Shown here piece by piece: positions 1 to 64,000 of a stretch of DNA of 64,000 nucleotides. The translations under genes were made by a program, and so were the position numbers. The DNA is from Streptomyces agglomeratus (lineage in GTDB: Bacteria > Actinomycetota > Actinomycetes > Streptomycetales > Streptomycetaceae). Each line of letters opens with the position of its first letter. Within the stretch, counting starts at the first letter, position 1. The stretch is taken from contig NZ_MEHJ01000001.1 in assembly GCF_001746415.1 (NCBI RefSeq), forward strand, positions 682,001 to 746,000. Direction: 5' to 3'. The notes below the pieces were generated by a model. It saw nothing but the letters and a program-made list of their open reading frames with translations. It was not told the origin of the DNA and did no database searches.

Positions 1-2
1 GT

Positions 3-1631
3 GACCGCGTGGCGCTGCTCATGCCGCGCTCCGCGCGCACCGTCGTCGCGACGCTCGCCCTGTGGTGGGCGGGCGCCACCTGCGTACCGCTCGATCCGGC
101 GCACCCCCGCCCGCGTTCCGAGGCGATGGCCGCCGACGCAGGCGTGACGCTGACCGTCGGTGACGGCAAGCTCCTCGAATCGGTGGCCCTCACCGGCCCG
201 TCCCTCGCGCTCCCCGCGGAGGAGCCGCTGTCCGGCTCCCGGGCGGCCGCACCCGAACCGGGGCCCGGCGCGGCGGCGTTCATCATGTTCACCTCCGGCT
301 CGACCGGACGCCCCAAGGGTGTCTGTGTGCCGCACCGGGCCGTCGCCGAGCTGTTGTCCGAGCCGGCGTACGTCACCCTCACCACGCGGGACCGGGTGCT
401 CTTCCACTCCCCCATGACCTTCGACGCGTCGACGTTCGAGGTGTGGGCAGCCCTCGCCAACGGCGCCGCCGTGGTGGTGTGCACCGTCGAACGGCCCTCT
501 TTCGAGGACCTGGCCCAGCAGGTGGAACGCCACGGCGCGACCGTCGCCTTCTTCACCACCGCCCTCTTCCACCGGCTCGCCGCCCGCCGCTCCCGGGTGT
601 TCTCCCTGCTCCGCACAGTCGTGGTGGGCGGGGAAGCGCTGTCCGCCGAGCACGCCCGGCGGGTTCTGCGCGCGTTCCCCTGGCTGGAACTGGTCAATGG
701 CTACGGCCCCACGGAGACGACCACGTTCGCCACCGCGCACCGGGTCACCGATGCGGACTGCGACGGCCACGTGCCGATCGGCCGGCCCATCGCGGGCGCG
801 ACCGCGCACGTCCTGGACGGCACCGGGCGGCGGCCCGTCCCCGACGGCGGGCGGGGCGAGCTGTGGATCGGGGGCAGCCGGTTGGCACACGGCTACACCG
901 GCCTCCCCGAGCTCACCGCCGAACGCTTCGTCGACCACCCCGAGCTGGGCCGTCTGTACCGCACCGGCGACCTCGTCTCCGTCCGTCCGGACGGCAACCT
1001 GGACTTCCACGGCCGGACCGACGACCAGGTGAAGGTGCGGGGCTTCCGCGTCGAACCGGGGGAAGTAGAGCACGCCCTGCGCCGGCAGCCCGACGTGGAC
1101 GACGCCGCCGTCACGGTGCTCCGGCCCACCCCCGACGACGCCCGGCTCGTCGCCTACGTCGTGGCGGCCCCCGGTCCCGTGCCCCGGTCCGGCGTGCTGC
1201 GTGACCGTCTCGCCGCGACCCTGCCCGCGCACCTGGTCCCCGACGAGGTGACGATCGTCGGCCGGCTGCCGCTGACCCCTTCCGGGAAGGTCGACCGCCG
1301 GGCTCTGGCCGCTCTCGGAACCGGGGACGGGGACGCGACCCCGGCCGCGCCGCTGACGCCGTTGCAGCAGGCGGTCGCGGACATATGGAGCCGCGCACTG
1401 GGGCGCGAGGTCACCCAGCCGGACGCCGACTTCCTGGCCCTGGGCGGTCACTCCCTGCTGGCTCTCGTCGTCACCGACGACCTGCGCGAGGAGCTGGGCG
1501 TCGACGTGCCACTCGCCGGCTTCTTCGCCGCCCCGACGGTGGCCGGCCAGGCCGCCCTGGTCGAGCAGGCCCTGCTCGACGCCCACAGCGATCTGCGCCC
1601 GAGCGCCCAGGAGGACACCGATGACCAGTGA
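3..1631 (+). CDS. Nonribosomal peptide synthetase, adenylation-thiolation part (5' partial)
   Basis: Activates an amino acid as its adenylate and loads it on a carrier domain. The reading frame is open to the window edge and the text before the GTG at 9 already reads as A-domain sequence, so the gene begins outside the window. Counting from that GTG: A3 FTSGSTGRPKGV near 94, A5 NGYGPTETT near 230, A7 YRTGDL near 317, A8 RGFRVEPGE near 344, A10 LTPSGKVDR with catalytic Lys 427, then a carrier domain LGGHSL with phosphopantetheine Ser 482. Hand alignment to the PheA pocket gives D-A-F-F-V-G-G-T-F, closest to a published Val code (DAFWIGGTF); this is inference. The stop overlaps the next start by 11 bases, implying translational coupling. 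Confidence 0.93.
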   Translation, partial: DRVALLMPRSARTVVATLALWWAGATCVPLDPAHPRPRSEAMAADAGVTLTVGDGKLLESVALTGPSLALPAEEPLSGSRAAAPEPGPGAAAFIMFTSGSTGRPKGVCVPHRAVAELLSEPAYVTLTTRDRVLFHSPMTFDASTFEVWAALANGAAVVVCTVERPSFEDLAQQVERHGATVAFFTTALFHRLAARRSRVFSLLRTVVVGGEALSAEHARRVLRAFPWLELVNGYGPTETTTFATAHRVTDADCDGHVPIGRPIAGATAHVLDGTGRRPVPDGGRGELWIGGSRLAHGYTGLPELTAERFVDHPELGRLYRTGDLVSVRPDGNLDFHGRTDDQVKVRGFRVEPGEVEHALRRQPDVDDAAVTVLRPTPDDARLVAYVVAAPGPVPRSGVLRDRLAATLPAHLVPDEVTIVGRLPLTPSGKVDRRALAALGTGDGDATPAAPLTPLQQAVADIWSRALGREVTQPDADFLALGGHSLLALVVTDDLREELGVDVPLAGFFAAPTVAGQAALVEQALLDAHSDLRPSAQEDTDDQ

Positions 1632-4566
1632 CACCCCGCGGGCCACGGCCCCGGACCTCCAGGAGGAACTGCTGCGCCGGGCGCGGGCACGCGCCGCGGG
1701 CCGTTCCACCGCGCCCTGGCCGACGGGCCACCGGAGCCAGGGCCCCGCGCCGCTGTCCCACGCCCAGCGCCGCATGTGGCTCATGGACCGGCTCGGCCAC
1801 GCCGACGCCTCGTACAGCGTGCCCTTCGCCACCCGGCTGCGCGGCCGCCTGGACATCGACGCCCTGCGCACCGCGCTGACCGCCCTCGTACGCCGCCACG
1901 AGATCCTGCGCACCCGGTACGGGCAGCGGGACGGGGAGCCCTTCCAGGAAGCCCTTCCGGCGCCCGACGCGATCGAGGTTCGCATGGTGGAGGCAGACCC
2001 CGGCCGTGCCGAGGGCCTGCTGACCGAGGAGGCCCGCCGGCCGTTCGACCTGTCCGCCGGGCCCCTGCCGCGACTGCTGGTCGTCCGGCACGGCGCGGAG
2101 GACCATACAGTCCTGCTGACCTTCCACCACATCGCTGTCGACGGCGCCTCACTGGAGATCATCGCCCGCGAGCTCACCCAGCTCTACACGGCCGTCCGCC
2201 GCGGGACGCAGCCTGAGCTGTCCCCGGCGCCGCCCCGGCACGCGGACTTCGCCCGTCGCGAGTACGAAGCGGCCGAACACTTCGAAGAAGGGCTGCGCCA
2301 CTGGACCGGCCGCCTTCAAGGAGCCGCGCCGCCGCCTCTCCCCCGCCCCGTGCGGCCGCCGGCCGACGCGGCCGGCCGGCCCGCCCACGCCCACTCCCTG
2401 CCACTCGGCCCGCACGTCCCGGGGGCCCTGCGGGAACTCGGCGCGTCCCACCGGGCCACCCTGTTCACCGTGGCCCTCGCCGCGGCCTTCGCGGCCCTGC
2501 ACCGCCTCACCGGCGAGGACGACCTGCTCATCGGCGTCGCGAGCACGCACCGCAGGGGTACGGACATGCGCGCGTTGGTCGGGCTGTGCGTCAACACCCT
2601 GCCGGTCCGGGTCGACACGTCGGGGGACCCGTCCTTCACCGTCCTCGTCGAGCGGGTACGGGACACGCTGCTGGAGGCCCAGCGCCACCGCGACGTGCCG
2701 TTCGACCTCATGGTGGAACGCCTCGGCGCCGCGGCCCGTGACGCCGATGGAACGGCCCTGGTGCGGGTGACCGCCGACGTCGTGGCGCAGCCCACGGCGC
2801 TGCGGCTGCCCGGCACGGAGGGCGAGTACGTGGACGTCAGCGTCGGCGAGGCGAAGTTCGACCTGTCGTTCGGGCTGCTCGACACCGACAGCCCCGCCGC
2901 TCTCGTCCAGTACAGCCGCACCGCGCTGGACGAGTCGGCGGCCGTCACGCTGGCCGACGGATTCGCCGCGCTCCTCACCGCGGTCGCCGCCGACCCCGGG
3001 CTGCGGCTGTCCCAGCTGCCCGCGACGGCTCCGGCGCACGACGCCGGCCGGCCGGCCGGGGACACCCGGGACGGCCGCGACGCCGGCCCGGTAGGGCATC
3101 CGGCGGAGGCGCTGCTGCGGGCACACCCCCAGGTCGCCGACGCCGTCGTCGTCGAGCCCGTCGGCGGGCCGCTGCTGGCGTACGCCGTGCCGCGTGACAT
3201 CGGTGGGCCGTCACGCGCCCAACTGCGTTCCCACGTACGGGCGTCACTGGCACCCGAACTCGTGCCCGTGACCGTCACCCTCCTGGACGTCATGCCGCGT
3301 ACGGCCCATGGGGCACCCGACCTCTCGCGGCTGCCGGGTCTGCCGGCCGCCCCCGCACTGGCGGGGCCGCACGCCGAGGCGGTGACCGAGGCGTTCGGCG
3401 CGGTGCTCGGGTGCCCGTCGCCGGGGCCCGACGACGACTTCTTCGTCCTCGGCGGCCACTCCTTGAGCGCGGTCCGGCTCGCGGAACGACTGCGCGCCGC
3501 GCTGAGGCTCCCGGTGACTGGGCTGGACGTCATGCAGGCCCGCACCCCCCGGGCTGTCGTCGCCCTGCTGGACGGACGCGCGGAGGAACGCGCCGCTGCC
3601 GCGGCCGCGCCCACCCGCCGGGCGCGTCCCCGAGGCACCCGCGAGGGGACCGTCCTGGTCACCGGCGGCAGCGGCGGAGTCGGGTCGTACGTCCTGCGGG
3701 AACTCGCCGCCCGCGGGCGTCCCGTGCTCGCTCTGGCCCGGCCGGAGTCCGCACACCTGGTGGCCGGGGAGGGGGTGGATGTCGTCGAGGGCGACCTCAC
3801 CGATCTGGACGGCCTGGGTGCGGCGGTCGCGCGCGCCGACGCGGTGATCCACGCGGCGTGTACCTTCACCCGCCCAGAGGTGGACGTGGCGGCCATGAGG
3901 GCGATGGTTGATGCCTGGCAGCGCGGTCCGTTCGTCTTCGTCAGCAGCGTCGACGCGTACGGGCAGCCCGTCGACGACCTTGTGGAGGAGGAGTCCCCCG
4001 CGCAGGAGCCGCTGAGCCCCTACGGCCGGGCCAAGCTGGACTGTGAGCGGCTGCTGCTGGACGCGGCGGGCACCGGGGGTAGGGGTGGCGCGAGCGCCGT
4101 ACGCTCCCCTCTGGTGTGGGGCCCGCACGACCGGCTGCGCGACCAACTGCGCTGGGGGGCCACTGGGGTGCTCTACCAGGCCGTGCAGGAGCGCCGCCCG
4201 GTCTCGCTGCCGAAGCCGGGCGCCCATGGTCACGCCTGGTACGGCGCGCCATGGGTGCACGCGTCAGCACTGGCGCGTGCCGTGACGTCGTGTCTGGACA
4301 CGCCTGTGCACGGGGTCGCGAACGCCGTTGGCGGCCACGTCTCCTGGTACGACCTCACGACGGGCCTCATCGAACTGTTGCACGGCGACGCCCCCGGAGC
4401 CGGCGGCGATGTTGTCCGGGCGATCCTTGAAACAGACGATGTGCACCCCGATCTGGACCACCACTGGCGATACCGCGCCGACCGTCTGGGCCCGTCCCTG
4501 CGAGAGCAGCCGGGCGAGAGCTGGCGCACCGTACTGGGAGAGATGGTCGGCGCCTTGGGCGCCTGA
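1621..4566 (+). CDS. NRPS final module: condensation, vestigial A subdomain, carrier, NAD-binding domain
   Basis: 981 aa. Condensation domain (about 40-465) with SHAQRRMWLMDRL, RHEILRT and an intact HHIAVDG at 169-175, so peptide-bond formation looks possible. Residues 495-575 match only the small C-terminal subdomain of an adenylation domain; the large ATP-binding subdomain (A1-A8) is absent and the A10 lysine is replaced (HGAPD where NGKLD is usual), so it cannot adenylate. A carrier domain follows (LGGHSL, Ser 614), then an extended-SDR domain (TGGSGGVG 681-688; Y801-x3-K805). That domain could release the product reductively or modify it; it resembles NAD-dependent epimerases more than the classical NRPS thioester reductase. 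With no A domain of its own, the carrier must be loaded in trans or serve the upstream A domain. Confidence 0.9.
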   Translation: MTSDTPRATAPDLQEELLRRARARAAGRSTAPWPTGHRSQGPAPLSHAQRRMWLMDRLGHADASYSVPFATRLRGRLDIDALRTALTALVRRHEILRTRYGQRDGEPFQEALPAPDAIEVRMVEADPGRAEGLLTEEARRPFDLSAGPLPRLLVVRHGAEDHTVLLTFHHIAVDGASLEIIARELTQLYTAVRRGTQPELSPAPPRHADFARREYEAAEHFEEGLRHWTGRLQGAAPPPLPRPVRPPADAAGRPAHAHSLPLGPHVPGALRELGASHRATLFTVALAAAFAALHRLTGEDDLLIGVASTHRRGTDMRALVGLCVNTLPVRVDTSGDPSFTVLVERVRDTLLEAQRHRDVPFDLMVERLGAAARDADGTALVRVTADVVAQPTALRLPGTEGEYVDVSVGEAKFDLSFGLLDTDSPAALVQYSRTALDESAAVTLADGFAALLTAVAADPGLRLSQLPATAPAHDAGRPAGDTRDGRDAGPVGHPAEALLRAHPQVADAVVVEPVGGPLLAYAVPRDIGGPSRAQLRSHVRASLAPELVPVTVTLLDVMPRTAHGAPDLSRLPGLPAAPALAGPHAEAVTEAFGAVLGCPSPGPDDDFFVLGGHSLSAVRLAERLRAALRLPVTGLDVMQARTPRAVVALLDGRAEERAAAAAAPTRRARPRGTREGTVLVTGGSGGVGSYVLRELAARGRPVLALARPESAHLVAGEGVDVVEGDLTDLDGLGAAVARADAVIHAACTFTRPEVDVAAMRAMVDAWQRGPFVFVSSVDAYGQPVDDLVEEESPAQEPLSPYGRAKLDCERLLLDAAGTGGRGGASAVRSPLVWGPHDRLRDQLRWGATGVLYQAVQERRPVSLPKPGAHGHAWYGAPWVHASALARAVTSCLDTPVHGVANAVGGHVSWYDLTTGLIELLHGDAPGAGGDVVRAILETDDVHPDLDHHWRYRADRLGPSLREQPGESWRTVLGEMVGALGA

Positions 4567-4670
4567 CGGGAGCGCCGCGGGGCGTGGGCCGTCTGCGGTT
4601 GCCCGTGAGCGGGAACCGCCTGAGCCGGACAAGGACCGCCTCGGCTGATGCCGGATGCCACTACGCCCGG

Positions 4671-4800
4671 TCAGGAGGTCCGGGCGTGGTGGTCCAGCAA
4701 GCGGGTGAACAACTGAACGAACTGGTCGCGTTCGGCCGGACCCAGCGGTGCGAGCAGCTCGTCGTGGAGGCTGCTGGGGCGCGGGAGGGTCGTCCAGAAC
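4671..4800 (-). pseudogene. C-terminal relic of a MarR-type regulator
   Basis: On the minus strand this stretch encodes LHDELLAPLGPAERDQF and then a Leu/Arg-rich helix ending in LLDHHARTS and a stop, which looks like the last helix of a MarR-family repressor. Just upstream a second frame reads RVLDKVLD, suggesting a frameshift. No winged-helix domain or start fits in the space before the alpha/beta hydrolase gene, so only a tail is left. The assignment rests on my recognition of the tail alone. The rest of 4567-4903 shows no gene. Confidence 0.4.
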
Positions 4801-4903
4801 CTTGTCGAGGACGCGTAGGTGGCGCCGGCCCCGGATGGAAGATCGTGGTCACGTGGCATGACGCTCGCGTTGCAGGTCACCTCGCTCGCGGAGGAGACTG
4901 ACA

Positions 4904-5743
4904 TTGAGCGGCTGCATCCCAGAAAGACCTGGAGCGATGGGCGACTATGTGGAGCTCCCCGGCGTCCGGACGTGGTACGAGACCGATGGTGCCGGCGTCC
5001 CGTTGGTCCTTCTCCATGGCGGCTTCTGCACGAATGAGACATGGAGGGCTCAGCGAGCCGATTTCGCGGCGCGATTTCGTGTGTTCCTTCCCGAACGACG
5101 TGGGCATGGGCACACGCCCGACGTCGAAGGGCCGCTTTCGTACCAGGACATGGCCGACGACACCATCGCCTTCATGGAGTCGCTCGTCGACGGTCCCGCT
5201 CACCTCGTCGGATGGAGCGACGGAGGGGTCGTCGCCCTGCTCGTCGCCATCGCCCGTCCCGACCTGGTCCGGAAGGTGGTGGCCATGGGGGCCAACTTCC
5301 TCCCCGGTCCGCAGAGTGTCGTGGCGCCGGAGATGCTCGATCAGATGACGCCCGACGCCCCTGACCTGGCCATGGTCCGTCAGGCGTACGAAGCCGTGTC
5401 GCCCGACGGCGCCGCCCACTTGCCGGTCGTCGTGGGCAAGCTGGCCGACATGTACCGCACTGAGCCCACTATTCCCACCGAGGACCTGGCTCGCATCGGT
5501 CGGCCCACGCTCGTCCTCGTCGGAGACAACGACCTGGTCACACTCGAGCACACGATTGCCCTGTACCGCGCGATCCCCGCATCCGAGCTGGCCGTCGTGC
5601 CGGGAACGTCGCACGCGGTGCCGCTGGAGAAGCCCGGGGAGGTCAACCGGCTCATCCTCGACTTCCTCGCCAATGATCCAGTCCCCACGGTGTTTCCCAC
5701 CCGGCGCTCCGCGGCCACGGCCGCGGGGACCGGTCCGGCCTGA
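4904..5743 (+). CDS. Alpha/beta-fold hydrolase
   Basis: 279 aa, cytosolic, no signal peptide. An HGG oxyanion-type motif (LVLLHGGF) is followed by the nucleophile elbow GWSDGG, an acid residue in VGDNDLV and a catalytic-type His in GTSHAVPL, the usual order of Ser-Asp-His hydrolases. The substrate cannot be read from sequence; esterase, lactonase or haloperoxidase-like activity are all possible. The TTG start has GGAGGAG 7 bases upstream; an ATG at 4937 (MGDYVELPG) is the alternative and would remove 11 residues. It stands alone, reading away from the MarR relic. Confidence 0.85.
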   Translation: MSGCIPERPGAMGDYVELPGVRTWYETDGAGVPLVLLHGGFCTNETWRAQRADFAARFRVFLPERRGHGHTPDVEGPLSYQDMADDTIAFMESLVDGPAHLVGWSDGGVVALLVAIARPDLVRKVVAMGANFLPGPQSVVAPEMLDQMTPDAPDLAMVRQAYEAVSPDGAAHLPVVVGKLADMYRTEPTIPTEDLARIGRPTLVLVGDNDLVTLEHTIALYRAIPASELAVVPGTSHAVPLEKPGEVNRLILDFLANDPVPTVFPTRRSAATAAGTGPA

Positions 5744-5984
5744 CCGCACTCCACCTCTGACGAATTCCTCCACGGCTACCCCGCACGCACAGTAGCCAAT
5801 GGAGACGCTCAGCCACACTGTGGGATGCGCGGGTGGCGGGTGCGGTGTCGGGGATGAAGGGCGGTCCAATGACATCCGGCGTTCGCTCTGCGCGAGGTGA
5901 TCTTGCGAGTCGCCGCGATCCGTCACCACTTGCTCTTCGCCCGTTCCTGCGGCTGGGGAGAGGGCACTTCGGGTCGTGTCTGCA

Positions 5985-7046
5985 TCACGTGGGGGTGCGG
6001 GGGCGCTCGATCGCAATCATGACGGCATCGTCTCCCAGCCGTCCGCCGACGTACTGGAGCAGATCGCGCCGGAGGCGACGCAGAAATGCGTCGGGGTCGC
6101 TTTCGGTCCAGCCGGTGATGCGCTCAGTCAGTGGATAGAAGGTGCCGGTGGAGTCGCGGGCCTCGACGACCCCGTCCGTGTAGAGCAGGAGGAGGTCTCC
6201 AGCCTCGAACGTGAAGGTGTCGACGTGGTAGCGGGGGTGCGCCAATTCGCCGAGGCCCAGTGGAGGCGCGGCCTGGTATGCGTCGATCAGCGTGGCACGG
6301 CCGTTCCGCACAACAATCGGCGGTGGGTGCCCGCAGTCGATCATGTCGATCATGCTGCCGTGGTCGGGGATGTCCACAATGGTGGCGGTGATGAAGGTCT
6401 CTCCGGACTGGTCCGTCTCCCCGGGTTCGGTCAGGTTCCAGCACACGCTTCCATCGAGATAGGCCGCCAGTTCGGGCAGACTCGCCTGGCGGTGGGCGGC
6501 GGCCCGGAACGCGCCGAGCAGCAGGGCGGCGTCACCGACGGCGGTCATGCCTTTGCCTCGCACGTCGCCGACGATCAGCCGGGTGCCGGAGCGGGTGCGT
6601 GAGGCGGCGTACAGGTCGCCGCCAATCTGCGCCTCGGCCTCGGCAGCGAGATAGAGCGAGGCGACTCGCAGCGGCCCGATCCACTTGGGCAGTGGACGCA
6701 GGACGACGCGCTGGGCCGTCTCGGACACGTACCTCACTTGCGTGAGTTCTCTGGCACGGCGCTCCCGCACCACGCAGAAGATCACAAGGCTCGATCCGAC
6801 CAGGACCAGGGCGGCGATCTGCGCCTGATGATTCGCCGAGAAGAGCTCGTCCGGATCACGCAGCACCGCGATCACCGCCTGCGCCACCACCGCGAGGGCG
6901 GCGATCAGTCCCGTCATCCGGGGGCCGGCGAACGACGCGGTGATCGCCGGGGCGGCGACCAGCAAGGGGCCCAGGTGGATGTCGGGCGGCGCCAGAACGT
7001 CGATCACGACAATCGCCGCTATCAGCGCGATGGGGATGGCCGCCAT
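5985..7046 (-). CDS. Membrane-anchored PP2C/SpoIIE-type serine phosphatase
   Basis: 353 aa. The N-terminal 110 residues form hydrophobic segments, followed by a SpoIIE-type PP2C domain with the metal-binding blocks GGDLYAA, GDVRGKG, LYTDGVVEAR and GDDAVMIAI. Proteins of this class dephosphorylate anti-sigma-factor antagonists or related Ser/Thr phosphoproteins in actinomycete stress signalling. No kinase or STAS partner lies nearby, so the target is unknown. I chose the ATG at 7046 (MAAIPIALIAAI) because it begins at the membrane segments; the frame runs further upstream without plausible protein. A similar phosphatase lies at 23085-24215. Confidence 0.85.
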   Translation of the reverse strand: MAAIPIALIAAIVVIDVLAPPDIHLGPLLVAAPAITASFAGPRMTGLIAALAVVAQAVIAVLRDPDELFSANHQAQIAALVLVGSSLVIFCVVRERRARELTQVRYVSETAQRVVLRPLPKWIGPLRVASLYLAAEAEAQIGGDLYAASRTRSGTRLIVGDVRGKGMTAVGDAALLLGAFRAAAHRQASLPELAAYLDGSVCWNLTEPGETDQSGETFITATIVDIPDHGSMIDMIDCGHPPPIVVRNGRATLIDAYQAAPPLGLGELAHPRYHVDTFTFEAGDLLLLYTDGVVEARDSTGTFYPLTERITGWTESDPDAFLRRLRRDLLQYVGGRLGDDAVMIAIERPRTPT

Positions 7047-7213
7047 GGCGTGACCCCTCGCGCCGACCGGCGAAGACCGACGAGGCGCTGCAACACCTCT
7101 CCTCTCTACACCTGCTTTGTCCGGCGCGCATCCCGGCAATGAGTAGGTCGCCCCTGGCCGGAATCAGCCTCGACGCGGGCTCTCCGGTCGATCCGTTTCC
7201 GGCGCCTTTCGAC

Positions 7214-7235
7214 GCCGTGGAACGTGTTCCACGGC
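7214..7235. terminator. Perfect inverted repeat after the mce operon
   Basis: Arms GCCGTGGAAC and GTTCCACGGC are exactly complementary around a 2-base centre (or a 9-bp stem with a CGTG loop). It lies 41 bases beyond the stop of the last mce-operon gene and about 170 bases upstream of the phosphatase start. It could terminate the mce transcript or act as an operator for the phosphatase; no T-run is present, as is common in Streptomyces terminators. Confidence 0.4.
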
Positions 7236-7275
7236 GGGCATCCGCGACCACCCCCTCCGCCCCTGCCCCCGCTCG

Positions 7276-7953
7276 CTACAGCGCGTCCACCGCCTTGACC
7301 TTCCAGCCGTGCTCAGTACGCACGAGCGTCATCCGGACGCGGTTGAGGTCGAGGCGCCGGTCCGCGACCTGAGTGCTGGTGGTGACCTGGTTCATGAAGA
7401 TCAGGACGACGGCCTGGTCCGGGCCGGCCGACACCACCGAGGCCGCCGGGGCGTCGCCGCCCGTGGGCTTGGCAACCGTGGCCTTGACGACTCCGCGGTA
7501 CTTCTTGGCTGTCGGCGCGACCACGGCCTTGGTGGTCTTGCCGTACTGGTCGAGAAACGGGGCGGTGAGGTGGGCGCGGGCCGCGCGGAAGTCGCGGTCC
7601 AAGTGGCGGTAGTCGTACGACAGGATGACCGGGGCCGCCTTGCGGGCCGCCGCGAGCGCGGCCGTGCGGGCCTCGGTCGTGCGCCCGGCCTCCTGGTACC
7701 GCAGTCCGAGCGCCGCTGTGGCGACCAGGCCGAGGGGGATGAGGACGGCGAGCCCCGCCGTCGGCAGGCCGGGGCGGCTGCGCGTGGGCCTGTCCGCCTG
7801 CCCGGTCGGCGGCTGGGCGGCCGGCTCGGGGGCCGGCTCGGTCGGACGTCGTATTCTCTCGGCGCGTTTGGCCGCGGCGCGGGTGGCCGCTGCTACGGAA
7901 CGCTGCCGGGGGGTGCCGGCGCCGCCGCGGCCTCGGAGGGTCTGGTTCGCCAC
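7276..7953 (-). CDS. Mce-associated membrane protein
   Basis: 225 aa. A basic, Pro-rich cytosolic N-terminus (1-65) leads to one membrane helix (about 66-85, GLAVLIPLGLVATAALGL), then an extracytoplasmic domain with the SYDYRHLDRDF motif seen in Mce-associated (Mas) proteins. Such proteins are thought to stabilise or assemble the Mce lipid-transport complex. GTG start with GAGGAG 6 bases upstream. It is the last gene of the operon, 78 bases beyond its paralogue at 8032-8547. Confidence 0.8.
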   Translation of the reverse strand: MANQTLRGRGGAGTPRQRSVAAATRAAAKRAERIRRPTEPAPEPAAQPPTGQADRPTRSRPGLPTAGLAVLIPLGLVATAALGLRYQEAGRTTEARTAALAAARKAAPVILSYDYRHLDRDFRAARAHLTAPFLDQYGKTTKAVVAPTAKKYRGVVKATVAKPTGGDAPAASVVSAGPDQAVVLIFMNQVTTSTQVADRRLDLNRVRMTLVRTEHGWKVKAVDAL

Positions 7954-8031
7954 GGTGTTCTCCTCACGGGTGGTACAAGGCGAAGTACGGGAGTTCTGAA
8001 GTCCTGCGGGATGGGATGGGGGGGTGGGGCT

Positions 8032-8547
8032 TCAGCCGACGAATTCGACGTTCGACGTCAGCCACCGTCCCCCTTCGAAGACCAGGTCCAGCTGAAGGCG
8101 GTAGTTGCGTGAAGTGCCCTGCGGAGCGGCGACGTTGGTGACCTTGCTGTCAGCCACCACCAGGACGCGGGCGGTACGTTCGTCCGCGCTCGCGATGCCG
8201 GCTTCGAGGACCTGTCCCTCGGAAACCGACTTGTTGTCGGTGACGATCTTCGTCAGCTTCTCGGTCTGGGCCGAGAACTGCTTCTCGAAGTCCCCCGTCG
8301 CGCCCTTCAGGACGGTCTCGCTGTCCCGGTCGTAGCGCCGGTAGTCGAGCGAGGTGAAGTTGAGTGCCGACTGGCGGGCGGCGGCCAGGATGTCCTGGTG
8401 CCGCCGCTCCGTCGTGTGGCGCTCGTACACCTGGTGGCCCAGCCACCCGGACGAGACCGTCAGTACGGCGGCCATGGCGGCCAGTACCGCCACGGCTCGC
8501 GGGTGCCGCAGCGGCCGTACCGCGCGGGTCAGGAGTACACGGGTCAT
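8032..8547 (-). CDS. Mce-associated membrane protein
   Basis: 171 aa with one membrane helix near residues 17-37 and the SLDYRRYDRD motif shared with the downstream paralogue; the exported half ends with a VFEGGRWLTSNVEF strand. The ATG at 8547 overlaps the stop of mceF (ATGA). The open frame extends further upstream, but only as an alternative frame of mceF. The likely role is an accessory subunit of the Mce complex. Confidence 0.82.
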   Translation of the reverse strand: MTRVLLTRAVRPLRHPRAVAVLAAMAAVLTVSSGWLGHQVYERHTTERRHQDILAAARQSALNFTSLDYRRYDRDSETVLKGATGDFEKQFSAQTEKLTKIVTDNKSVSEGQVLEAGIASADERTARVLVVADSKVTNVAAPQGTSRNYRLQLDLVFEGGRWLTSNVEFVG

Positions 8548-9809
8548 GCCATGGGTCCCACCAGAAGCCATTGCCAGGAGTCCTTTCCGAAGAGGCTCTG
8601 TGCTCCGCCCGTGGAGCCGATCTGTACGGGCGTTCCGTCGGGCCCGGTCGCGGTGCCCGTCCCGGGGTCGTAGGCGGCTACGTGCGACGCCCGGCCGGAA
8701 GCCCTGTCCGCACCCGGGGCGTTCTGCGCTCCCCGGACCGAGGTGTCGCCACCGCGCGGTGCGGTGCACCGGGCACCTGTGTTGGCCGGGCGGTCCGTGG
8801 TGTCGGAGGGGTCGCGGCGCTGGGTGCCGTAGCCCTGGCGGCAGGGCGGGGGGTCGTCGGCGTTGACGACCATGCCGAAGTGGGTGGTGCCGTCGCCGGG
8901 GATGACCGTGTAGCTGCCCGAGACCACCACGGGGAAGGTGACCAACACCTGTTCCACACCCGGCAGGCGGGCGGCGGTGACCTGACCGCCGCTGATCAGG
9001 TTGCCCAGAAGCACCGGGAGATGGGTCCGGTTGTCCTTCAGGAGCTCGTCCACTTGGCGGGAGGCCGTGGTGCCGCTGGTCATCAGGGAGCGGATGTCCC
9101 CGTCGCTCGACTTCAACTGGCCGGTGAGCAAGGCCAGATCGCGGGAGAAGGATTTGATCGACGAGCCCTGGTCCGCCTGTGTCTTCAGTACCTTCCGGGA
9201 GTCCTCGATCAGCGCGATCGTCTGGGGCAGCGAATCGGAGGCCGACTCGATCAGGGCGTTGCCCGAGTCCACCAGCCGGCTCAGATGCGGGCCGGTGCCG
9301 GCGAAAGCCTTGCCCAGTTCGTCGACCGTGATCCGCAGGTCCTGCTTGTCCACCGAGGTGACCAGCCGGTCCAGGCTGAGGATCAGCTCGGTGGTGGGTA
9401 CGGGTATGCGCGTGTTCCGGCGCGGGATGCGGCTGCCGTCCCGCAGGCCGGGCCCGTTACCAGAGCGCGGTTGCAGGTCGACGTACTGCTCGCCGACGGC
9501 CGAGCGGTTCGCCACCACGGCCAGGCTGTCCGCCGGTATGCTCGGGGAGTCCTTCAGATCTAGCGCCACCGATACGCCGCCGGCCCCGGTCAGCCGCAGC
9601 TCGCCGACGCGGCCCACGGGCACGCCGCGGTAGGTGACCTCGGCGCCGGAGTAAATGCCTCCGGAGTCGGCGAACTCGGCTCGTACGGTGTAGCCCCGGT
9701 CCAGAATTCGGTCCACCAGGCCCGTGTACTGGACGCCGACGTACGACACCCCGAGCGCGGTGACGATCGCGAAGGCGAGCAGCTGGAGCCTCACCATGCG
9801 GGTGATCAC
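8544..9809 (-). CDS. mceF: Mce family protein, sixth of the operon
   Basis: 421 aa. An N-terminal membrane anchor (MVRLQLLAFAIVTALG) leads to the MCE domain (VRAEFADSGGIYSGAEVTYRGV), then long helices typical of Mce proteins, which form a hydrophobic conduit for lipids outside the membrane. The C-terminal 90 residues are Thr/Gly/Pro-rich and low in complexity. Starts at a GTG overlapping the mceE stop (GTGA) and ends by overlapping the next ATG. The letter follows operon order, not proven orthology. Confidence 0.88.
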   Translation of the reverse strand: MITRMVRLQLLAFAIVTALGVSYVGVQYTGLVDRILDRGYTVRAEFADSGGIYSGAEVTYRGVPVGRVGELRLTGAGGVSVALDLKDSPSIPADSLAVVANRSAVGEQYVDLQPRSGNGPGLRDGSRIPRRNTRIPVPTTELILSLDRLVTSVDKQDLRITVDELGKAFAGTGPHLSRLVDSGNALIESASDSLPQTIALIEDSRKVLKTQADQGSSIKSFSRDLALLTGQLKSSDGDIRSLMTSGTTASRQVDELLKDNRTHLPVLLGNLISGGQVTAARLPGVEQVLVTFPVVVSGSYTVIPGDGTTHFGMVVNADDPPPCRQGYGTQRRDPSDTTDRPANTGARCTAPRGGDTSVRGAQNAPGADRASGRASHVAAYDPGTGTATGPDGTPVQIGSTGGAQSLFGKDSWQWLLVGPMA

Positions 9810-11122
9810 GGCATCATCCCCTTCATCAGCAGCTCCGCGAGGGCCGCGTCGACACCGCGCGGAAAACCGCCGCCGGCATTCACGGCGTACGAAGCGTGGG
9901 TGCCGGTGCACAGCGGCAGGCAGCCCAGGTCACCGCCCCCTGGCCCCGGCGGCCGACCCGAAGGGGCCGGAGGCACCGGCGGGGCCGAAGGTGTGTCCGG
10001 CAGGTCCGGTGCGTCCGGCAGCCGGGGAGTGTCGGGGAGCCGGGGCACGTCGGGAAGGTCCGGCGTGGGTACCCCGGGCAGCTCGGGCTTCACCGGAGAG
10101 CCCGGCTTCTTCGAGTCGTCGGCGAGATTGCCGTACATGCTCGCCAGGTCGAGATCGGCGGTGACCTTGAGGTTGACGTAGTCACCCTGGATCGCGTCCA
10201 CGACGTTGCGGGGGAAGGGATACGTCGTCAGCAGTTCCAGGGCGTTGGGGAGATCGGCGCCCGCCTTGTTCAGCTGCTGGAGGATCGGCTGGAGCCGGCG
10301 GAGGTTGGCGATCGTGTCGTCCCGTGACGCGTTGATCACCTGGGTGCCTGTCCTGCCCAGCTTCGACAGCGAAGTGAGCATCCGGGTGAGTTTGGTCCGC
10401 TGGTCGGCCAGGACCTTCAGCGCGGGCGGCATGGTGGTGATGGCCCGGCCGATCGTCTTCTTCTCCTTGGCCAGGGTCTTGGAGAGCTTGTCGATGCCCT
10501 CCAGCGCTCTGACGATCTCCTTCTTCTGCTTGTCGAGGCCACCGACGAAGGTGTTCAGCTCCGTGAGCAGGGACTTGACCCGGTCCTCACGGCCGTCCAG
10601 GGCCTTGTTCAGCTCCACCGTGATGGTCTTGAGCTGAGCGACCCCGCCGCCGTTGAGCAGCGCCGACAGGGCCGACAGCACTTCCTCGATCTCCGGGTTG
10701 CGTCCGCTGCGGGACAGCGGGATCTTCGCGCCGTCGGTGAGCGTGCCCACCGGTTCGGTGTCCGTCGGCGCCGACAGCGCGACGTACTTCTCACCGAGCA
10801 TGCTGGTCTGCCGCAGGCCGGCGATCGCGTTGCCGGGGAGCTTCACCGAATCGTCGACGCGCAGCCGAACCCGTGCGTGCCAGCCGTCCAGTTCCACCTT
10901 CTCGACGGCGCCGACGGTGACGTTGTTGACCTTCACCGTGGACTGCGGGACGAGGTCGAGGACGTCGCGGAACTCGACCGTGACCCGGTAGCTGTTGCCG
11001 TCGGCTGCGGCGCCGCCCGGCAGGGGGACGTCGTACAGCCCGTTGAACTCGCAGCCGGTGAGCAGCAGGGAACCGGCGGACGCCCACAGGGCCGCCTTCT
11101 GCGGAGCTCTGACAGCTCTCAT
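9806..11122 (-). CDS. mceE: Mce family lipoprotein
   Basis: 438 aa. The signal peptide ends in a lipobox LLTGC (Cys near residue 24), so the protein is lipid-anchored, as the fifth Mce protein of actinobacterial operons normally is. The MCE domain (TVEFRDVLDLVPQSTVKVNNV) is followed by a helical region (about 150-300) and a Pro/Asp-rich tail of imperfect PDLPDVP-like repeats. ATGA overlap with mceD upstream. Confidence 0.9.
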   Translation of the reverse strand: MRAVRAPQKAALWASAGSLLLTGCEFNGLYDVPLPGGAAADGNSYRVTVEFRDVLDLVPQSTVKVNNVTVGAVEKVELDGWHARVRLRVDDSVKLPGNAIAGLRQTSMLGEKYVALSAPTDTEPVGTLTDGAKIPLSRSGRNPEIEEVLSALSALLNGGGVAQLKTITVELNKALDGREDRVKSLLTELNTFVGGLDKQKKEIVRALEGIDKLSKTLAKEKKTIGRAITTMPPALKVLADQRTKLTRMLTSLSKLGRTGTQVINASRDDTIANLRRLQPILQQLNKAGADLPNALELLTTYPFPRNVVDAIQGDYVNLKVTADLDLASMYGNLADDSKKPGSPVKPELPGVPTPDLPDVPRLPDTPRLPDAPDLPDTPSAPPVPPAPSGRPPGPGGGDLGCLPLCTGTHASYAVNAGGGFPRGVDAALAELLMKGMMP

Positions 11123-12321
11123 GTACGGGCCTCCAGGATTCCGCCGAGCGTCTTGTCCGTCGAACCGGCCGAACCCGCCGAACCGTTTGAACCCGTCGGG
11201 ACCGCCCCGGTGACCGCGTCGGCCTCCGGCAGCTCGGGCAGCGAGTCGAACAGCTTCTTCAGGTCACGGCAGTCGGCCGTCTTCCCGGCCGTCTCCCCCG
11301 TCGTCTTCAGCAGCGAGCACAGCAGGGAGGCCGGGTCCTGGTGGAGCTGTTCGGCGTTGTTGCGGGTGTCGAGGGTGCCGGATTCGGGGTTGTAGGCGTT
11401 CTGGAGGTTGGACAGTCCGGCCGGCGCCACTTCGAGCAGCTCCTCAAGGGCCGCGCGCTGCGTGACCAGCACGCTGGTCACCTTGCTGAGACCCTTCACG
11501 TTCGCGGTCAGCGCCTTCTTGTTGTTCTTCACGAACTCCGTCACATCGGCGAGTGCGGCCGCCAGGTGCTTGATCGCCGCGGCGAGGTCCTTGCGCTCGC
11601 CGGCCAGCTGGTCGGCGACCTTGGCGAGGCTGTGGTTGAACCCCCGTACGCTCGAATCGTCGGCCGCCAGCACAGCCGTGAACTCCTGAAGGTTCTCCAC
11701 CGTCCCGAACAGGTCCTTCCGGCCGCCGGACAGGGTGGTGACGGCCTGCGAGAGGTCCTCGACCGTCCGGTGCAGCTTCCCGCCCTGCCCCTGGAGGTTG
11801 TCGGCGCCGACCGCCAGGAGCCGGGACAGCGATCCGTCCTTGTTGGCACCCCGCGGGCCGAGCGCCTCCCCTGCCGTACGCAGGCTGTCGAAGACGCGGT
11901 CGAGCTCGACCGGCACGGCCGTGCGTCTCTCGGGGATGACGTCGTCGCTCTTCATCGCCGGGCCGGAGCGGTAGGCGGGGAGCAGCTGGAGGTAACGGTC
12001 GCTGACCACCGAGGAGTTGATGATCGCCGCCTTGGCGTCCGCCGGGACCTTGTACTCGGCGGCGTACTCCAGCTCGACGCGCACCCGGCCGCCCTGCGGC
12101 GTGATCGTCTTGACCTCGCCGATCCGGACGCCGAGTACGCGGACGTCGGACCCCGGGTAGATGCCGACCGTACGGGGGAAGTACGCCGTCACCCGGACCA
12201 CCGGCGACTCGGAGAAGTGGGCGAAGGCCATGACGGCGGTGACCACGAGCACGGTGGCGAGCGCGATGCGCCGTACGAGCCGCCGGTCGACCGTCTTGAT
12301 CCTCATGGTTTTTATCTTCAT
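11119..12321 (-). CDS. mceD: Mce family protein, fourth of the operon
   Basis: 400 aa. A membrane anchor near residues 17-36 precedes the MCE domain (TAYFPRTVGIYPGSDVRVLG) and a long predicted coiled helix. The C-terminal 40 residues are Gly/Ser/Thr-rich. The start overlaps the mceC stop (ATGA). Like its neighbours it should form part of the extracytoplasmic lipid-shuttling assembly. Confidence 0.88.
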   Translation of the reverse strand: MKIKTMRIKTVDRRLVRRIALATVLVVTAVMAFAHFSESPVVRVTAYFPRTVGIYPGSDVRVLGVRIGEVKTITPQGGRVRVELEYAAEYKVPADAKAAIINSSVVSDRYLQLLPAYRSGPAMKSDDVIPERRTAVPVELDRVFDSLRTAGEALGPRGANKDGSLSRLLAVGADNLQGQGGKLHRTVEDLSQAVTTLSGGRKDLFGTVENLQEFTAVLAADDSSVRGFNHSLAKVADQLAGERKDLAAAIKHLAAALADVTEFVKNNKKALTANVKGLSKVTSVLVTQRAALEELLEVAPAGLSNLQNAYNPESGTLDTRNNAEQLHQDPASLLCSLLKTTGETAGKTADCRDLKKLFDSLPELPEADAVTGAVPTGSNGSAGSAGSTDKTLGGILEART

Positions 12322-13310
12322 CGTGACCCTCCGGTCCGTGGGGTCACCGGTGTGGGAACGACGAGGTTCTCGATGTAGCTGTCGAACCAGCGGCCGTTGC
12401 CGAGGGTGTTAGTGAAGACCCGGGTGTAGGGCGCCAGCAGCCTGACGCTGCGGTCTAGGGCGGCCTGGTTGCGCTCCAGCATCCGCACCACGGTGTTCAG
12501 GCGCGTCAGGGCGGGGCCGATCGCCTCGCGGTTGTCCTGGACCAGGCCCGACAGCTGCATGCTCAGCGCGACGGAGCTCTTGAGCAAGGCGTGGATGACC
12601 GCGCGCCGCCTGTGGATCTCCTCGAACAGCTTGTCACCGTCTTTGACCAGCTTGCTGAACTCTCCCTTCCGCTTGGCCAGCACACCCGTGACGCCGTTGG
12701 CGTGGTCGAGGAGTTCGCGCAGGGCCTGGTCGCGGGACGACACGGTCCGGGAGATCTTCGACAGCCCTTCGACGGAGGCTTTGACCTCGTCGGGCGCGTC
12801 CTCGAAGGTCGCGGAAAGGGTGTCCAGGGCGGTGGCCAATTGCTTCTTGTCGATCTTCTCGGTGGTGGTCGTCAGGTCGCTGAATGCCTCCACCACGTCG
12901 TACGCCGCGACCGTGCGGCTCAGCGGGATCTCGCTGCCCGGCTCCAGCAGCCCGGAGCCCTTCGGCTCCAGAGCGAGGTACTTCGCGCCCAGGATCGTCT
13001 TGACGCGGATGGACGCACCGGTCCGCGTCCCGAACTCCGGGTCTCCCTTCACCCGGAAGGTGACCTTGACGTGGCCGTCGTCCAGTCCGACGTCGTCGAC
13101 CTTGCCGACCTTGACGCCGGCGATCCGTACCTCGTCGCCCGGCTTGAGCCCGCCGGCCTCGGAGAATGCCGCGCTGTACGTCTCGCCACTGCCGATCAGC
13201 GGCAGGTCCTGGACACGGAACGCGGTGGCGATCACCAGGGCGATCGTGGTGAGGCCGACGGCGCCGATCAGCACGGGGTTGCGTTCACGGAAGGGAATCA
13301 ACGGCCGCAC
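12318..13310 (-). CDS. mceC: Mce family protein, third of the operon
   Basis: 330 aa, one of the shortest Mce proteins here. Membrane anchor at about 12-32, MCE domain (AAFSEAGGLKPGDEVRIAGV), helices with conserved Leu/Val spacing, and no low-complexity tail. The GTG start lies 13 bases inside mceB. Transport substrate unknown; Mce systems carry sterols, fatty acids or phospholipids in characterised bacteria. Confidence 0.88.
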   Translation of the reverse strand: MRPLIPFRERNPVLIGAVGLTTIALVIATAFRVQDLPLIGSGETYSAAFSEAGGLKPGDEVRIAGVKVGKVDDVGLDDGHVKVTFRVKGDPEFGTRTGASIRVKTILGAKYLALEPKGSGLLEPGSEIPLSRTVAAYDVVEAFSDLTTTTEKIDKKQLATALDTLSATFEDAPDEVKASVEGLSKISRTVSSRDQALRELLDHANGVTGVLAKRKGEFSKLVKDGDKLFEEIHRRRAVIHALLKSSVALSMQLSGLVQDNREAIGPALTRLNTVVRMLERNQAALDRSVRLLAPYTRVFTNTLGNGRWFDSYIENLVVPTPVTPRTGGSR

Positions 13311-14335
13311 CTCGCTCGCGCGACATGGAGTTCCGGCGTAAGGACTTCCGCGGTCTTCGGCAGCACGATCCGGCCGTCGAAGTCGCAGAGGTAGAAGTTG
13401 AACCAGGAGCCGTACGAAGCGGTGCCGGTCAGCTTGTTGAGCTTCTTCGGCAGCCGCTGGAGCACGCCCTCCACCGTCTTCTCGTGGTCGTTCAGCGTTC
13501 CGGTGAGCTCGGAGAGCTCCGCGATGTCGGTCTTCAGCGGCGGGCGGGCGTCCTTGAGGAGGCCCGAAGTGGCCTCCGCGAGGCCGTTGATGCCGGCGAG
13601 CGACTCCCCGATGGGTTTACGGTCGGCCGACAGCCCGGAGATGACCCGTTGCAGCTGCGAGATGAGGTCGGAGAAGCGGGTGCTGCGCCGGTCCACCGTC
13701 TTCAGCACGGTGTTGAGGTTGTCGATCACGGAGCCGATCAGCTTGTCGCGTTCGGCGAGCGTCGTGGTGAGCGAGGCGGTGTGCGCGAGAAGGCTGCGTA
13801 CCGTACCGCCCTCGCCCTGGAGGGTCTTGACGATCTCGGTCGCGAGCTGGTTCACGTCCTTGGGGCTCAGCGCGGCGAACAGCGGCTTGAAGCCGTTCAG
13901 CAGCGCGTTGAGATCGAGGGCGGGCTCGGTACGGGAGAGCGGGATCCGTCCGCCGGGGCTCAGCGGCGTCGCGTCCCCCGTGCCCTCCATCAGCGCGATG
14001 TACCGCTGTCCGATCAGGCTCCGGTAGCGGATGGCGGCACGGGTACTGGTCAGCAGCGGCCGGTCGCGGGAGACGGTGAAGGTGACCTCGGCCAGCGTCC
14101 GGTCCATGATGTCGATGCTTTCGACCTCACCGACACGCACCCCGGCGACACGGATGTCGTCACCCTCCTCCAGGCTCGTGACGTCGCTGAATACGGCGGT
14201 GTACGCCTCCTTGGGGGTGAAGGAGAGATTGACGATGGTGGCCGCGAGCACGGCGGTCGCCGTCACCGTCACCACCGCGAAGATGCCCAGCTTGATCAGC
14301 TGGGGGGCTGTCGTTCTCGCGTTCGTACGGCTCAT
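13298..14335 (-). CDS. mceB: Mce family protein, second of the operon
   Basis: 345 aa. Anchor helix LIKLGIFAVVTVTATAVLAA, then the MCE domain (FSDVTSLEEGDDIRVAGVRV) and a helical body. It ends with a short conserved segment (WFNFYLCDFDGRIVLP) that also occurs in altered form in mceC (WFDSYIENLVVP). The ATG at 14335 overlaps the mceA stop; the frame continues 125 codons upstream only as mceA antiframe. Confidence 0.88.
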   Translation of the reverse strand: MSRTNARTTAPQLIKLGIFAVVTVTATAVLAATIVNLSFTPKEAYTAVFSDVTSLEEGDDIRVAGVRVGEVESIDIMDRTLAEVTFTVSRDRPLLTSTRAAIRYRSLIGQRYIALMEGTGDATPLSPGGRIPLSRTEPALDLNALLNGFKPLFAALSPKDVNQLATEIVKTLQGEGGTVRSLLAHTASLTTTLAERDKLIGSVIDNLNTVLKTVDRRSTRFSDLISQLQRVISGLSADRKPIGESLAGINGLAEATSGLLKDARPPLKTDIAELSELTGTLNDHEKTVEGVLQRLPKKLNKLTGTASYGSWFNFYLCDFDGRIVLPKTAEVLTPELHVARARCGR

Positions 14336-15594
14336 GCGACGCTCACCGCCGTTCCCCGTGCCATCGGGCCGAAGAGCAGCGTCGTGACCGCCGGCACCTC
14401 GTCGGCGGGCACGCCCATGGCCGGGGCCACGAGCGAGGCGACGGCGTTCTGTTCGACCGGCGTGCCGGACACGGCGCCGCCAGGGCTCGGCGAAGCCGAC
14501 GTACCGTCGTTGAGCTTGGTCGGTGGTGCGGGGACGCGAGGGTGGGGCAGCCCTCGGCAGTTCGGGCCGGAGCGGTCGGCATAGCGCGGTTCCTCGCCGG
14601 GTCGGTAGGAGGGACGTTGAGGGACGAATTCGAGGGTGATGCGCATCTTTCCGCCGCTGAAAGCCTGTTCGGAGGCTTTCTCCTGCCGCACCAGCCCGGC
14701 CAGCAGGCACGGGTACTCCGGTGAGTAGCGGGCGAAGAGGGCCAGCGTGGGACGGGAGACGCGGCCCAGGGTGATGAGCCGGGCGGAGTTCTCGTCGAGT
14801 ACGCCTTCGGTGGTGTTCGCGGCGGTGGCGGTCCAGGTGAGGACCGACGCGAGCTGGTCCTCCTGTTCGACGAGCGTCCGGCTGGTGGTGAGGGTGTTGC
14901 GCAGCACGCGCAGCAGGTCGGGGGCGGCTTCGCCGTACACCTCGGCCACATCGGCGAACCTGGAGATGTCCTTCTTGAGGGAGGGCATGTGCGGGTTGAG
15001 CCGGTGCAGGTAGTCCTCCAGGCGGACGAGGTTGTCACCGATCTTGTCGCCGCGCCCTTCGAGGGCGGTGGAGAAGGCGGACAGGGTGGCGTTCAGCTTG
15101 GCGGGCTGGACGGTGCGCAGCAGCGGCAGCAGGTCGTTCATCAGCTGCTGGAGTTCGATGCCGACCGTGGTGCGGTCCTGGGTGATGACGTCACCGGCGC
15201 GAATGTGCCGCGCCGAGGAGCTACCCGGGTCCACCAGGTCGACGTACTTCTCACCGAACAGCGTCTTGGGCAGCAGCCGCGCGTGGACGTCGGCCGGGAT
15301 GAGGCGGACGTGCTCCGGTTTCAGCGCGATGCCGAGGGTCGCCTTCTCGCCGTCGGCCCGCACCTCGCGAACCTCGCCGACCAGCAGGCCGCGCAGCTTG
15401 ACGTCCGCGCGCGGCTCCAGCTGGTTGCCCAGGGTGTCGGCCTCCAGGGTGATGCGTACGACGGAGGTGAAGACCTGCTGGTAGACGGCGACTGTCAGGG
15501 ACAGCAGCAGGGCGATGACCGCGATGAACACGATCCCGTACAGCCGCAGCCGGGTGACCCGGGCAAGCGCGGGTTTTGCTGTTCGTATGCGCAT
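14332..15594 (-). CDS. mceA: Mce family protein, first of the operon
   Basis: 420 aa. Anchor helix (LYGIVFIAVIALLLSLTVAV), MCE domain (TLEADTLGNQLEPRADVKLRG) and an extended helical region; the final 90 residues are Pro/Gly/Ser-rich. It begins 8 bases after the second YrbE stop and leads the run of six Mce proteins. Confidence 0.88.
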   Translation of the reverse strand: MRIRTAKPALARVTRLRLYGIVFIAVIALLLSLTVAVYQQVFTSVVRITLEADTLGNQLEPRADVKLRGLLVGEVREVRADGEKATLGIALKPEHVRLIPADVHARLLPKTLFGEKYVDLVDPGSSSARHIRAGDVITQDRTTVGIELQQLMNDLLPLLRTVQPAKLNATLSAFSTALEGRGDKIGDNLVRLEDYLHRLNPHMPSLKKDISRFADVAEVYGEAAPDLLRVLRNTLTTSRTLVEQEDQLASVLTWTATAANTTEGVLDENSARLITLGRVSRPTLALFARYSPEYPCLLAGLVRQEKASEQAFSGGKMRITLEFVPQRPSYRPGEEPRYADRSGPNCRGLPHPRVPAPPTKLNDGTSASPSPGGAVSGTPVEQNAVASLVAPAMGVPADEVPAVTTLLFGPMARGTAVSVA

Positions 15595-15602
15595 CGGCCC
15601 GC

Positions 15603-16421
15603 CTACCCCGCTATCCGTACGGTCGTGTTGGCTCCCCAGATGGCCAGGCTGAGGAAGAAGTCGAGGATGTTGATGGCCACGATCGACGTCCGCACGCCGC
15701 GTCCGACCGCGACACCGACACCGGCCGGGCCGCCGCTCGCGTAATAGCCGTAGTAGCAGTGCACCAGGATGATCACGACGGCGAAGACGATCACCTTGCC
15801 GAAGGACCAGAGCACGTCGACCGGTGGCAGGTACTGCTGGAAGTAGTGGTCGTACGTTCCGGTGGACTGCCCGTAGTAGCCGGTGGTGATGGTGCGGGCG
15901 GCGAAGTAGGAGGACAGCAGGCCGACGACGTACAGCGGGATCACGGCCACGAAGCCGGCGATCATCCGCGTGGTGACCAGGAACGGCAGCGACGGTACGC
16001 CCATCACCTCCAGCGCGTCGGTCTCCTCACTGATGCGCATCGCGCCGAGCTGGGCGGTGAAGCCGGCGCCGACCGTCGCGGACAGCGCGAGTCCGGCCAC
16101 CAGCGGGGCGATCTCGCGGGTGTTGAAGTACGCGGAGAGGAACGCCACGAAGTTGGACGTGCCGAGCTGGTTGAGGGCGGCGTACCCCTGGAGGCCGACC
16201 TCGGTGCCGGTGAAGAAGGAGAGGAAGGCGATGACGCCGACCGTGCCTCCCACAACCGCGAGCGCGCCACGGCCGAAGCTCACCTCGGCGAGCAGGCGCA
16301 GCACTTCCTTCTTGTAGCGGCGCAGGGTGCGGCCGGTCCAGGCGAGGGATCGCCCGTAGAAGACCATCTGCGTACCCAGCTCCTCCAGGGAGCGGAGCGG
16401 GCGGTCGAGAAGTCGTGGCAC
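15603..16421 (-). CDS. YrbE/MlaE-type ABC permease (second)
   Basis: 272 aa, multi-spanning membrane protein of the MlaE family. The diagnostic cytosolic coupling segment is GAMRISEETDALEVMG. It pairs with the permease at 16424-17194 and the ATPase at 17191 to form the inner-membrane core of the Mce importer. The GTG start follows AGAGAGG, 2 bases after the upstream stop. Confidence 0.9.
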   Translation of the reverse strand: MPRLLDRPLRSLEELGTQMVFYGRSLAWTGRTLRRYKKEVLRLLAEVSFGRGALAVVGGTVGVIAFLSFFTGTEVGLQGYAALNQLGTSNFVAFLSAYFNTREIAPLVAGLALSATVGAGFTAQLGAMRISEETDALEVMGVPSLPFLVTTRMIAGFVAVIPLYVVGLLSSYFAARTITTGYYGQSTGTYDHYFQQYLPPVDVLWSFGKVIVFAVVIILVHCYYGYYASGGPAGVGVAVGRGVRTSIVAINILDFFLSLAIWGANTTVRIAG

Positions 16422-16423
16422 AA

Positions 16424-17194
16424 CTAACCTCTCTGCGGGACGAGTTGGAAGTACACGGCGGTCATCACGAAGTTCGTCACGAACAGCAACATGAAGGTGA
16501 TGACGACGGACTGGTTCACGGCGTCACCGACGCCCTTCGGCCCGCCCTGGGCGTTGAGGCCCTTGTACGAGGCGACGATCGCGGCGATGGCGCCGAAGAC
16601 GAGGGCCTTCAGCTCGGCCGCCCACAGATCGGAGAGCTGCGCGAGGGTGGTGAAGGAGGCCAGGTAGGCGCCGGGGGTGCCGTTTTGCATGACGACGTTG
16701 AAGAAGTAACCACCGGCCACTCCGACGACGGAGACCAGGCCGTTGAGCAGGACCGCCACCAGCATCGTGGCCAGCACCCGGGGGACGACCAGCCGGTGGA
16801 TCGGGTCGATGCCGAGCACCTGCATCGCGTCGATCTCCTCGCGGATCTTCCGTGCCCCGAGGTCCGCGCAGATCGCGGTGCCGCCGGCGCCGGCGATGAG
16901 CAGCGCCGTGACGATGGGTGAGGCTTCGCGCAGCACGGCGAGCACCGAGGCGGCGCCGGAGAACGACTGAGCACCGAGCTGCCGGGTCAGGCTGCCGATC
17001 TGGAGCGCGATGACGGCGCCGAAGGGGATGGAGACGAGGGCGGTGGGGAGGATGGTGACACTGGCGATGAACCATGCCTGCTGGATGAACTCCCGCAGCT
17101 GGAAGGGGCGCCTGGGGAGGGTCCTGAGGACGTCCAGGGCCATGGCGAAGAGGCTGCCGGAGTGTTTCAGGGCTCCGGTGGGGGACAGACTCAC
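16424..17194 (-). CDS. YrbE/MlaE-type ABC permease (first)
   Basis: 256 aa with about five hydrophobic segments. The coupling motif DLGARKIREEIDAMQVLG matches the EQ/EIDAL-type loop of MlaE permeases. The GTG start overlaps the ATPase stop (GTGA), so synthesis of the two core subunits is coupled. Confidence 0.9.
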   Translation of the reverse strand: MSLSPTGALKHSGSLFAMALDVLRTLPRRPFQLREFIQQAWFIASVTILPTALVSIPFGAVIALQIGSLTRQLGAQSFSGAASVLAVLREASPIVTALLIAGAGGTAICADLGARKIREEIDAMQVLGIDPIHRLVVPRVLATMLVAVLLNGLVSVVGVAGGYFFNVVMQNGTPGAYLASFTTLAQLSDLWAAELKALVFGAIAAIVASYKGLNAQGGPKGVGDAVNQSVVITFMLLFVTNFVMTAVYFQLVPQRG

Positions 17195-18294
17195 GCGTCC
17201 GCCACCTCCTCTCCCTTCTTCCGGGGCGACTCCGCCTCGTCGTGTGGCTCCGATTTCTGGGGTGGCTCCGTCTTCTGGGGTGACTCCGTCTCGTCGTGTG
17301 GCTCCGCCTTCTGAGGTGGCTCCGCCTGGTCGTGTGGCTCCGCCTTCCCGGGGGGCTCCGCCTTTCGGCGCGTCTCCACCTCGCGTTCGGCGATCGCCTG
17401 CCAGCGGGGCGGGCGGGTGACTCCGGGGCTGGGCAGCAGGCGCGGGGTCATGGCCGTCGTGGACTCTTCGCCGGCGTTCTGTCCGACGCCGTTGCCGAGA
17501 TCGGCGAGCTCCTGCTCGACCTGGGCGGCGTCCTTCTCCTCCGCCATGCCGATCGGTCCCTGCATACGGCCGTTGAGGAACTGCCGTACGACCGGCTCGT
17601 CGCTGGTGAGCAAGTCCTCGCGCGGACCGAACATCACCAGCTCGCGCCGGAAGAGCAGCCCGATGTTGTCGGGGACCAGGCGGGCCGAGGCGATGTCGTG
17701 GGTAACGATGAGGAAGGTCGCGTCGATCTGCGCGTTCAGGTCGACGATCAGCTGGTTGAGATAGGCCACTCGCACCGGGTCGAGCCCGGAGTCCGGTTCG
17801 TCGAACAGGATGATCTCCGGGTCGAGCACCAGCGCCCGCGCCAGTCCCGCCCGCTTTCGCATACCGCCGGATATCTCGCCGGGCAGTTTGTCCTCGGCAC
17901 CGATCAGACCGACCATGTCCATCTTTTCCAGGACGATCCGTCTGACCTCGCTCTCCGGCTTGCGGGTGTGCTCGCGCAGCGGAAAGGCGATGTTGTCGTA
18001 CAGACTCATCGATCCGAAGAGCGCGCCGTCCTGGAACAGGACCCCGAAGAGCTTGCGAACCTCGTACAGATCGCGCTCGCGGAGCTTGGTGATGTCCTGT
18101 CCGGCGATCTTGATCGATCCCCGCTCCGGCTTGAGCAGTCCCACGAGCGTCTTGAGAAACACCGACTTTCCCGTACCCGAGGGGCCGAGCATGACGGATA
18201 CCTCACCGGCGGGCAGTGTCAACGACACGTCCTGCCAGATGACCTGGTGGCCGAAGGATTTCGTCAACCCTTCCACGCAGATCTCGACGCCCAT
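17191..18294 (-). CDS. mceG: Mce-system ABC ATPase (MceG/Mkl/MlaF type)
   Basis: 367 aa. Walker A GPSGTGKS, Q-loop LFQDGALFG, the signature ISGGMRKR (SGGM rather than SGGQ is typical of this family), Walker B ILFDEPDSGLDP and switch IVTHD. It powers the YrbE/Mce lipid importer. After residue 245 there is a non-catalytic tail, ending in about 70 residues of imperfect EPPQKAEPHD repeats, charged and probably disordered. The ATG at 18294 has GAAGGG 9 bases upstream; a GTG at 18303 is possible. First gene of the 11-gene operon; unlike mycobacteria, where mceG is often remote, it is encoded in cis. Confidence 0.92.
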   Translation of the reverse strand: MGVEICVEGLTKSFGHQVIWQDVSLTLPAGEVSVMLGPSGTGKSVFLKTLVGLLKPERGSIKIAGQDITKLRERDLYEVRKLFGVLFQDGALFGSMSLYDNIAFPLREHTRKPESEVRRIVLEKMDMVGLIGAEDKLPGEISGGMRKRAGLARALVLDPEIILFDEPDSGLDPVRVAYLNQLIVDLNAQIDATFLIVTHDIASARLVPDNIGLLFRRELVMFGPREDLLTSDEPVVRQFLNGRMQGPIGMAEEKDAAQVEQELADLGNGVGQNAGEESTTAMTPRLLPSPGVTRPPRWQAIAEREVETRRKAEPPGKAEPHDQAEPPQKAEPHDETESPQKTEPPQKSEPHDEAESPRKKGEEVADA

Positions 18295-18332
18295 CCGGTT
18301 CACCCTTCAGCGGGGAGCAGCTCTGACATCTG

Positions 18333-18365
18333 CTCTACGGGGAAGGGCGGCGGGTCCGTCGCGGA
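18333..18365 (-). promoter_or_regulatory. Shared promoter-like element upstream of the mce operon (copy A)
   Basis: These 33 bases match 20879-20911 at 30 positions. Read toward the gene, the core is GCGACGG, then 16 bases, then CGTAGAG, ending 38 bases before the ATPase ATG. The two-block layout fits an ECF-sigma promoter, and an ECF sigma gene lies between the two copies. The repeat is seen directly; its promoter role is inferred. Confidence 0.55.
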
Positions 18366-18393
18366 GAAACGAAGATTTTTAACCGGGCGGAAA

Positions 18394-19602
18394 TCAGCGG
18401 CGTACGCCGGTGTGCGGAGCCTCGTCCGACGTGCCGGCCGGCACGTCGGCAGGCACGTCGGCAGGCACATCCGCGGGAACGTCCGCGGGGAGAGGGGCGG
18501 AGACGGGCGCGGGAACGGTGGTGGAGACGGGCGCGACAACGTCCGGCACGGCAGTGGTCTCCGGCAGCGACGGTGCGGCGGGCAGTTGGGGAGTGTCCGG
18601 GGCGTCCGGGAGCGGTGCCGAGACCTCCGGCAGTGTCACCTCCGGTGCCCGGACCTCCGGCGCCCGAACCCCCGGCAGGGGAACCTCGGCCGACCCCGTC
18701 GGCAGCGCGGTCGGTGACGTCTCCCCGCCCGGAGGGCGAGAGCCTGCGGCTTCGGAGCGAACCGACGGGCCCGGAGATCCCGGGGAGTCCGGGGAGTCCG
18801 GGGAGTCCGGGGAGTCCGGGGAGTCCGGGGAGTCCGGGGAGTCCGGCGAAGCACCCGGAATTTCGTAGCCGGCCGCGTCCACCTCCTCCCGCACCTCCGA
18901 CGTGCCGGGCTGCGACGCGGGCCGTTGCTGACCCGACTCGTACGTGAAGGGCACGACCAGTCCTGCCACGGCCAGCGTCGCCGCCGCGGATGCCGCGGCG
19001 AGCGCCGGGGCATGCCCGCCCGCCTGACTGGCCTGGTCCCGGCCGCGTCCGATCAGCCACAGGCCGAGCGCCAGCGTTGCGGCCAGCGACTTGCGGAGCG
19101 TACGCCGGGCCCTGGCCAGCAGCGACTCGACCGCTTCGTAACTGAGGTCCATCTCCCGGGCGATCTGTCCGACGTCCCGGTCCTCCGACTTGAGCCGGAG
19201 TGCCTCCGCCTGGCGGGCGGGCAGCTCCTTGCTCCGGTTCGCCAGCCACTTGGCCTCCGCCCGGTCGCACACCGTCTCCTCGACGGGGACGGGGCCGGGG
19301 GCGGTGAGCGTCCGGGTGCCCGACACCTGGGCCTCCCGGTGGACCTGCCGGTACCGGTCGACGCACAGGCGCATGGTCACCGTCGTCAGCCATGCGCCCA
19401 TCCGCGCGTCGTCGAGGTGCGCGTACTGCGCGCCGCGCAGCATGGCCTCTTGTACGGCGTCTTCGGCGTCCTCGGCGCTCATGGAGCGGCGACGCGCCAC
19501 CTTGAGCAGGTGCTCGCGATGGCCCCACATGCGCTGCCACCGCAGATGGGCCCCTTCGTCACCGGGTCGCGCCAGGTGAGCGGGGTGCGTATCCGTCGCC
19601 AT
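18394..19602 (-). CDS. ECF sigma factor with membrane segment and long repeat-rich C-terminal tail
   Basis: 402 aa, about twice the usual ECF length. Residues 20-95 form sigma region 2 (SAEDAEDAVQEAM; MGAWLTTVTMRLCVDRYR) and about 125-178 region 4 (LPARQAEALRLKSEDRDVG; SYEAVESLLARARRTLRKSL). A hydrophobic segment follows (about 195-218), then some 180 residues rich in Pro, Asp, Ser, Val and Ala with DSP and ADVP repeats, likely outside the membrane. ATG at 19602 with AGGAGG 6 bases upstream. No separate anti-sigma gene adjoins it, so the tail may hold the factor at the membrane or sense the envelope. Flanked by the mce operon and a transglycosylase that share an upstream element. Confidence 0.87.
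   Translation of the reverse strand: MATDTHPAHLARPGDEGAHLRWQRMWGHREHLLKVARRRSMSAEDAEDAVQEAMLRGAQYAHLDDARMGAWLTTVTMRLCVDRYRQVHREAQVSGTRTLTAPGPVPVEETVCDRAEAKWLANRSKELPARQAEALRLKSEDRDVGQIAREMDLSYEAVESLLARARRTLRKSLAATLALGLWLIGRGRDQASQAGGHAPALAAASAAATLAVAGLVVPFTYESGQQRPASQPGTSEVREEVDAAGYEIPGASPDSPDSPDSPDSPDSPDSPDSPGSPGPSVRSEAAGSRPPGGETSPTALPTGSAEVPLPGVRAPEVRAPEVTLPEVSAPLPDAPDTPQLPAAPSLPETTAVPDVVAPVSTTVPAPVSAPLPADVPADVPADVPADVPAGTSDEAPHTGVRR
18782..18844. repeat. Seven tandem 9-bp repeats inside the sigma-factor gene
   Basis: The unit GGGGAGTCC is repeated seven times without change; on the minus strand it encodes Asp-Ser-Pro. Such runs vary in copy number by slippage in units of three residues without breaking the frame. 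Confidence 0.9.
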
Positions 19603-19688
19603 GAAGCCCCTCCTCGCACTCACGCCTGATGGCCGGGAGGTTACCGCCCGGTATCCGGAGATGTGGAGAGGTGACGCCGGAGCGAGTC

Positions 19689-20819
19689 CTAACCGTTGCC
19701 GGCCAGCGTCCCGCCGTTACCGTCCGGGAGGACACCGTCACCCGGCAACTCGATGCCGGTGCCTGAAGTGGTGGCCGGAGGCGGCGCCGGCGCCACCCCG
19801 CCGACCGGGCTGTCGGACGGCGACGGCTTCGGGGTGGGCCTCGGAGTGGCCCTCGGAGACGGCTTCGACGAGGCCGACGGCGGCGCGGACGCCGGCCGGG
19901 AGGGGACCGCCCCGGCACGCGGCTGCGGAGTGGCCGTCCGCGCGGTGCCGGAAGAGCCCGGCTTCGTACCGGAAGCGGAACCCGGACGCGAACCCGAACC
20001 CGAACCGGAAGCGGAAGCGGGACCGGAACCCGTACCGCTCAAGCCCGGCACCACGCGGTGGCCGTCCCTGAAGTAGCCGTACCAGGACAGGACGACACGG
20101 AGGTATTCCCGGGAGTGGTTGTAGGAGAGGATCGCGCGGTCGATGTCTCGTGACCGCGAGAGGCTGCGACCGCCCGCGCACAGGTAACGGCCCGCCGCCA
20201 GCGCCGCGTCGTGGACGTTGTGGGGGTCCGCGCTGCCGTCGCCGTTGCCGTCGGCGCCCCACCTGGCCCAGGTGGACGGGATGAACTGCATGGGGCCGAC
20301 GGCGTGGTCGTAGGAGCTGTCGCCGTCATACGCACCGCCGTCGGTGTCCCGGATCTCCGCGAATCCGCGGCCGTTCAGCTGCGGTCCGATGATGGGCGTG
20401 TACGTCGTACCGGCCGCGTCCACCCGCCCGCCCCGCGCCTGACCGGACTCCACTTGACCGATCGCCGCGAGCAACTGCCAGCGCAGATCGCATTCCGGCG
20501 CGCTCCGGGCGAGCGCCGACTCCGCCTTCCGGTACGCGGCGAGGACTGTGCCGGGCACCGCTGCCCGGCCGATCGTGACGACGGGGCCGGCTCCCGGGGA
20601 CGAAGGCGCGGATGAACCGGACAAGTAGCGCACCACCAGTGGGGGCAGCTCGCGGTAATAGTGCGTATCACCCGAAATGCCCAGGCGTGGTGCTGCGCCG
20701 GCCCTCTCGGGAGCGGAGGCCCACGCCGCGGCACCCGGCCCCTGCGACCCGGTCAGTGCCACCATGGCCGCCGCCGCGGCCGCCGTCCCCGTCACACCTC
20801 TGCGTATCCGTCCAGCCAT
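19689..20819 (-). CDS. Secreted lytic transglycosylase
   Basis: 376 aa. Signal peptide (about 1-35), then a transglycosylase domain (about 90-260) with the catalytic-type Glu in IGQVESG and the family block VGPMQFIPSTWARWG followed by DGNGDGSADPHNVHDAA. It should cleave peptidoglycan glycan strands outside the cell. The last 110 residues are a Ser/Thr/Pro/Gly linker with no recognisable binding domain. ATG with AGGAGGAG 8 bases upstream. Copy B of the shared element lies 59 bases before the start. Encoded just upstream of the sigma gene on the same strand. Confidence 0.9.
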   Translation of the reverse strand: MAGRIRRGVTGTAAAAAAMVALTGSQGPGAAAWASAPERAGAAPRLGISGDTHYYRELPPLVVRYLSGSSAPSSPGAGPVVTIGRAAVPGTVLAAYRKAESALARSAPECDLRWQLLAAIGQVESGQARGGRVDAAGTTYTPIIGPQLNGRGFAEIRDTDGGAYDGDSSYDHAVGPMQFIPSTWARWGADGNGDGSADPHNVHDAALAAGRYLCAGGRSLSRSRDIDRAILSYNHSREYLRVVLSWYGYFRDGHRVVPGLSGTGSGPASASGSGSGSRPGSASGTKPGSSGTARTATPQPRAGAVPSRPASAPPSASSKPSPRATPRPTPKPSPSDSPVGGVAPAPPPATTSGTGIELPGDGVLPDGNGGTLAGNG

Positions 20820-21611
20820 ATGTCAGGCTCCTCCTCATCCCGCTGCCGCACCCAACGGGCGCGGACACTGTCACCTGTCTCTACGGGGAGGAGCGGCCGG
20901 TCCGTCGCGGAAGTCCACCGCACTGTTCACCGGTTCGTCCCGTGCGGCGCGTGGACCATCCACAGCACCGAGGGCCTGCTCAAGAACACGTCCAAGTTTG
21001 GCGTCGGCCACTGAGCACACCGACGCCCAACGACGCTCGTTCCGGGGTTCACATGACCCACTCCCCGGCTTCGACCTGATGCCCCGTACCAGGAACCGGC
21101 CACCAGGCCGATGACGGTCGGAGCGGATGCCACTACCGACCCACCGGCGGACATACCGAAGCCCTCGATCGGCTCGGTCGCCCCCCGAGGCCGCGCTCCT
21201 TCACTCGAGGTCCACCCACAGAATCCGGACAGCTTCCCGACGTGACGACTGACACGATTGCCGGCATGCGACAACAAATTCTCCAATCCTCACCTCAGTT
21301 GTCCGCAAAATCTTTTGATCTACGCCGGCGCAACGAGCATCACAGGAAGATCAACTTGGTTCAACTTCGCACTATGTGCGAGCCCTTGTCCGCATAGCGA
21401 CCGCCGACTGTGCCGAGACTTCGTCCGGCCGGGCACAAGGCTGTAGTCATATTCACCGACGGCCCGCCGGGGCCCGGTCGGCCTGACCAGCCGACTCCTC
21501 CTCGGTGAGGGGTCGTCAATGTGCTGCCCCGCGCCGGCACAGGGACACCGGGGCGCACCGACTCGCAATCGACTCGCAGCAACCAGCTCGCACCAACCAG
21601 GGGGAACACCC
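20820..21611. other. Intergenic region between the transglycosylase gene and melC1
   Basis: 792 bases with no convincing gene; third-base bias is absent in all frames. It must hold the leftward promoter for the transglycosylase (copy B of the shared element) and the rightward promoter of melC. Bases 21267-21307 hold an imperfect inverted repeat (TGCGACAAC / GTTGTCCGCA, one bulge), and 21295-21370 is richer in A/T than its surroundings, making it the most likely melC control region. Confidence 0.5.
20879..20911 (-). promoter_or_regulatory. Shared promoter-like element upstream of the transglycosylase (copy B)
   Basis: Partner of 18333-18365 with three mismatches over 33 bases. Both copies face the same way as the gene they precede and lie at promoter-like distances (59 bases here to the ATG). 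The conserved blocks GCGACGG and CGTAGAG keep a 16-base spacing. Confidence 0.55.
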
Positions 21612-22019
21612 ATGTCTCAACTAAGCCGACGCCGCGCCCTAGGCGCCTCCGCCACAGCTCTGGCCGGCCTCGCTCTGACGGGCTTCGTGCGCACGGCCGC
21701 GCCGTCCGGTCCTCCGGCCGCCGAACACGGCAACCGGGCTCACTCCCCGGGGGGCTCCGGGCACACACCCACACAGCCGAAGCCGTTCGACGAGTCCTTC
21801 AAAGGACGTCGCATACAAGGTGCGCCGTCACATCACGGAGGACACCACGGCGTGGGTTACTCCGTGCACATCGACGGCGAGGAACTGCACGTGATGCAGA
21901 ACGCCGACGGCACGTGGATCAGCGTGGTCAACCACTACGAGACGTTCACCAGCCCGCGGGCCGTGGCTCGCGCCGCCGTGGTCGAACTTCAGGGATCGCA
22001 GCTCGAACCCCTGCTCTGA
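21612..22019 (+). CDS. melC1: Tyrosinase cofactor / copper chaperone MelC1
   Basis: 135 aa. A twin-arginine signal ([20 protein letters not shown]) is followed by a His-rich stretch ([11 protein letters not shown]) and the conserved caddie core [17 protein letters not shown]. MelC1 delivers copper to apo-tyrosinase and carries it out through the Tat pathway, since MelC2 has no signal of its own. First gene of the two-gene melanin operon, 51 bases before melC2, with AGGGGG upstream of the ATG. Confidence 0.95.
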
Positions 22020-22070
22020 GCCTCACCGCCGTCCAGCGACGCCGTCCAGCCCTGACCCGAAGGCATTTCC

Positions 22071-22898
22071 ATGACCGTACGCAAGAACCAGGCGCACCTC
22101 ACCCCCACCGAGAAGCGCAACTTCGTCGACGCACTGCTCGAACTCAAGCGCAGCGGGCGCTACGACACGTTCGTCACCACACACAACGCGTTCATCATGA
22201 GCGACACCGACAACGGTGACCGTGTGGGCCACCGTTCGCCGTCCTTCCTCCCCTGGCACCGCAGGTTCCTCATACAGTTCGAGCAGGCTCTCCAGGCGGT
22301 GAACCCGGAGGTGGCGCTGCCCTACTGGGACTGGACGGTGGACCGCTCCCCCACCTCCTCCCTGTGGGCGGCCGATTTCCTGGGCGGTACCGGCCGAAGC
22401 AGGGACGGGCAGGTGAGCGACGGTGCATTCGCGGTCACCGCCGGCAAATGGCCCGTGTCCGTACGGGTCGACGGACGTGGTTTCCTCCGCCGCGCCCTGG
22501 GATCCGGCGGACAGCAGCTGCCCACGCGTGCGGAGGTCGACGCCGTACTCGCGATGCCCACGTACGACACCGCGCCCTGGAACAGCGCGTCCGACGGATT
22601 CCGCAACCACCTGGAGGGCTGGCGCGGCGTCAACCTGCACAACCGCGTACATGTGTGGGTGGGCGGACAGATGGGCACGGGCGTGTCCCCCAACGACCCG
22701 GTCTTCTGGATGCACCATGCGTTCATAGACCGCCTCTGGGCCCAGTGGCAGGCACGGCACCCGGGATCGACGTACCTGCCTGCCGTCCAAACACGCAACG
22801 TGGTGAGCCTCAATGACGTCATGCGGCCCTGGAACGACGTGACACCCGCCGACATGCTGGATCACACCAGGCACTACACCTACGACACCGCGGCGTAA
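22071..22898 (+). CDS. melC2: Tyrosinase MelC2
   Basis: 275 aa binuclear type-3 copper mono-oxygenase that hydroxylates tyrosine and oxidises DOPA to dopaquinone, giving melanin. CuA ligands H38, H54 and H63 and CuB ligands H190, H194 and H216 are all in place, in FVTTHNAF, VGHRSPSFLPWHRRF, NLHNRVHVW and FWMHHAFID. Length and the DHTRHYTYD end match known Streptomyces tyrosinases. No signal peptide; export depends on MelC1. Confidence 0.97.
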   Translation: MTVRKNQAHLTPTEKRNFVDALLELKRSGRYDTFVTTHNAFIMSDTDNGDRVGHRSPSFLPWHRRFLIQFEQALQAVNPEVALPYWDWTVDRSPTSSLWAADFLGGTGRSRDGQVSDGAFAVTAGKWPVSVRVDGRGFLRRALGSGGQQLPTRAEVDAVLAMPTYDTAPWNSASDGFRNHLEGWRGVNLHNRVHVWVGGQMGTGVSPNDPVFWMHHAFIDRLWAQWQARHPGSTYLPAVQTRNVVSLNDVMRPWNDVTPADMLDHTRHYTYDTAA

Positions 22899-23084
22899 CC
22901 CGGGCCTCTCCCCTCACCGGCTTGTGGGGAACGGGAGTGGCCGCGGAGGCGGCCGGTAAGGTGCCACGGTCCGGGGGGCCGCGGTGGTGTGGGCTTCGCC
23001 GCCGGTGATCGAGTCGGCGATCCGAAGGACGAGCCGAGCGGCCTCGCGATTCGGTGCGGCCCTACTTGGAATCCGCTCGTCGGC

Positions 23085-24215
23085 CTAGGCGAGGTGCTCC
23101 CATGCCCGGGCGTGCGAGCACCGCACGGCGAGGGCCGCGATGTCGTCGCCGAGCGCTCCACCGCTGTACTGGAGCAGGTCCCGGTGCAGCCGGTCGAGCA
23201 ACTCGCGGGGCGGCGTCGGGCCTTGCCTCGGCATCCAGTCCGGCAGCGGGAAGAACTCACCGGTGCGGTCCCGGGTCTCTGTGACACCGTCCGTGTAGAG
23301 CAGCAACTGGTCGCCCGGGGTGAAGGCGACGGTGTCCACGCAGTATTGGCTTCCGAGGAGTGTCGCGAGGTTGAGGGGCGGCGAGACTGTGGTGGGGTCC
23401 AGGACGCGGGTCTCCCCACCGTGCACGAGCAGCGGTGGGGGGTGGCCGCAGTTGAGGAGCCTCACCTGGCCGCCGCTGTGAGGAATTTCGGCGAGTACAG
23501 CAGTGGCGAAGCGCTCGGGCAGGTCCGGGGAGGGGAAGGCCGCGCTGTATCGGGTGATGCTGATCTCCAGTCGCCGAATGATGCCCCTCAGGTCCGGTTC
23601 GTCGTACGCCGCCTCCCTGAAGGAGCTGATCACCGCCGAGGCCGCCCCCACCGCGGACAGGCCCTTGCCGCGTACGTCGCCGATGAGCAGCCGGACTCCG
23701 TACGGTGTGTCGACCGCCTCGTAGAAGTCGCCGCCGATCCGGGCCTGCTCTTGGGCCGCCAGATACAGCGACTCGATCTCGACGCCCGCCATGCGGCCCG
23801 GCAGGGGGCGCAGCAGAACCTTCTGGGCGGCGTCGGCGACGAGCCGGACGTGGAAGAGTGCCTCCTCCCGCTGGAGCCGGACGTGGCTCGCGTATGCGGC
23901 CGCCAAGGTGACGGTGATGATCGCAGCCGCCGTGTACGGCGTCCCCAGGTCGGTGTAGGCGAAGCTGAGGCCAATCATGACCAGCAGGCAGAACGCGCCC
24001 AGCAGGATCGTGGGGACCACGGGCCACATCGCGGCGGCGAGGGCGGGTGCAGCGGGCAGGAGGCGGCTGAAGGCGATCTCCCTGGGGGTGGAGAACGCCA
24101 GGCCGGCGATGAGGACGGTAAGGATCACCGGTGACAGCCAGGCAGCTTCCCACCTGCCGCCGTAGGGAGGACGACGGCGCCGGAGCCGCCTGGACTTGAT
24201 CACAAAGCGCATCAT
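23085..24215 (-). CDS. Membrane-anchored PP2C/SpoIIE-type serine phosphatase
   Basis: 376 aa. A basic N-terminus (KSRRLRRRRPP) leads into about four hydrophobic segments (30-115), then a SpoIIE-type PP2C domain: GGDFYEA, GDVRGKG, LLNCGHPPPLL, LYTDGVTETRD and GDDIAALAV. Same architecture as 5985-7046, with shared blocks such as LRPLP and SLYLAAxxxAxIGGD, so the two are paralogues or members of one expanded family. Start chosen at the ATG pair 24212-24215; a GTG at 24242 is also in frame and no clear ribosome site separates them. Confidence 0.85.
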   Translation of the reverse strand: MMRFVIKSRRLRRRRPPYGGRWEAAWLSPVILTVLIAGLAFSTPREIAFSRLLPAAPALAAAMWPVVPTILLGAFCLLVMIGLSFAYTDLGTPYTAAAIITVTLAAAYASHVRLQREEALFHVRLVADAAQKVLLRPLPGRMAGVEIESLYLAAQEQARIGGDFYEAVDTPYGVRLLIGDVRGKGLSAVGAASAVISSFREAAYDEPDLRGIIRRLEISITRYSAAFPSPDLPERFATAVLAEIPHSGGQVRLLNCGHPPPLLVHGGETRVLDPTTVSPPLNLATLLGSQYCVDTVAFTPGDQLLLYTDGVTETRDRTGEFFPLPDWMPRQGPTPPRELLDRLHRDLLQYSGGALGDDIAALAVRCSHARAWEHLA

Positions 24216-24362
24216 ATCGGGAGTAGATCGAACACCTAGCACCCTAATGGGTCATACGGCAACGCGTCCGCGATCACCGAGAGCACGCTCGGCGAAGCAC
24301 TGCCCGTGCTGTGACCGCATGGATAGTCAGCGCGTCGCTCGGCATAGGAGGTGCCCCTCGGG

Positions 24363-25763
24363 CTAAAGGGTGCGCGCGGCCGTGGGCTGCGAGGCGCGTG
24401 CCGCGACGAGCAGGAACAGTCCGCAGGCCGCCACGAGCAGCCAGCCCGGGCGCGACGCGGCGGCGAGGCCGGCGCGTTCGGCGCCCGCGACCAGGCCCCC
24501 GGCGACGGCGATTCCGACCGCCGCACCGACCTGGCGCGCGGTGGAGGTGATCGCCCCGGCCACACCGGCTTGGGACGGCGGCAAACCGCTGACCGCGGTA
24601 TTGGTCAGAGGGGCGTTGGCGAAGCCGAACCCCACGCCGATGAGCAGGTAGGCGATGAGGATCAGCGCCACGCTCGTGTCCTGGCCCAGGTCGACCAAGC
24701 ACAGACCGCCAGCCGCGGTGAAGGCGCCCGCGAGGATCAGCGGACGTCGCGGACCGAGGCGTCCCACCAGGCTGCCCGCCAAGGGCGCGCACAAGGTGGC
24801 TCCGAGTGCCATGGGGAGGGTCGCGGCGCCCGTCGCGAGCGGTGTCCAGCCACGGGTGTGCTGGAGGTACAGGGTATTGAGCAGCAGGCTCACGTTCAGC
24901 GCGACGAACACCGCCATGGCGCCGAGTACCGCTGTCGCGAACGGCGGCCGGCGGAAGAGGCCGAGGTCCATCAGGGGTTGGCTGCGGCGCAGCTCGACCC
25001 GGACGAACCCGGCCGTCGCAGCCGTGATCAGGGCGTAGACGACGAGGGCTGTGGGTGATGCCCAGCCGATGCGGGGTCCTTCGATGAGGACGCCGACAAA
25101 GAGACAGAGAAGTACGGTGAGAAGCACCTGACCCGGCAGGTCGAGTCTCCGGGCACGCTTCGCGCGCGACTCCGGTACGAACACGGCGACCAGGACGAGG
25201 GCGACGACGACAACAGGCGCGTTGATCCAGAACACCGAGCGCCAGCCGAACGCGGCGATGAGCGCGCCGCCGGTGACCGGGCCCGCCGCCATGCTGAGCC
25301 CGAAGACCGACGCCCACACACCGATCGCACGGGCCCGTTCCCGTGGGTCGGGCATCGCGTTCACCACGATCGCCAGGGCCACGGGGCTCAGCATGGAGGC
25401 CCCGATCCCCTGGACGGCCCGGGCGGCGACGAGGACGCCGAGTGACGGGGCGAGGGCGCATGCGACGGAGGCCAGGCCGAACACGACCAGTCCGCACTGG
25501 AAGACGCGGCGGCGTCCGAAGCGGTCCGCGAGCGCGCCGGAGACGATGAGGAGGCTGGCCAGGACCACGGTGTAGGCGTTGACCACCCACTCGAGACCGC
25601 GAGTGTCCACGCCGAGGCCGTGCCCGATCTCAGGCAGTCCGACGTTGACGATGGTGGTGTCCACACCCACCAGGAACATGCTGAGCGCGCACACGGTCAG
25701 CACCGTCCAGCGTCGGCGCGCGCTCAGCGGGGAGGGTGGAGCGGCCAGGGATGTCGCGAGCAC
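24363..25763 (-). CDS. MFS drug/metabolite exporter (DHA2, 14-helix type)
   Basis: 466 aa with about 14 hydrophobic segments. Motif A GALADRFGRRRVF lies between helices 2 and 3, and motif C-like GPVTGGALIAAFGWRSVFWINAP in helix 5 marks an antiporter that expels small molecules with proton exchange. GTG start at 25763 with GAGGG 6 bases upstream. Divergent from the XRE-cupin regulator at 25859 across 95 bases, a typical regulator-exporter pair. Confidence 0.88.
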   Translation of the reverse strand: MLATSLAAPPSPLSARRRWTVLTVCALSMFLVGVDTTIVNVGLPEIGHGLGVDTRGLEWVVNAYTVVLASLLIVSGALADRFGRRRVFQCGLVVFGLASVACALAPSLGVLVAARAVQGIGASMLSPVALAIVVNAMPDPRERARAIGVWASVFGLSMAAGPVTGGALIAAFGWRSVFWINAPVVVVALVLVAVFVPESRAKRARRLDLPGQVLLTVLLCLFVGVLIEGPRIGWASPTALVVYALITAATAGFVRVELRRSQPLMDLGLFRRPPFATAVLGAMAVFVALNVSLLLNTLYLQHTRGWTPLATGAATLPMALGATLCAPLAGSLVGRLGPRRPLILAGAFTAAGGLCLVDLGQDTSVALILIAYLLIGVGFGFANAPLTNTAVSGLPPSQAGVAGAITSTARQVGAAVGIAVAGGLVAGAERAGLAAASRPGWLLVAACGLFLLVAARASQPTAARTL

Positions 25764-25858
25764 AGGGAGCCCTCTTTCTACGGAATCGGTCGCCGCCCAG
25801 GCTCGGGTGAGGGGAGGGCTCAGAGCCAGGAACTTTGCGGAGACTGCAAAATGGCCGC

Positions 25859-26437
25859 ATGGACGACGATCTCGCGGAACTCCTCGACAGCATCGGGCCA
25901 CGGCTGCGCGCCCTGCGGCGCGACCGCGGCCTCACCCTCGAAACCCTCGCGAAGGACACCGGAATCTCCGTGAGCACGCTGTCGCGCCTGGAGTCCGGCC
26001 GGCGGCGTCCGACGCTCGACCTTCTCATCCCGCTCGCCCGGGCCCACCGCGTCGCACTGGACCAACTGGTGACCCCTCCGGCCACGGGTGACCCACGGAT
26101 ACATCTGAAGCCGCACAGCCGGGAGCCTGGAAACGTCCTTGTCCCACTGACGCAGTACCCGGGCCGGGTCCAGGTCTTCAAGCAAGTGCTCGCGCACCGG
26201 GAACCGAGACTGGTGACCCACTCCGGCTACGAATGGCTCTACGTACTGGCCGGCGAACTCCGCCTCATTCTCGGTGAGCGCGACATCATTCTCCGGCCGG
26301 GCGAGGTGGCCGAGTTCGACACCACTGAACCCCACTGGTTCGGGCCCGCCCACGCCGAAGCGGTGGAAATCCTGCACCTGTTCGGCCCCCACGGCGACCA
26401 GGCCGTCGTCCGCACCGGCCCGACGGCGAACGACTGA
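25859..26437 (+). CDS. XRE-family regulator with cupin sensor domain
   Basis: 192 aa. Residues 10-62 form an XRE helix-turn-helix (LRRDRGLTLETLAKDTGIS, STLSRLESGRRRPTLDLL); 110-185 form a cupin barrel (HSGYEWLYVLAGELRLILG, LRPGEVAEFDTTEPHWFG). Members bind a small ligand in the cupin and control adjacent genes. Its position divergent from the MFS exporter suggests it regulates that gene. ATG at 25859; a TTG eight codons earlier is less likely. Confidence 0.88.
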   Translation: MDDDLAELLDSIGPRLRALRRDRGLTLETLAKDTGISVSTLSRLESGRRRPTLDLLIPLARAHRVALDQLVTPPATGDPRIHLKPHSREPGNVLVPLTQYPGRVQVFKQVLAHREPRLVTHSGYEWLYVLAGELRLILGERDIILRPGEVAEFDTTEPHWFGPAHAEAVEILHLFGPHGDQAVVRTGPTAND

Positions 26438-26708
26438 GGGGCCCGCCTCCCGGTGGCAGGCGATCCGAGTCGGCGGCGAGGGGCCGGCCCGTCATGGACG
26501 AGCGCACTCGGGAGCCCGACCCAGGCCGGTCACCCTCGCCCCCAGGGGATGCCCCTGCCGGCCAGCACCTTTGCCACCCGCCTCGGCTGACTGACCGATG
26601 GCTGGCTAATGGCTAACTGACTGACCTACAACCGCGCCTTGTCGAACGCCCCGAAGGTCTGCTGCTGAGACACCGCAACCAGGCGTATCGGCTCCACGTC
26701 TCAGTGGC

Positions 26709-28676
26709 ATGACCTCCACCTCGCCCCACGCCGCCCCGGACGCACCTCCTTGGCCGCACTGCCGGTACGGCGCCACAGCGGACAACGTGGACGTGGGGTG
26801 CCGAGGCCGCCTCGTCGAGCCCCACACCGCATGCCTGGCCCACCTGGGCGACGCCGATCGCTCGGGCTACCTCGCCGGTCTGCACCCCGGCGCGGACCTC
26901 GACCATCGAGGCACGCCGATTTCGGAAGAACTGCTGAGTGGCCTGCTCCGCGCCGTAATGGAACCCGAATCAGCCAGGGTTCGCCTCGGCCATGCTCTCT
27001 TCGGACTGGCCAAGTTCTACGGGAACGCCGACTTCGGCGGGGTGGAGATCGAAGGCAACGCCGACTTCACCAAGGTGGAGATCGGCGGCGACGTCGACTT
27101 CACCAGGGCGGTGATCGGAGGCAACGCCGTGTTCGTGGAGGCCGACATTCGCGGTGATGCCCAGTTCTCCAGCGCCGATATCCGCGGATACGCCCAGTTC
27201 GACGGCGCGAGGATCGGCGGCCATGCCCAGTTCGCCAGGGCCGCGATCGGCGGCTATGCCTGGTTCGCAAGGGCCGAGATCGGCAAGGACGCCCAGTTCC
27301 CAAGGGCTCGGATCGGCAGTGACACCTGGCTCGCGAGTGCGTCGATCGGTGGTCATGTTCAGTTCGGCGGTTCGATCTTGGGCGGTGACGCCGCGTTCCG
27401 CGGAGCTACCATCGCCGGCGACGCCCAGTTCGTCGGCGCGGCCTTCGAAGGTGATGCCACGTTCCGCACTGCGACGATCGGAGGGCACGCCGACTTCGGA
27501 GGGGTGACCTTCGGTGGCGACGCCCGGTTCGGCGGAGCCACGATCGCCGGCGACACCACGTTCCGCAGGGTGGTGTTCGAGCACATCGCGACCGTAGGAC
27601 CACTGGTATGCACAGGAGCACTGGATCTGACGGAGGCGGTGTTCGCAACCGCGGTGACCATTGAGGCGGCAGCCGGCACCGTGTGCTGCCGACGAACCCG
27701 ATGGGCTTCCACGGCCGCACTGCGACTGCGGCACGCCACCGTGGACCTGAGCGACGCGGTGCTGGAGTACCCAGTGAGCATCTCCGCCCAGGCGAAACGC
27801 TTCACCGAGGACGGACGGGAGATCCCCGAACTCGGGTTGACGGACCCCCGCGTGCGGGCGGCATCACTGCGCGGCGTAGATGCGGCTCACCTGGTGCTGA
27901 CCGACGTGGACCTCACCGACTGCCTGTTCGCCGGAACCGTCCACCTCGACCAGTTACGGCTGGACGGACTGTACGTGTTCGCCACCACCCCCACCGGTTT
28001 TCGTCGGCGCGGGGTGGTGCCGGTGCGCTGGACGCCGCGCCGAACACTGGCCGAGGAGCATCACTGGCGCGCCACCCGCCCGGCCCGTGCGGGTGGCTGG
28101 AACCCCGCACCGGGCGGAGAAGTGCCGTTGGAGCCGGCCGCACTGGCGCCGGTGTACCGACAGCTTCGCAAGGCCTTCGAGGACGGCAAGCACGAACCCG
28201 GCGCCGCCGACTTCTACTACGGCGAGATGGAAATGCGCCGCCACGCCCATGACATACCCCGAAGCGAGCGAGCCCTCCTCACCGCCTATTGGGCGCTGTC
28301 CGGTTACGGTCTGCGCGCCTCCCGCGCCTTGGGCTGGCTGCTGGGGAGCATGGCTGCGACCGTGCTGGTGATGCTGCTGTGGGGGCTTCCCAAGGACGAC
28401 CCGAAGCCTGGGAAGCCCATTGCGCTGACCGGCCGAAGCGTCACTCTGACCATCAACAGGCCCGAGCCGGTCAACCCCGACCAGCCATACCGGGAGCGTC
28501 TGTCGACCAAGAGGTTCGAGAAGTCCTTGCGGGTAGTCATCAACTCGGTGGTCTTCCGCGCCTCGGGCCAGGACCTGACCACCGCCGGTACCTACACCGA
28601 GATGACTTCCCGGTTGGTCGAACCCGCCCTGCTCGGCTTCGCCGTCCTTGCCGTGCGCGGCCGGGTGAAACGCTAG
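26709..28676 (+). CDS. Pentapeptide-repeat-type protein with C-terminal membrane segments
   Basis: 655 aa. Residues about 98-300 are at least 16 tandem 11-residue units of the form IGGxAxFxxAx, the Pentapeptide_3 style of beta-helix repeat. A Cys-containing stretch (VCCRRTRW) interrupts it, then more solenoid-like sequence to about 420. The segment AADFYYGEMEMRRHA is a conserved landmark of actinobacterial members. Two hydrophobic segments follow (about 520-560 and 635-652). A repeat platform on a membrane anchor suggests a scaffold; no enzymatic motif is visible. It is a lone gene; the 271 bases before it show no feature. Confidence 0.82.
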   Translation: MTSTSPHAAPDAPPWPHCRYGATADNVDVGCRGRLVEPHTACLAHLGDADRSGYLAGLHPGADLDHRGTPISEELLSGLLRAVMEPESARVRLGHALFGLAKFYGNADFGGVEIEGNADFTKVEIGGDVDFTRAVIGGNAVFVEADIRGDAQFSSADIRGYAQFDGARIGGHAQFARAAIGGYAWFARAEIGKDAQFPRARIGSDTWLASASIGGHVQFGGSILGGDAAFRGATIAGDAQFVGAAFEGDATFRTATIGGHADFGGVTFGGDARFGGATIAGDTTFRRVVFEHIATVGPLVCTGALDLTEAVFATAVTIEAAAGTVCCRRTRWASTAALRLRHATVDLSDAVLEYPVSISAQAKRFTEDGREIPELGLTDPRVRAASLRGVDAAHLVLTDVDLTDCLFAGTVHLDQLRLDGLYVFATTPTGFRRRGVVPVRWTPRRTLAEEHHWRATRPARAGGWNPAPGGEVPLEPAALAPVYRQLRKAFEDGKHEPGAADFYYGEMEMRRHAHDIPRSERALLTAYWALSGYGLRASRALGWLLGSMAATVLVMLLWGLPKDDPKPGKPIALTGRSVTLTINRPEPVNPDQPYRERLSTKRFEKSLRVVINSVVFRASGQDLTTAGTYTEMTSRLVEPALLGFAVLAVRGRVKR

Positions 28677-28769
28677 CAAGTCACGTGCTGGCACGGTCGT
28701 ACGGTCCCGTCCGACGGCCGCTCCGAACCGGGAGGCGTGCGGAGGAGCCTGGTCCTGCTCGGGAAGACG

Positions 28770-29126
28770 TCAGTGGCCGTTGAAGAAACCGTACAGTCGG
28801 CTGATCCGGCCACCCTCGAACCACGCGACGTCAAACCCGCTCGCCACCGGTGCGCCACCTGTGGGGCCGACCTGCCACGAAAAGTGGACGGCGTCGTGGT
28901 GAGTCAGCACCGCGCCAAAGGTGAAGAGCATCCCGGTGAAGTTCTTCTGCGCGGCGGCAACGTACTCGCCTATCGCCGCGGCGCCGTTGGCCGCGACAGT
29001 GGGATCGGTGTACGTGGCGTTCGCGGTGAAAACCTGGTCGATCAAAGTTTGCCGCACCCGGTCGTCCGATTCATTCCACATGGCGATGTACTTTTCGACC
29101 AGCTCGGTAACGGCATTCTTGTCCAT
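28770..29126 (-). CDS. SnoaL-like / NTF2-fold protein
   Basis: 118 aa, a single compact domain. The NTF2-like pattern is an N-terminal helix (VTELVEKYIAMWNESDD), a strand region ATYTDPTVAANG and a C-terminal sheet ending GGRISRLYGFFNGH. Members are polyketide cyclases, isomerases or simple ligand binders; the active residues cannot be fixed from one sequence. No strong ribosome site precedes the ATG. Confidence 0.8.
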   Translation of the reverse strand: MDKNAVTELVEKYIAMWNESDDRVRQTLIDQVFTANATYTDPTVAANGAAAIGEYVAAAQKNFTGMLFTFGAVLTHHDAVHFSWQVGPTGGAPVASGFDVAWFEGGRISRLYGFFNGH

Positions 29127-29273
29127 GCCAGGAGATTACATCACCGCCGCGCTGCGGATTCGTACAACTAGCGGCAGAGATAAAGCAGTTGACTTACGCG
29201 GTCTCTGGTGCATGAGCTTTTGCAAGTCATCGCCATTCCGTGTGCGAAGGCGAGCCCGTACTCGGCTGTGGGC

Positions 29274-29501
29274 TCAGCGACGGCAGGCGGCCACGATGGT
29301 CAGCAGGACGAGCGCGATGGCCGCCAGCTGGAGGCACGCGTGGCTTGTACCCGGCCCCCTCTTGCGGGTCTCGACGTGGCCACCGGGGGGCGTCCCGGGA
29401 TGCTTGCGGGCGTAGTGCTCGATCTGCCGGCGCAGCCCCTCGGACTCTTCGAGCCACGGGGTCTTGAAACTGCACTCGCCGCACCAGTAGCGGTTGGCCA
29501 C
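29274..29501 (-). CDS. Small Cys/His-motif protein with a C-terminal membrane helix
   Basis: 75 aa. It starts at GTG 29501 with AAGGAG 5 bases upstream. The N-terminus has CGEC followed by H and H in QIEHYARKH, a layout compatible with one zinc site, then a basic linker and a C-terminal helix (LAAIALVLLTIVAAC). It is divergent from the HTH-NACHT gene across 148 bases. Function unknown. Confidence 0.72.
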   Translation of the reverse strand: MANRYWCGECSFKTPWLEESEGLRRQIEHYARKHPGTPPGGHVETRKRGPGTSHACLQLAAIALVLLTIVAACRR

Positions 29502-29649
29502 GTCGGCTCCTTGCCTTTCGTCGGTGTGCGCACAGGACCGACGGTGACCTTTGTCATGTTCGCTGAACAGGCCGGGGAACCGGCCATCCGTGACCGGTGG
29601 CCGCCGGTAGGCTCGCCGCCGTGCGAAATGGCGAGCAGGGAGACGCTCG

Positions 29650-32193
29650 GTGACAGATGAACTCGGCACGTTGTTGCGCCGACTGCGCGATGCGGCGGAT
29701 TTGACCCAGGAACAGGTTGCCGAACGGTCCGGGGTGAGCGTGCGCACCATTCGCCGACTGGAGAGCGGCAACTCCACCAACCACCGCATGGGAACGGTGA
29801 ACCTGCTCGCGGACGCGCTCGAACTCGGTGAGGAGGACCGCCGACGCCTGGCGGCGACCATCACCGCACCGCGGGGCGGGCCGGCCTTCCGAGCACCTGC
29901 ACCCGAAGAGGCCGCCGCGCCCGTGCCCGAAGAGGCCGCCGCGCCCGTGCCCGCATCCGAGACCGGGTCGGTCGCCCCCCAAAGCCAGTCGGTCGCCCCC
30001 GTACCCGGCGCTCTGCGGCCCGGCGAGGCCCTGCCGGGTCCCAGCACGTCCGCGACGCCCACCCGCTTACCCGTACATGACACCGTCGCCGCCGCCGCGC
30101 GAGAACTCGCGACGGAGGTCCGGCGGCGCTGGCGCCGGGAGGAGGCGCAACGCAGGGTCCACGACCCGTATCCCCTGCCGGTCCGGTGGGAGCCGGCGCC
30201 TGCCGGTCTGACCGACCGAACGGAGAACATCCAGCGTCTGTGGCCCGGGGAGACGGCGCGCGAGTTGGACCTGGAGGGTGACCTCCGGAGCGTGTCCGAC
30301 GTCTACCTCCGAATCCCGTCCGGACGACTGGCGATCCTCGGCAGGGCCGGTTCGGGGAAGTCCGTACTCACGATCAGGTTCGTACTGGACCTTCTGGAGG
30401 CCCCGGTCACGCACGGCCGTGTGCCGGTCATCTTCAGCATCGGCTCCTGGGACCCGACGACCACCGCACTGCGGGACTGGCTGGTCGGCCTGCTGCTGCG
30501 CGACCATCCCCATCTGGCCGGTCGCGGCCCCCGCGGGGCGACCCTGGCCGCCGCGCTGGTCGACGCCGACCTGATCCTCCCCGTCCTGGACGGGTTCGAC
30601 GAGATCGCCGAAGGTCTGCGGCGGGAGGCCCTGGACGCCCTCAACGCCACTTCGTCGCCGCTCGTCCTCACCAGTCGGCGTGACGAGTACGCCGAAGCGG
30701 TCCGGGCCGCGCACGCGCCGCTCGTCTGGGCGGCGGGCGTCGTGCTCAGCGACCTCACCCTCGACGACCTCGCCGGCTACCTGCCCCGCACCACGCGAAC
30801 GATCACGCGGGAAGGGGGCGGAGACGACAGCGCCGGTGGGCCAGGGACGGCGTGGGAGACGGTCATCGGAGAACTGCGCACGCGGGAGAGCCCGGGGAGC
30901 GCGAACCTGGCGACAGCCCTGACCACCCCGCTCATGGTCATCCTCGCCCGTACCCTGTACAGCGAGATACCCGGCCAGGATCCGGCCGAACTCCTCGACG
31001 TCACCCGCTTCCCCACGGTGAGGAGCGTGGAGGAACACCTGCTGGCGGGCTTCGTGCCCGCCGTCTACCGGCGCCGGCCCCCCGAACGGGACGCCGCCGG
31101 CCGGCAGCCGAGGAGTCCTGGCCCGGATGCCGCGAGCGCCGAGCGCTGGCTCGGCCACCTCGCCCACCACCTCGTCCGCTTCGACCGCGACCGGCACGAC
31201 CTCGCGTGGTGGCAGCTCAGCGACTCGCTGTCGCGCTCGACCCGCACCTTCGCCGTCTTCCTGGCCACCGCCCTGAGCGTCGCCCTGGCCGACTGGCTGG
31301 TCGGCCTGCTGCTCACACCGATCGGGATCGGCGAACTCCTGTTGCAGGGCGGTCTCATGGGGCCTGTCGCGGGCATCGCCTTCGGGTCCGTCTACGCGAT
31401 CATGGACAGGTCCGGGGGCGGAGCGGTCGTCGAACCGACCCGAGTACGGGTGACGCTGCGCGGCTTCCACGGCGGTCTCGGCCGCCGGCCCCTGCGCACC
31501 TTCATCGTCCGGTTCGGCCACGGTTTGTTCGGGGGGACCGTCATGGGCATCGGATGCGCCTGCGCCCTCGCCCTCGAACGCGCGCTGTACTCGGGGAGCC
31601 CTCTCACCGACCCGCGCGTCATCGAAGGCACTCTGATCAACATGGTGGTCCTGGGGCTGATCTTCGGCTCGGCCGCCGGCCTCGTCTTCGGGCTCATGGC
31701 CGCACTCGAAGCACCCGTGGACGTCACCACGGCGGCCACCCCGGTCAGCCTGCTGTCCTCGAACCGTACGACGATGGTGCGACAGTTCCTGGTACTGGCC
31801 CCGACACTCACACTGGCCATCGCCTTCGGCGGGTACGTGATCGTCCAGCTGCTCCAGGGCTCGATGGGACGACTCAACTGGGGCTTGCAGGACAGCCTGT
31901 TCATCGGAGCGGTCGGCGGACTCGGGGGCGCGGCCTCCTATGTGCTCGCCTTCACCGCCTGGGGACAGTGGTTCGTGTTCTCCCGCGTCTGGCTTCCGCT
32001 GACCGGCAGGCTTCCCTGGGACCCCGCCGCGTTCCTGGACGACGCCTACCGGCGCGGGGTCCTGCGGCAGACCGGCGCCGTGTACCAGTTCCGCCATGTC
32101 CGGCTGCAACACCACCTCGGGAACGCGTTCCGCCGACAGCACGCCGACTTCGCACCGGCCACCTTCCCGCCCCCACGAGCCGGGGCCTCCTGA
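29650..32193 (+). CDS. HTH-NACHT NTPase-membrane protein
   Basis: 847 aa. Residues 5-67 form an XRE helix-turn-helix (TQEQVAERSGVSVRTIRRLE). An Ala/Pro/Glu linker contains an exact 8-residue duplication (EEAAAPVP). A NACHT-type STAND ATPase follows, with Walker A GRAGSGKS 231-238 and Walker B LILPVLDGFDE 308-318. From about 520 there are roughly six membrane segments, then a soluble tail. STAND proteins are ligand-triggered switches; some bacterial NACHT proteins act in phage defence. DNA binding and membrane anchoring in one chain is unusual. GTG start with GGGAG upstream. Whether the small divergent gene belongs with it is unknown. Confidence 0.85.
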   Translation: MTDELGTLLRRLRDAADLTQEQVAERSGVSVRTIRRLESGNSTNHRMGTVNLLADALELGEEDRRRLAATITAPRGGPAFRAPAPEEAAAPVPEEAAAPVPASETGSVAPQSQSVAPVPGALRPGEALPGPSTSATPTRLPVHDTVAAAARELATEVRRRWRREEAQRRVHDPYPLPVRWEPAPAGLTDRTENIQRLWPGETARELDLEGDLRSVSDVYLRIPSGRLAILGRAGSGKSVLTIRFVLDLLEAPVTHGRVPVIFSIGSWDPTTTALRDWLVGLLLRDHPHLAGRGPRGATLAAALVDADLILPVLDGFDEIAEGLRREALDALNATSSPLVLTSRRDEYAEAVRAAHAPLVWAAGVVLSDLTLDDLAGYLPRTTRTITREGGGDDSAGGPGTAWETVIGELRTRESPGSANLATALTTPLMVILARTLYSEIPGQDPAELLDVTRFPTVRSVEEHLLAGFVPAVYRRRPPERDAAGRQPRSPGPDAASAERWLGHLAHHLVRFDRDRHDLAWWQLSDSLSRSTRTFAVFLATALSVALADWLVGLLLTPIGIGELLLQGGLMGPVAGIAFGSVYAIMDRSGGGAVVEPTRVRVTLRGFHGGLGRRPLRTFIVRFGHGLFGGTVMGIGCACALALERALYSGSPLTDPRVIEGTLINMVVLGLIFGSAAGLVFGLMAALEAPVDVTTAATPVSLLSSNRTTMVRQFLVLAPTLTLAIAFGGYVIVQLLQGSMGRLNWGLQDSLFIGAVGGLGGAASYVLAFTAWGQWFVFSRVWLPLTGRLPWDPAAFLDDAYRRGVLRQTGAVYQFRHVRLQHHLGNAFRRQHADFAPATFPPPRAGAS

Positions 32194-32379
32194 CAGCGAG
32201 GGCGTGAGAGACGGGCCCGGTAGCGGCCCTGGACGGCACCGTTCGGCCCGGGTGGTGGCCGGTCACAAATGGCCGGTCGTACGGCCTGTCCGTCCGACGG
32301 CACGGGAGACCAGCATCGGAGCGTCCGACCCGCGGCGCTCATCCTGCCGCCGCGGGGACCCCACGACGACGGGTAACCG

Positions 32380-33483
32380 ATGACGTTTCTCCGCTTCACC
32401 ACGGTCGGCGCGGCCTTCACGCTCGCGGCCTTGACGGGCACCGGCGCGGCACACGCCGACGCACCGAACGCCGCGCCCGCAGCCACCGCCTCCGCTGCCT
32501 CCGCCTCCGCCGTCCCCGCCTTCACCGACGGTCACGGTCTGACGGTGGTCCCGGGGTCCACCGAGGTGCACAGCCCCACCGACTTCACGATCACGGTCAC
32601 CACGAAGCAGCTCTCCGGGAAGCACAAGATCCGCATCCTCTTGCCCGCCGGGTACGACGCCGACCCCGGCCGGCGCTGGCCGGTCACGTACTTCCTGCAC
32701 GGCGGTGGCGGCACAGTGAACGACGTCGCGGCGGCGCCGGCACTGCACTCGGACTCGATGATCACCGTGGTGCCGGACGGCGGGCTGAAGGGCTGGTACG
32801 CCGACTGGCTGATGCAGAACACCGCCGAAGGGGCCGCGAACTGGGAGACCTTCCACCTCACCCAGGTCGTCCCGTTCATCGACGCCAACCTCCGTACCCG
32901 CGCCGACCGGGCCCACCGGGCTGTCGTCGGACTGTCCATGGGCGGCTACGGCTCTCTCCACTACGCCGAGGCCCGGCCCGACCTCTTCGGACACGTCGCC
33001 GCACTGTCGGGAGGCATCGACTTCGGCATGCCGCAGGTCCGCGCGGCCGTCCTGGCCACCGAGCTCAACCTCACCGGCGCCTGGTGCGCGGCGAGCAGCT
33101 CGTCCGGCTCCGGCAAGTGCACCGGTTTCGGCCCCTACGTGGACAGTGACGCGATCTTCGGTTCGCCGTACCCGTTCTTCGACGCCGACCGCGTATGGAA
33201 GGCGGTCGATCCGGCGGCGCCGGCCAACCTCGCCAAGCTGTCCGGCACCGGTATCACCCTTTACACCGGCAACAACGACATCATCGACGTCCACACCGAG
33301 GCTGCCTCCAAGACCGTCAAGGCCCGCCTGGACCAGCTGGGCATCCCCAGCCGTCTCGTCAACTACGGCAACGGCGCGTCACTGGCCCCGAGCTGCGACG
33401 GCGGCCACAACTACGGCTGTTGGGCCCCCGCTTTCGCCGACTACGTCCCGCGCCTCGAAGCCGCCTTCGCCGCAGCGCGCTGA
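32380..33483 (+). CDS. Secreted esterase-D / antigen-85-like hydrolase
   Basis: 367 aa. Signal peptide (1-27, ending GAAHADA), a short Ala/Ser linker, then an alpha/beta hydrolase with YFLHGGGG, nucleophile motif GLSMGGYG, an acid in GNNDIIDVH and a terminal His in CDGGHNYGCW. It resembles the esterase family that includes mycolyltransferase antigen 85 and feruloyl esterases; with no mycolate genes in view, a carboxyl-esterase role is more likely. Four cysteines could form disulfides. Its stop lies only 34 bases before the deaminase-like gene, so cotranscription is possible. Confidence 0.85.
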   Translation: MTFLRFTTVGAAFTLAALTGTGAAHADAPNAAPAATASAASASAVPAFTDGHGLTVVPGSTEVHSPTDFTITVTTKQLSGKHKIRILLPAGYDADPGRRWPVTYFLHGGGGTVNDVAAAPALHSDSMITVVPDGGLKGWYADWLMQNTAEGAANWETFHLTQVVPFIDANLRTRADRAHRAVVGLSMGGYGSLHYAEARPDLFGHVAALSGGIDFGMPQVRAAVLATELNLTGAWCAASSSSGSGKCTGFGPYVDSDAIFGSPYPFFDADRVWKAVDPAAPANLAKLSGTGITLYTGNNDIIDVHTEAASKTVKARLDQLGIPSRLVNYGNGASLAPSCDGGHNYGCWAPAFADYVPRLEAAFAAAR

Positions 33484-33517
33484 CTGATCGGAAGGGTCTT
33501 CGAAGGAGAAGGACGTC

Positions 33518-35746
33518 ATGGTCTTGCACAGAGGTCGCCTGCGGTTACGCGGGTTCGCGGTGCTCACGGTGGCTCTCGCGGTGTTGCTGGGCGCGGATCC
33601 TGCGGCAGGGGCGCGAGACACAGCCACATTGTCTGCCGCCAGCGCTGAGAACGGCCCCAAGAAGCTTCCCGCCCCGGGCCCTCGGGGCAAACAGATCACC
33701 AAGTGGTTCCAGGATCCTGTCGGCAACATGGCTTATGCGGCGCGCAGGACTGCTGGGCTCGACACAGCGTACGGCCGCAATCTGGCCATCGGCTTCGTGG
33801 ACATCACCGGCTTGAACGGTGTGGACACCAATGGATACCGCGTGGTGGTGCCCAAGGAGTTGAAGACGAGTGATCCCGCGCTGTACAAGTCGCTCGGTCT
33901 CGCCCGCCGACCCCAGATAGAGCGGTTCGTGATCGTACCCACCTTCAACAATCCCTCCACGTCGGAGGCCGACGGCGCGCATTCCGAAATGGTGTTCTTC
34001 ACCCAAGAGTTACTGTTCATGGGAGTAGCGGACCGCAGCCGTACGTTTCTCCTCTACTCCGATCTCTCCCCCTGTGACGGATGCGCTCCGGAGATTCCGG
34101 AGAACACCGAAGTCCGCTGGATGACGAAAAGCGGGAAAGGATCGTTCCAACGCAGGGAGCGCATACTCAACGCTGCCGCCGCCGCGAGCCACGAGGCACA
34201 AATGACGGACGCGGACCGGGAACGCAACCAGAAGGCGGTGCTCCGCACCCGTCAGATGGTGCTGGACAAGCGCGCGCGGGAAGCGGAACGGTTGGCCCAG
34301 ACGTTCGGCAAGGTCACACCGAAGAAGTGCGCGACACAGGCGCCGCCGTCGACCCTGCCGGGCAATGAGTCCGCCGGCGTACACGCACAGTCGGCCTCGC
34401 TGGCGTTACCCCGTGCGCGTTCGGTCGCGTACCTCGCCGCGCCTGCCGCTCCCTGCGCCGAAGAGGACACGAAGGGAGCGGGCCGTGGGGGGCTGCCCAG
34501 GGCGCTGGCCGGACCGATGGCCGAGGCGTCAGGGGGGATCGATTTCTCCTCGCTCGAACTGCGGTATCTCTCCGACCCCGGCGACGGCAGCGGGCTCCAG
34601 TACTCCTTTGAGGCTCCGGCGGTGGCCGGCGGAGATCACCGGCCTCGTACCGGTCTGACGGCGGCTGACCAGGCCTCCGACGCCTTCTTCGTCTGGCTGT
34701 CACTGCATCCGAGTTCGTTCTGGGTCAATCTCAAGCCGAACGAGCCGGACCGCATCGTCGACAGTCGGCTGGGCCGTACGGATGCCGGGCGCATCATGCT
34801 CCAGGCCGACCTGCGGATGAAGAAGACCGTTGCCAAACTGATCCACCCCGACGCCGCGACGGGCCGGGAATTCTGGAACCGCGTCTCCGGCGCATGTATG
34901 TCGTTCCGGACCTGGATCCTCTCCGCGCCGGCCTCGGTGCACAAGAACGGCGACAAGCTCTACATCCTCGACGCGCCCCTCGACGTAAAGATGGAGACCC
35001 AGTACCAGCAGAAGACCGGCGCTTCCAAAACCGCCTCATGCCCTCAGCAGGACAAAGCCGCCGAAGACCGCAATGAGCGGCTGTTCCGAAGCCTGATCCT
35101 GCCGAAGCTGAAGCATTCCATCAACACGGCGCCGGAATACGCCGAACTGCGGAGGGTCTACCTCGCCCGTGTGGCCGCCGAGTGGTACCGCGAGCTGAGC
35201 CGTACCAAGCCCACCACCTATCGCGACCTCGTCGACAAGGGTGACATCACCCCCTGGCAGACCGAGAGCGACTGGAAGCCCACCGACACGTTCGACCAGT
35301 ACGTCCGCTCTCACACCAAGGGCGAGTTCAAAGTCAGCAAGAGGACGACCAGCGGCAACAAGATCTACGTCCGTACCTACTCCTACGGCGGCGTCGACCT
35401 CACCAGGATTCCCCTCCGTAAGGTCTCGGACGACCGCTTCGCTGCGCAGCACGCAGGTCTCGCCAAGGACATCGACCAGTCGCTGAACGCGCCCCGACCC
35501 GCGTCCGGAGGCACCGTCCTGCTCGGTGCACCCACTCCACGCCAGGCCGCAGGGCTCGGACCGTCCGAAGAGCCCACCTCCCCCGCCGCACTGGCGCTGC
35601 GCCTGCTCCCTGTGCTGCTGCTTCCCCTGGCTGCGCTGCTGTGGTGGCGCCGCCGCCGGCTGAGCGATTCCGCCTCCGCAAGTCCCTTGCGTCGTGCGGC
35701 GGCGTCCTCCACCCGTACGAGCAACACCTTCCGGAGGCCGTCATGA
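33518..35746 (+). CDS. Secreted, membrane-anchored protein with a deaminase-like zinc motif and a conserved unknown domain
   Basis: 742 aa. Signal peptide (1-32). Residues 85-200 carry H155-S-E157 and, 28 residues after that Glu, SPCDGC (C186, C189), with LLYSDL before it: the H-x-E / P-C-x-x-C pattern and strand of the cytidine-deaminase-like fold. Residues 215-265 are a charged helix. Residues 338-495 form a second block (GGIDFSSLELRYLSD, FWVNLKPNEPDR, LGRTDAGRIMLQADLRMKK, LYILDAPLDVKME) that I recognise as conserved in uncharacterised secreted proteins but cannot name. A membrane helix (690-710) and a basic tail end the chain, so most of it should lie outside the cell. Overlaps the next ATG. 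Confidence 0.85.
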   Translation: MVLHRGRLRLRGFAVLTVALAVLLGADPAAGARDTATLSAASAENGPKKLPAPGPRGKQITKWFQDPVGNMAYAARRTAGLDTAYGRNLAIGFVDITGLNGVDTNGYRVVVPKELKTSDPALYKSLGLARRPQIERFVIVPTFNNPSTSEADGAHSEMVFFTQELLFMGVADRSRTFLLYSDLSPCDGCAPEIPENTEVRWMTKSGKGSFQRRERILNAAAAASHEAQMTDADRERNQKAVLRTRQMVLDKRAREAERLAQTFGKVTPKKCATQAPPSTLPGNESAGVHAQSASLALPRARSVAYLAAPAAPCAEEDTKGAGRGGLPRALAGPMAEASGGIDFSSLELRYLSDPGDGSGLQYSFEAPAVAGGDHRPRTGLTAADQASDAFFVWLSLHPSSFWVNLKPNEPDRIVDSRLGRTDAGRIMLQADLRMKKTVAKLIHPDAATGREFWNRVSGACMSFRTWILSAPASVHKNGDKLYILDAPLDVKMETQYQQKTGASKTASCPQQDKAAEDRNERLFRSLILPKLKHSINTAPEYAELRRVYLARVAAEWYRELSRTKPTTYRDLVDKGDITPWQTESDWKPTDTFDQYVRSHTKGEFKVSKRTTSGNKIYVRTYSYGGVDLTRIPLRKVSDDRFAAQHAGLAKDIDQSLNAPRPASGGTVLLGAPTPRQAAGLGPSEEPTSPAALALRLLPVLLLPLAALLWWRRRRLSDSASASPLRRAAASSTRTSNTFRRPS

Positions 35747-36276
35747 CCTCTCCCACCGACAAATCCGCAGCACAGGACCCGGCGGCGTCGCCTTCCGGCC
35801 CTCTCCCGGTCTCCGGCTCTTCTCCGCCCCTGCAAGAGACGAGGGGCGCCTCGGGTGAGCCGGAGCGCCGCCCCTACGTGCGGCTGATGGCCGCGCTCGG
35901 CGGGATGGGTGCGGTAGCCGCCTTGATCGGCGTGCTGGTCGGCTTCACGACCGATCCGGCCTTCCCGCTGCCGGAGAAGTTGCCGACGTTGCCCACCAGG
36001 CCGGGCATGCCCTCGGGCCTGCCGACCGGACCGGGGACACTGCCCAGCGGGTTCCCGACCGGCTTGCCGACCGAGATGCCCACGGGCTTCCCCACCGGAA
36101 TGCCCACGGGTTTCCCTACCGACATCCCCACCGAGATGCCCACGGGCTTGCCCACCGACGTCCCCACCGAGATGCCGACCGGCTTCCCCACCGATTTCCC
36201 GACGGAATTCTCCGGAGGGCTGCCGAGTGGCTTCCCCGCGGACGGCTCGATCCCGAAGTCCGGAGGTACCCGATGA
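35743..36276 (+). CDS. Pro-Thr-repeat membrane protein
   Basis: 177 aa. A cytosolic Ser/Pro-rich N-terminus (1-45), one membrane helix (about 50-68, AALGGMGAVAALIGVLVGF), then 90 residues made of 4-residue units P-T-x-(M/F/L/I/V), for example PTGFPTEMPTGLPTD. The repeats lie outside the membrane and are probably extended and perhaps glycosylated; the function may be as a stalk or spacer. ATGA overlaps join it to both neighbours. Codon use in the repeat is GC-rich like the rest of the operon. Confidence 0.8.
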   Translation: MTSPTDKSAAQDPAASPSGPLPVSGSSPPLQETRGASGEPERRPYVRLMAALGGMGAVAALIGVLVGFTTDPAFPLPEKLPTLPTRPGMPSGLPTGPGTLPSGFPTGLPTEMPTGFPTGMPTGFPTDIPTEMPTGLPTDVPTEMPTGFPTDFPTEFSGGLPSGFPADGSIPKSGGTR

Positions 36277-37766
36277 CGACGGCCCAAGTAGTCCTCTTCC
36301 CGCCATCGGGACCGCCGCCTGCTCCCCGCATCCCACGCCACGGCATGGCCGCCGCGATCACGGTGGCGGTCGCCCTGTCGCTGGCCTTCGCCATGGGCCA
36401 GATCCTGTACTGGGCACAGCCCACCATCACTTCCCCACTGCCGTGGATGCGGGTGTTCAGGCTCCCGGAGCCGGCTCCTTTCACCTTGACGAAGAGGCTC
36501 CTCCACGTCGGCTGGATGATCGCCGCAGCCCTCGGTCTGCTGCTCCTGATCATGTACCGACGCACATCGGGGACGGGCACCGGCGGCCGTGTCGGAACCG
36601 TGCGGGCCTGCCAGTTTGGCATCCTGGGCGCTCTGCTGCTGCCCTACGCCGTCATGCCGCTTGACGTACTCGCCAGTGCCCCGCTGGTTCTCGTGATGTG
36701 CCTGCCCACCACCGCGGTGGCACTGCTGTGCGTGCATCGTGTGCAGTTGTACCGTCGCCTGCCGGGATGGCTGCTGCTGACGGGCTTCGGCTGGGGTGTG
36801 CTGATCGGGGGCGGGTTCGGAACCGTCATGATCGTGTGGTTCCAGCGGTACGCGGGTGGCTACCTGCTCGACTGGGAACACCCCCGGGACGCGATCCGTT
36901 CGCTCTACACGCTGCTGTCTCTCAACGCCGGAATGTTCTCCGAAATGGGCAAGGCCGCGGGGGTCGCCGTCCTCTACCTCCTCTTCCGACGGCACTTCGA
37001 CGGGGTGGTCTCCGGCGCTGTCGTCGGAGCGGCGGTGGGGCTCGGCTTCAATCTCACCGAGACCGTCCGGTTCATGACGGTCATCGATCCCGGCCAGGCA
37101 GCCACGCAGTTCTGGATACGGCAGGTGGTCGGGCTGATGGCTGTCCACGTGGCGTTCTCCGCCGTGGTGGGCGCCGGCTTCGGCGCGGCCCGTGGGCTGT
37201 CCGTGCGGAAGGACCGTCTGCTCGTCATCGGCGGAGGCGCCGTGGCCGCCATCGGCGGGCACTTCGTCACGGACGCGACCATGCCGAGGCTCGCCACACT
37301 GACCGAGGACCTCTTCTCCCACAACCAGACACTCGACCTGCTCGTGGGCGTGCCGCTCGTCACCGCCGTCACTTCGGGGCCGTTCGTTCTCGCGTCCGTG
37401 GTCATCCTCCGGCGGGGTCTGCGCGAGCAGGCCGTCGGCCTCGCTCAGGCACTGCGGGGGGAAGCGGGCGTCGGCACGGGCGCGGTCACCCGGCCGGAGG
37501 CGGACGTGCTGCTCTCCCCGCGGCGTCGCCTCCTGCTCGAACTGCGGGTGTGGCGCCGGGACGGACTCGCGGGCGTACGCCACCTGAGACGTCTCCACCG
37601 GGCGCAGCTCGACCTGGCCACGCAGCACTGGCACCGCACGTCTTCGGGAGCCGACTCTGCCGTGGCCAACGACGCTCCGCTGCGTGCACGCGTGCTGGAG
37701 TTGAAAGGTCTTGTCGTACCGGCCGTTCGTCCGTCTTCACCATCGGCGCAGGAGGTCCCGTCATGA
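36273..37766 (+). CDS. PrsW-like intramembrane protease homologue
   Basis: 497 aa, about nine membrane segments. The motif order is that of PrsW (M82) glutamic-type proteases: FSEMGK (223-227 region), GLGFNLTETV with E263, VHVAFSAVVGAGFG with H292, and GGHFVTDAT with H330. In the first motif the usual Glu-Glu is Ser-Glu, so activity is uncertain. PrsW enzymes cleave anti-sigma factors or other single-pass proteins in the membrane; the two single-pass proteins encoded just upstream are obvious candidate substrates. The last 110 residues form a charged cytosolic tail. Overlaps both neighbours (ATGA). Confidence 0.8.
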   Translation: MTTAQVVLFPPSGPPPAPRIPRHGMAAAITVAVALSLAFAMGQILYWAQPTITSPLPWMRVFRLPEPAPFTLTKRLLHVGWMIAAALGLLLLIMYRRTSGTGTGGRVGTVRACQFGILGALLLPYAVMPLDVLASAPLVLVMCLPTTAVALLCVHRVQLYRRLPGWLLLTGFGWGVLIGGGFGTVMIVWFQRYAGGYLLDWEHPRDAIRSLYTLLSLNAGMFSEMGKAAGVAVLYLLFRRHFDGVVSGAVVGAAVGLGFNLTETVRFMTVIDPGQAATQFWIRQVVGLMAVHVAFSAVVGAGFGAARGLSVRKDRLLVIGGGAVAAIGGHFVTDATMPRLATLTEDLFSHNQTLDLLVGVPLVTAVTSGPFVLASVVILRRGLREQAVGLAQALRGEAGVGTGAVTRPEADVLLSPRRRLLLELRVWRRDGLAGVRHLRRLHRAQLDLATQHWHRTSSGADSAVANDAPLRARVLELKGLVVPAVRPSSPSAQEVPS

Positions 37767-38104
37767 TCAACCACAGGCGTGTGCGACTGCCGGCCCTGGC
37801 CACGGCAACCGCGCTGCTCGTCCTCGGTGCACCCGCCTCCGCCGTGGCGCAGTGCTCGAACCCTGATTACAAGGGCAGTAGGTCGTTTCCCGGCGGAGCC
37901 TGCCCGGAGCACGTAGCGGGCTTCGCCTCGGGGGCGATGTGGGGTCTGCTCGCTCTCGCGGCGGGTCTCTGGCTCATCTCCGCGCTGCGCCGATCCCGAT
38001 CGGAAACCGACACCGACCTGGCGGCGATCGATGCGGTGTTCGGCGGTGCGCTGAACGAGGAGTCGGCGGCAGGGCGGCGCGAGGCGGACCACATGTCGCC
38101 GTGA
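37763..38104 (+). CDS. Small secreted/membrane protein of the deaminase-like operon
   Basis: 113 aa. Signal peptide (about 1-29, APASAVAQ), a short external loop with two cysteines (QCSNPDYKG and GGACPEH), one membrane helix (about 55-75) and a cytosolic acidic tail (TDTDLAAIDAVFGGALNEE). GGAGG lies 6 bases before the ATG, which overlaps the protease stop. No family recognised. Probably a small subunit of whatever complex this operon forms. Confidence 0.75.
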   Translation: MINHRRVRLPALATATALLVLGAPASAVAQCSNPDYKGSRSFPGGACPEHVAGFASGAMWGLLALAAGLWLISALRRSRSETDTDLAAIDAVFGGALNEESAAGRREADHMSP

Positions 38105-38196
38105 TCCGCTGACCCTTCGCACCGGCCGGCTGCGCGCCGGAGGGCCCGTCCGTAAAGCGGTGGACAGCTCTCCGGTGCTCGGCGAGCATCTCCGCG

Positions 38197-38745
38197 ATGA
38201 ATAACGAACTTCGCTCCATCCCCAAACGCGTCCGCTTCGTCCAGCTCAGCGCAAAGGCACTGCGGGCGCTCGCCGACGGTGACCTCGCCAGCGGCAGCGC
38301 CGAGGCCGGGGTCGCCCTTGACGAACACTTCGTCTGCGACCGGGCCCGCCATATTTTCGGCTATCGCGCTGACCAGCTCGCCGAAGACCCGTCTGCCGCG
38401 CCCTGGATCACGCGGGCCGCGGTGTCTGAGTCGGACGGCGCCGTTGTCGGCGACGCCGGGTTCCACGGGCCGCCGGACGAGGACGGCACGGTCGAGGTCG
38501 GGTACTCCGTCGTTCCCCGGTACCGCCGCCAGGGTTATGGCCGTGCCATGCTGACGGCGCTGCTCGTCAGGGCCGCCGCCGAACCCGGCGTCAGGACCGT
38601 ACGGGCCACTATCAGGTCCGACAACACCGCCTCCCTGGCCACCATGGCGGGCTTCGGATTCACGCGCGTCGGCGAGCAGGGGAACGAGCGCGACGGACTC
38701 GAGATCGTCTTCGAGGTTCCGGCAGACGCTATGCAGGCCGAGTGA
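38197..38745 (+). CDS. GNAT-family N-acetyltransferase
   Basis: 182 aa. The acetyl-CoA loop is RRQGYGRAM, preceded by VEVGYSVVPRYR and followed by VRATIRSDNTASLATMAGFGF, the standard GNAT strand-helix order. Substrate not predictable. Reads in the same direction as the preceding operon, 92 bases downstream, with no clear terminator between. Confidence 0.85.
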   Translation: MNNELRSIPKRVRFVQLSAKALRALADGDLASGSAEAGVALDEHFVCDRARHIFGYRADQLAEDPSAAPWITRAAVSESDGAVVGDAGFHGPPDEDGTVEVGYSVVPRYRRQGYGRAMLTALLVRAAAEPGVRTVRATIRSDNTASLATMAGFGFTRVGEQGNERDGLEIVFEVPADAMQAE

Positions 38746-38813
38746 CTTCACGGCCTCGGCGGACCTCATACTCCAGCCGTGGTTTGCGATGACCCGTGCG
38801 GCAGAGTGGGGGC

Positions 38814-39317
38814 ATGACTACGTACGAAACGATGCCGTTCCACCTCGAGACCAAGCGGCTGATACTACGGCCGTGGGCCGAGTCGGACGCCGCTGAGTTT
38901 TGCGCCCTTCTCTCCGAACGCGGCAAGGGGACGCCCGCGGTTGAGCACATTCGGACGTCGATCGCGGAGCTGCTCACCGAGACGGCGACCACGGGGATCG
39001 CCCTGTTGCCCATCCAGCGCCGTGACGAAGGCGACTTCATCGGCTACTGCGGGCTGATCATCGGCCGCTCGACCCTGGAGGAGCCTGAAATCGCGTATGA
39101 GCTGTTTCAGCGCGCGCATGGGCGTGGCTACGCCACCGAGGCGGCAAGCGCGGTGCTCGATGCGGCTGTCGCGACCGGGCGGAAACGGCTCTGGTCGACC
39201 GTCGGCGCGTGGAACACACCGTCGCTCCGTGTCCTCGAGAAGCTCGGCTTCGAGCGGGATCACGTTTCCACGGAAGACAACGGTGAAGTCGTCTGGCTAA
39301 CCCGCTCGTTGCCGTAA
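38814..39317 (+). CDS. GNAT-family N-acetyltransferase (RimJ/RimL type)
   Basis: 167 aa. It opens with LETKRLILRPWAESDAAEF, typical of RimJ/RimL-like acetyltransferases; the coenzyme loop is HGRGYATEAA and the end NTPSLRVLEKLGFERD. It could acetylate a protein N-terminus or a small amine. I chose the ATG at 38814 (MTTYETMPFH); a GTG at 38796 is in frame. Confidence 0.85.
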   Translation: MTTYETMPFHLETKRLILRPWAESDAAEFCALLSERGKGTPAVEHIRTSIAELLTETATTGIALLPIQRRDEGDFIGYCGLIIGRSTLEEPEIAYELFQRAHGRGYATEAASAVLDAAVATGRKRLWSTVGAWNTPSLRVLEKLGFERDHVSTEDNGEVVWLTRSLP

Positions 39318-39526
39318 GCCGACTGCCCGCTTCCGGGGCTCTCGTGCTCATTCGACCGCGCCGCTCAATGACCCGGCCGGCTCGCGGACCGGGCCACGCG
39401 ATACGGCAAACGATCGGCCGGACAGCTCCTGATCGTCCTCGTCCTCGAACGCTCGACGTGGCAGCCGCGCAAGGCGACGCGGCTCGGCGGGTGGCGCACC
39501 GCGGCAGGGCCTCAGTCCGTATCGGT

Positions 39527-39546
39527 TGTCGACACATGTCGAGACA
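39527..39546. repeat. Tandem 10-bp direct repeat upstream of the xdh promoter
   Basis: TGTCGACACA is followed directly by TGTCGAGACA (one mismatch). The TGTCGACA core is itself a palindrome. The period of about one helical turn and the position just before the -35 palindrome suggest a regulator-binding site. Confidence 0.5.
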
Positions 39547-39570
39547 CCGAGGTCAACCTCTTGACCTCGG
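39547..39570. promoter_or_regulatory. Perfect palindrome overlapping the xdh -35 box (putative operator)
   Basis: CCGAGGTCAA, a 4-base CCTC centre, then TTGACCTCGG: a perfect 10-bp inverted repeat. Its right arm contains the TTGACC used as -35, so a bound repressor would block RNA polymerase. Confidence 0.55.
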
Positions 39571-39590
39571 CGGCTCCAGCCCACTAATTT
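39561..39590 (+). promoter_or_regulatory. Putative vegetative promoter of the xdh operon
   Basis: -35 TTGACC at 39561-39566, an 18-base spacer and -10 TAATTT at 39585-39590, predicting a start near 39597. This is the best sigma-70-like match in the gap before xdhA and would give a leader of about 300 bases. Confidence 0.5.
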
Positions 39591-39621
39591 GCGGTAGACG
39601 TCGACCCATGACTCCCGAAAG

Positions 39622-39665
39622 GAGGCGACCAGCAGATGTACACCAGCTCTGATCTTGGTCGCCTC
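39622..39665 (+). promoter_or_regulatory. Hairpin masking the leader ribosome site
   Basis: GAGGCGACCA (39622-39631) pairs exactly with TGGTCGCCTC (39656-39665) across a 24-base loop. The left arm includes part of the AAAGGAGG ribosome site and the loop holds the ATG at 39636, so folding would restrain initiation. Confidence 0.45.
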
Positions 39666-39713
39666 GCCCAGTGCACAGCCTGGGTTCCGGGTCGGATCGC
39701 GCACGGCTGCTGA
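39636..39713 (+). CDS. Possible 25-codon leader peptide upstream of xdhA
   Basis: ATG preceded 10 bases upstream by AAAGGAGG. The peptide starts MYTSSDLGRLAQC and ends in GRIAHGC. It lies just downstream of the predicted promoter and 184 bases before xdhA. Codon bias is only moderate (about 17 of 24 third positions G/C), so coding is not proven. If translated, ribosome movement could open or close the hairpin at 39622-39665. Confidence 0.35.
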   Translation: MYTSSDLGRLAQCTAWVPGRIAHGC

Positions 39714-39897
39714 CACGCCGTTCTGATGTGCCCGTCCGTGGCACGTTCCGGGTTTCCCGTCACCACCTCCCCGCACGTCGCTCTTGCGTGCCGTTTTGCG
39801 CCCGCTCGTCTCCTGTGGCGCGCCTGAACACAGAAAGCTGCCTGAAATTGGCGAACATGATGAATCAACCCATCGCGCACCGCATCGAAGGTCCGTC

Positions 39898-41417
39898 ATG
39901 GTAGCGGCGCGGATCACGGTCAACGGGAAAGAAACACCGATTTCACCGGCTGCGCCCCACACCACAACGCTGGATTTTCTGCGCGATCGTGGCCTCACCG
40001 GCACCAAGGAGGGCTGCGCCGAGGGTGAATGCGGCGCCTGTTCGGTCCTGGTGGCGCGTCCCGGGGTGAACAAGCCCACCGACTGGGTGGCGGTCAACGC
40101 CTGCCTGGTTCCGGTCGCCGCACTCGACGGTCAGGAGATCGTCACCTCCGAAGGTCTCGCCACCGCCGGCGAACCCGGCACGCCGCCCACCCTGCACCCG
40201 GTGCAGGAGGAGATGGCGGTCCGCGGCGGCTCCCAATGCGGTTACTGCACGCCGGGATTCGTTTGCAGCATGGCTGCCGAGTACTACCGCCCCGACCGCT
40301 GCGCGCACTCGGACTCGGGCGCGCACGCGGACTCGGGCTCCGACCCGGACTCGCACGCTGGCTCGGGCTCGGGCTCGGGCGAAACCGTCGACGCCGAGCA
40401 CGGGCCGAACGGTTTCGATCTGCACGCGCTGAGCGGAAACCTGTGCCGCTGCACCGGATATCGCCCGATCCGCGATGCCGCCTTCGCCGTCGGTACGCCC
40501 TCCGACGAGGACCCGCTGGCGCAGCGTCGCGAGCAGTCCCCGCCCGCGCCGGCTACCACTGAGTACACCCAGGACGACAGCGCCTTCCTGCGGAAGAGTT
40601 CCCTGGCCGAAACGCTGCGGTTGCTGCGCGAGCGGCCCGACGCGGTGGTGGTCGCCGGCTCGACCGACTGGGGCGTGGAGGTCAACATCCGTTCCCGCCG
40701 GGCGGATTGCGTCGTCGCCATCGACCGGCTGTCCGAACTGCGGGAGCTGCGCGTCGAAGCCGACCGCATCGAGATCGGGGCGGCGCTGACGCTCACCGAG
40801 ATCGAACGCCGCCTCGACGGTGAAGTCCCGCTGCTGGCAGAGTTGTTCCCGCAGTTCGCGTCCCGGCTCATCCGCAACGGTGCGACCCTGGGCGGCAACC
40901 TGGGTACCGGCTCCCCCATCGGTGACAGCCCGCCGGTGCTGCTGGCGCTTGAGGCATCGGTGGTGCTCGCCGACGCCGACGGTGAGCGCGAGGTCCCCCT
41001 GGCGGACTACTTCACCGGCTACCGGCAGAGCGTGCGCCGTCCCGGCGAGCTGATCCGCTCGGTACGCATCCCGTTGCCGCTGTCGCCGGTCGTGGCCTTC
41101 CACAAGATCGCCAAGCGGCGCTTCGACGACATCTCCAGCGTCGCGGTCGCCTTCGCGCTCGACATCGAGGACGGAATCGTCCGCAAGGCACGTATCGGCC
41201 TGGGCGGCGTGGCCGCCACCCCGATCCGCTCCCTCGCCACCGAGGCGGCCCTGGAGGGCAAGCCGTGGACGGCGGAGACGGTCGAGGCCGCGGCCCGGGA
41301 GCTGCGGGGCGAGGGCACCCCGATGAGCGATCACCGCGCCAGCTCCCTCTACCGCTCCGCGATGCTGGGCCAGAGCCTGCTGAAGCTGTACGCGCAAACC
41401 ACCGAGGCGGTGTCGTC

Positions 41418-41421
<4 letters not shown>
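39898..41421 (+). CDS. xdhA: Xanthine dehydrogenase-type FeS/FAD subunit
   Basis: 507 aa. Two [2Fe-2S] sites: C40, C45, C48, C69 (plant-type) and C114, C117, C183, C185. The FAD domain (about 225-400) shows VVVAGSTDWG and GATLGGNLGTGSPIGDSPP, and the C-terminal CO-dehydrogenase-flavoprotein domain follows. It passes electrons from the molybdenum subunit to NAD or another acceptor in purine oxidation. A Ser/Gly/Asp/His-rich stretch (about 136-172) is inserted between the two halves of the second FeS motif. ATG at 39898 with GAAGG upstream; an upstream in-frame extension lacks coding character. The stop overlaps xdhB. Confidence 0.92.
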
Positions 41422-43844
<2,423 letters not shown>

Positions 43845-43845
43845 C

Positions 43846-44661
43846 ATGACGTGGGTCGCCGCGGTCGCACGGTTGCGGGCACGACGGGAGTCCGGCGTGC
43901 TCGTGACTGTCGCGACCGTGCGCGGCCATGCCCCACGCGACGCCGGTGCGAAGCTTGTTGTGGGGCAGACCGAGACGTGGGGCTCGATCGGTGGCGGCAA
44001 CGTCGAGGCCGTCGCGATCGACCGGGCCCGGGAGATGATCGCCGCTTCCAACCCGGAGCAGGAGCCGGAGCTGATCGATTTCGCCTTGAACGACAAGGTG
44101 ACCAACCAGCATGGCGTGCAGTGCTGCGGCGGCACGGTCTCGGTGCTGCTCGAACCGCTGCCGGTGGTACGGGCCGTGGCCATCTTCGGCGTCGGGCACG
44201 TCGGGCTGGAACTGGCGCGCATCTTGGCACGTCAGAACCTCGACCTCCATCTGATCGACACCCGCTCCGCCATCCTCACCGAGGAGCGGCTCGACGTACT
44301 GGCGGACGCGGTGGCGCAGGTGCACGTGCACTACACGCCGCTGCTGCCCGAGGAGGTGCTGGAGGAGCTGCCGCGCGGTACCCACATCCTGATCATGACC
44401 CATGATCACGCCGAGGACGCCGCCCTGTGCGACGCCGCCTTGCGCACCAACCACCTCGGCTCGATCGGGCTGATCGGGTCGGCGGCCAAGTGGGTACGGT
44501 TCCGCAAGCGCCTCGCCACCGAGGGCGGTCAAGACGAGGCCACCATCGATCGGATCAAGACCCCGATCGGGCTGGCCGACATCACCGGCAAGGAACCCGC
44601 GACCATTGCCGTGAGCGTCGCTGCCGATTTGCTGCGCGCCTTCGAAACCGAGGGGAACTGA
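43846..44661 (+). CDS. xdhC: XdhC-type molybdenum cofactor insertion protein
   Basis: 271 aa. The N-terminal XdhC domain carries TVATVRGHAPRDAGAK and GSIGGGNVE; the C-terminal Rossmann domain carries AIFGVGHVGLELARIL. XdhC binds sulfurated molybdenum cofactor and inserts it into the apo-dehydrogenase. ATG one base after the xdhB stop. Last gene of the operon, followed by a strong hairpin. Confidence 0.92.
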   Translation: MTWVAAVARLRARRESGVLVTVATVRGHAPRDAGAKLVVGQTETWGSIGGGNVEAVAIDRAREMIAASNPEQEPELIDFALNDKVTNQHGVQCCGGTVSVLLEPLPVVRAVAIFGVGHVGLELARILARQNLDLHLIDTRSAILTEERLDVLADAVAQVHVHYTPLLPEEVLEELPRGTHILIMTHDHAEDAALCDAALRTNHLGSIGLIGSAAKWVRFRKRLATEGGQDEATIDRIKTPIGLADITGKEPATIAVSVAADLLRAFETEGN

Positions 44662-44680
44662 CTCTCTCCACCGGATCGAC

Positions 44681-44729
44681 AGGGTGCCCCGCGTCGCGCT
44701 CGTACGAACGCACCCGCGCGGGGCACCCT
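44681..44729. terminator. Strong hairpin terminator between xdhC and the symporter gene
   Basis: Perfect 13-bp stem (AGGGTGCCCCGCG / CGCGGGGCACCCT) with a 23-base loop, 19 bases after the xdhC stop and 80 bases from the convergent symporter stop. Probably bidirectional. Confidence 0.75.
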
Positions 44730-44809
44730 TTCGGCGTGCCCGTACCCATCCCTTCGCAGGCGGCGCTCTCAGCGGGCTGATCAGCGAGCCCCGCCACCGG
44801 TTCCCCGGC

Positions 44810-46420
44810 TCATGCCGGGATGTGCTCGGTGAACGCCGGCGTCCGGCGTCTTCCGGCGATGCTGCCCAGCCCGCCGAGCAGGAAGGCGACCGGCATCGAC
44901 ACGAGGACCACCGTCTGGAGCGGGAACCAGTCGAAGTGGCGGTCCGGCAGGAGCGCCATCGGCGAGCCCGAGAAGACCGGTCCTGAGATCTGCAACCCGA
45001 TGGCGCAGAACAGACCTCCGTACAGCGTCCAGAGAAGTCCGGCGCGGGTGTAGCGGCTCCAGAAGAGCGAGTACACCAGGGCCGGCAGCAGGCAGGAGGC
45101 TGCCACCGCCAGGGCGAGGGCAGACAGGAACCCGACGTTCCAGCCCTGTACGCCGACCGCAAGCCCGATGCTCAGCAGTCCGACCCCGGCGGACGCCATG
45201 CGGGCGGCGGCCACCTCGCGGCCCTCCGTCGTGCGGCCTCGGCGCACGACATGCGTGACCAGGTCGTGGGCGACCGCCCCCGCCGCCGCCAGGGTGACGC
45301 TCGCGACCACCGCCAGCGTGGTGAGGAACACCGCGCAGGAGACCAGGACGACGAGCCAGGCGTCGCCCGTGGACGAGCCGCTCGCCAGTTCGCCGGTGAG
45401 CATCAGCAGCGTGCTGGTGGCTCCCGGATCCGCTGTGAGGATCTTCGGAGCACCGACCAGCGCCGCTCCCCCGAAGCCCAGCACGGCTGTGGTGAGGCAG
45501 AAGGCACCGACCATGCCGATGGTGTGGCGCACCGTACGGCGGGCGGCGGCCCCGTCGGGTGCCGTGTTGAGCTGCATCGCGACGTGGGGCAGGCATGCCA
45601 CACCCAGCACGATGCTGATCATCAGACCGATGTAGTCGAGTGTGCCTTCGGCTCCGCCGGTGCCGGCGAAGCGCAGCCCGGGCTGCGGGTAGGCGGCGGG
45701 ACGGCCACTGCCTTGCCCGGCGGCGTGGATCAGGGAGTCGGTGCTCCAGCCGAAACGGTCGAGCACCACCGCCGCCACGACCAGGGCCATGCCCAGCAGT
45801 ACGACCGTCTTGAGTACCTGGAGGGTGATCATGCCGCGCATCCCGCCGAACGTCGTCGCGCAGACGACGAGGAGGCCGATCATGACAATGGACGTCTGTT
45901 CGGGGCCCGGACCGGACAGCCCCAGCAGCATCGCGGTGGTCACTCCCGCACCGGAGAGCTGCACCACCAGGTACGGGACGCAGACGCTCAAGGTGACGAC
46001 GGCGACCGCGATCCTCGCTGCGGGCCCGGGGGCCCGCAGGGCAAAGATGTCGCCGAAGGTGTAGAGGCCGCGCTCACGCAGGGGGCCGGCCAGCAGGAGC
46101 AGTACGCCGAGGGACAGCACCGTACACAGGGCTATGAAGAGACCGTCGTAGCCGAAGACCGCGACGGTTCCTGTTGTACCGAGCACCGTGGCCGCCGACA
46201 GGTAGACGCCGGACAGCACGAGGGCGCCGCGGAGGGGCGAGAGCGCGCGACCGGCTGTGTAGAAGTCGTTGACCCGGTCCCGCGCGGGACCGCTGAGAAC
46301 GCAGATGAAGAGGATGGGCACGATGAACGCGAGGAATCCCACGAGAACCATGCCGCGCGTGTCCGAGTCCAGGACGCCGGCACCGGGTGAGGCGGCGAGC
46401 ACGAGCTGAGCGGTCGTCAT
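44810..46420 (-). CDS. Sodium:solute symporter (SSS family, cation/acetate-type)
   Basis: 536 aa, about 13 membrane segments. The N-terminal region DFYTAGRALSPLRGALVLSGVYLSAATVLG matches the signature of acetate/pyruvate-type SSS carriers such as ActP/MctC. It should import a monocarboxylate with Na+ or H+. Starts 5 bases after the DUF485 stop, and a DUF485 partner is typical of this transporter group. Confidence 0.88.
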   Translation of the reverse strand: MTTAQLVLAASPGAGVLDSDTRGMVLVGFLAFIVPILFICVLSGPARDRVNDFYTAGRALSPLRGALVLSGVYLSAATVLGTTGTVAVFGYDGLFIALCTVLSLGVLLLLAGPLRERGLYTFGDIFALRAPGPAARIAVAVVTLSVCVPYLVVQLSGAGVTTAMLLGLSGPGPEQTSIVMIGLLVVCATTFGGMRGMITLQVLKTVVLLGMALVVAAVVLDRFGWSTDSLIHAAGQGSGRPAAYPQPGLRFAGTGGAEGTLDYIGLMISIVLGVACLPHVAMQLNTAPDGAAARRTVRHTIGMVGAFCLTTAVLGFGGAALVGAPKILTADPGATSTLLMLTGELASGSSTGDAWLVVLVSCAVFLTTLAVVASVTLAAAGAVAHDLVTHVVRRGRTTEGREVAAARMASAGVGLLSIGLAVGVQGWNVGFLSALALAVAASCLLPALVYSLFWSRYTRAGLLWTLYGGLFCAIGLQISGPVFSGSPMALLPDRHFDWFPLQTVVLVSMPVAFLLGGLGSIAGRRRTPAFTEHIPA

Positions 46421-46425
46421 CGGTA

Positions 46426-46671
46426 TCAGTACTCCACGTCCGCGTGGCGGTCGTACCGCACCGCCGTCCACAGCAGGAGGGAGCCCTGGGCGAGGATGGC
46501 CAGCATGCCGATGTTCGTTTCTCCCCAGGTACGAGTGGCCATGAACTCGGCGGCGAAGAGGGCGAGCAGCAGGTGTACGCCGAAGGTCACTCCGTTGACC
46601 AGGGCGAAGGACCGGCCCGGGCGGTACGGATGGGGCCGATGATGAAGCCGGGGAGCGTGCTGGCGGGACAT
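46426..46671 (-). CDS. DUF485-like small membrane protein
   Basis: 81 aa. A His/Pro/Arg-rich N-terminus (about 1-24) precedes two hydrophobic segments (SFALVNGVTFGVHLLLALFA and IGMLAILAQGSLLLWTAVRY). ATG at 46671 with AGGAG 6 bases upstream. DUF485 proteins accompany acetate symporters and probably support their assembly or function. Confidence 0.8.
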   Translation of the reverse strand: MSRQHAPRLHHRPHPYRPGRSFALVNGVTFGVHLLLALFAAEFMATRTWGETNIGMLAILAQGSLLLWTAVRYDRHADVEY

Positions 46672-46848
46672 GGCGGTCTCCTGGCGGGCGTGGAGGGCGG
46701 GCGGGTTACCCGCTGATGCGGGCCTACCAGAACAGCTACGGCCCGGCCGGTCCACGCTCTGTGCCCGCGCTGTTGTCGACGCCCAACGGCACGGTGTGTT
46801 CACTGTGCCGATGCCCACCACGGCCGCGCCCCTCAGGGCCACGGGTCG

Positions 46849-48240
46849 TCAGAGGGCCGACGGGGGACGCGATGGCTCCTGGGCGCCGGACGCGCCGGGG
46901 GCGGCGGCCGGCCCGAGCAGCCGGAGTGCGTCGAGGGCGAGGGTGAGCTGCACCAGATCGCGGGGCCGGGACAGAGCGAGACCCGTTGTCTGCTCGAAGC
47001 GGCGCAGCCGGTTGAGCACGGTGTTGCGATGGCAGAGCATGTGCCGGGCGGTCTGGACGGCGGAGCCGCCCTTCTCGATCCAGACTCCGAGGGTGGCGAA
47101 CAGGGTGTCGCGGTCCGCGGGTTCCAGGTCGTACATGGGCTGGAGCACCTGGAGCGTCAGTTCGGCGGACAGGTCGGGCCGGGAGAGCAGGAGGCCGTCG
47201 GGCAGGCGGGAGTCGAGCCGGGCGATCTCGCCGTCGGCCCGGCACGTACGCAGCGCGAGTCCGGCCATGTCACGGGCCCGGGACAGGCTGTGCAGCCCCT
47301 GTACGACCGGGCTGATGCCGATGCGCAGTCCGGTACCGGCGACCAGGCCCGACGCCAGGGCGTCCAGGGGACGGTCGCCCAGGTGCGCGACGAGCACAGC
47401 GCGCTGCCCGCGGGTATGGCGCAGGACCCGTATCCCGTGCACCTCCGGGACGCTTTCCGGCAGGCGGCCGTACGGCGGTGTGGCTCCTATCATCGCCACG
47501 GCGAACCGTCCGTCGAGCGGCAGATCGAGGATCGCCGCCGCGTCCCGGGCGAAGTCGGGTTCGTTGCGGCTCTCCAGCAGGGCGGCGAGGATCAGGCGGA
47601 CGCGTTCACCGTGCCGGCTGGCGACGCCCTTGGCGACCTGCCGGTAGGCGTCGGCGACCAGGACGGCGTCGCGGTCGTTGTGTTTCCACACCAGCTCGGC
47701 CACGTGCACCAGCTGGCGCGAGTCGCCGAGCCCGTGCCGCTCCACCGCACGGACGATCCCGCTCCAGACCTCCGAGCCGGCGACACGGTAGGCGTGCATC
47801 ACCTCGTCGAGGGGGCGGCCCTCTTCGGCGCGCCGGATGCCCAGTTCCCTGGTGTACCGCTCGACGTCCACGAGCCTGCCCGGGTCCAGGCCCGCCTCCA
47901 GCCCGTGGCGGACGCCGGTGCTCACGGACCGCCGCAGGTCGGGCGGGGCGAGCGGGTCCGCGTAGTACTGGACCTCGGTCCGGATCTTCTCGACGACGGT
48001 GTCGGTGAAGTCGGTACCGCGTCCCAGCAGGCGTCGGCAGGCACGATCGAAGAGCTGGAGCGCGGTGGACTCCGCCGCGGCGGCGGGCGGCCCGCCGACG
48101 GCCTCGTCGTGGCCGCGAGCGCCCTCCCGGCTCAGCTCGGCGCGGAGCTTGCCGGTCGTCGCCGGGAGGCGCTCGTCGCCGCGGCCGGTGCCGACAGGGG
48201 TGGTGGTACGAGCGCTGCCGGAAATGGCGTTGGTGTGCAT
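46849..48240 (-). CDS. PucR/CdaR-family transcriptional regulator
   Basis: 463 aa. A central GGDEF-like/CdaR region is followed by the C-terminal PucR helix-turn-helix (VWIEKGGSAVQTARHMLCHRNTVLNRLRRFEQTTGL). These regulators respond to purine-catabolic or sugar-acid metabolites. ATG at 48240 with GGAGG 4 bases upstream; the frame continues far upstream without coding sense. It is encoded just upstream of the DUF485-symporter pair on the same strand and likely controls it; purine-linked control of xdh is possible. Confidence 0.87.
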   Translation of the reverse strand: MHTNAISGSARTTTPVGTGRGDERLPATTGKLRAELSREGARGHDEAVGGPPAAAAESTALQLFDRACRRLLGRGTDFTDTVVEKIRTEVQYYADPLAPPDLRRSVSTGVRHGLEAGLDPGRLVDVERYTRELGIRRAEEGRPLDEVMHAYRVAGSEVWSGIVRAVERHGLGDSRQLVHVAELVWKHNDRDAVLVADAYRQVAKGVASRHGERVRLILAALLESRNEPDFARDAAAILDLPLDGRFAVAMIGATPPYGRLPESVPEVHGIRVLRHTRGQRAVLVAHLGDRPLDALASGLVAGTGLRIGISPVVQGLHSLSRARDMAGLALRTCRADGEIARLDSRLPDGLLLSRPDLSAELTLQVLQPMYDLEPADRDTLFATLGVWIEKGGSAVQTARHMLCHRNTVLNRLRRFEQTTGLALSRPRDLVQLTLALDALRLLGPAAAPGASGAQEPSRPPSAL

Positions 48241-48910
48241 GGACCCTCCAAACGGACGGGACGTGCCAAAACACCGCGGCGGATCGCCAAGTGTGTGCTG
48301 CGCGGTGCGCTGTGCGGTGCGCTGTGCGGTTTCTCCACAGGGTCGGCCGCCGGAGCGTGGAAGGCGGCGGCGTCCTCCGGGAAGCCACCATGCTAAGCAG
48401 TCGGTTAGCCCAGGGCGAGGGCTCAGCGAAACCGTGATGATTCCGCCACATTCGGCCCGGCGGTACGGATGGCGCCCCCTCACCGCCGAGCGGCAGGACG
48501 TGGCGTGCGGCGAGCGGGGCCGGGGGGCGACGGCGGGCACGTGGGCAGGCCACCGCGTGGGCGGGAGACGGATAGCGCCTGATGGGGGCGCGGCCATGGG
48601 CGGCGATGGGTCGCGGCCGTGGGCGGCGATGGGCGGTGACGGTTAAGAAATCCGGCTGACGAGTGAACCCACCCCTCCCTTTTTCCGTCTGAGAGAGGCG
48701 GGAACCATGCGCGGGAACATGTGCGGGAAAGACAGCGCGAGATGTCGGCGACGAAATCTCGCACTCCTTCTTTGACGTGCTCATATTCGGGCTTCTAATG
48801 TAGGTCAGCGTTACAACACACGCTGCTGAGACGGCTTTTGACGATCCGTCGGTTCGTCATGCGCTCGTATGCGGCCGTTGTGTCATTTCACCGAATCGGA
48901 GAAACCCCCC
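48241..48910. other. Intergenic region between the PucR and protease genes
   Basis: 670 bases without a credible gene. It contains two short tandem repeats: GCGGTGCGCTGT-type units at 48302-48329, and two 23-bp copies with two mismatches at 48588-48610 and 48611-48633 (GGCGGCGATGGG core). Bases 48770-48905 are less GC-rich and probably hold the protease promoter. Confidence 0.5.
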
Positions 48911-49801
48911 ATGCGAATTCCATTCCTCCGCCGCTCCGGGCGGACGACCGTCGCCGGTCTGGCGGCCGGCGCGGCGCTCACCCTTTGCATATCGGGTGCG
49001 AGTACGGCCCAGGCCGCACCGGTGGCGAAGGACGGCGACCGGCCCAGCGCCTACATCATCGGCGGCGCAGCGAAGCCCAACGGTACGTACCCCTTCATGG
49101 CCGCACTGCTGAACAAGGGCAGGGACAGCGCCGTGGACCGGCAGTTCTGCGGCGGCAGCCTGCTCTCGCAGGACGTAGTGATGACCGCCGCGCACTGCGT
49201 CGAGGGCACCAAGGCCAAGACCATCGAGGTCACGGTCGGCCGCACCCTGCTGTCGGACAAGCGGCAGGGATCGCTGCGCAACGTGGCCGACATCGTCGTC
49301 CACCCGAGGTACGCCAAGGGCAATGAGGCGTACGACATGGCGCTGCTGATACTGGACAAGCCGGTCCGCGGCACGGCGCCGGTCCACCTGCCGACCGCCG
49401 GGACCGACGCCCTGATCCGGCCCGGCGCCTCGGCCACGGTCGCGGGCTGGGGCAACACCGACACCGAGGTCCCGAAGTACCCGGACCGGCTGCGTGCGGT
49501 GAACGTGCCAGTGCTCTCGCACATCGAGTGCAAGGCCAGTTACCCCGGCTACGACAAGAGCGTCAACGTCTGCGCAGGCGTCGAGGGCAAGGACTCGTGC
49601 CAGGGCGACAGCGGCGGCCCGCTGTTCCGCAAGCTGCCGGGCCGTCAGGGCGTCTACCAGATCGGCATCGTGTCGTACGGAGACGGCTGCGCCGAGCAGG
49701 GAGCCCCGGGCGTCTACACCTACACCGGCTCCGCCAAGCTGTGGAAGACGCTCGACGAGTCGGCCAAGGGTAAGAAGGTCAAGCGCCTGCTCGGGCGCTG
49801 A
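48911..49801 (+). CDS. Secreted trypsin-like serine protease
   Basis: 296 aa. Signal peptide (about 1-36), short propeptide, then the mature-like start YIIGGAA. Catalytic triad H95 (MTAAHC), D142 (YDMALL) and S234 (GDSGGP). D228, six before the serine, corresponds to chymotrypsin Asp189, predicting cleavage after Arg/Lys. Paired cysteines C80-C96 and C230 with C221 fit the fold. A basic tail (GKKVKRLLGR) is unusual and might be cleaved or bind the cell surface. Confidence 0.93.
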   Translation: MRIPFLRRSGRTTVAGLAAGAALTLCISGASTAQAAPVAKDGDRPSAYIIGGAAKPNGTYPFMAALLNKGRDSAVDRQFCGGSLLSQDVVMTAAHCVEGTKAKTIEVTVGRTLLSDKRQGSLRNVADIVVHPRYAKGNEAYDMALLILDKPVRGTAPVHLPTAGTDALIRPGASATVAGWGNTDTEVPKYPDRLRAVNVPVLSHIECKASYPGYDKSVNVCAGVEGKDSCQGDSGGPLFRKLPGRQGVYQIGIVSYGDGCAEQGAPGVYTYTGSAKLWKTLDESAKGKKVKRLLGR

Positions 49802-49818
49802 CCGGCCGACAACCCGCT

Positions 49819-49837
49819 GCCCGGCCCTCTGCCGGGC
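49819..49837 (+). terminator. Hairpin after the protease gene
   Basis: A 7-bp GC stem (GCCCGGC / GCCGGGC) with a CCTCT loop, 17 bases after the stop, in the gap to the convergent LuxR gene. Confidence 0.45.
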
Positions 49838-49917
49838 GCTGACCGGTCCCGCCGGGCGCTGACCGTGACGGCCCGTTGCCCCGTCCCGCCGCCGCGGAGC
49901 CGGGCAGCGGGCCGTGC

Positions 49918-51255
49918 TCACGCCGCCGCGTGGAACAGGGCCGCCGCCTCGCCCCGCGAGGCGACCCCCAGCTTCGTCAGGATCTTCGCGACGTGGAACT
50001 TCACGGTCGACTCGCTGATGTGGAGTTCCTGCGCGATCACCCGGTTGCGGTGCCCGAGCGCGAGTCTCGCCAGCACCTCCAGTTCCCGCGCCCCCAAAGA
50101 GCTCAGCGGATCGGCGGATGCCGGGGCGGCGGGCGTAGCCAGGGGGACCACCGCGGTGACCGTCGTCCCCCAGCCGGGCACCGCGTCCACCTCCAGCCGC
50201 CCGCCGAGGACTTCGAGCCGGTCGGCGATGCGGGCGGACCCCAGCTCGCACACGGACATCGTGCCCGGCCCGTCGTCCCGTACGGTCGCGCGCAACTCCT
50301 GCTCGGTGATCTGCCAGCCCACCCGCACCCGGGTCGTCGTCTCCTGCTCCAGCACGGTCAGCACCACCGCCCGCACGATCGCCCGCGCCGCGTGCGCCAC
50401 GTCTGCGGCGACCCCGCGGACGGAGTCGAGAGGCCCCAGTTCCAGTTGGACGCGGCTGTGGCGCAGCAGCGCGCGCAGCGAGTCCGCGAGCCGGCCGAAG
50501 GCTTCGTCCGCCCGCTCCTCGGCGACGGCCTTGTCCCGGTCCGTCTCGGTCCGCAGTTCCATGAGCGCGGTCACGGCCAGCTCCGTGGCGGTGGCCCGCG
50601 CGGCCGCGTCGTCGAGGTTACGGCTGCGCAGTACCCCCAACAGCCCGGTCAGCGCGGCCGAGTGCCTCTCGCTCAGCTCCGCGATCACCCTGGCCCGGGT
50701 GTCGGCGGCGGCGCGTGAGCGGGCCAGTGCGCCGGGGGTCGCCTCCGTCGCCAGCCGGTCGAAGTGGCTGGTCACCAGGGACCACAGGGCCTGCACTACG
50801 GCCAGCGCGCCCTCTTCCACCGGTAGAGCGCCGGCCTCGCGTACGAGGACCAGCAGCGCGCCCCGCGGCGTCGCGTCGGACATCACGGCGACCACGGGCC
50901 GCTCGGCCCCGGCGATCGTGGCCGCGCCCTGCCACGGCCGGCCGGGCACACCGGCGAGGAAGAGCGGTTCCAGGTCGGCCGCGCCGATCCGGGTGGCGAA
51001 CGGCGCTTCACCGGCCACCTTGAAGGGCGAGTGCGCGCAGTGGGTGGACAGTTCGGCGGCTGCCAGGTGCGGGACCGCCTCCGCCAGAACCGCCGACAGC
51101 CGGGGCAGGATCTGCCCCAGCGGCTGCCGGATGACGTCGTAACCCGCGGTCAGTGCGGCCAGGGCGGTGGCGCCGGGCGAGAGGGCCGGCGCGTCGGCGG
51201 CAGCGGTGTCCGCCGTGGGCAGGAAGGTCACGGTCCCGGTGGTTGTCAGCTCCAT
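49918..51255 (-). CDS. HATPase-LuxR fusion regulator
   Basis: 445 aa. A GAF-like N-terminal half (about 30-170), a helical region resembling a HisKA_3 dimerisation unit (VIAELSERHSAALTG; about 190-270), an HATPase-like region with DDGPG and VPGWGTTVTAVVPL (about 300-370), then a LuxR/NarL helix-turn-helix (LGARELEVLARLALG, ISESTVKFHVAKILTKLG). The sensor-kinase and response-regulator output parts are in one chain with no receiver domain. The N-box is poorly matched, so ATP binding is uncertain. Divergent from the oxidoreductase gene at 51398, its likely target. Confidence 0.82.
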   Translation of the reverse strand: MELTTTGTVTFLPTADTAAADAPALSPGATALAALTAGYDVIRQPLGQILPRLSAVLAEAVPHLAAAELSTHCAHSPFKVAGEAPFATRIGAADLEPLFLAGVPGRPWQGAATIAGAERPVVAVMSDATPRGALLVLVREAGALPVEEGALAVVQALWSLVTSHFDRLATEATPGALARSRAAADTRARVIAELSERHSAALTGLLGVLRSRNLDDAAARATATELAVTALMELRTETDRDKAVAEERADEAFGRLADSLRALLRHSRVQLELGPLDSVRGVAADVAHAARAIVRAVVLTVLEQETTTRVRVGWQITEQELRATVRDDGPGTMSVCELGSARIADRLEVLGGRLEVDAVPGWGTTVTAVVPLATPAAPASADPLSSLGARELEVLARLALGHRNRVIAQELHISESTVKFHVAKILTKLGVASRGEAAALFHAAA

Positions 51256-51397
51256 TCGGCCAGCGTAGCCAGGGCCGGGTCGCGTACGGCTGGTCTTTCG
51301 GCCAGTACGGACTGTCCCGAAGACCTGTCCGAACGGCCGTCCCGGCGGCGGAGGCTGTGGACGTCAACCGATCAGCGTCAGCAGCGGGGAGTCAGTC

Positions 51398-52312
51398 ATG
51401 GAAGCGATCGTTCACGACACGTTCGGCGGTCCGGAGGTCCTGCGTCACGACCAGGTGCGTAAGCCGGAGCCGGAAGCGGGCCAGGTCAGGGTGCGGGTGA
51501 TGGCGGCCGGAGTGAACCCGCTCGACTATAAGATCCGCAACGGATGGATGGACGAGTTCTACCCGACGACACTGCCGGCCGTACCGGGCCTGGAGTTCGC
51601 CGGAATCGTGGACGCGGTCGGCGAGGGTGTCACCCACACCGCGGTGGGTGAGGAGGTGCTCGGCTGGACGACGACGGGCGCCTACGCCCAGTACGCGCTG
51701 GCCGGGCACATCACGGCCAAGCCCGCCGCCCTTTCCTGGGAGCGGGCGGCGTCCCTGCCCGTGGCCGGCGAAACCGCCCAGCGGGTACTGGACCTGCTGG
51801 GCGTGAAGTCCGGCGAGGTGCTGCTGGTGCACGGCGCGGCGGGCGTGGTCGGCTCGGTCGCCGTACAGCTCGCGACCTCCGCCGGAGTCACGGTCGTCGG
51901 CACGGCGTCGGAGGCGAACCACGAGTACCTGCGTGCGCTCGGATCGGTTCCCGTCAGGTACGGGGACGGGCTGGCCGAGCGGGTACGGGCGGCCGCCCCT
52001 GAGGGCGTGGACGCGGTCTTCGACACGGCCGGGCACGGCGTGCTCCCGCTGTCGATCGAGCTGCTCGGCGGCGCCGCCGACCGTGTCGTCACCATCGCCG
52101 ATACCAACGCCGCCGACCACGGCGTGGTCTTCTCTGCCGGCGGTACGGCGCCCGAGGTCATCCGGGCGGGGCTGGCCGAACACGCCCGTCTCGCCGCCGA
52201 GGGGCTGCTGGACGTCCGTATCGCCGAGGTCTTCGCGCTCGCGGACGCGGCGAAGGCGCAGGAGCTGAGCGAGGCCGGACATGCGCGGGGCAAGCTGATC
52301 ATCAAGCCCTGA
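51398..52312 (+). CDS. Quinone-oxidoreductase-like MDR enzyme
   Basis: 304 aa. It belongs to the zinc-lacking branch of the medium-chain dehydrogenase superfamily: GroES-like N-terminus (VMAAGVNPLDYKIRNGWM, VPGLEFAGIVDAVGEG), NADPH-binding VHGAAGVVGSVAVQLA, and FDTAGHG. It probably reduces quinones or alpha,beta-unsaturated carbonyls with NADPH. Divergent from the HATPase-LuxR gene; the 142-base gap holds both promoters. Confidence 0.88.
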   Translation: MEAIVHDTFGGPEVLRHDQVRKPEPEAGQVRVRVMAAGVNPLDYKIRNGWMDEFYPTTLPAVPGLEFAGIVDAVGEGVTHTAVGEEVLGWTTTGAYAQYALAGHITAKPAALSWERAASLPVAGETAQRVLDLLGVKSGEVLLVHGAAGVVGSVAVQLATSAGVTVVGTASEANHEYLRALGSVPVRYGDGLAERVRAAAPEGVDAVFDTAGHGVLPLSIELLGGAADRVVTIADTNAADHGVVFSAGGTAPEVIRAGLAEHARLAAEGLLDVRIAEVFALADAAKAQELSEAGHARGKLIIKP

Positions 52313-52321
52313 CGCCAGGCC

Positions 52322-52361
52322 GCTGACCCGGCCGCCACGCCCGACGCGGCTCCGGGTCAGC
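52322..52361 (+). terminator. Hairpin after the oxidoreductase gene
   Basis: Perfect 10-bp stem (GCTGACCCGG / CCGGGTCAGC) with a 20-base loop, 9 bases after the stop. Confidence 0.5.
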
Positions 52362-52528
52362 AGGCGATGCCCCTGCAACGCGGCCATGCGCACCGGGTCT
52401 CACCGGACGTACTGGGTCACCCGACGTACTGGGACCACCGGACGTACGGCCACCGTCGTAGGCCCGTGAGCCCGTGGGCTCGTGGGTCCTGGCGGCCGGG
52501 GCCGACCTGTCCGGCCGCCCGCGCCCGG

Positions 52529-53137
52529 TCACCTGGAAGGTTCGTCGTCGCAGCGACGGCAGAGACATGAAGCGACGACCATCAGGGGCCAAAGGGACTG
52601 AACGCATGTCACAAAACGTTCGGCAACACCGGCGGCACCTTGACGCTGCATTTCGATCAGGAACCAGCCTGCGCCGACGCCCATGAGAATCGTCACCGTG
52701 ATGGAGGGCGCGGGCCGCAGTCCCCATGGTGCGGTTCCGCCGCGATCGGCGGCCAGGACCGGCCACACCGCCAGGAGAGTGAAACCGACCGCGACGACCG
52801 ACCCGTGGACCAGTGACCCCCCGCTGCTCGGCACCGGGAGCAGAGCCACCACCAACGCCACCGCTCCACCGGCGCCCAGCGCCACACGTCCGGCAAGCGC
52901 GGCTGCGCGTAGCCCCCAGGCGGTGAGCAGATGGCAGAGGCCCAGACCGAGGAGTGCTCCGGTCATCACCCAGAATCCCGCAGCCCCATGGGCCCCATGG
53001 GCCCCAAGGACACTGATCGTCTGGGTAACCGGATCGTAGCCGGGCCCCTGCTGTAGTGCCGCGATCGTCCAGCCGCCGACCAAGAGGACGGGGGCGCACC
53101 CCGACGAAAGCAGGGCCCACCGGGGAACTGGTCGCAT
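52529..53137 (-). CDS. DUF998-type integral membrane protein
   Basis: 202 aa with about six hydrophobic segments. The N-terminal stretch (GGWTIAALQQGPGYDPVTQTIS) matches the conserved loop of DUF998 proteins; GAHGAHGA reflects a short duplicated GGGGCCCAT-type sequence. Function unknown. ATG at 53137. The frame stays open through the whole insertion sequence upstream, but that is antiframe of the transposase. The start lies about 10 bases from the IS605 remnant end, so its native promoter may have been displaced. Confidence 0.72.
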   Translation of the reverse strand: MRPVPRWALLSSGCAPVLLVGGWTIAALQQGPGYDPVTQTISVLGAHGAHGAAGFWVMTGALLGLGLCHLLTAWGLRAAALAGRVALGAGGAVALVVALLPVPSSGGSLVHGSVVAVGFTLLAVWPVLAADRGGTAPWGLRPAPSITVTILMGVGAGWFLIEMQRQGAAGVAERFVTCVQSLWPLMVVASCLCRRCDDEPSR

Positions 53138-53168
53138 CAGCCCACCTTGACATCCTCTCCGCCCTAAA

Positions 53169-54953
53169 GGACCCCGTTGCTGATCTCTCAAATCTCCCCT
53201 CGTACCCGGTGCGGAAGCGGGATGGTGGGGTGGAGGATCGAGTTCGTTGGCGGTGATGTTCAAGTGTCGTTGGAGTCGTGGGCGGGTGGAGAGATCCCGG
53301 AGTTGACCCGGCGGGTGGCGCGCAGGGCCTTCCCGAAGAGCTCGTTGGCGATACGGCTGCGCGACAGTCTGGGACAGATCTTCGATGACGCACTGTTCGC
53401 GGCCGCGTTCCCGGCTGATGGGCGGCCGGCAGCCTCGCCCGGCGCGCTGGCGATGGTGTCGGTGATGCAGTACGCCGAGAGGTTGTCCGACCGCCAGGCC
53501 GCCGAGGCCGTGCGGGCGCGGATCGACTGGAAATACCTGCTGGGCCTGGATCTCGACGACAGTGGGTTCGACCACTCGTTGCTGGCCCGGTTCCGGGCCC
53601 GGCTGGTCGCACACGGACTTGAAGAGCGCGTCCTGGAGGCGGTGTTGGAGGCCGCCGCGGGCCAGGGGCTGCTGCGCCGGGGCGGACGCCAGCGCACCGA
53701 CTCCACCCGGGTGGTCGCCGACGTGCGCCTGCTGAACCGGATGGAGTTCGTCGCCGAGACCCTGCGTGCTGCCCTGGAGGCGCTCGCCGCTGCTGCACCG
53801 GACTGGCTGGAGCAGTCCCTGGCAGAACGGGAGACCGACTGGCTGGGCCGGTACGGAGAGCGCGTGGACTCCTGGCACGGGCTGCCCGACGGCCAGGACC
53901 GCGACAGCTGGCTGCGTCAGGTCGGCGAGGACGGATTCCACCTGCTCACGGCTACCTGGAGGCCCGATGCGCCCGACTGGCTGCGCCGCATCCCCGCCCT
54001 GCAGATCCTGCGCCAGGTGTGGGTGCAGCAGTACCACCGTGGTCCGGGCGGCGTGCACGTCCGTGAAGGCGAGGACCTGCCCCCTGCGCACCAGATGCTG
54101 GTAAGCCCCTATGACACCGAGGCGCGCTACGGCACCAAGAAGACCATCAGTTGGACGGGCTACTGGCTGCACCTGACCGAGACCTGCGACGACGAAACAC
54201 CCCGGCTGATCACGGACGTTGCGACCGCTACCGCGGCCGACGGGGACAGCGAGGCCCTGCCCGGCATCCATACCCGCCTCGCCGAGCGGAAGCTGCTGCC
54301 CACCGAGCAGCTCGTCGACAGCGGCTACGTCACGGCCGGCACCCTGGTCAGCGCCCGTCAGGAACACGGCATCGACCTCGTCGGCCCTGCACGCCCTGTC
54401 GCCGGAGGCGACGGCCTCCAACGGTTCGGCCACGACCACTTCCAGATCGACGACGTTCGACGTGAGGCGATCTGTCCGGGTGGGCACACCAGCGTCTCCT
54501 GGGCTGCCACCCGCAGCAGTCGCCGCACACGCGTCCCCTTGGTCCAGATCCGTTTCGACGCGGCGACCTGCCGTGTCTGCCCGCTGCGCTCGCAGTGCAC
54601 GACAGCGGGCAACGGCAAGTGGGGGCGGGCACTCACCCTGCGCGAGCCCGCCCAGAGAGCGGCCCTCCAGCAGCGCCGCCGCGAACAGGAAACCGACGCC
54701 TGGCGGGATCGCTACCGCCGACGCGCCGGAATCGAGGCCACCGTCTGCCAGATCATCCACCGCACCCGCGCACGCCGCAGCCGCTACCGGACCGCAGCCG
54801 CCACCCACCTCGGACACTGCCTTGCCGCCACGGCCGTCAACCTCATCCGGATCGATGCCTGGCAGCAAGGCCACCGCCCTGAGCGCACCCGCACCACCCA
54901 CTTATGCCGCCTCCTCGCGCGCCCCTCGAAATGAAAGATCAGCAACGGGGTCC
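53169..54953 (+). mobile_element. IS1182-family insertion sequence, apparently complete
   Basis: 1,785 bp bounded by perfect 18-bp inverted repeats (53169-53186 and 54936-54953; GGACCCCGTTGCTGATCT at the left). Both sides carry TAAA (53165-53168 and 54954-54957), a 4-bp target duplication. One full transposase gene. Intact ends and gene suggest a recent insertion. Confidence 0.85.
53264..54934 (+). CDS. IS1182-family DDE transposase
   Basis: 556 aa. The N-terminal DUF772-type region (LSDRQAAEAVRARIDWKYLLGL, DHSLLARFRARL) is followed by the first catalytic Asp in QRTDSTRVVADV, the middle region LVDSGYVTAGTL and a Cys-rich segment (CRVCPLRSQC). The C-terminal RRAGIEATVCQIIH supplies the Glu. 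Start chosen at GTG 53264 (SLESWAGGEIPEL), where the family resemblance begins; an ATG at 53222 is possible and the TTG inside the inverted repeat is unlikely. Confidence 0.88.
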   Translation: MSLESWAGGEIPELTRRVARRAFPKSSLAIRLRDSLGQIFDDALFAAAFPADGRPAASPGALAMVSVMQYAERLSDRQAAEAVRARIDWKYLLGLDLDDSGFDHSLLARFRARLVAHGLEERVLEAVLEAAAGQGLLRRGGRQRTDSTRVVADVRLLNRMEFVAETLRAALEALAAAAPDWLEQSLAERETDWLGRYGERVDSWHGLPDGQDRDSWLRQVGEDGFHLLTATWRPDAPDWLRRIPALQILRQVWVQQYHRGPGGVHVREGEDLPPAHQMLVSPYDTEARYGTKKTISWTGYWLHLTETCDDETPRLITDVATATAADGDSEALPGIHTRLAERKLLPTEQLVDSGYVTAGTLVSARQEHGIDLVGPARPVAGGDGLQRFGHDHFQIDDVRREAICPGGHTSVSWAATRSSRRTRVPLVQIRFDAATCRVCPLRSQCTTAGNGKWGRALTLREPAQRAALQQRRREQETDAWRDRYRRRAGIEATVCQIIHRTRARRSRYRTAAATHLGHCLAATAVNLIRIDAWQQGHRPERTRTTHLCRLLARPSK

Positions 54954-55115
54954 TAAAGGGCGGAGATTCCCGCCTGCCTGCGGTGGTCACCGGCTTGGGC
55001 TTCGGGTGGGTTCCTGTTTCTTCGCGCTGCGCCGGGACGGGTCCCGGTCTTACCCGCGCTCCGCAGGCTGATACCGCCAGTCCGGCGGCCTTGGCGACGT
55101 TGACCGCCGGCACCC
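54954..55115 (-). pseudogene. 3' remnant of a tnpB (IS605 OrfB) gene
   Basis: The minus strand encodes VNVAKAAGLAVSACGARVR followed by PGPVPAQREETGTHPKPKP and ESPPF. This is the end of actinobacterial TnpB proteins, beginning at the last RuvC motif (normally DxNAAxN; here only the AxN part remains). Upstream the similarity stops, so about 90% of the gene is lost. From 55116 to about 55620 I see no supported gene. Confidence 0.6.
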
Positions 55116-55635
55116 CGCTCGGCGGCACGCGCTCCTCCCACCTCGAAGCCCTCATCCTCGCGGTCTGACAGCCCGATTCGCGGATTCTCAGCAGAGTGCT
55201 GAAGGGTGAAGCACTGCGCAAGATCAGAGGTAGAACGCTCGGTCGTTCCTCCGCGCGGCACGCAGGCGGAGTGGAACCCGATCAGCTCACAGTCGGCTTC
55301 GCCGGACAGCGACGGCCCTGACCTCGACGTGTTGGCGGAGTCCACCGCCGAGATCCGAACGACGTGGTTCGAGCAGCGGGGCACACGCGGAGCGACCGAG
55401 CCACGTCGGCGTACCCGACCGGCCTGCCCTGCCGGGCCGGGACCGGCGCAGACGTGCTGCCCGCGCCGGCCAACAGGAGACCGTCCCCCGGTGGTCCGTA
55501 CCGGTCGGGAAGCGCGCCGGCCGCCCCCGCCCGAAGCACCCGCGGCCGGGACTGCGGTGGCGTAGGCGGAACAGCCGGCTTCACACCGGATACGCGCCAG
55601 GGCTTGACCTGGACCGCCACCATCCATCACCCTTT

Positions 55636-55656
55636 CACTACTTGATTAGTTGAAGG
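55636..55656. promoter_or_regulatory. Putative promoter/operator of the GntR-ABC operon
   Basis: ACTACTTGATTAGTTGA is an A/T-rich island with partial dyad symmetry (CTACT/AGTTG around TTGATTA), about 15 bases before the GTG. YtrA-type GntR regulators often bind such TACT...AGTA sites next to their own start. The transcript would be nearly leaderless. Confidence 0.3.
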
Positions 55657-55665
55657 GGGGTTGTA

Positions 55666-56052
55666 GTGATCGAATACCGGATCGACCGGGGCACAGGCAT
55701 AGCCACGTACTTACAGATCGTGCAACAGACCAAGCGCGCCATGCGCTTGGGCCTGCTCGAGCCGGGCGACAGGCTGCCCACCGCCCGCGAGGTCGTGGAG
55801 GCGACAGCCATCAACCCGAACACCGTGCTCAAGGCTTATCGGGAGCTGGAGCGCGAGGGCCTGGTGCAGGCACGACGCGGCCTCGGCACGTTCGTGCAGA
55901 AGTCGCTGGAGGCGGCGGCGACTCAGTCTCCGCTCGCCGACGAGCTGGCCGACTGGATGAAGCGAGCCCACCTGGGCGGACTCGTTCGCGAGGACGTCGC
56001 CGCACTGTTCAGCTCCGCTCTGGAGCAGGAGTTCACGGAGGGGGAGCAATGA
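55666..56052 (+). CDS. GntR-family regulator, YtrA type
   Basis: 128 aa. A winged helix (about 10-75: TYLQIVQQTKRAMRLGLLEPG, LPTAREVVEATAINPNTVLKAYRELEREGLV) and only a short dimerisation tail, the compact YtrA layout. These repress ABC transporter operons that start with their own gene. GTG with AAGGGGGG 5 bases upstream. ATGA overlap with the ATPase gene. Confidence 0.9.
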   Translation: MIEYRIDRGTGIATYLQIVQQTKRAMRLGLLEPGDRLPTAREVVEATAINPNTVLKAYRELEREGLVQARRGLGTFVQKSLEAAATQSPLADELADWMKRAHLGGLVREDVAALFSSALEQEFTEGEQ

Positions 56053-56957
56053 GCAGGGAACCGGCCGCGCTTGAGGCCCGAGGACTCGTGATGCGCTACG
56101 GCCGCCGCCGCGATCCGGTCCTGCGGGACTGCTCCTTCCGGCTGCCCGCCGGTCGGATATGCGCACTGGTCGGCCCGAACGGCGCCGGCAAGTCCACGCT
56201 ACTGGCATTGGCGGCGGGGATTCTCCGCCCGACGGGGGGAACGCTGCGGGTGCTCGGGGCCGGCCCCGCCGAGTCTCGGCCGCGGATCGGCTACGTGGCG
56301 CAGACTCGTCCGCTCCATCCCCAGCTCACCGTGGCGGAGACGCTCCGGCTGGGCGCCGAGCTCAACAGGGGCCGCTGGGACCAAGAAGCCGCCGAACGCG
56401 CCGCGTACGCCGCCGGTCTGGATCCGAAGACCAGGATCCGTACCCTTTCCGGTGGCCAGCGCACCCGCGTCGCCCTGGCGCTGGCCTTGGGCAAACGGTC
56501 CGAACTGCTGCTGCTGGACGAGCCGATGGCGGACCTCGATCCAGTAGCCCGCCACCAGCTGATGGGCACCCTGCTGGCCGTCGCGGTCGAGCACGGCACC
56601 AGCGTCGTCATGTCCTCTCATGTCCTCACCGAATTGGAGGGCGCGTGTGACTACGTCCTGCTGCTCGGGGGCGGGCAGATCAGGCTCGCCGGGGAGAGCG
56701 AGGAGGTACTGACCGCGCACGCGCGCCTCACCGGCACCTCGTCCGACTTCACGCCGCACGCCGTCGTGGAGTCCGGCGCCACAGGCCGCGGCCATACCGC
56801 CCTCGTGCGCCCCCGGGGTCCGGTCGACACGGCCTCGTGGCTGGTCGAGCAACCCTCCATGGAGGAGCTGATCCTGACCCACCTCCGCAACCCCGGCGCT
56901 CCCGCCCTGTTCACGAGAAGCGCTTCGTCCGCACCGAGCCAGGAGGCTGTCGCATGA
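56049..56957 (+). CDS. ABC transporter ATP-binding protein
   Basis: 302 aa. Walker A GPNGAGKS, signature LSGGQRTR, Walker B LLLLDEP and switch His in MSSHVL. Typical CcmA-like exporter ATPase, with a C-terminal extension after residue 215. With the GntR regulator and one permease it forms a small export system, often for cell-wall-active peptides or drugs. Confidence 0.9.
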   Translation: MSREPAALEARGLVMRYGRRRDPVLRDCSFRLPAGRICALVGPNGAGKSTLLALAAGILRPTGGTLRVLGAGPAESRPRIGYVAQTRPLHPQLTVAETLRLGAELNRGRWDQEAAERAAYAAGLDPKTRIRTLSGGQRTRVALALALGKRSELLLLDEPMADLDPVARHQLMGTLLAVAVEHGTSVVMSSHVLTELEGACDYVLLLGGGQIRLAGESEEVLTAHARLTGTSSDFTPHAVVESGATGRGHTALVRPRGPVDTASWLVEQPSMEELILTHLRNPGAPALFTRSASSAPSQEAVA

Positions 56958-57898
56958 CCACTCTCTCGCATTTCCCACGCAGGGGCCTGACCTGGGCGGT
57001 GCTGCGGCTGCACCGGGTGCCGCTCGGGGTCTGGGCGGCCATGGTCGTCGCCGGGGCCGGCGGGCTGCTCTGGCTCTACGAACTGGGACAGGGAGCTGCT
57101 TCGTACAGTGAGCGCTGTGGTGATGGCGCGGGGTTGCTGCAATGCACGGCAGGCGTGCGCCACTGGGGTCTTGAACTCCGGTACGCCCAGCTCCTCGCCT
57201 GGCTTCCGTGCGCCATCGCCGCCTGCGCAGGCGCTGCACTGATCGGCCGCGAACTGGAGCACGGCACCACCACCTTGGCGTGGACCCAGTCGGTGTCCCC
57301 CGTCCGCTGGCTCGCCACGAAGCTCGCTGTGCCGGCGGTGGCTCTCCTCGCTGGTACGGCGGTGCTGACCCTGATGTTCCGGTGGGCGTGGCTGTCCGGT
57401 CCCGGCGACGGCATCAACCGGTGGAACAGCGAATACTTCCACGCCGCCGGAGCAGTGGGCCCGGCGTACGTTCTGCTCGGACTGGCGCTTGGCGGGCTGG
57501 CGGCGCTGCTCACCCGCCGCACCGCCCCCGCGATGGGCCTGGCCTTGGTCGGCATCGGGTTGGCGTACCACCTGGGCGACCGAGTCCGGTCTTCCCTCTG
57601 GCCTGCGAGCGAGGTGCGGGGCCCGTGGGACTCGGCACTCAACCATGTCGATCAGCTCGAACTTGGGATGATCATGAAATCCGGGGAGCGCGTCAGCGGT
57701 CTCGACTGCCACAACCAGGCCGCGCCCGGCGATCTCAGTACGTGCCTGTCGGATCACGGGGCAGTCGACTTCTATGCGAAGATCCACCCGACCTCGCACT
57801 ACTGGCCGATCCAACTGGTCGAGACCGGCATCGTCCTGGCACTGACCGCCGCTACGGTGGGCGCCGCGTTCTGGGTGCTGCGGCGCAGGCTTCCCTGA
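56954..57898 (+). CDS. ABC transporter permease
   Basis: 314 aa, six hydrophobic segments. A large external loop between segments 1 and 2 holds two Cys (SERCGDGAGLLQC), and another near the end has two more (LDCHNQAAPGDLSTC). The IGRELEHGTTTLAWTQSVS block is characteristic of actinomycete ABC-2-like permeases next to YtrA regulators. AGGAGG 7 bases before the ATG, which overlaps the ATPase stop. Confidence 0.88.
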   Translation: MTTLSHFPRRGLTWAVLRLHRVPLGVWAAMVVAGAGGLLWLYELGQGAASYSERCGDGAGLLQCTAGVRHWGLELRYAQLLAWLPCAIAACAGAALIGRELEHGTTTLAWTQSVSPVRWLATKLAVPAVALLAGTAVLTLMFRWAWLSGPGDGINRWNSEYFHAAGAVGPAYVLLGLALGGLAALLTRRTAPAMGLALVGIGLAYHLGDRVRSSLWPASEVRGPWDSALNHVDQLELGMIMKSGERVSGLDCHNQAAPGDLSTCLSDHGAVDFYAKIHPTSHYWPIQLVETGIVLALTAATVGAAFWVLRRRLP

Positions 57899-57929
57899 CC
57901 GCCCGCTCCCGTGCGCCGCTTGGGCGGTC
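57897..57929 (+). terminator. Hairpin at the end of the GntR-ABC operon
   Basis: 8-bp stem GACCGCCC / GGGCGGTC with a 17-base loop, beginning inside the permease stop codon. Confidence 0.5.
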
Positions 57930-58139
57930 GTGCCGGCATCGTTGCGGCTGGGCAGTCAGTGCACGGTCAGGAGATGACCGGGTGTTGGCGAACCTGCCGG
58001 GCTGAGCCGTCCGGCCGGGTTCAGCGTTTGGCTGCTCGGGCGACGTGGGTCAGGGCACGGCGTCCGGCCGCATCACCACCCAGGATGGTCGTGAGGTGGT
58101 CCGCTAGGGTGACCCGTCGTCAACTACCGGGAGATCGTC

Positions 58140-58880
58140 GTGTCCACCCCGCCGCCACTCGGCTCGTACTCCTCCGCCCATCAGGGTGCCCCGTATGGCG
58201 GTGCACCGCACGCAAGCTCCTCGCCGTACGCACAGCATGCGACGTTCCCGTGGGGTGCTCCGTACGGGCCCCCCGCCGGGCCTTCATGCCAGGTGTGCGG
58301 TGCGCGGCCGGCCGCGCACGCGGTCATACGTGGACATCAGGGCTTTTTGGTGATCATGCGCTTCCTCAAGCGGGAAGGTGACTTCTGCCGCGACTGCGGC
58401 ACGGCGTTCTACCGCCGGATGACCTCCGACACGCTGTGGCAAGGCTGGTGGGGCCCCTTGTCGATGGTCATCACGCCCTTCACCGTGCTCCTGAATCTCG
58501 GGTCGCGCGCCGTCTTCCGCCGCCTGACCGCTCCGGTCGGTGCCGTGCGGCGTCCTCTCGACCCCGGTAAGCGTGTACTGGCCCGGCCCCCGGCCCTCAT
58601 CCCCCTCCTCGCCGTCGGCCTGGCGCTCGCCATGGTGACCGTTCTGGCAGTCATCGGCCTGGTGGCGGGCGGTGACAGGGCGGCGGCCCAGGTGTCGGTC
58701 GGTGACTGCGTCCGCAACAACGCGGCCTGGCCCGAGCAGGACATCGAGCGCATCAGCTGCTCCGACAGTGACAGCCAGTACCGCGTGTCGCCGGACGATT
58801 CCTGTCCCGCCGGCGCGTACGTCCTCTATCCGGACTACAGCAGGGACGGTTCGGCACTGTGCCTGGCACCGGTGCGCTGA
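58140..58880 (+). CDS. Membrane protein with Cys-pair motif and extracellular LppU-like domain
   Basis: 246 aa. A Pro/Tyr/Ala-rich N-terminus (1-48), two Cys pairs CQVCG and CRDCG with an intervening His (about 50-88) that could bind zinc, two hydrophobic segments (about 100-118 and 150-172), then an exported domain VGDCVRNN...ISCSDSDSQYRV...C with spaced cysteines like the LppU/SCO3897 group. GTG start with GGGAG 6 bases upstream. Function unknown. Confidence 0.75.
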   Translation: MSTPPPLGSYSSAHQGAPYGGAPHASSSPYAQHATFPWGAPYGPPAGPSCQVCGARPAAHAVIRGHQGFLVIMRFLKREGDFCRDCGTAFYRRMTSDTLWQGWWGPLSMVITPFTVLLNLGSRAVFRRLTAPVGAVRRPLDPGKRVLARPPALIPLLAVGLALAMVTVLAVIGLVAGGDRAAAQVSVGDCVRNNAAWPEQDIERISCSDSDSQYRVSPDDSCPAGAYVLYPDYSRDGSALCLAPVR

Positions 58881-59333
58881 TCCCCTCCGGACACAGTGGC
58901 GACCCGGCTCCCCGGCGGAGAGGGGCTACGAGGATACGACCCCAGCGGGCGCGTTCCCTCGGCCTTCCGTACGCAGGGAGGCCGGCCTGACCCGGCTGCC
59001 CTGCTCTCCTCCCCCGGCGCCCCGGCCCTACCGCCCGTAGGGCTGACTTATCGTCACTTCTCGCTGGCAGTGCGACCGGCGGCAGGGGGATCCCGGGAGC
59101 CCTTCACACTCATCTCGCTCCGGCACGCCTCGGCCCGCCCTCGTGAGCAGCCCGGCTACCGGCTGACGGCCCGGCAGCTCCCGCGATCACAGATGCTTAC
59201 ACGGTTGTTTACAGAGAATCACGTTGCGGTCACGTTAATCGTACGCATCTTGACGCTTCCCCAACCACATAGTTGGCTTTCGGCCACCTTGGCCGCAATT
59301 GATGCGGCCTGCCAGGGAGCTTGGATTCAACCA
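58881..59333. other. Region upstream of xylF
   Basis: 453 bases, no supported gene. From 59190 to 59285 it is noticeably A/T-richer. TCACGTT occurs at 59219-59225 and again at 59230-59236, one helical turn apart, a likely regulator site. TTGACG at 59250 is a possible -35 but no good -10 follows. Confidence 0.4.
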
Positions 59334-60449
59334 ATGAACGCACTTCTGCGTCGTACCGCAGTCGCAGCCGCCGCCTCAGCGATGGCCATGTCCCTCTTCG
59401 GATGCGGCACGAACGAGGAACCGAATGTGAGGCTGAGTGACGACATCGTTGTTGGTCTGCTGCTCCCGGAGAACCAGGCCGCGCGCTACGAGCAGTTCGA
59501 CAAGCCGGTCATCGAGGAGCGCATCGCGCTTCAGACCAACAGCAAGGGCAGGGTCCGCTACGCCAACGCGAAGAACGACGCCGAGCTTCAGACGCGGCAG
59601 CTCGAATCGATGATCGCGGAGGACGTCGACGTGCTGATCGTGGACGCGGTGGACTCCAAGGCCATAGCCGGCGCGATAGAAAAGGCGGACGACGCCGGCA
59701 TCCCGGTCGTCGCCTTCGACCGCCTCGCCGAGGGCCCCATCGACGGGTACGTCTCCTTCGACAACGAACAGGTGGGCCACATCCAGGGCAAGTCCCTGCT
59801 GAAGGCCCTGTCGGGCGAGGCCGGGGCCGGTTCGGGGTCCGGGGCGGCGTCGGGCAAGGTCGTGATGATCAACGGCGCCCTCACCGACCCGAACGCCGCC
59901 ATGTTCAAGAAGGGCGCCCACACCGAGCTGGACAGCAAGGTCGAGATCGGCGTCGAGTACGACACCAAGGACTGGAAGCCGGAGAACGCCAAGGCCAACA
60001 TGCAGGCCGCGATCGCCGCCCTCGGCAAGGACGCCATCACCGGCGTCTACTCCGCCAACGACGGCATGGCGGGGGGAATCATCGACGCGCTCAAGGCCGC
60101 CGGTGTCACCGACCTTCCGCCGGTCACCGGCCAGGATGCCGAACTCGCGGCCGTGCAGCGCATCGTTGCCGGTGATCAGTACATGACCGTCTACAAGCAG
60201 TACGCACCGGAGGCAGAGGCCGCCGCGGAGATGGCCATCCTGCTGGCCAGGCACATGTCGCTCGGCGCCGCCGCGCACACGGACATCGACACCCCGACCG
60301 AGAAGTCCGTCCCGACGGTGCGCATCCCCGTCATCGCGGTGACGGAGGACAACATCAAGGAGACCGTCGTCGCTGACGGCCTCTACTCAGTGGAGCAGAT
60401 CTGCATCCCCAAGCTCAAGGCCGAATGCAAGCAGCTCGGGCTCGTGTAG
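59334..60449 (+). CDS. xylF: Sugar-binding lipoprotein of a xylose-type ABC importer
   Basis: 371 aa. Lipoprotein signal peptide with lipobox SLFGC (Cys 24). Periplasmic-binding-protein type I domains (IVVGLLLPENQAARYEQFD, DVLIVDAVDSKAI, VVAFDRLAEG, GVYSANDGMAGGIIDAL, VTGQDAE) match D-xylose-binding XylF. It would hand a pentose to a membrane transporter, but no ATPase or permease follows, so it is an orphan here. A Gly/Ser/Ala insert lies near residue 163. ATG 59334 is the start that gives a proper signal peptide. Confidence 0.85.
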   Translation: MNALLRRTAVAAAASAMAMSLFGCGTNEEPNVRLSDDIVVGLLLPENQAARYEQFDKPVIEERIALQTNSKGRVRYANAKNDAELQTRQLESMIAEDVDVLIVDAVDSKAIAGAIEKADDAGIPVVAFDRLAEGPIDGYVSFDNEQVGHIQGKSLLKALSGEAGAGSGSGAASGKVVMINGALTDPNAAMFKKGAHTELDSKVEIGVEYDTKDWKPENAKANMQAAIAALGKDAITGVYSANDGMAGGIIDALKAAGVTDLPPVTGQDAELAAVQRIVAGDQYMTVYKQYAPEAEAAAEMAILLARHMSLGAAAHTDIDTPTEKSVPTVRIPVIAVTEDNIKETVVADGLYSVEQICIPKLKAECKQLGLV

Positions 60450-60652
60450 TACCGCCGGGCCGGCCCTCGTACCCCGTACCCCGCGCCCCTTCACTCGCGG
60501 GACCTCATGGTGGCCGGTATCTCGATCCCGAGCCGGGCGTGCACCTCGTCATCCCCACGTGGGGCCCGCCGCGCCACACCGCGCGGCGGGCAGCACCACA
60601 TTGCGCGGCGCTTCGATTCGAGTGGGGACGGATGCCATCGATGCCATGGCCA

Positions 60653-61117
60653 TCACGCTGGTTGCGGCTCGGCGGCCGGCGCTTCCTGATTCCTGACCGG
60701 TCTGGTCACCTGTTTCGCCACACACTGCGGCATCCCCTGCGCGGGGCCCGTCGGATGGCGCCGGTAAGCGCCGGGCGGCATGCCGACCAGTTCGCTGAAG
60801 CGTGTACTGAAGGTGCCCAGCGATGAGCAGCCCACCGCGAAGCAGACGTCGGTGACGCTGAGGTCGCCACGGCGCAGGAGCGCTGCCGCGCGCTCGATGC
60901 GACGCGTCATCAGGTAGGCGTACGGCGACTCCCCGTAGGCAAGCCGGAACTGGCGGCTGAGGTGCCCGGCGGACATGTTCTCTCCGCGGGCGAGTGCCTC
61001 GACATTGAGCGGCTGGGCATACTGCCGGTCGATCCGGTCGCGGACGCGGCGCAGTCGCGCCAGGTCGCTCAGGCGCTGCGCCGCGGTGCGGGCGCGCCCC
61101 CAGGACGGGTGACACAT
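60653..61117 (-). CDS. AraC-family regulator (DNA-binding domain only)
   Basis: 154 aa. Two AraC helix-turn-helices (VEALARGENMSAGHLSRQFR; VTDVCFAVGCSSLGTFSTRF, GMPPGAYRR) and no ligand domain. ATG 61117 with GGAG 8 bases upstream. Downstream of the VOC gene on the same strand (gap 155 bases). Its C-terminal tail (CVAKQVTRPVRNQEA) has a relic twin at 61689-61754. Likely controls the VOC gene or itself. Confidence 0.87.
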   Translation of the reverse strand: MCHPSWGRARTAAQRLSDLARLRRVRDRIDRQYAQPLNVEALARGENMSAGHLSRQFRLAYGESPYAYLMTRRIERAAALLRRGDLSVTDVCFAVGCSSLGTFSTRFSELVGMPPGAYRRHPTGPAQGMPQCVAKQVTRPVRNQEAPAAEPQPA

Positions 61118-61272
61118 GAGGTATCTCCACTTTCGTCGATGTCCGTGAGTGCTGGGTCGCACGCCTTGGCAGGCGTCGAGGTACTCGACGGTGGCCCGCG
61201 AGCACCGGCCGCCGTACTCCTCTCAAGTGGTCACGACGGTGGCCGTCGCGGCCGAATCGACGACCGGACGGC

Positions 61273-61692
61273 TCAGCGCAGCTCCTGGATGCGGATCAGG
61301 TTGCCCGCGGGATCGCGGAAGGCGCAGTCGCGGATGCCGTACGGCTGATCTGTCGGCTCCTGCACGACCTCCGCGTCGTGGGCCTGCACCTTCTCGAAGG
61401 TGGCGTCAAGATCTCTGGTGGCCAGCAGGATCCAGCCGTACGTGCCCTTGGCCATCATCTCGGCGATGGTGCGACGCTCGTCCTCGGTCACCCCGGGGTC
61501 AGCGGCGGGCGGCGCCAGGAGGATGGACGTGCCGGGCTGATCGGCGGGGCCGACCGTGATCCAGCGCATCTTCCCTTGTCCCACGTCGCTGCGGACCTGG
61601 AAGCCGAGGACGTCGCGGTAGAAGGCCAGGGACGCGTCGGGGTCGTCGTGCGGAAGGAAACTGGTGTGAATGGTGATGTCCATGCCCGTCAT
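61273..61692 (-). CDS. VOC-superfamily (glyoxalase/bleomycin-resistance-like) protein
   Basis: 139 aa. Paired beta-alpha-beta modules: HTSFLPHDDPDASLAFYRDVLGFQV and WILLATRDLDATFEKVQ, ending FRDPAGNLIRI with a metal-ligand-type region. Could be a lyase, dioxygenase or binding protein. ATG 61692 overlaps the stop of the AraC relic (ATGA); ATG 61683 (MDITIHTSF) is equally possible. Confidence 0.85.
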   Translation of the reverse strand: MTGMDITIHTSFLPHDDPDASLAFYRDVLGFQVRSDVGQGKMRWITVGPADQPGTSILLAPPAADPGVTEDERRTIAEMMAKGTYGWILLATRDLDATFEKVQAHDAEVVQEPTDQPYGIRDCAFRDPAGNLIRIQELR

Positions 61693-61754
61693 GCTAGGTG
61701 GGCCGCGTCTCCCCGCGCTTCTCGATTCCTGACCGATCCGGCCACCCGTTTCAC
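61689..61754 (-). pseudogene. C-terminal tail of a lost second AraC-type regulator
   Basis: The minus strand reads VKRVAGSVRNREARGDAAHLA and a stop, matching the intact AraC tail (VAKQVTRPVRNQEAPAAEPQ). The DNA of the two tails aligns over about 60 bases with many identities. The relic stop overlaps the VOC ATG, so the lost gene was once translationally coupled to the VOC gene. Confidence 0.6.
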
Positions 61755-61955
61755 TCCCCGCGACCGCGTCCCCCATCACGCGGACGCCACCCCTGTGCAC
61801 CGCTGCCCCGGGCGCCCGCGATCTCCGCGACGGCCCCGCATCGCATCTGGGATCACGAGGACACGACAGGGCGGGGGCGGATAAACTCAAGTGGCCCGAA
61901 GGGCTGTGTAGTTCGGGAAGAGGTCGGCACTGACAGGCGTACCGCGTCGCTCCTG

Positions 61956-61998
61956 AGAGGGGATCGGGTGCGGGCACGGCGCCTTAGCCGATCCCTCT
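61956..61998 (+). promoter_or_regulatory. 5'-leader hairpin before the 54-aa gene
   Basis: AGAGGGGATCGG pairs with CCGATCCCTCT (one bulged G) across a 20-base loop, ending 5 bases before the AAGGAG ribosome site. Could be an mRNA-stabilising or regulatory leader. Confidence 0.4.
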
Positions 61999-62012
61999 TC
62001 GAAAGGAGCTAC

Positions 62013-62177
62013 ATGGAACTCGCGGGATGGGTGACTGTCGGGACTGCGGCGGTCGTTGGGGGTTTCACTGTCGTGGGACACCTCTTCGACCAGGTCCCTG
62101 CTCTCTCCCAGAAGATAATCACCGCGATTCGGTCCGTTCGCGCCGTGCGCGATGAAGTGAGGGCCAGTCGGGAGTGA
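62013..62177 (+). CDS. 54-residue membrane protein
   Basis: ATG with AAGGAG 5 bases upstream. One hydrophobic helix (WVTVGTAAVVGGFTVVGHLF) followed by a basic amphipathic tail (IITAIRSVRAVRDEVRASRE). A perfect terminator hairpin begins 6 bases after the stop and a leader hairpin precedes it, so it appears to be its own transcription unit. No family recognised. Confidence 0.65.
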   Translation: MELAGWVTVGTAAVVGGFTVVGHLFDQVPALSQKIITAIRSVRAVRDEVRASRE

Positions 62178-62183
62178 TGACTG

Positions 62184-62221
62184 GTCGCGCCAGGAGGAGT
62201 TCCCCTGCCTCCTGGCGCGAC
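62184..62221 (+). terminator. Strong terminator of the 54-aa gene
   Basis: Perfect 14-bp stem (GTCGCGCCAGGAGG / CCTCCTGGCGCGAC) with a 10-base loop, right after the stop; the SUKH gene converges from the other side. Confidence 0.75.
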
Positions 62222-62299
62222 GCGGTACTGGAGCCCAAGCCCTTCCTGCCCGGCCGCACCCGGAGCGCATGCCGTCGTCACGTGGAGCGCCTGGTTCGC

Positions 62300-62908
62300 T
62301 CAGCAGCCTTTGACGGATGGCCGTACCGTCGGCAGCCCCCACGGCTCCAGAGACCCGCTGATCAAGTCCGCCAGGAACTGAACAGCACCTGCTTCGTAGT
62401 GCCACCAGTCGCCATTGCGTGAAGCCACCGTGACAGTCCACTCGTCAGACCCGGCCCCGGCGGTGGTCCAGAGGAAGTAGTCGCCCGAGTACGACGTGGC
62501 CCACGGCAGCAGGCCCCCCGGCGCCGGGAAAGGGCGCAGCGGAAGGGACGTCTCCGCGTCCGCACACCACTCCGCCAGGATTTCGAGATCGTCGGAATCT
62601 TCTGCCCATGCCTTCTCCCGTCCGGGTGCCGGGAAGCCCACGAACAGGAAGTCGCCGAAGGCCAGGGACGGATAGGTGTCACCGAGCAGCTTGTAGTCCG
62701 AGGGCAGCCGCACGCCCAGGCCGGTCTCCACTCGCTCCCAGTCAATGCCAGCGGGACCCGTACGCCGCAGAGCAGGCAGCCCGGGTATTGCCCGGTCCAG
62801 AGCCTGAATCGCCGAAGCCGGATCAGTCAGTCGTCGATGCGGCACCTGGGTGCCGATGAGAGCGTCGTCCACGCCGGACAGGTTGCCAGGCGGATGGTTG
62901 CCGATCAT
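62300..62908 (-). CDS. SMI1/KNR4 (SUKH) family protein
   Basis: 202 aa. SUKH core: IDWERVETGLGVRLPSDYKLL, SLAFGDFLFVGFPAPG, LLPWATSYSGDYFLWTTAG and NGDWWHYEAGAVQFLADLI. Many SUKH proteins are immunity proteins against nuclease toxins of contact-dependent systems; others are household proteins. No toxin is visible within the window. Start uncertain: ATG 62908 was chosen, with in-frame GTG and ATG alternatives on either side and no clear ribosome site. Confidence 0.8.
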   Translation of the reverse strand: MIGNHPPGNLSGVDDALIGTQVPHRRLTDPASAIQALDRAIPGLPALRRTGPAGIDWERVETGLGVRLPSDYKLLGDTYPSLAFGDFLFVGFPAPGREKAWAEDSDDLEILAEWCADAETSLPLRPFPAPGGLLPWATSYSGDYFLWTTAGAGSDEWTVTVASRNGDWWHYEAGAVQFLADLISGSLEPWGLPTVRPSVKGC

Positions 62909-63067
62909 CACCCGGTCCGCCGAGAGAAACGGCGCCCTTGCCACCCGCACCCGGCCGGAGGCCGTCCCTCAGCTGCCCGGTTCTGCGATGAAGTGCACCA
63001 ACGCCGAGCCGCCTCGGCGGCAACGCACCCGGTTGAGGCGGCCGAGCTCCGCACAACGGCGGGACTC

Positions 63068-64000
63068 CTACCCGATCAGTTCTCCCGATGAGGTGACTTG
63101 AAAGGCCCGCCCGCGCACGGAGGCATCGGAGGTGTCCCCCTGGGCGCCCCCGCTGTCCGACCACGCGATGAACACGCTTTCGGCTCCGTCCCCGAAGGCC
63201 GCCGCGGCGCAGACCTGGGCACGGCCACCGGTCGTCGCCGAGCTGACCTGAACCTTCTCACTCAGCGAGAGCTGACTCTCAGAGCACATCTTCGCCATGA
63301 CGGTGGGGACGGTCTGGAAGGTGACGGCGCTCTTTTCCACCCAGGCCAGCAGGAAACGCCCACCCGGCATCGGGGCAAGCGCCGGCCACGACCGGTTGAA
63401 GTCGCGCGGCGGGCCTGCGATCACACTGGTGATGACCGAACCGTCACCGTTCGGGTCGAAGATGCTGGCTTCCACGGTGGTCTGTGAGACACCGAGATCG
63501 CTGGGGCCGATGCCCTCGATGTGCGCGATGACGAACTTCCCGGTATCGAGAAGGGTCAATGAGTTCCTGCCCTGGAAACCGGACACGTTGGGTTGGATCT
63601 CGCCTCCCCGGGGCGATCCGTCGAAATTGAACACCCTGTAGGTGAGCCGATTTCCTCCGATCGACGAGGGATCACTCGTCCATGCGACGACGTAGTTTCC
63701 GTTCGCCAGCACCGTCACCGCCGGGCTGTTGTGGAACCCTTCGGTGGTGTTGACCGTCATCTCAGGACCGGACTTGTTGCCTTCGATGGTGAAGCGTTGG
63801 GCGCGAATCCGCTGGTCCTGGCGTGCCCCCGTCCATACGACGACGCAGCCGCCGTCGATCAGGCGCGTCAAGGAAGGCCGGTTCGTCGGGTCGATGTCGG
63901 TGGTGCTGACCCGCACTTGAGGCCCAGCCGGTTGCCCGTCGAAGAATCTTTGCATTTTCACCTGCGGGAGGGGTGGCGGAATGTTGAAGGGTTGTTCCGT
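63068..64000 (-). CDS. Beta-propeller-like repeat protein (5' partial at window edge)
   Basis: About 311 codons visible. The frame is open to the right edge and reads through a GTG at 63961 and an ATG at 63955, so the true start may lie outside. It has repeats of about 50-60 residues with the pattern xVNTT...P.VTVLANGNYVVAWTS...YRVFNFDGSPRG, like the FG-GAP/hemolysin-associated repeats of large extracellular proteins. No catalytic motif and no signal peptide seen. It lies 159 bases upstream of the SUKH gene on the same strand. Confidence 0.7.
   Translation of the reverse strand, partial: TEQPFNIPPPLPQVKMQRFFDGQPAGPQVRVSTTDIDPTNRPSLTRLIDGGCVVVWTGARQDQRIRAQRFTIEGNKSGPEMTVNTTEGFHNSPAVTVLANGNYVVAWTSDPSSIGGNRLTYRVFNFDGSPRGGEIQPNVSGFQGRNSLTLLDTGKFVIAHIEGIGPSDLGVSQTTVEASIFDPNGDGSVITSVIAGPPRDFNRSWPALAPMPGGRFLLAWVEKSAVTFQTVPTVMAKMCSESQLSLSEKVQVSSATTGGRAQVCAAAAFGDGAESVFIAWSDSGGAQGDTSDASVRGRAFQVTSSGELIG

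Follow-up and report, generated by a model that had tools for sequence, protein, structure and literature searches.

The closest described counterparts of the locus reported here are the PrsW-dependent polymorphic toxins. According to the part of Zhang et al. (2012) available to us (PMC3482391), these are in-cis fusions with PrsW at the N-terminus and the toxin at the C-terminus, the toxin domains are likewise of the deaminase or restriction-endonuclease kind, RHS-linked cases are included, and actinobacteria are among the hosts. MafB/MafA and other surface-anchored polymorphic toxins, as described in the same part of that paper, combine a constant region, an exchangeable C-terminal toxin and surface anchoring, and the first two elements as well as the anchoring are also present in the sortase-linked WapA of Streptococcus suis, as far as the available part of its description goes (PMC12704120); we liken both to the present locus by description. 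Streptomyces is also the source of other polymorphic protein toxins, the umbrella toxin particles (PMC11062931, likewise available in part).

Here we analyse a four-gene set, A to D, in a 64,000-nucleotide stretch of DNA from the soil bacterium Streptomyces agglomeratus (contig NZ_MEHJ01000001.1; hereafter the window). A sequence-only reading had proposed that these genes belong to no described system. Our literature search for this four-gene arrangement found no report, and the arrangement does differ from the PrsW-dependent toxins as these appear in the available part of PMC3482391: PrsW has a gene of its own here and the effector sits at the N-terminus of a different protein; the set further includes a Pro/Thr rod and a small Cys-loop protein; and PrsW itself shows changes in, or loss of, its active site. 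However, PrsW-linked polymorphic toxins as such are described in that source, so the novelty lies in the arrangement and not in the link itself. Our combined analyses lead us to favour, with moderate confidence, a polymorphic cell-surface toxin-like system in which a deaminase effector, A, is combined with a platform that descends from PrsW-type toxin systems.

Gene layout and coupling

The four ORFs and the three ATGA overlaps that join them were borne out at the coordinates first read (Table 1). Throughout, topologies are hydropathy predictions, which give A a signal-like segment (residues 8-26) and a single C-terminal transmembrane (TM) segment, B one TM segment (residues 48-66), C eight hydrophobic segments, and D two segments, one signal-like and one TM. 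The predicted signal-like segment and C-terminal TM of A, together with its HxE and CxxC motifs, support the earlier description of an anchored, outward-facing deaminase-like protein. In Pfam, C is a PrsW protein (8.3e-22, 78.1 bits against a cut-off of 23.5), B matches the PT repeat above the cut-off (9.5e-07), and the scan of D returned nothing above the cut-off. The umbrella toxin proteins are, we take it, different from A-D. No terminator-like site was found in 32100-38400, where shuffles expect only 1.8. Between the window and L031, a locus of the near relative S. lateritius that served as reference for the DNA comparison, dN/dS is 0.26 for the constant part of A and 0.31 for both C and D, and we therefore consider these to be constrained genes.

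Table 1. Features of the A-D locus, in window coordinates
Feature	Position	Strand	Remarks
Secreted esterase	32380..33483	+	PF00756; neighbour, not essential part; ORF ends 34 bases before A
Gene A	33518..35746	+	742 aa; signal peptide, deaminase domain, constant core domain, C-terminal TM and basic tail (predicted)
Exchanged segment of A (N-terminal enzyme domain)	33593..34488	+	flanking DNA aligns with L031, segment does not
HSE motif (residues 155-157)	33980..33988	+	predicted zinc ligand and catalytic Glu; H155, E157 conserved
CxxC motif (C186, C189)	34073..34084	+	predicted zinc ligands; conserved residues
Constant core domain of A (residues 325-683)	34490..35566	+	no Pfam family and no solved relative found in searches
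C-terminal TM anchor of A (residues 690-708)	35585..35641	+	hydropathy
A/B ATGA overlap	35743..35746	+	read in window
Gene B	35743..36276	+	177 aa; N-terminal segment, one TM, Pro/Thr-rich rod predicted outward; PF04886
B/C ATGA overlap	36273..36276	+	4-base overlap in 16 of 17 other loci resolved
Gene C	36273..37766	+	497 aa; PrsW-family membrane protein; PF13367
C/D ATGA overlap	37763..37766	+	4-base overlap in 17 of 17 other loci tested
Gene D	37763..38104	+	113 aa; signal peptide, two-Cys ectodomain (C31, C47), TM, tail (predicted)

The comparison of loci supports the earlier proposal of a recurrent, coupled set. The B/C and C/D 4-base overlaps are kept across loci, so that coupling is a property of the cassette beyond the window alone; at the B/C junction the exception among the loci with a script result is L081, with a 1-base overlap, and L073 was not resolved. 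The plan of B, a TM segment followed by a P/T/S-rich tail, recurs in all 17 other loci resolved. To place the cassette, overlapping samples of 199, 391 and 392 genomes were combined; in the first of these, 142 genomes have some PrsW match at E 1e-3, and seven places below 1e-40 are of the cassette type. Altogether 19 loci carry this PrsW type, window included and with L070 not counted separately from L031, all of them in the window's genus. A adjoins B-C-D in 15 of the 19; three of the other four have no A in the fetched stretch (L069, L073, L081) and L074 ends at a contig edge. The order is not the single one first supposed: A-B-C-D is found in four loci (window, L017, L018, L031) and B-C-D-A in 11 (L037, L038, L046, L071, L072, L075, L076, L077, L078, L082, L083).

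Gene A, by contrast, often stands without B-C-D. In the 199-genome sample of the genus, 17 A loci fall outside the nuclease class described below, and 6 of these have the cassette (two of the 11 negative loci, L043 and L044, lie near a contig end); among the genes called within 3.5 kb of nuclease-class A this PrsW family was found at none of 30 loci; at L083, where B-C-D is present, the N-terminus of A looks nuclease-like by eye. Since many A loci lack B-C-D, A can occur without the cassette, and the proposed co-occurrence of all four genes holds for B, C and D, which stand together in the loci examined, and only in part for A. As judged from these comparisons, the four genes are two modules, a coupled B-C-D cassette and a separate gene A. 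In genome G102 there are two A genes whose N-termini belong to the same class; that of L037 is accompanied by B-C-D and that of L042 is not. Ser/Thr-kinase-like ORFs, assigned by eye, lie near three cassettes, upstream in L046 and L081 and downstream in L069.

Exchange of the enzyme domain of A

The N-terminal domain of A shows the HxE and CxxC motifs and the deaminase fold that mark the nucleic-acid deaminase superfamily, and in an alignment of 65 of the 121 sequences available its H155, E157, C186 and C189 each reach a conservation of 90% or more. By analogy with the superfamily, we take the HSE motif to provide a zinc ligand and the catalytic Glu. Pfam matches of A are limited to sub-threshold ones to NAD1, APOBEC_N and SNAD4 at residues 150-195. 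The XOO_2897-like toxin deaminases (PF14440) are matched by L039, which is related to the window's enzyme domain (38.9 bits, cut-off 27), and by several listed homologues of A, whereas the window's own domain falls below the family cut-off, with no match to XOO_2897-deam up to E 1.

When the core was searched in 59 fetched loci, a core ORF was found in 55, two of them fragments. The fragments (L030, L068) are omitted from the class counts and L082 and L083, which came later, stand outside them, and the resulting 53 core ORFs fall by single linkage into six N-terminal classes of 30, 9, 6, 5, 2 and 1; set A3 holds 48 of these 53 locus cores together with the window and L032. The class of 30 is nuclease-like, with E-x-K in 23 members and a sub-threshold Tox-REase-9 match in L019; the classes of 9, 6, 5 and 1 have HxE...C motifs, by a simple pattern, in at least some members; and the class of 2 (L040, L043) received neither an HxE...C nor a nuclease assignment.

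Two S. lateritius proteins, P0002 and P0010, are 15-35% identical in their first eight 40-residue blocks, 68 and 85% identical in blocks nine and ten, and 95-100% identical in the last eight. At the DNA level, the window and L031 share 86% identity over 29283-32527 and 85% over 34489-38097, and between the aligned blocks only 90 bases, in the signal-peptide region, align. Read from these alignments, the enzyme domain of A has been swapped at a single locus while the constant part was kept. A constant region with exchangeable effector domains is a hallmark of polymorphic toxins, and here six classes on one core and a same-locus swap provide it. Two further hallmarks differ: the effector is N-terminal in A, and C-terminal only in the D fusions of L069, L073 and L081, and for the deaminase classes no conserved adjacent immunity gene was found.

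This missing immunity gene counts against an effector reading and is used by an alternative that we consider unlikely, in which foreign nucleic acid, for example extracellular DNA or phage DNA reaching the envelope, would be the target of the surface deaminase or nuclease. The swapping of domains would then be the outcome of an arms race against phages, and the cell could do without an immunity gene, since its own DNA is never exposed to the enzyme. In line with this alternative, the recognised N-terminal domains are nucleic-acid enzymes, no conserved upstream gene was found for the deaminase classes, no candidate immunity gene was found to ride with the swap between the window and L031, and the window, L018 and L031 each have an HTH-NACHT gene upstream. 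However, six of the seven proteins tried in PADLOC, A and C among them, gave no match, and those of the HTH-NACHT protein were weak and fell mostly on its HTH part; the alternative also sits poorly with two groups of relatives described below, the nuclease-class loci with their candidate immunity genes and the D fusions with their classical toxins.

The HTH-NACHT-type protein, a possible regulator, is encoded at 29650-32193, its NACHT match falling just below the cut-off; its gene is syntenic with A in L018 (65%) and L031 (85%) and lies near nuclease-class A in L019 (45%). The secreted esterase had been suggested to belong to the set, but it is mostly missing in L031 and was found by tblastn at 3 of 44 loci (L018, L026, L077), which makes it non-essential. 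In L031 (7500-8000) it is a short remnant between flanking genes about 85% identical to those of the window. L018 has L031's deaminase class and yet retains the esterase (81%), so that the esterase does not track the enzyme.

A wall-anchored nuclease class with candidate immunity genes

An LAxTG/LPxTG-type motif stands behind the core in 28 of the 30 nuclease-class A proteins; L026 passed LPXTG_anchor (18.8 over 15.9) and narrowly missed strep_LAETG (28.7, cut-off 30). Those nuclease-class proteins that were inspected mostly have a Pro/Thr-rich stretch ahead of the anchor motif, which is likely to be the counterpart of B. At 29 of the 30 loci the 1.2 kb upstream of A, on the side of its effector-coding end, contain a gene of DUF6333 (PF19859) or of an unnamed family, in either orientation. 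In 25 of 28 cases the nearest N-terminal neighbour has an upstream gene of the same family, a count that 3 of 10,000 shuffles, ignoring relatedness, also reach. By position and pairing, these small genes look like candidate immunity genes. DUF6333 was seen beside nuclease-class A in L020, L054, L059 and others, and a literature search for this family by name found no paper.

The PrsW active site beside gene A

PrsW proteins are marked by an EExxK motif, a His in TMH5 and an HxxxD motif, as set out in the available part of PMC4602095. With the Bacillus subtilis PrsW of that source, C of the window shares the family profile, the TMH5 His (H292) and HxxxD (H330, D334), but it has SExxK (S223-E224-xx-K227) in place of EExxK, which is kept in three generic PrsW proteins of the genus; E263 is present as well. 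These three and the copies of L069, L073, L074 and L081 have EE, K, E, H, H and N/D at the seven columns examined. In the window and in L017, L018, L031, L037, L038, L071 and L072 the first Glu is replaced by Ser or Thr and the rest is kept; in L046, L075-L078, L082 and L083 the first Glu, the Lys and both His are missing, and six of these copies lack the second Glu as well. All 15 A-associated copies thus lack the first Glu, and canonical sites among the 19 loci occur only where D carries a toxin (L069, L073, L081) or in the context-cut L074. The PrsW tree sets the Ser/Thr group and the lost group each apart with support of 100, its deeper branches being weak (61-70) and its outgroup branch long, and the altered states would be derived if generic PrsW reflects the ancestor.

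These observations bear on the earlier proposal that the effector is released when C cleaves A, B or both, within the membrane or close to it, which we regard as rather unlikely, if not negligibly so. The tight gene coupling would suit it, PrsW is proposed as the releasing peptidase of polymorphic toxins in the available part of PMC3482391, and C of the window retains E224, K227, E263, H292, H330 and D334. Against this, each of the 8 copies in the window's clade has Ser or Thr for the first Glu of EExxK, the 7 copies of the other A-associated clade lack the Lys and both His, and many A proteins have no such PrsW neighbour. Because the site is altered or lost at A loci, cutting of A by PrsW is not favoured, and C of the window may be weakly active or inactive as a protease. 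Since canonical sites accompany a toxin-bearing D, L074 apart, D is the likelier original substrate, and we infer that D, rather than A, was the original PrsW client.

Toxin fusions to D

In L069, L073 and L081 the position of D is taken by a longer protein with a signal/two-Cys/TM start and a toxin end. That of L069 (233 aa) carries Endonuclea_NS_2 (2.6e-14) and is followed by a gene with sub-threshold SUKH matches; that of L073 (778 aa) carries the same domain (3.8e-11), as do all four listed homologues; and that of L081 (1321 aa) has RHS repeats (2.3e-87) and Tox-HNH-EHHH (29.9 bits, cut-off 25), with an overlapping downstream ORF of no family. A profile of 15 stand-alone D proteins, one of them overlong where its frame meets a run of N, matched the fusions at 9.8e-11 (L069), 2.6e-05 (L073) and 0.0012 (L081) in a three-sequence search with strong composition bias; the L081 match is weak, and its assignment leans on position and plan too. 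On this domain evidence, the fusions tie B-C-D to classical polymorphic toxins. Standard topology rules would, however, place the toxin of a D fusion inside the cell, which counts against a surface-effector reading. The RHS toxin of L081 (8633-12598), with its D-plan leader, has a Pro/Thr rod and a canonical PrsW as operon partners. In genome G233, L069 and an A gene without the cassette (L047) lie 172 kb apart.

A model for the A-D system

According to the toxin-like reading that we favour, A would be exported by its signal peptide and held by its C-terminal TM, so that the N-terminal nucleic-acid deaminase would face outward on the constant carrier domain. B would be a separate Pro/Thr rod whose role, in the wall-anchored sister class, would fall to the Pro/Thr stretch in cis together with the LAxTG-type anchor. 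C and D would form a membrane platform that descends from PrsW-type toxin systems, where the signal/Cys-loop/TM module of D once led the toxin. With the effector moved to the separate protein A, PrsW proteolysis may have been altered, as in the window, or lost, as in the sister clade, leaving C mainly as a scaffold or conduit. The likely use of such a system would be contact-dependent attack on the nucleic acids of competitors. In this model the make-up of the modules, their coupling, the domain swap, the states of the PrsW active site and the toxin fusions to D are read directly from sequence, and topology, surface display, toxicity, targets and what C and D do are inferred.

A secreted esterase and xanthine-dehydrogenase-like ORFs (by eye, 39784-43844) nearby could also point to an ordinary surface enzyme for the salvage of nucleosides or nucleic acids, with B-C-D assembling a surface complex. 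We hold this to be very unlikely, as salvage predicts neither that deaminase and nuclease domains replace each other on a shared carrier, nor the paired upstream genes, nor a toxin-fused D. A bolder proposal, which we put forward as speculation with a rather low chance of being right, is that the locus represents a new effector-display class with outward exchangeable enzymes, an undescribed carrier domain and a non-proteolytic PrsW-derived platform, whose deaminase class would be an immunity-free envelope barrier that edits invading DNA or RNA.

If the favoured toxin-like reading is true, polymorphic toxins would extend to N-terminal, outward-facing effectors and to a carrier domain for which our searches found no Pfam family or solved relative, a PrsW family would be seen to lose its active site when a separate protein bears the toxin, and many new members would be gained for the deaminases, which as a class are of interest for base editing. 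The core domain of A was also seen at the start of a protein of more than 3000 aa, open at its end, from an Omnitrophota MAG (L032:7761-16901), and two IMG/VR contigs (L079, L080) have similar core-domain starts.
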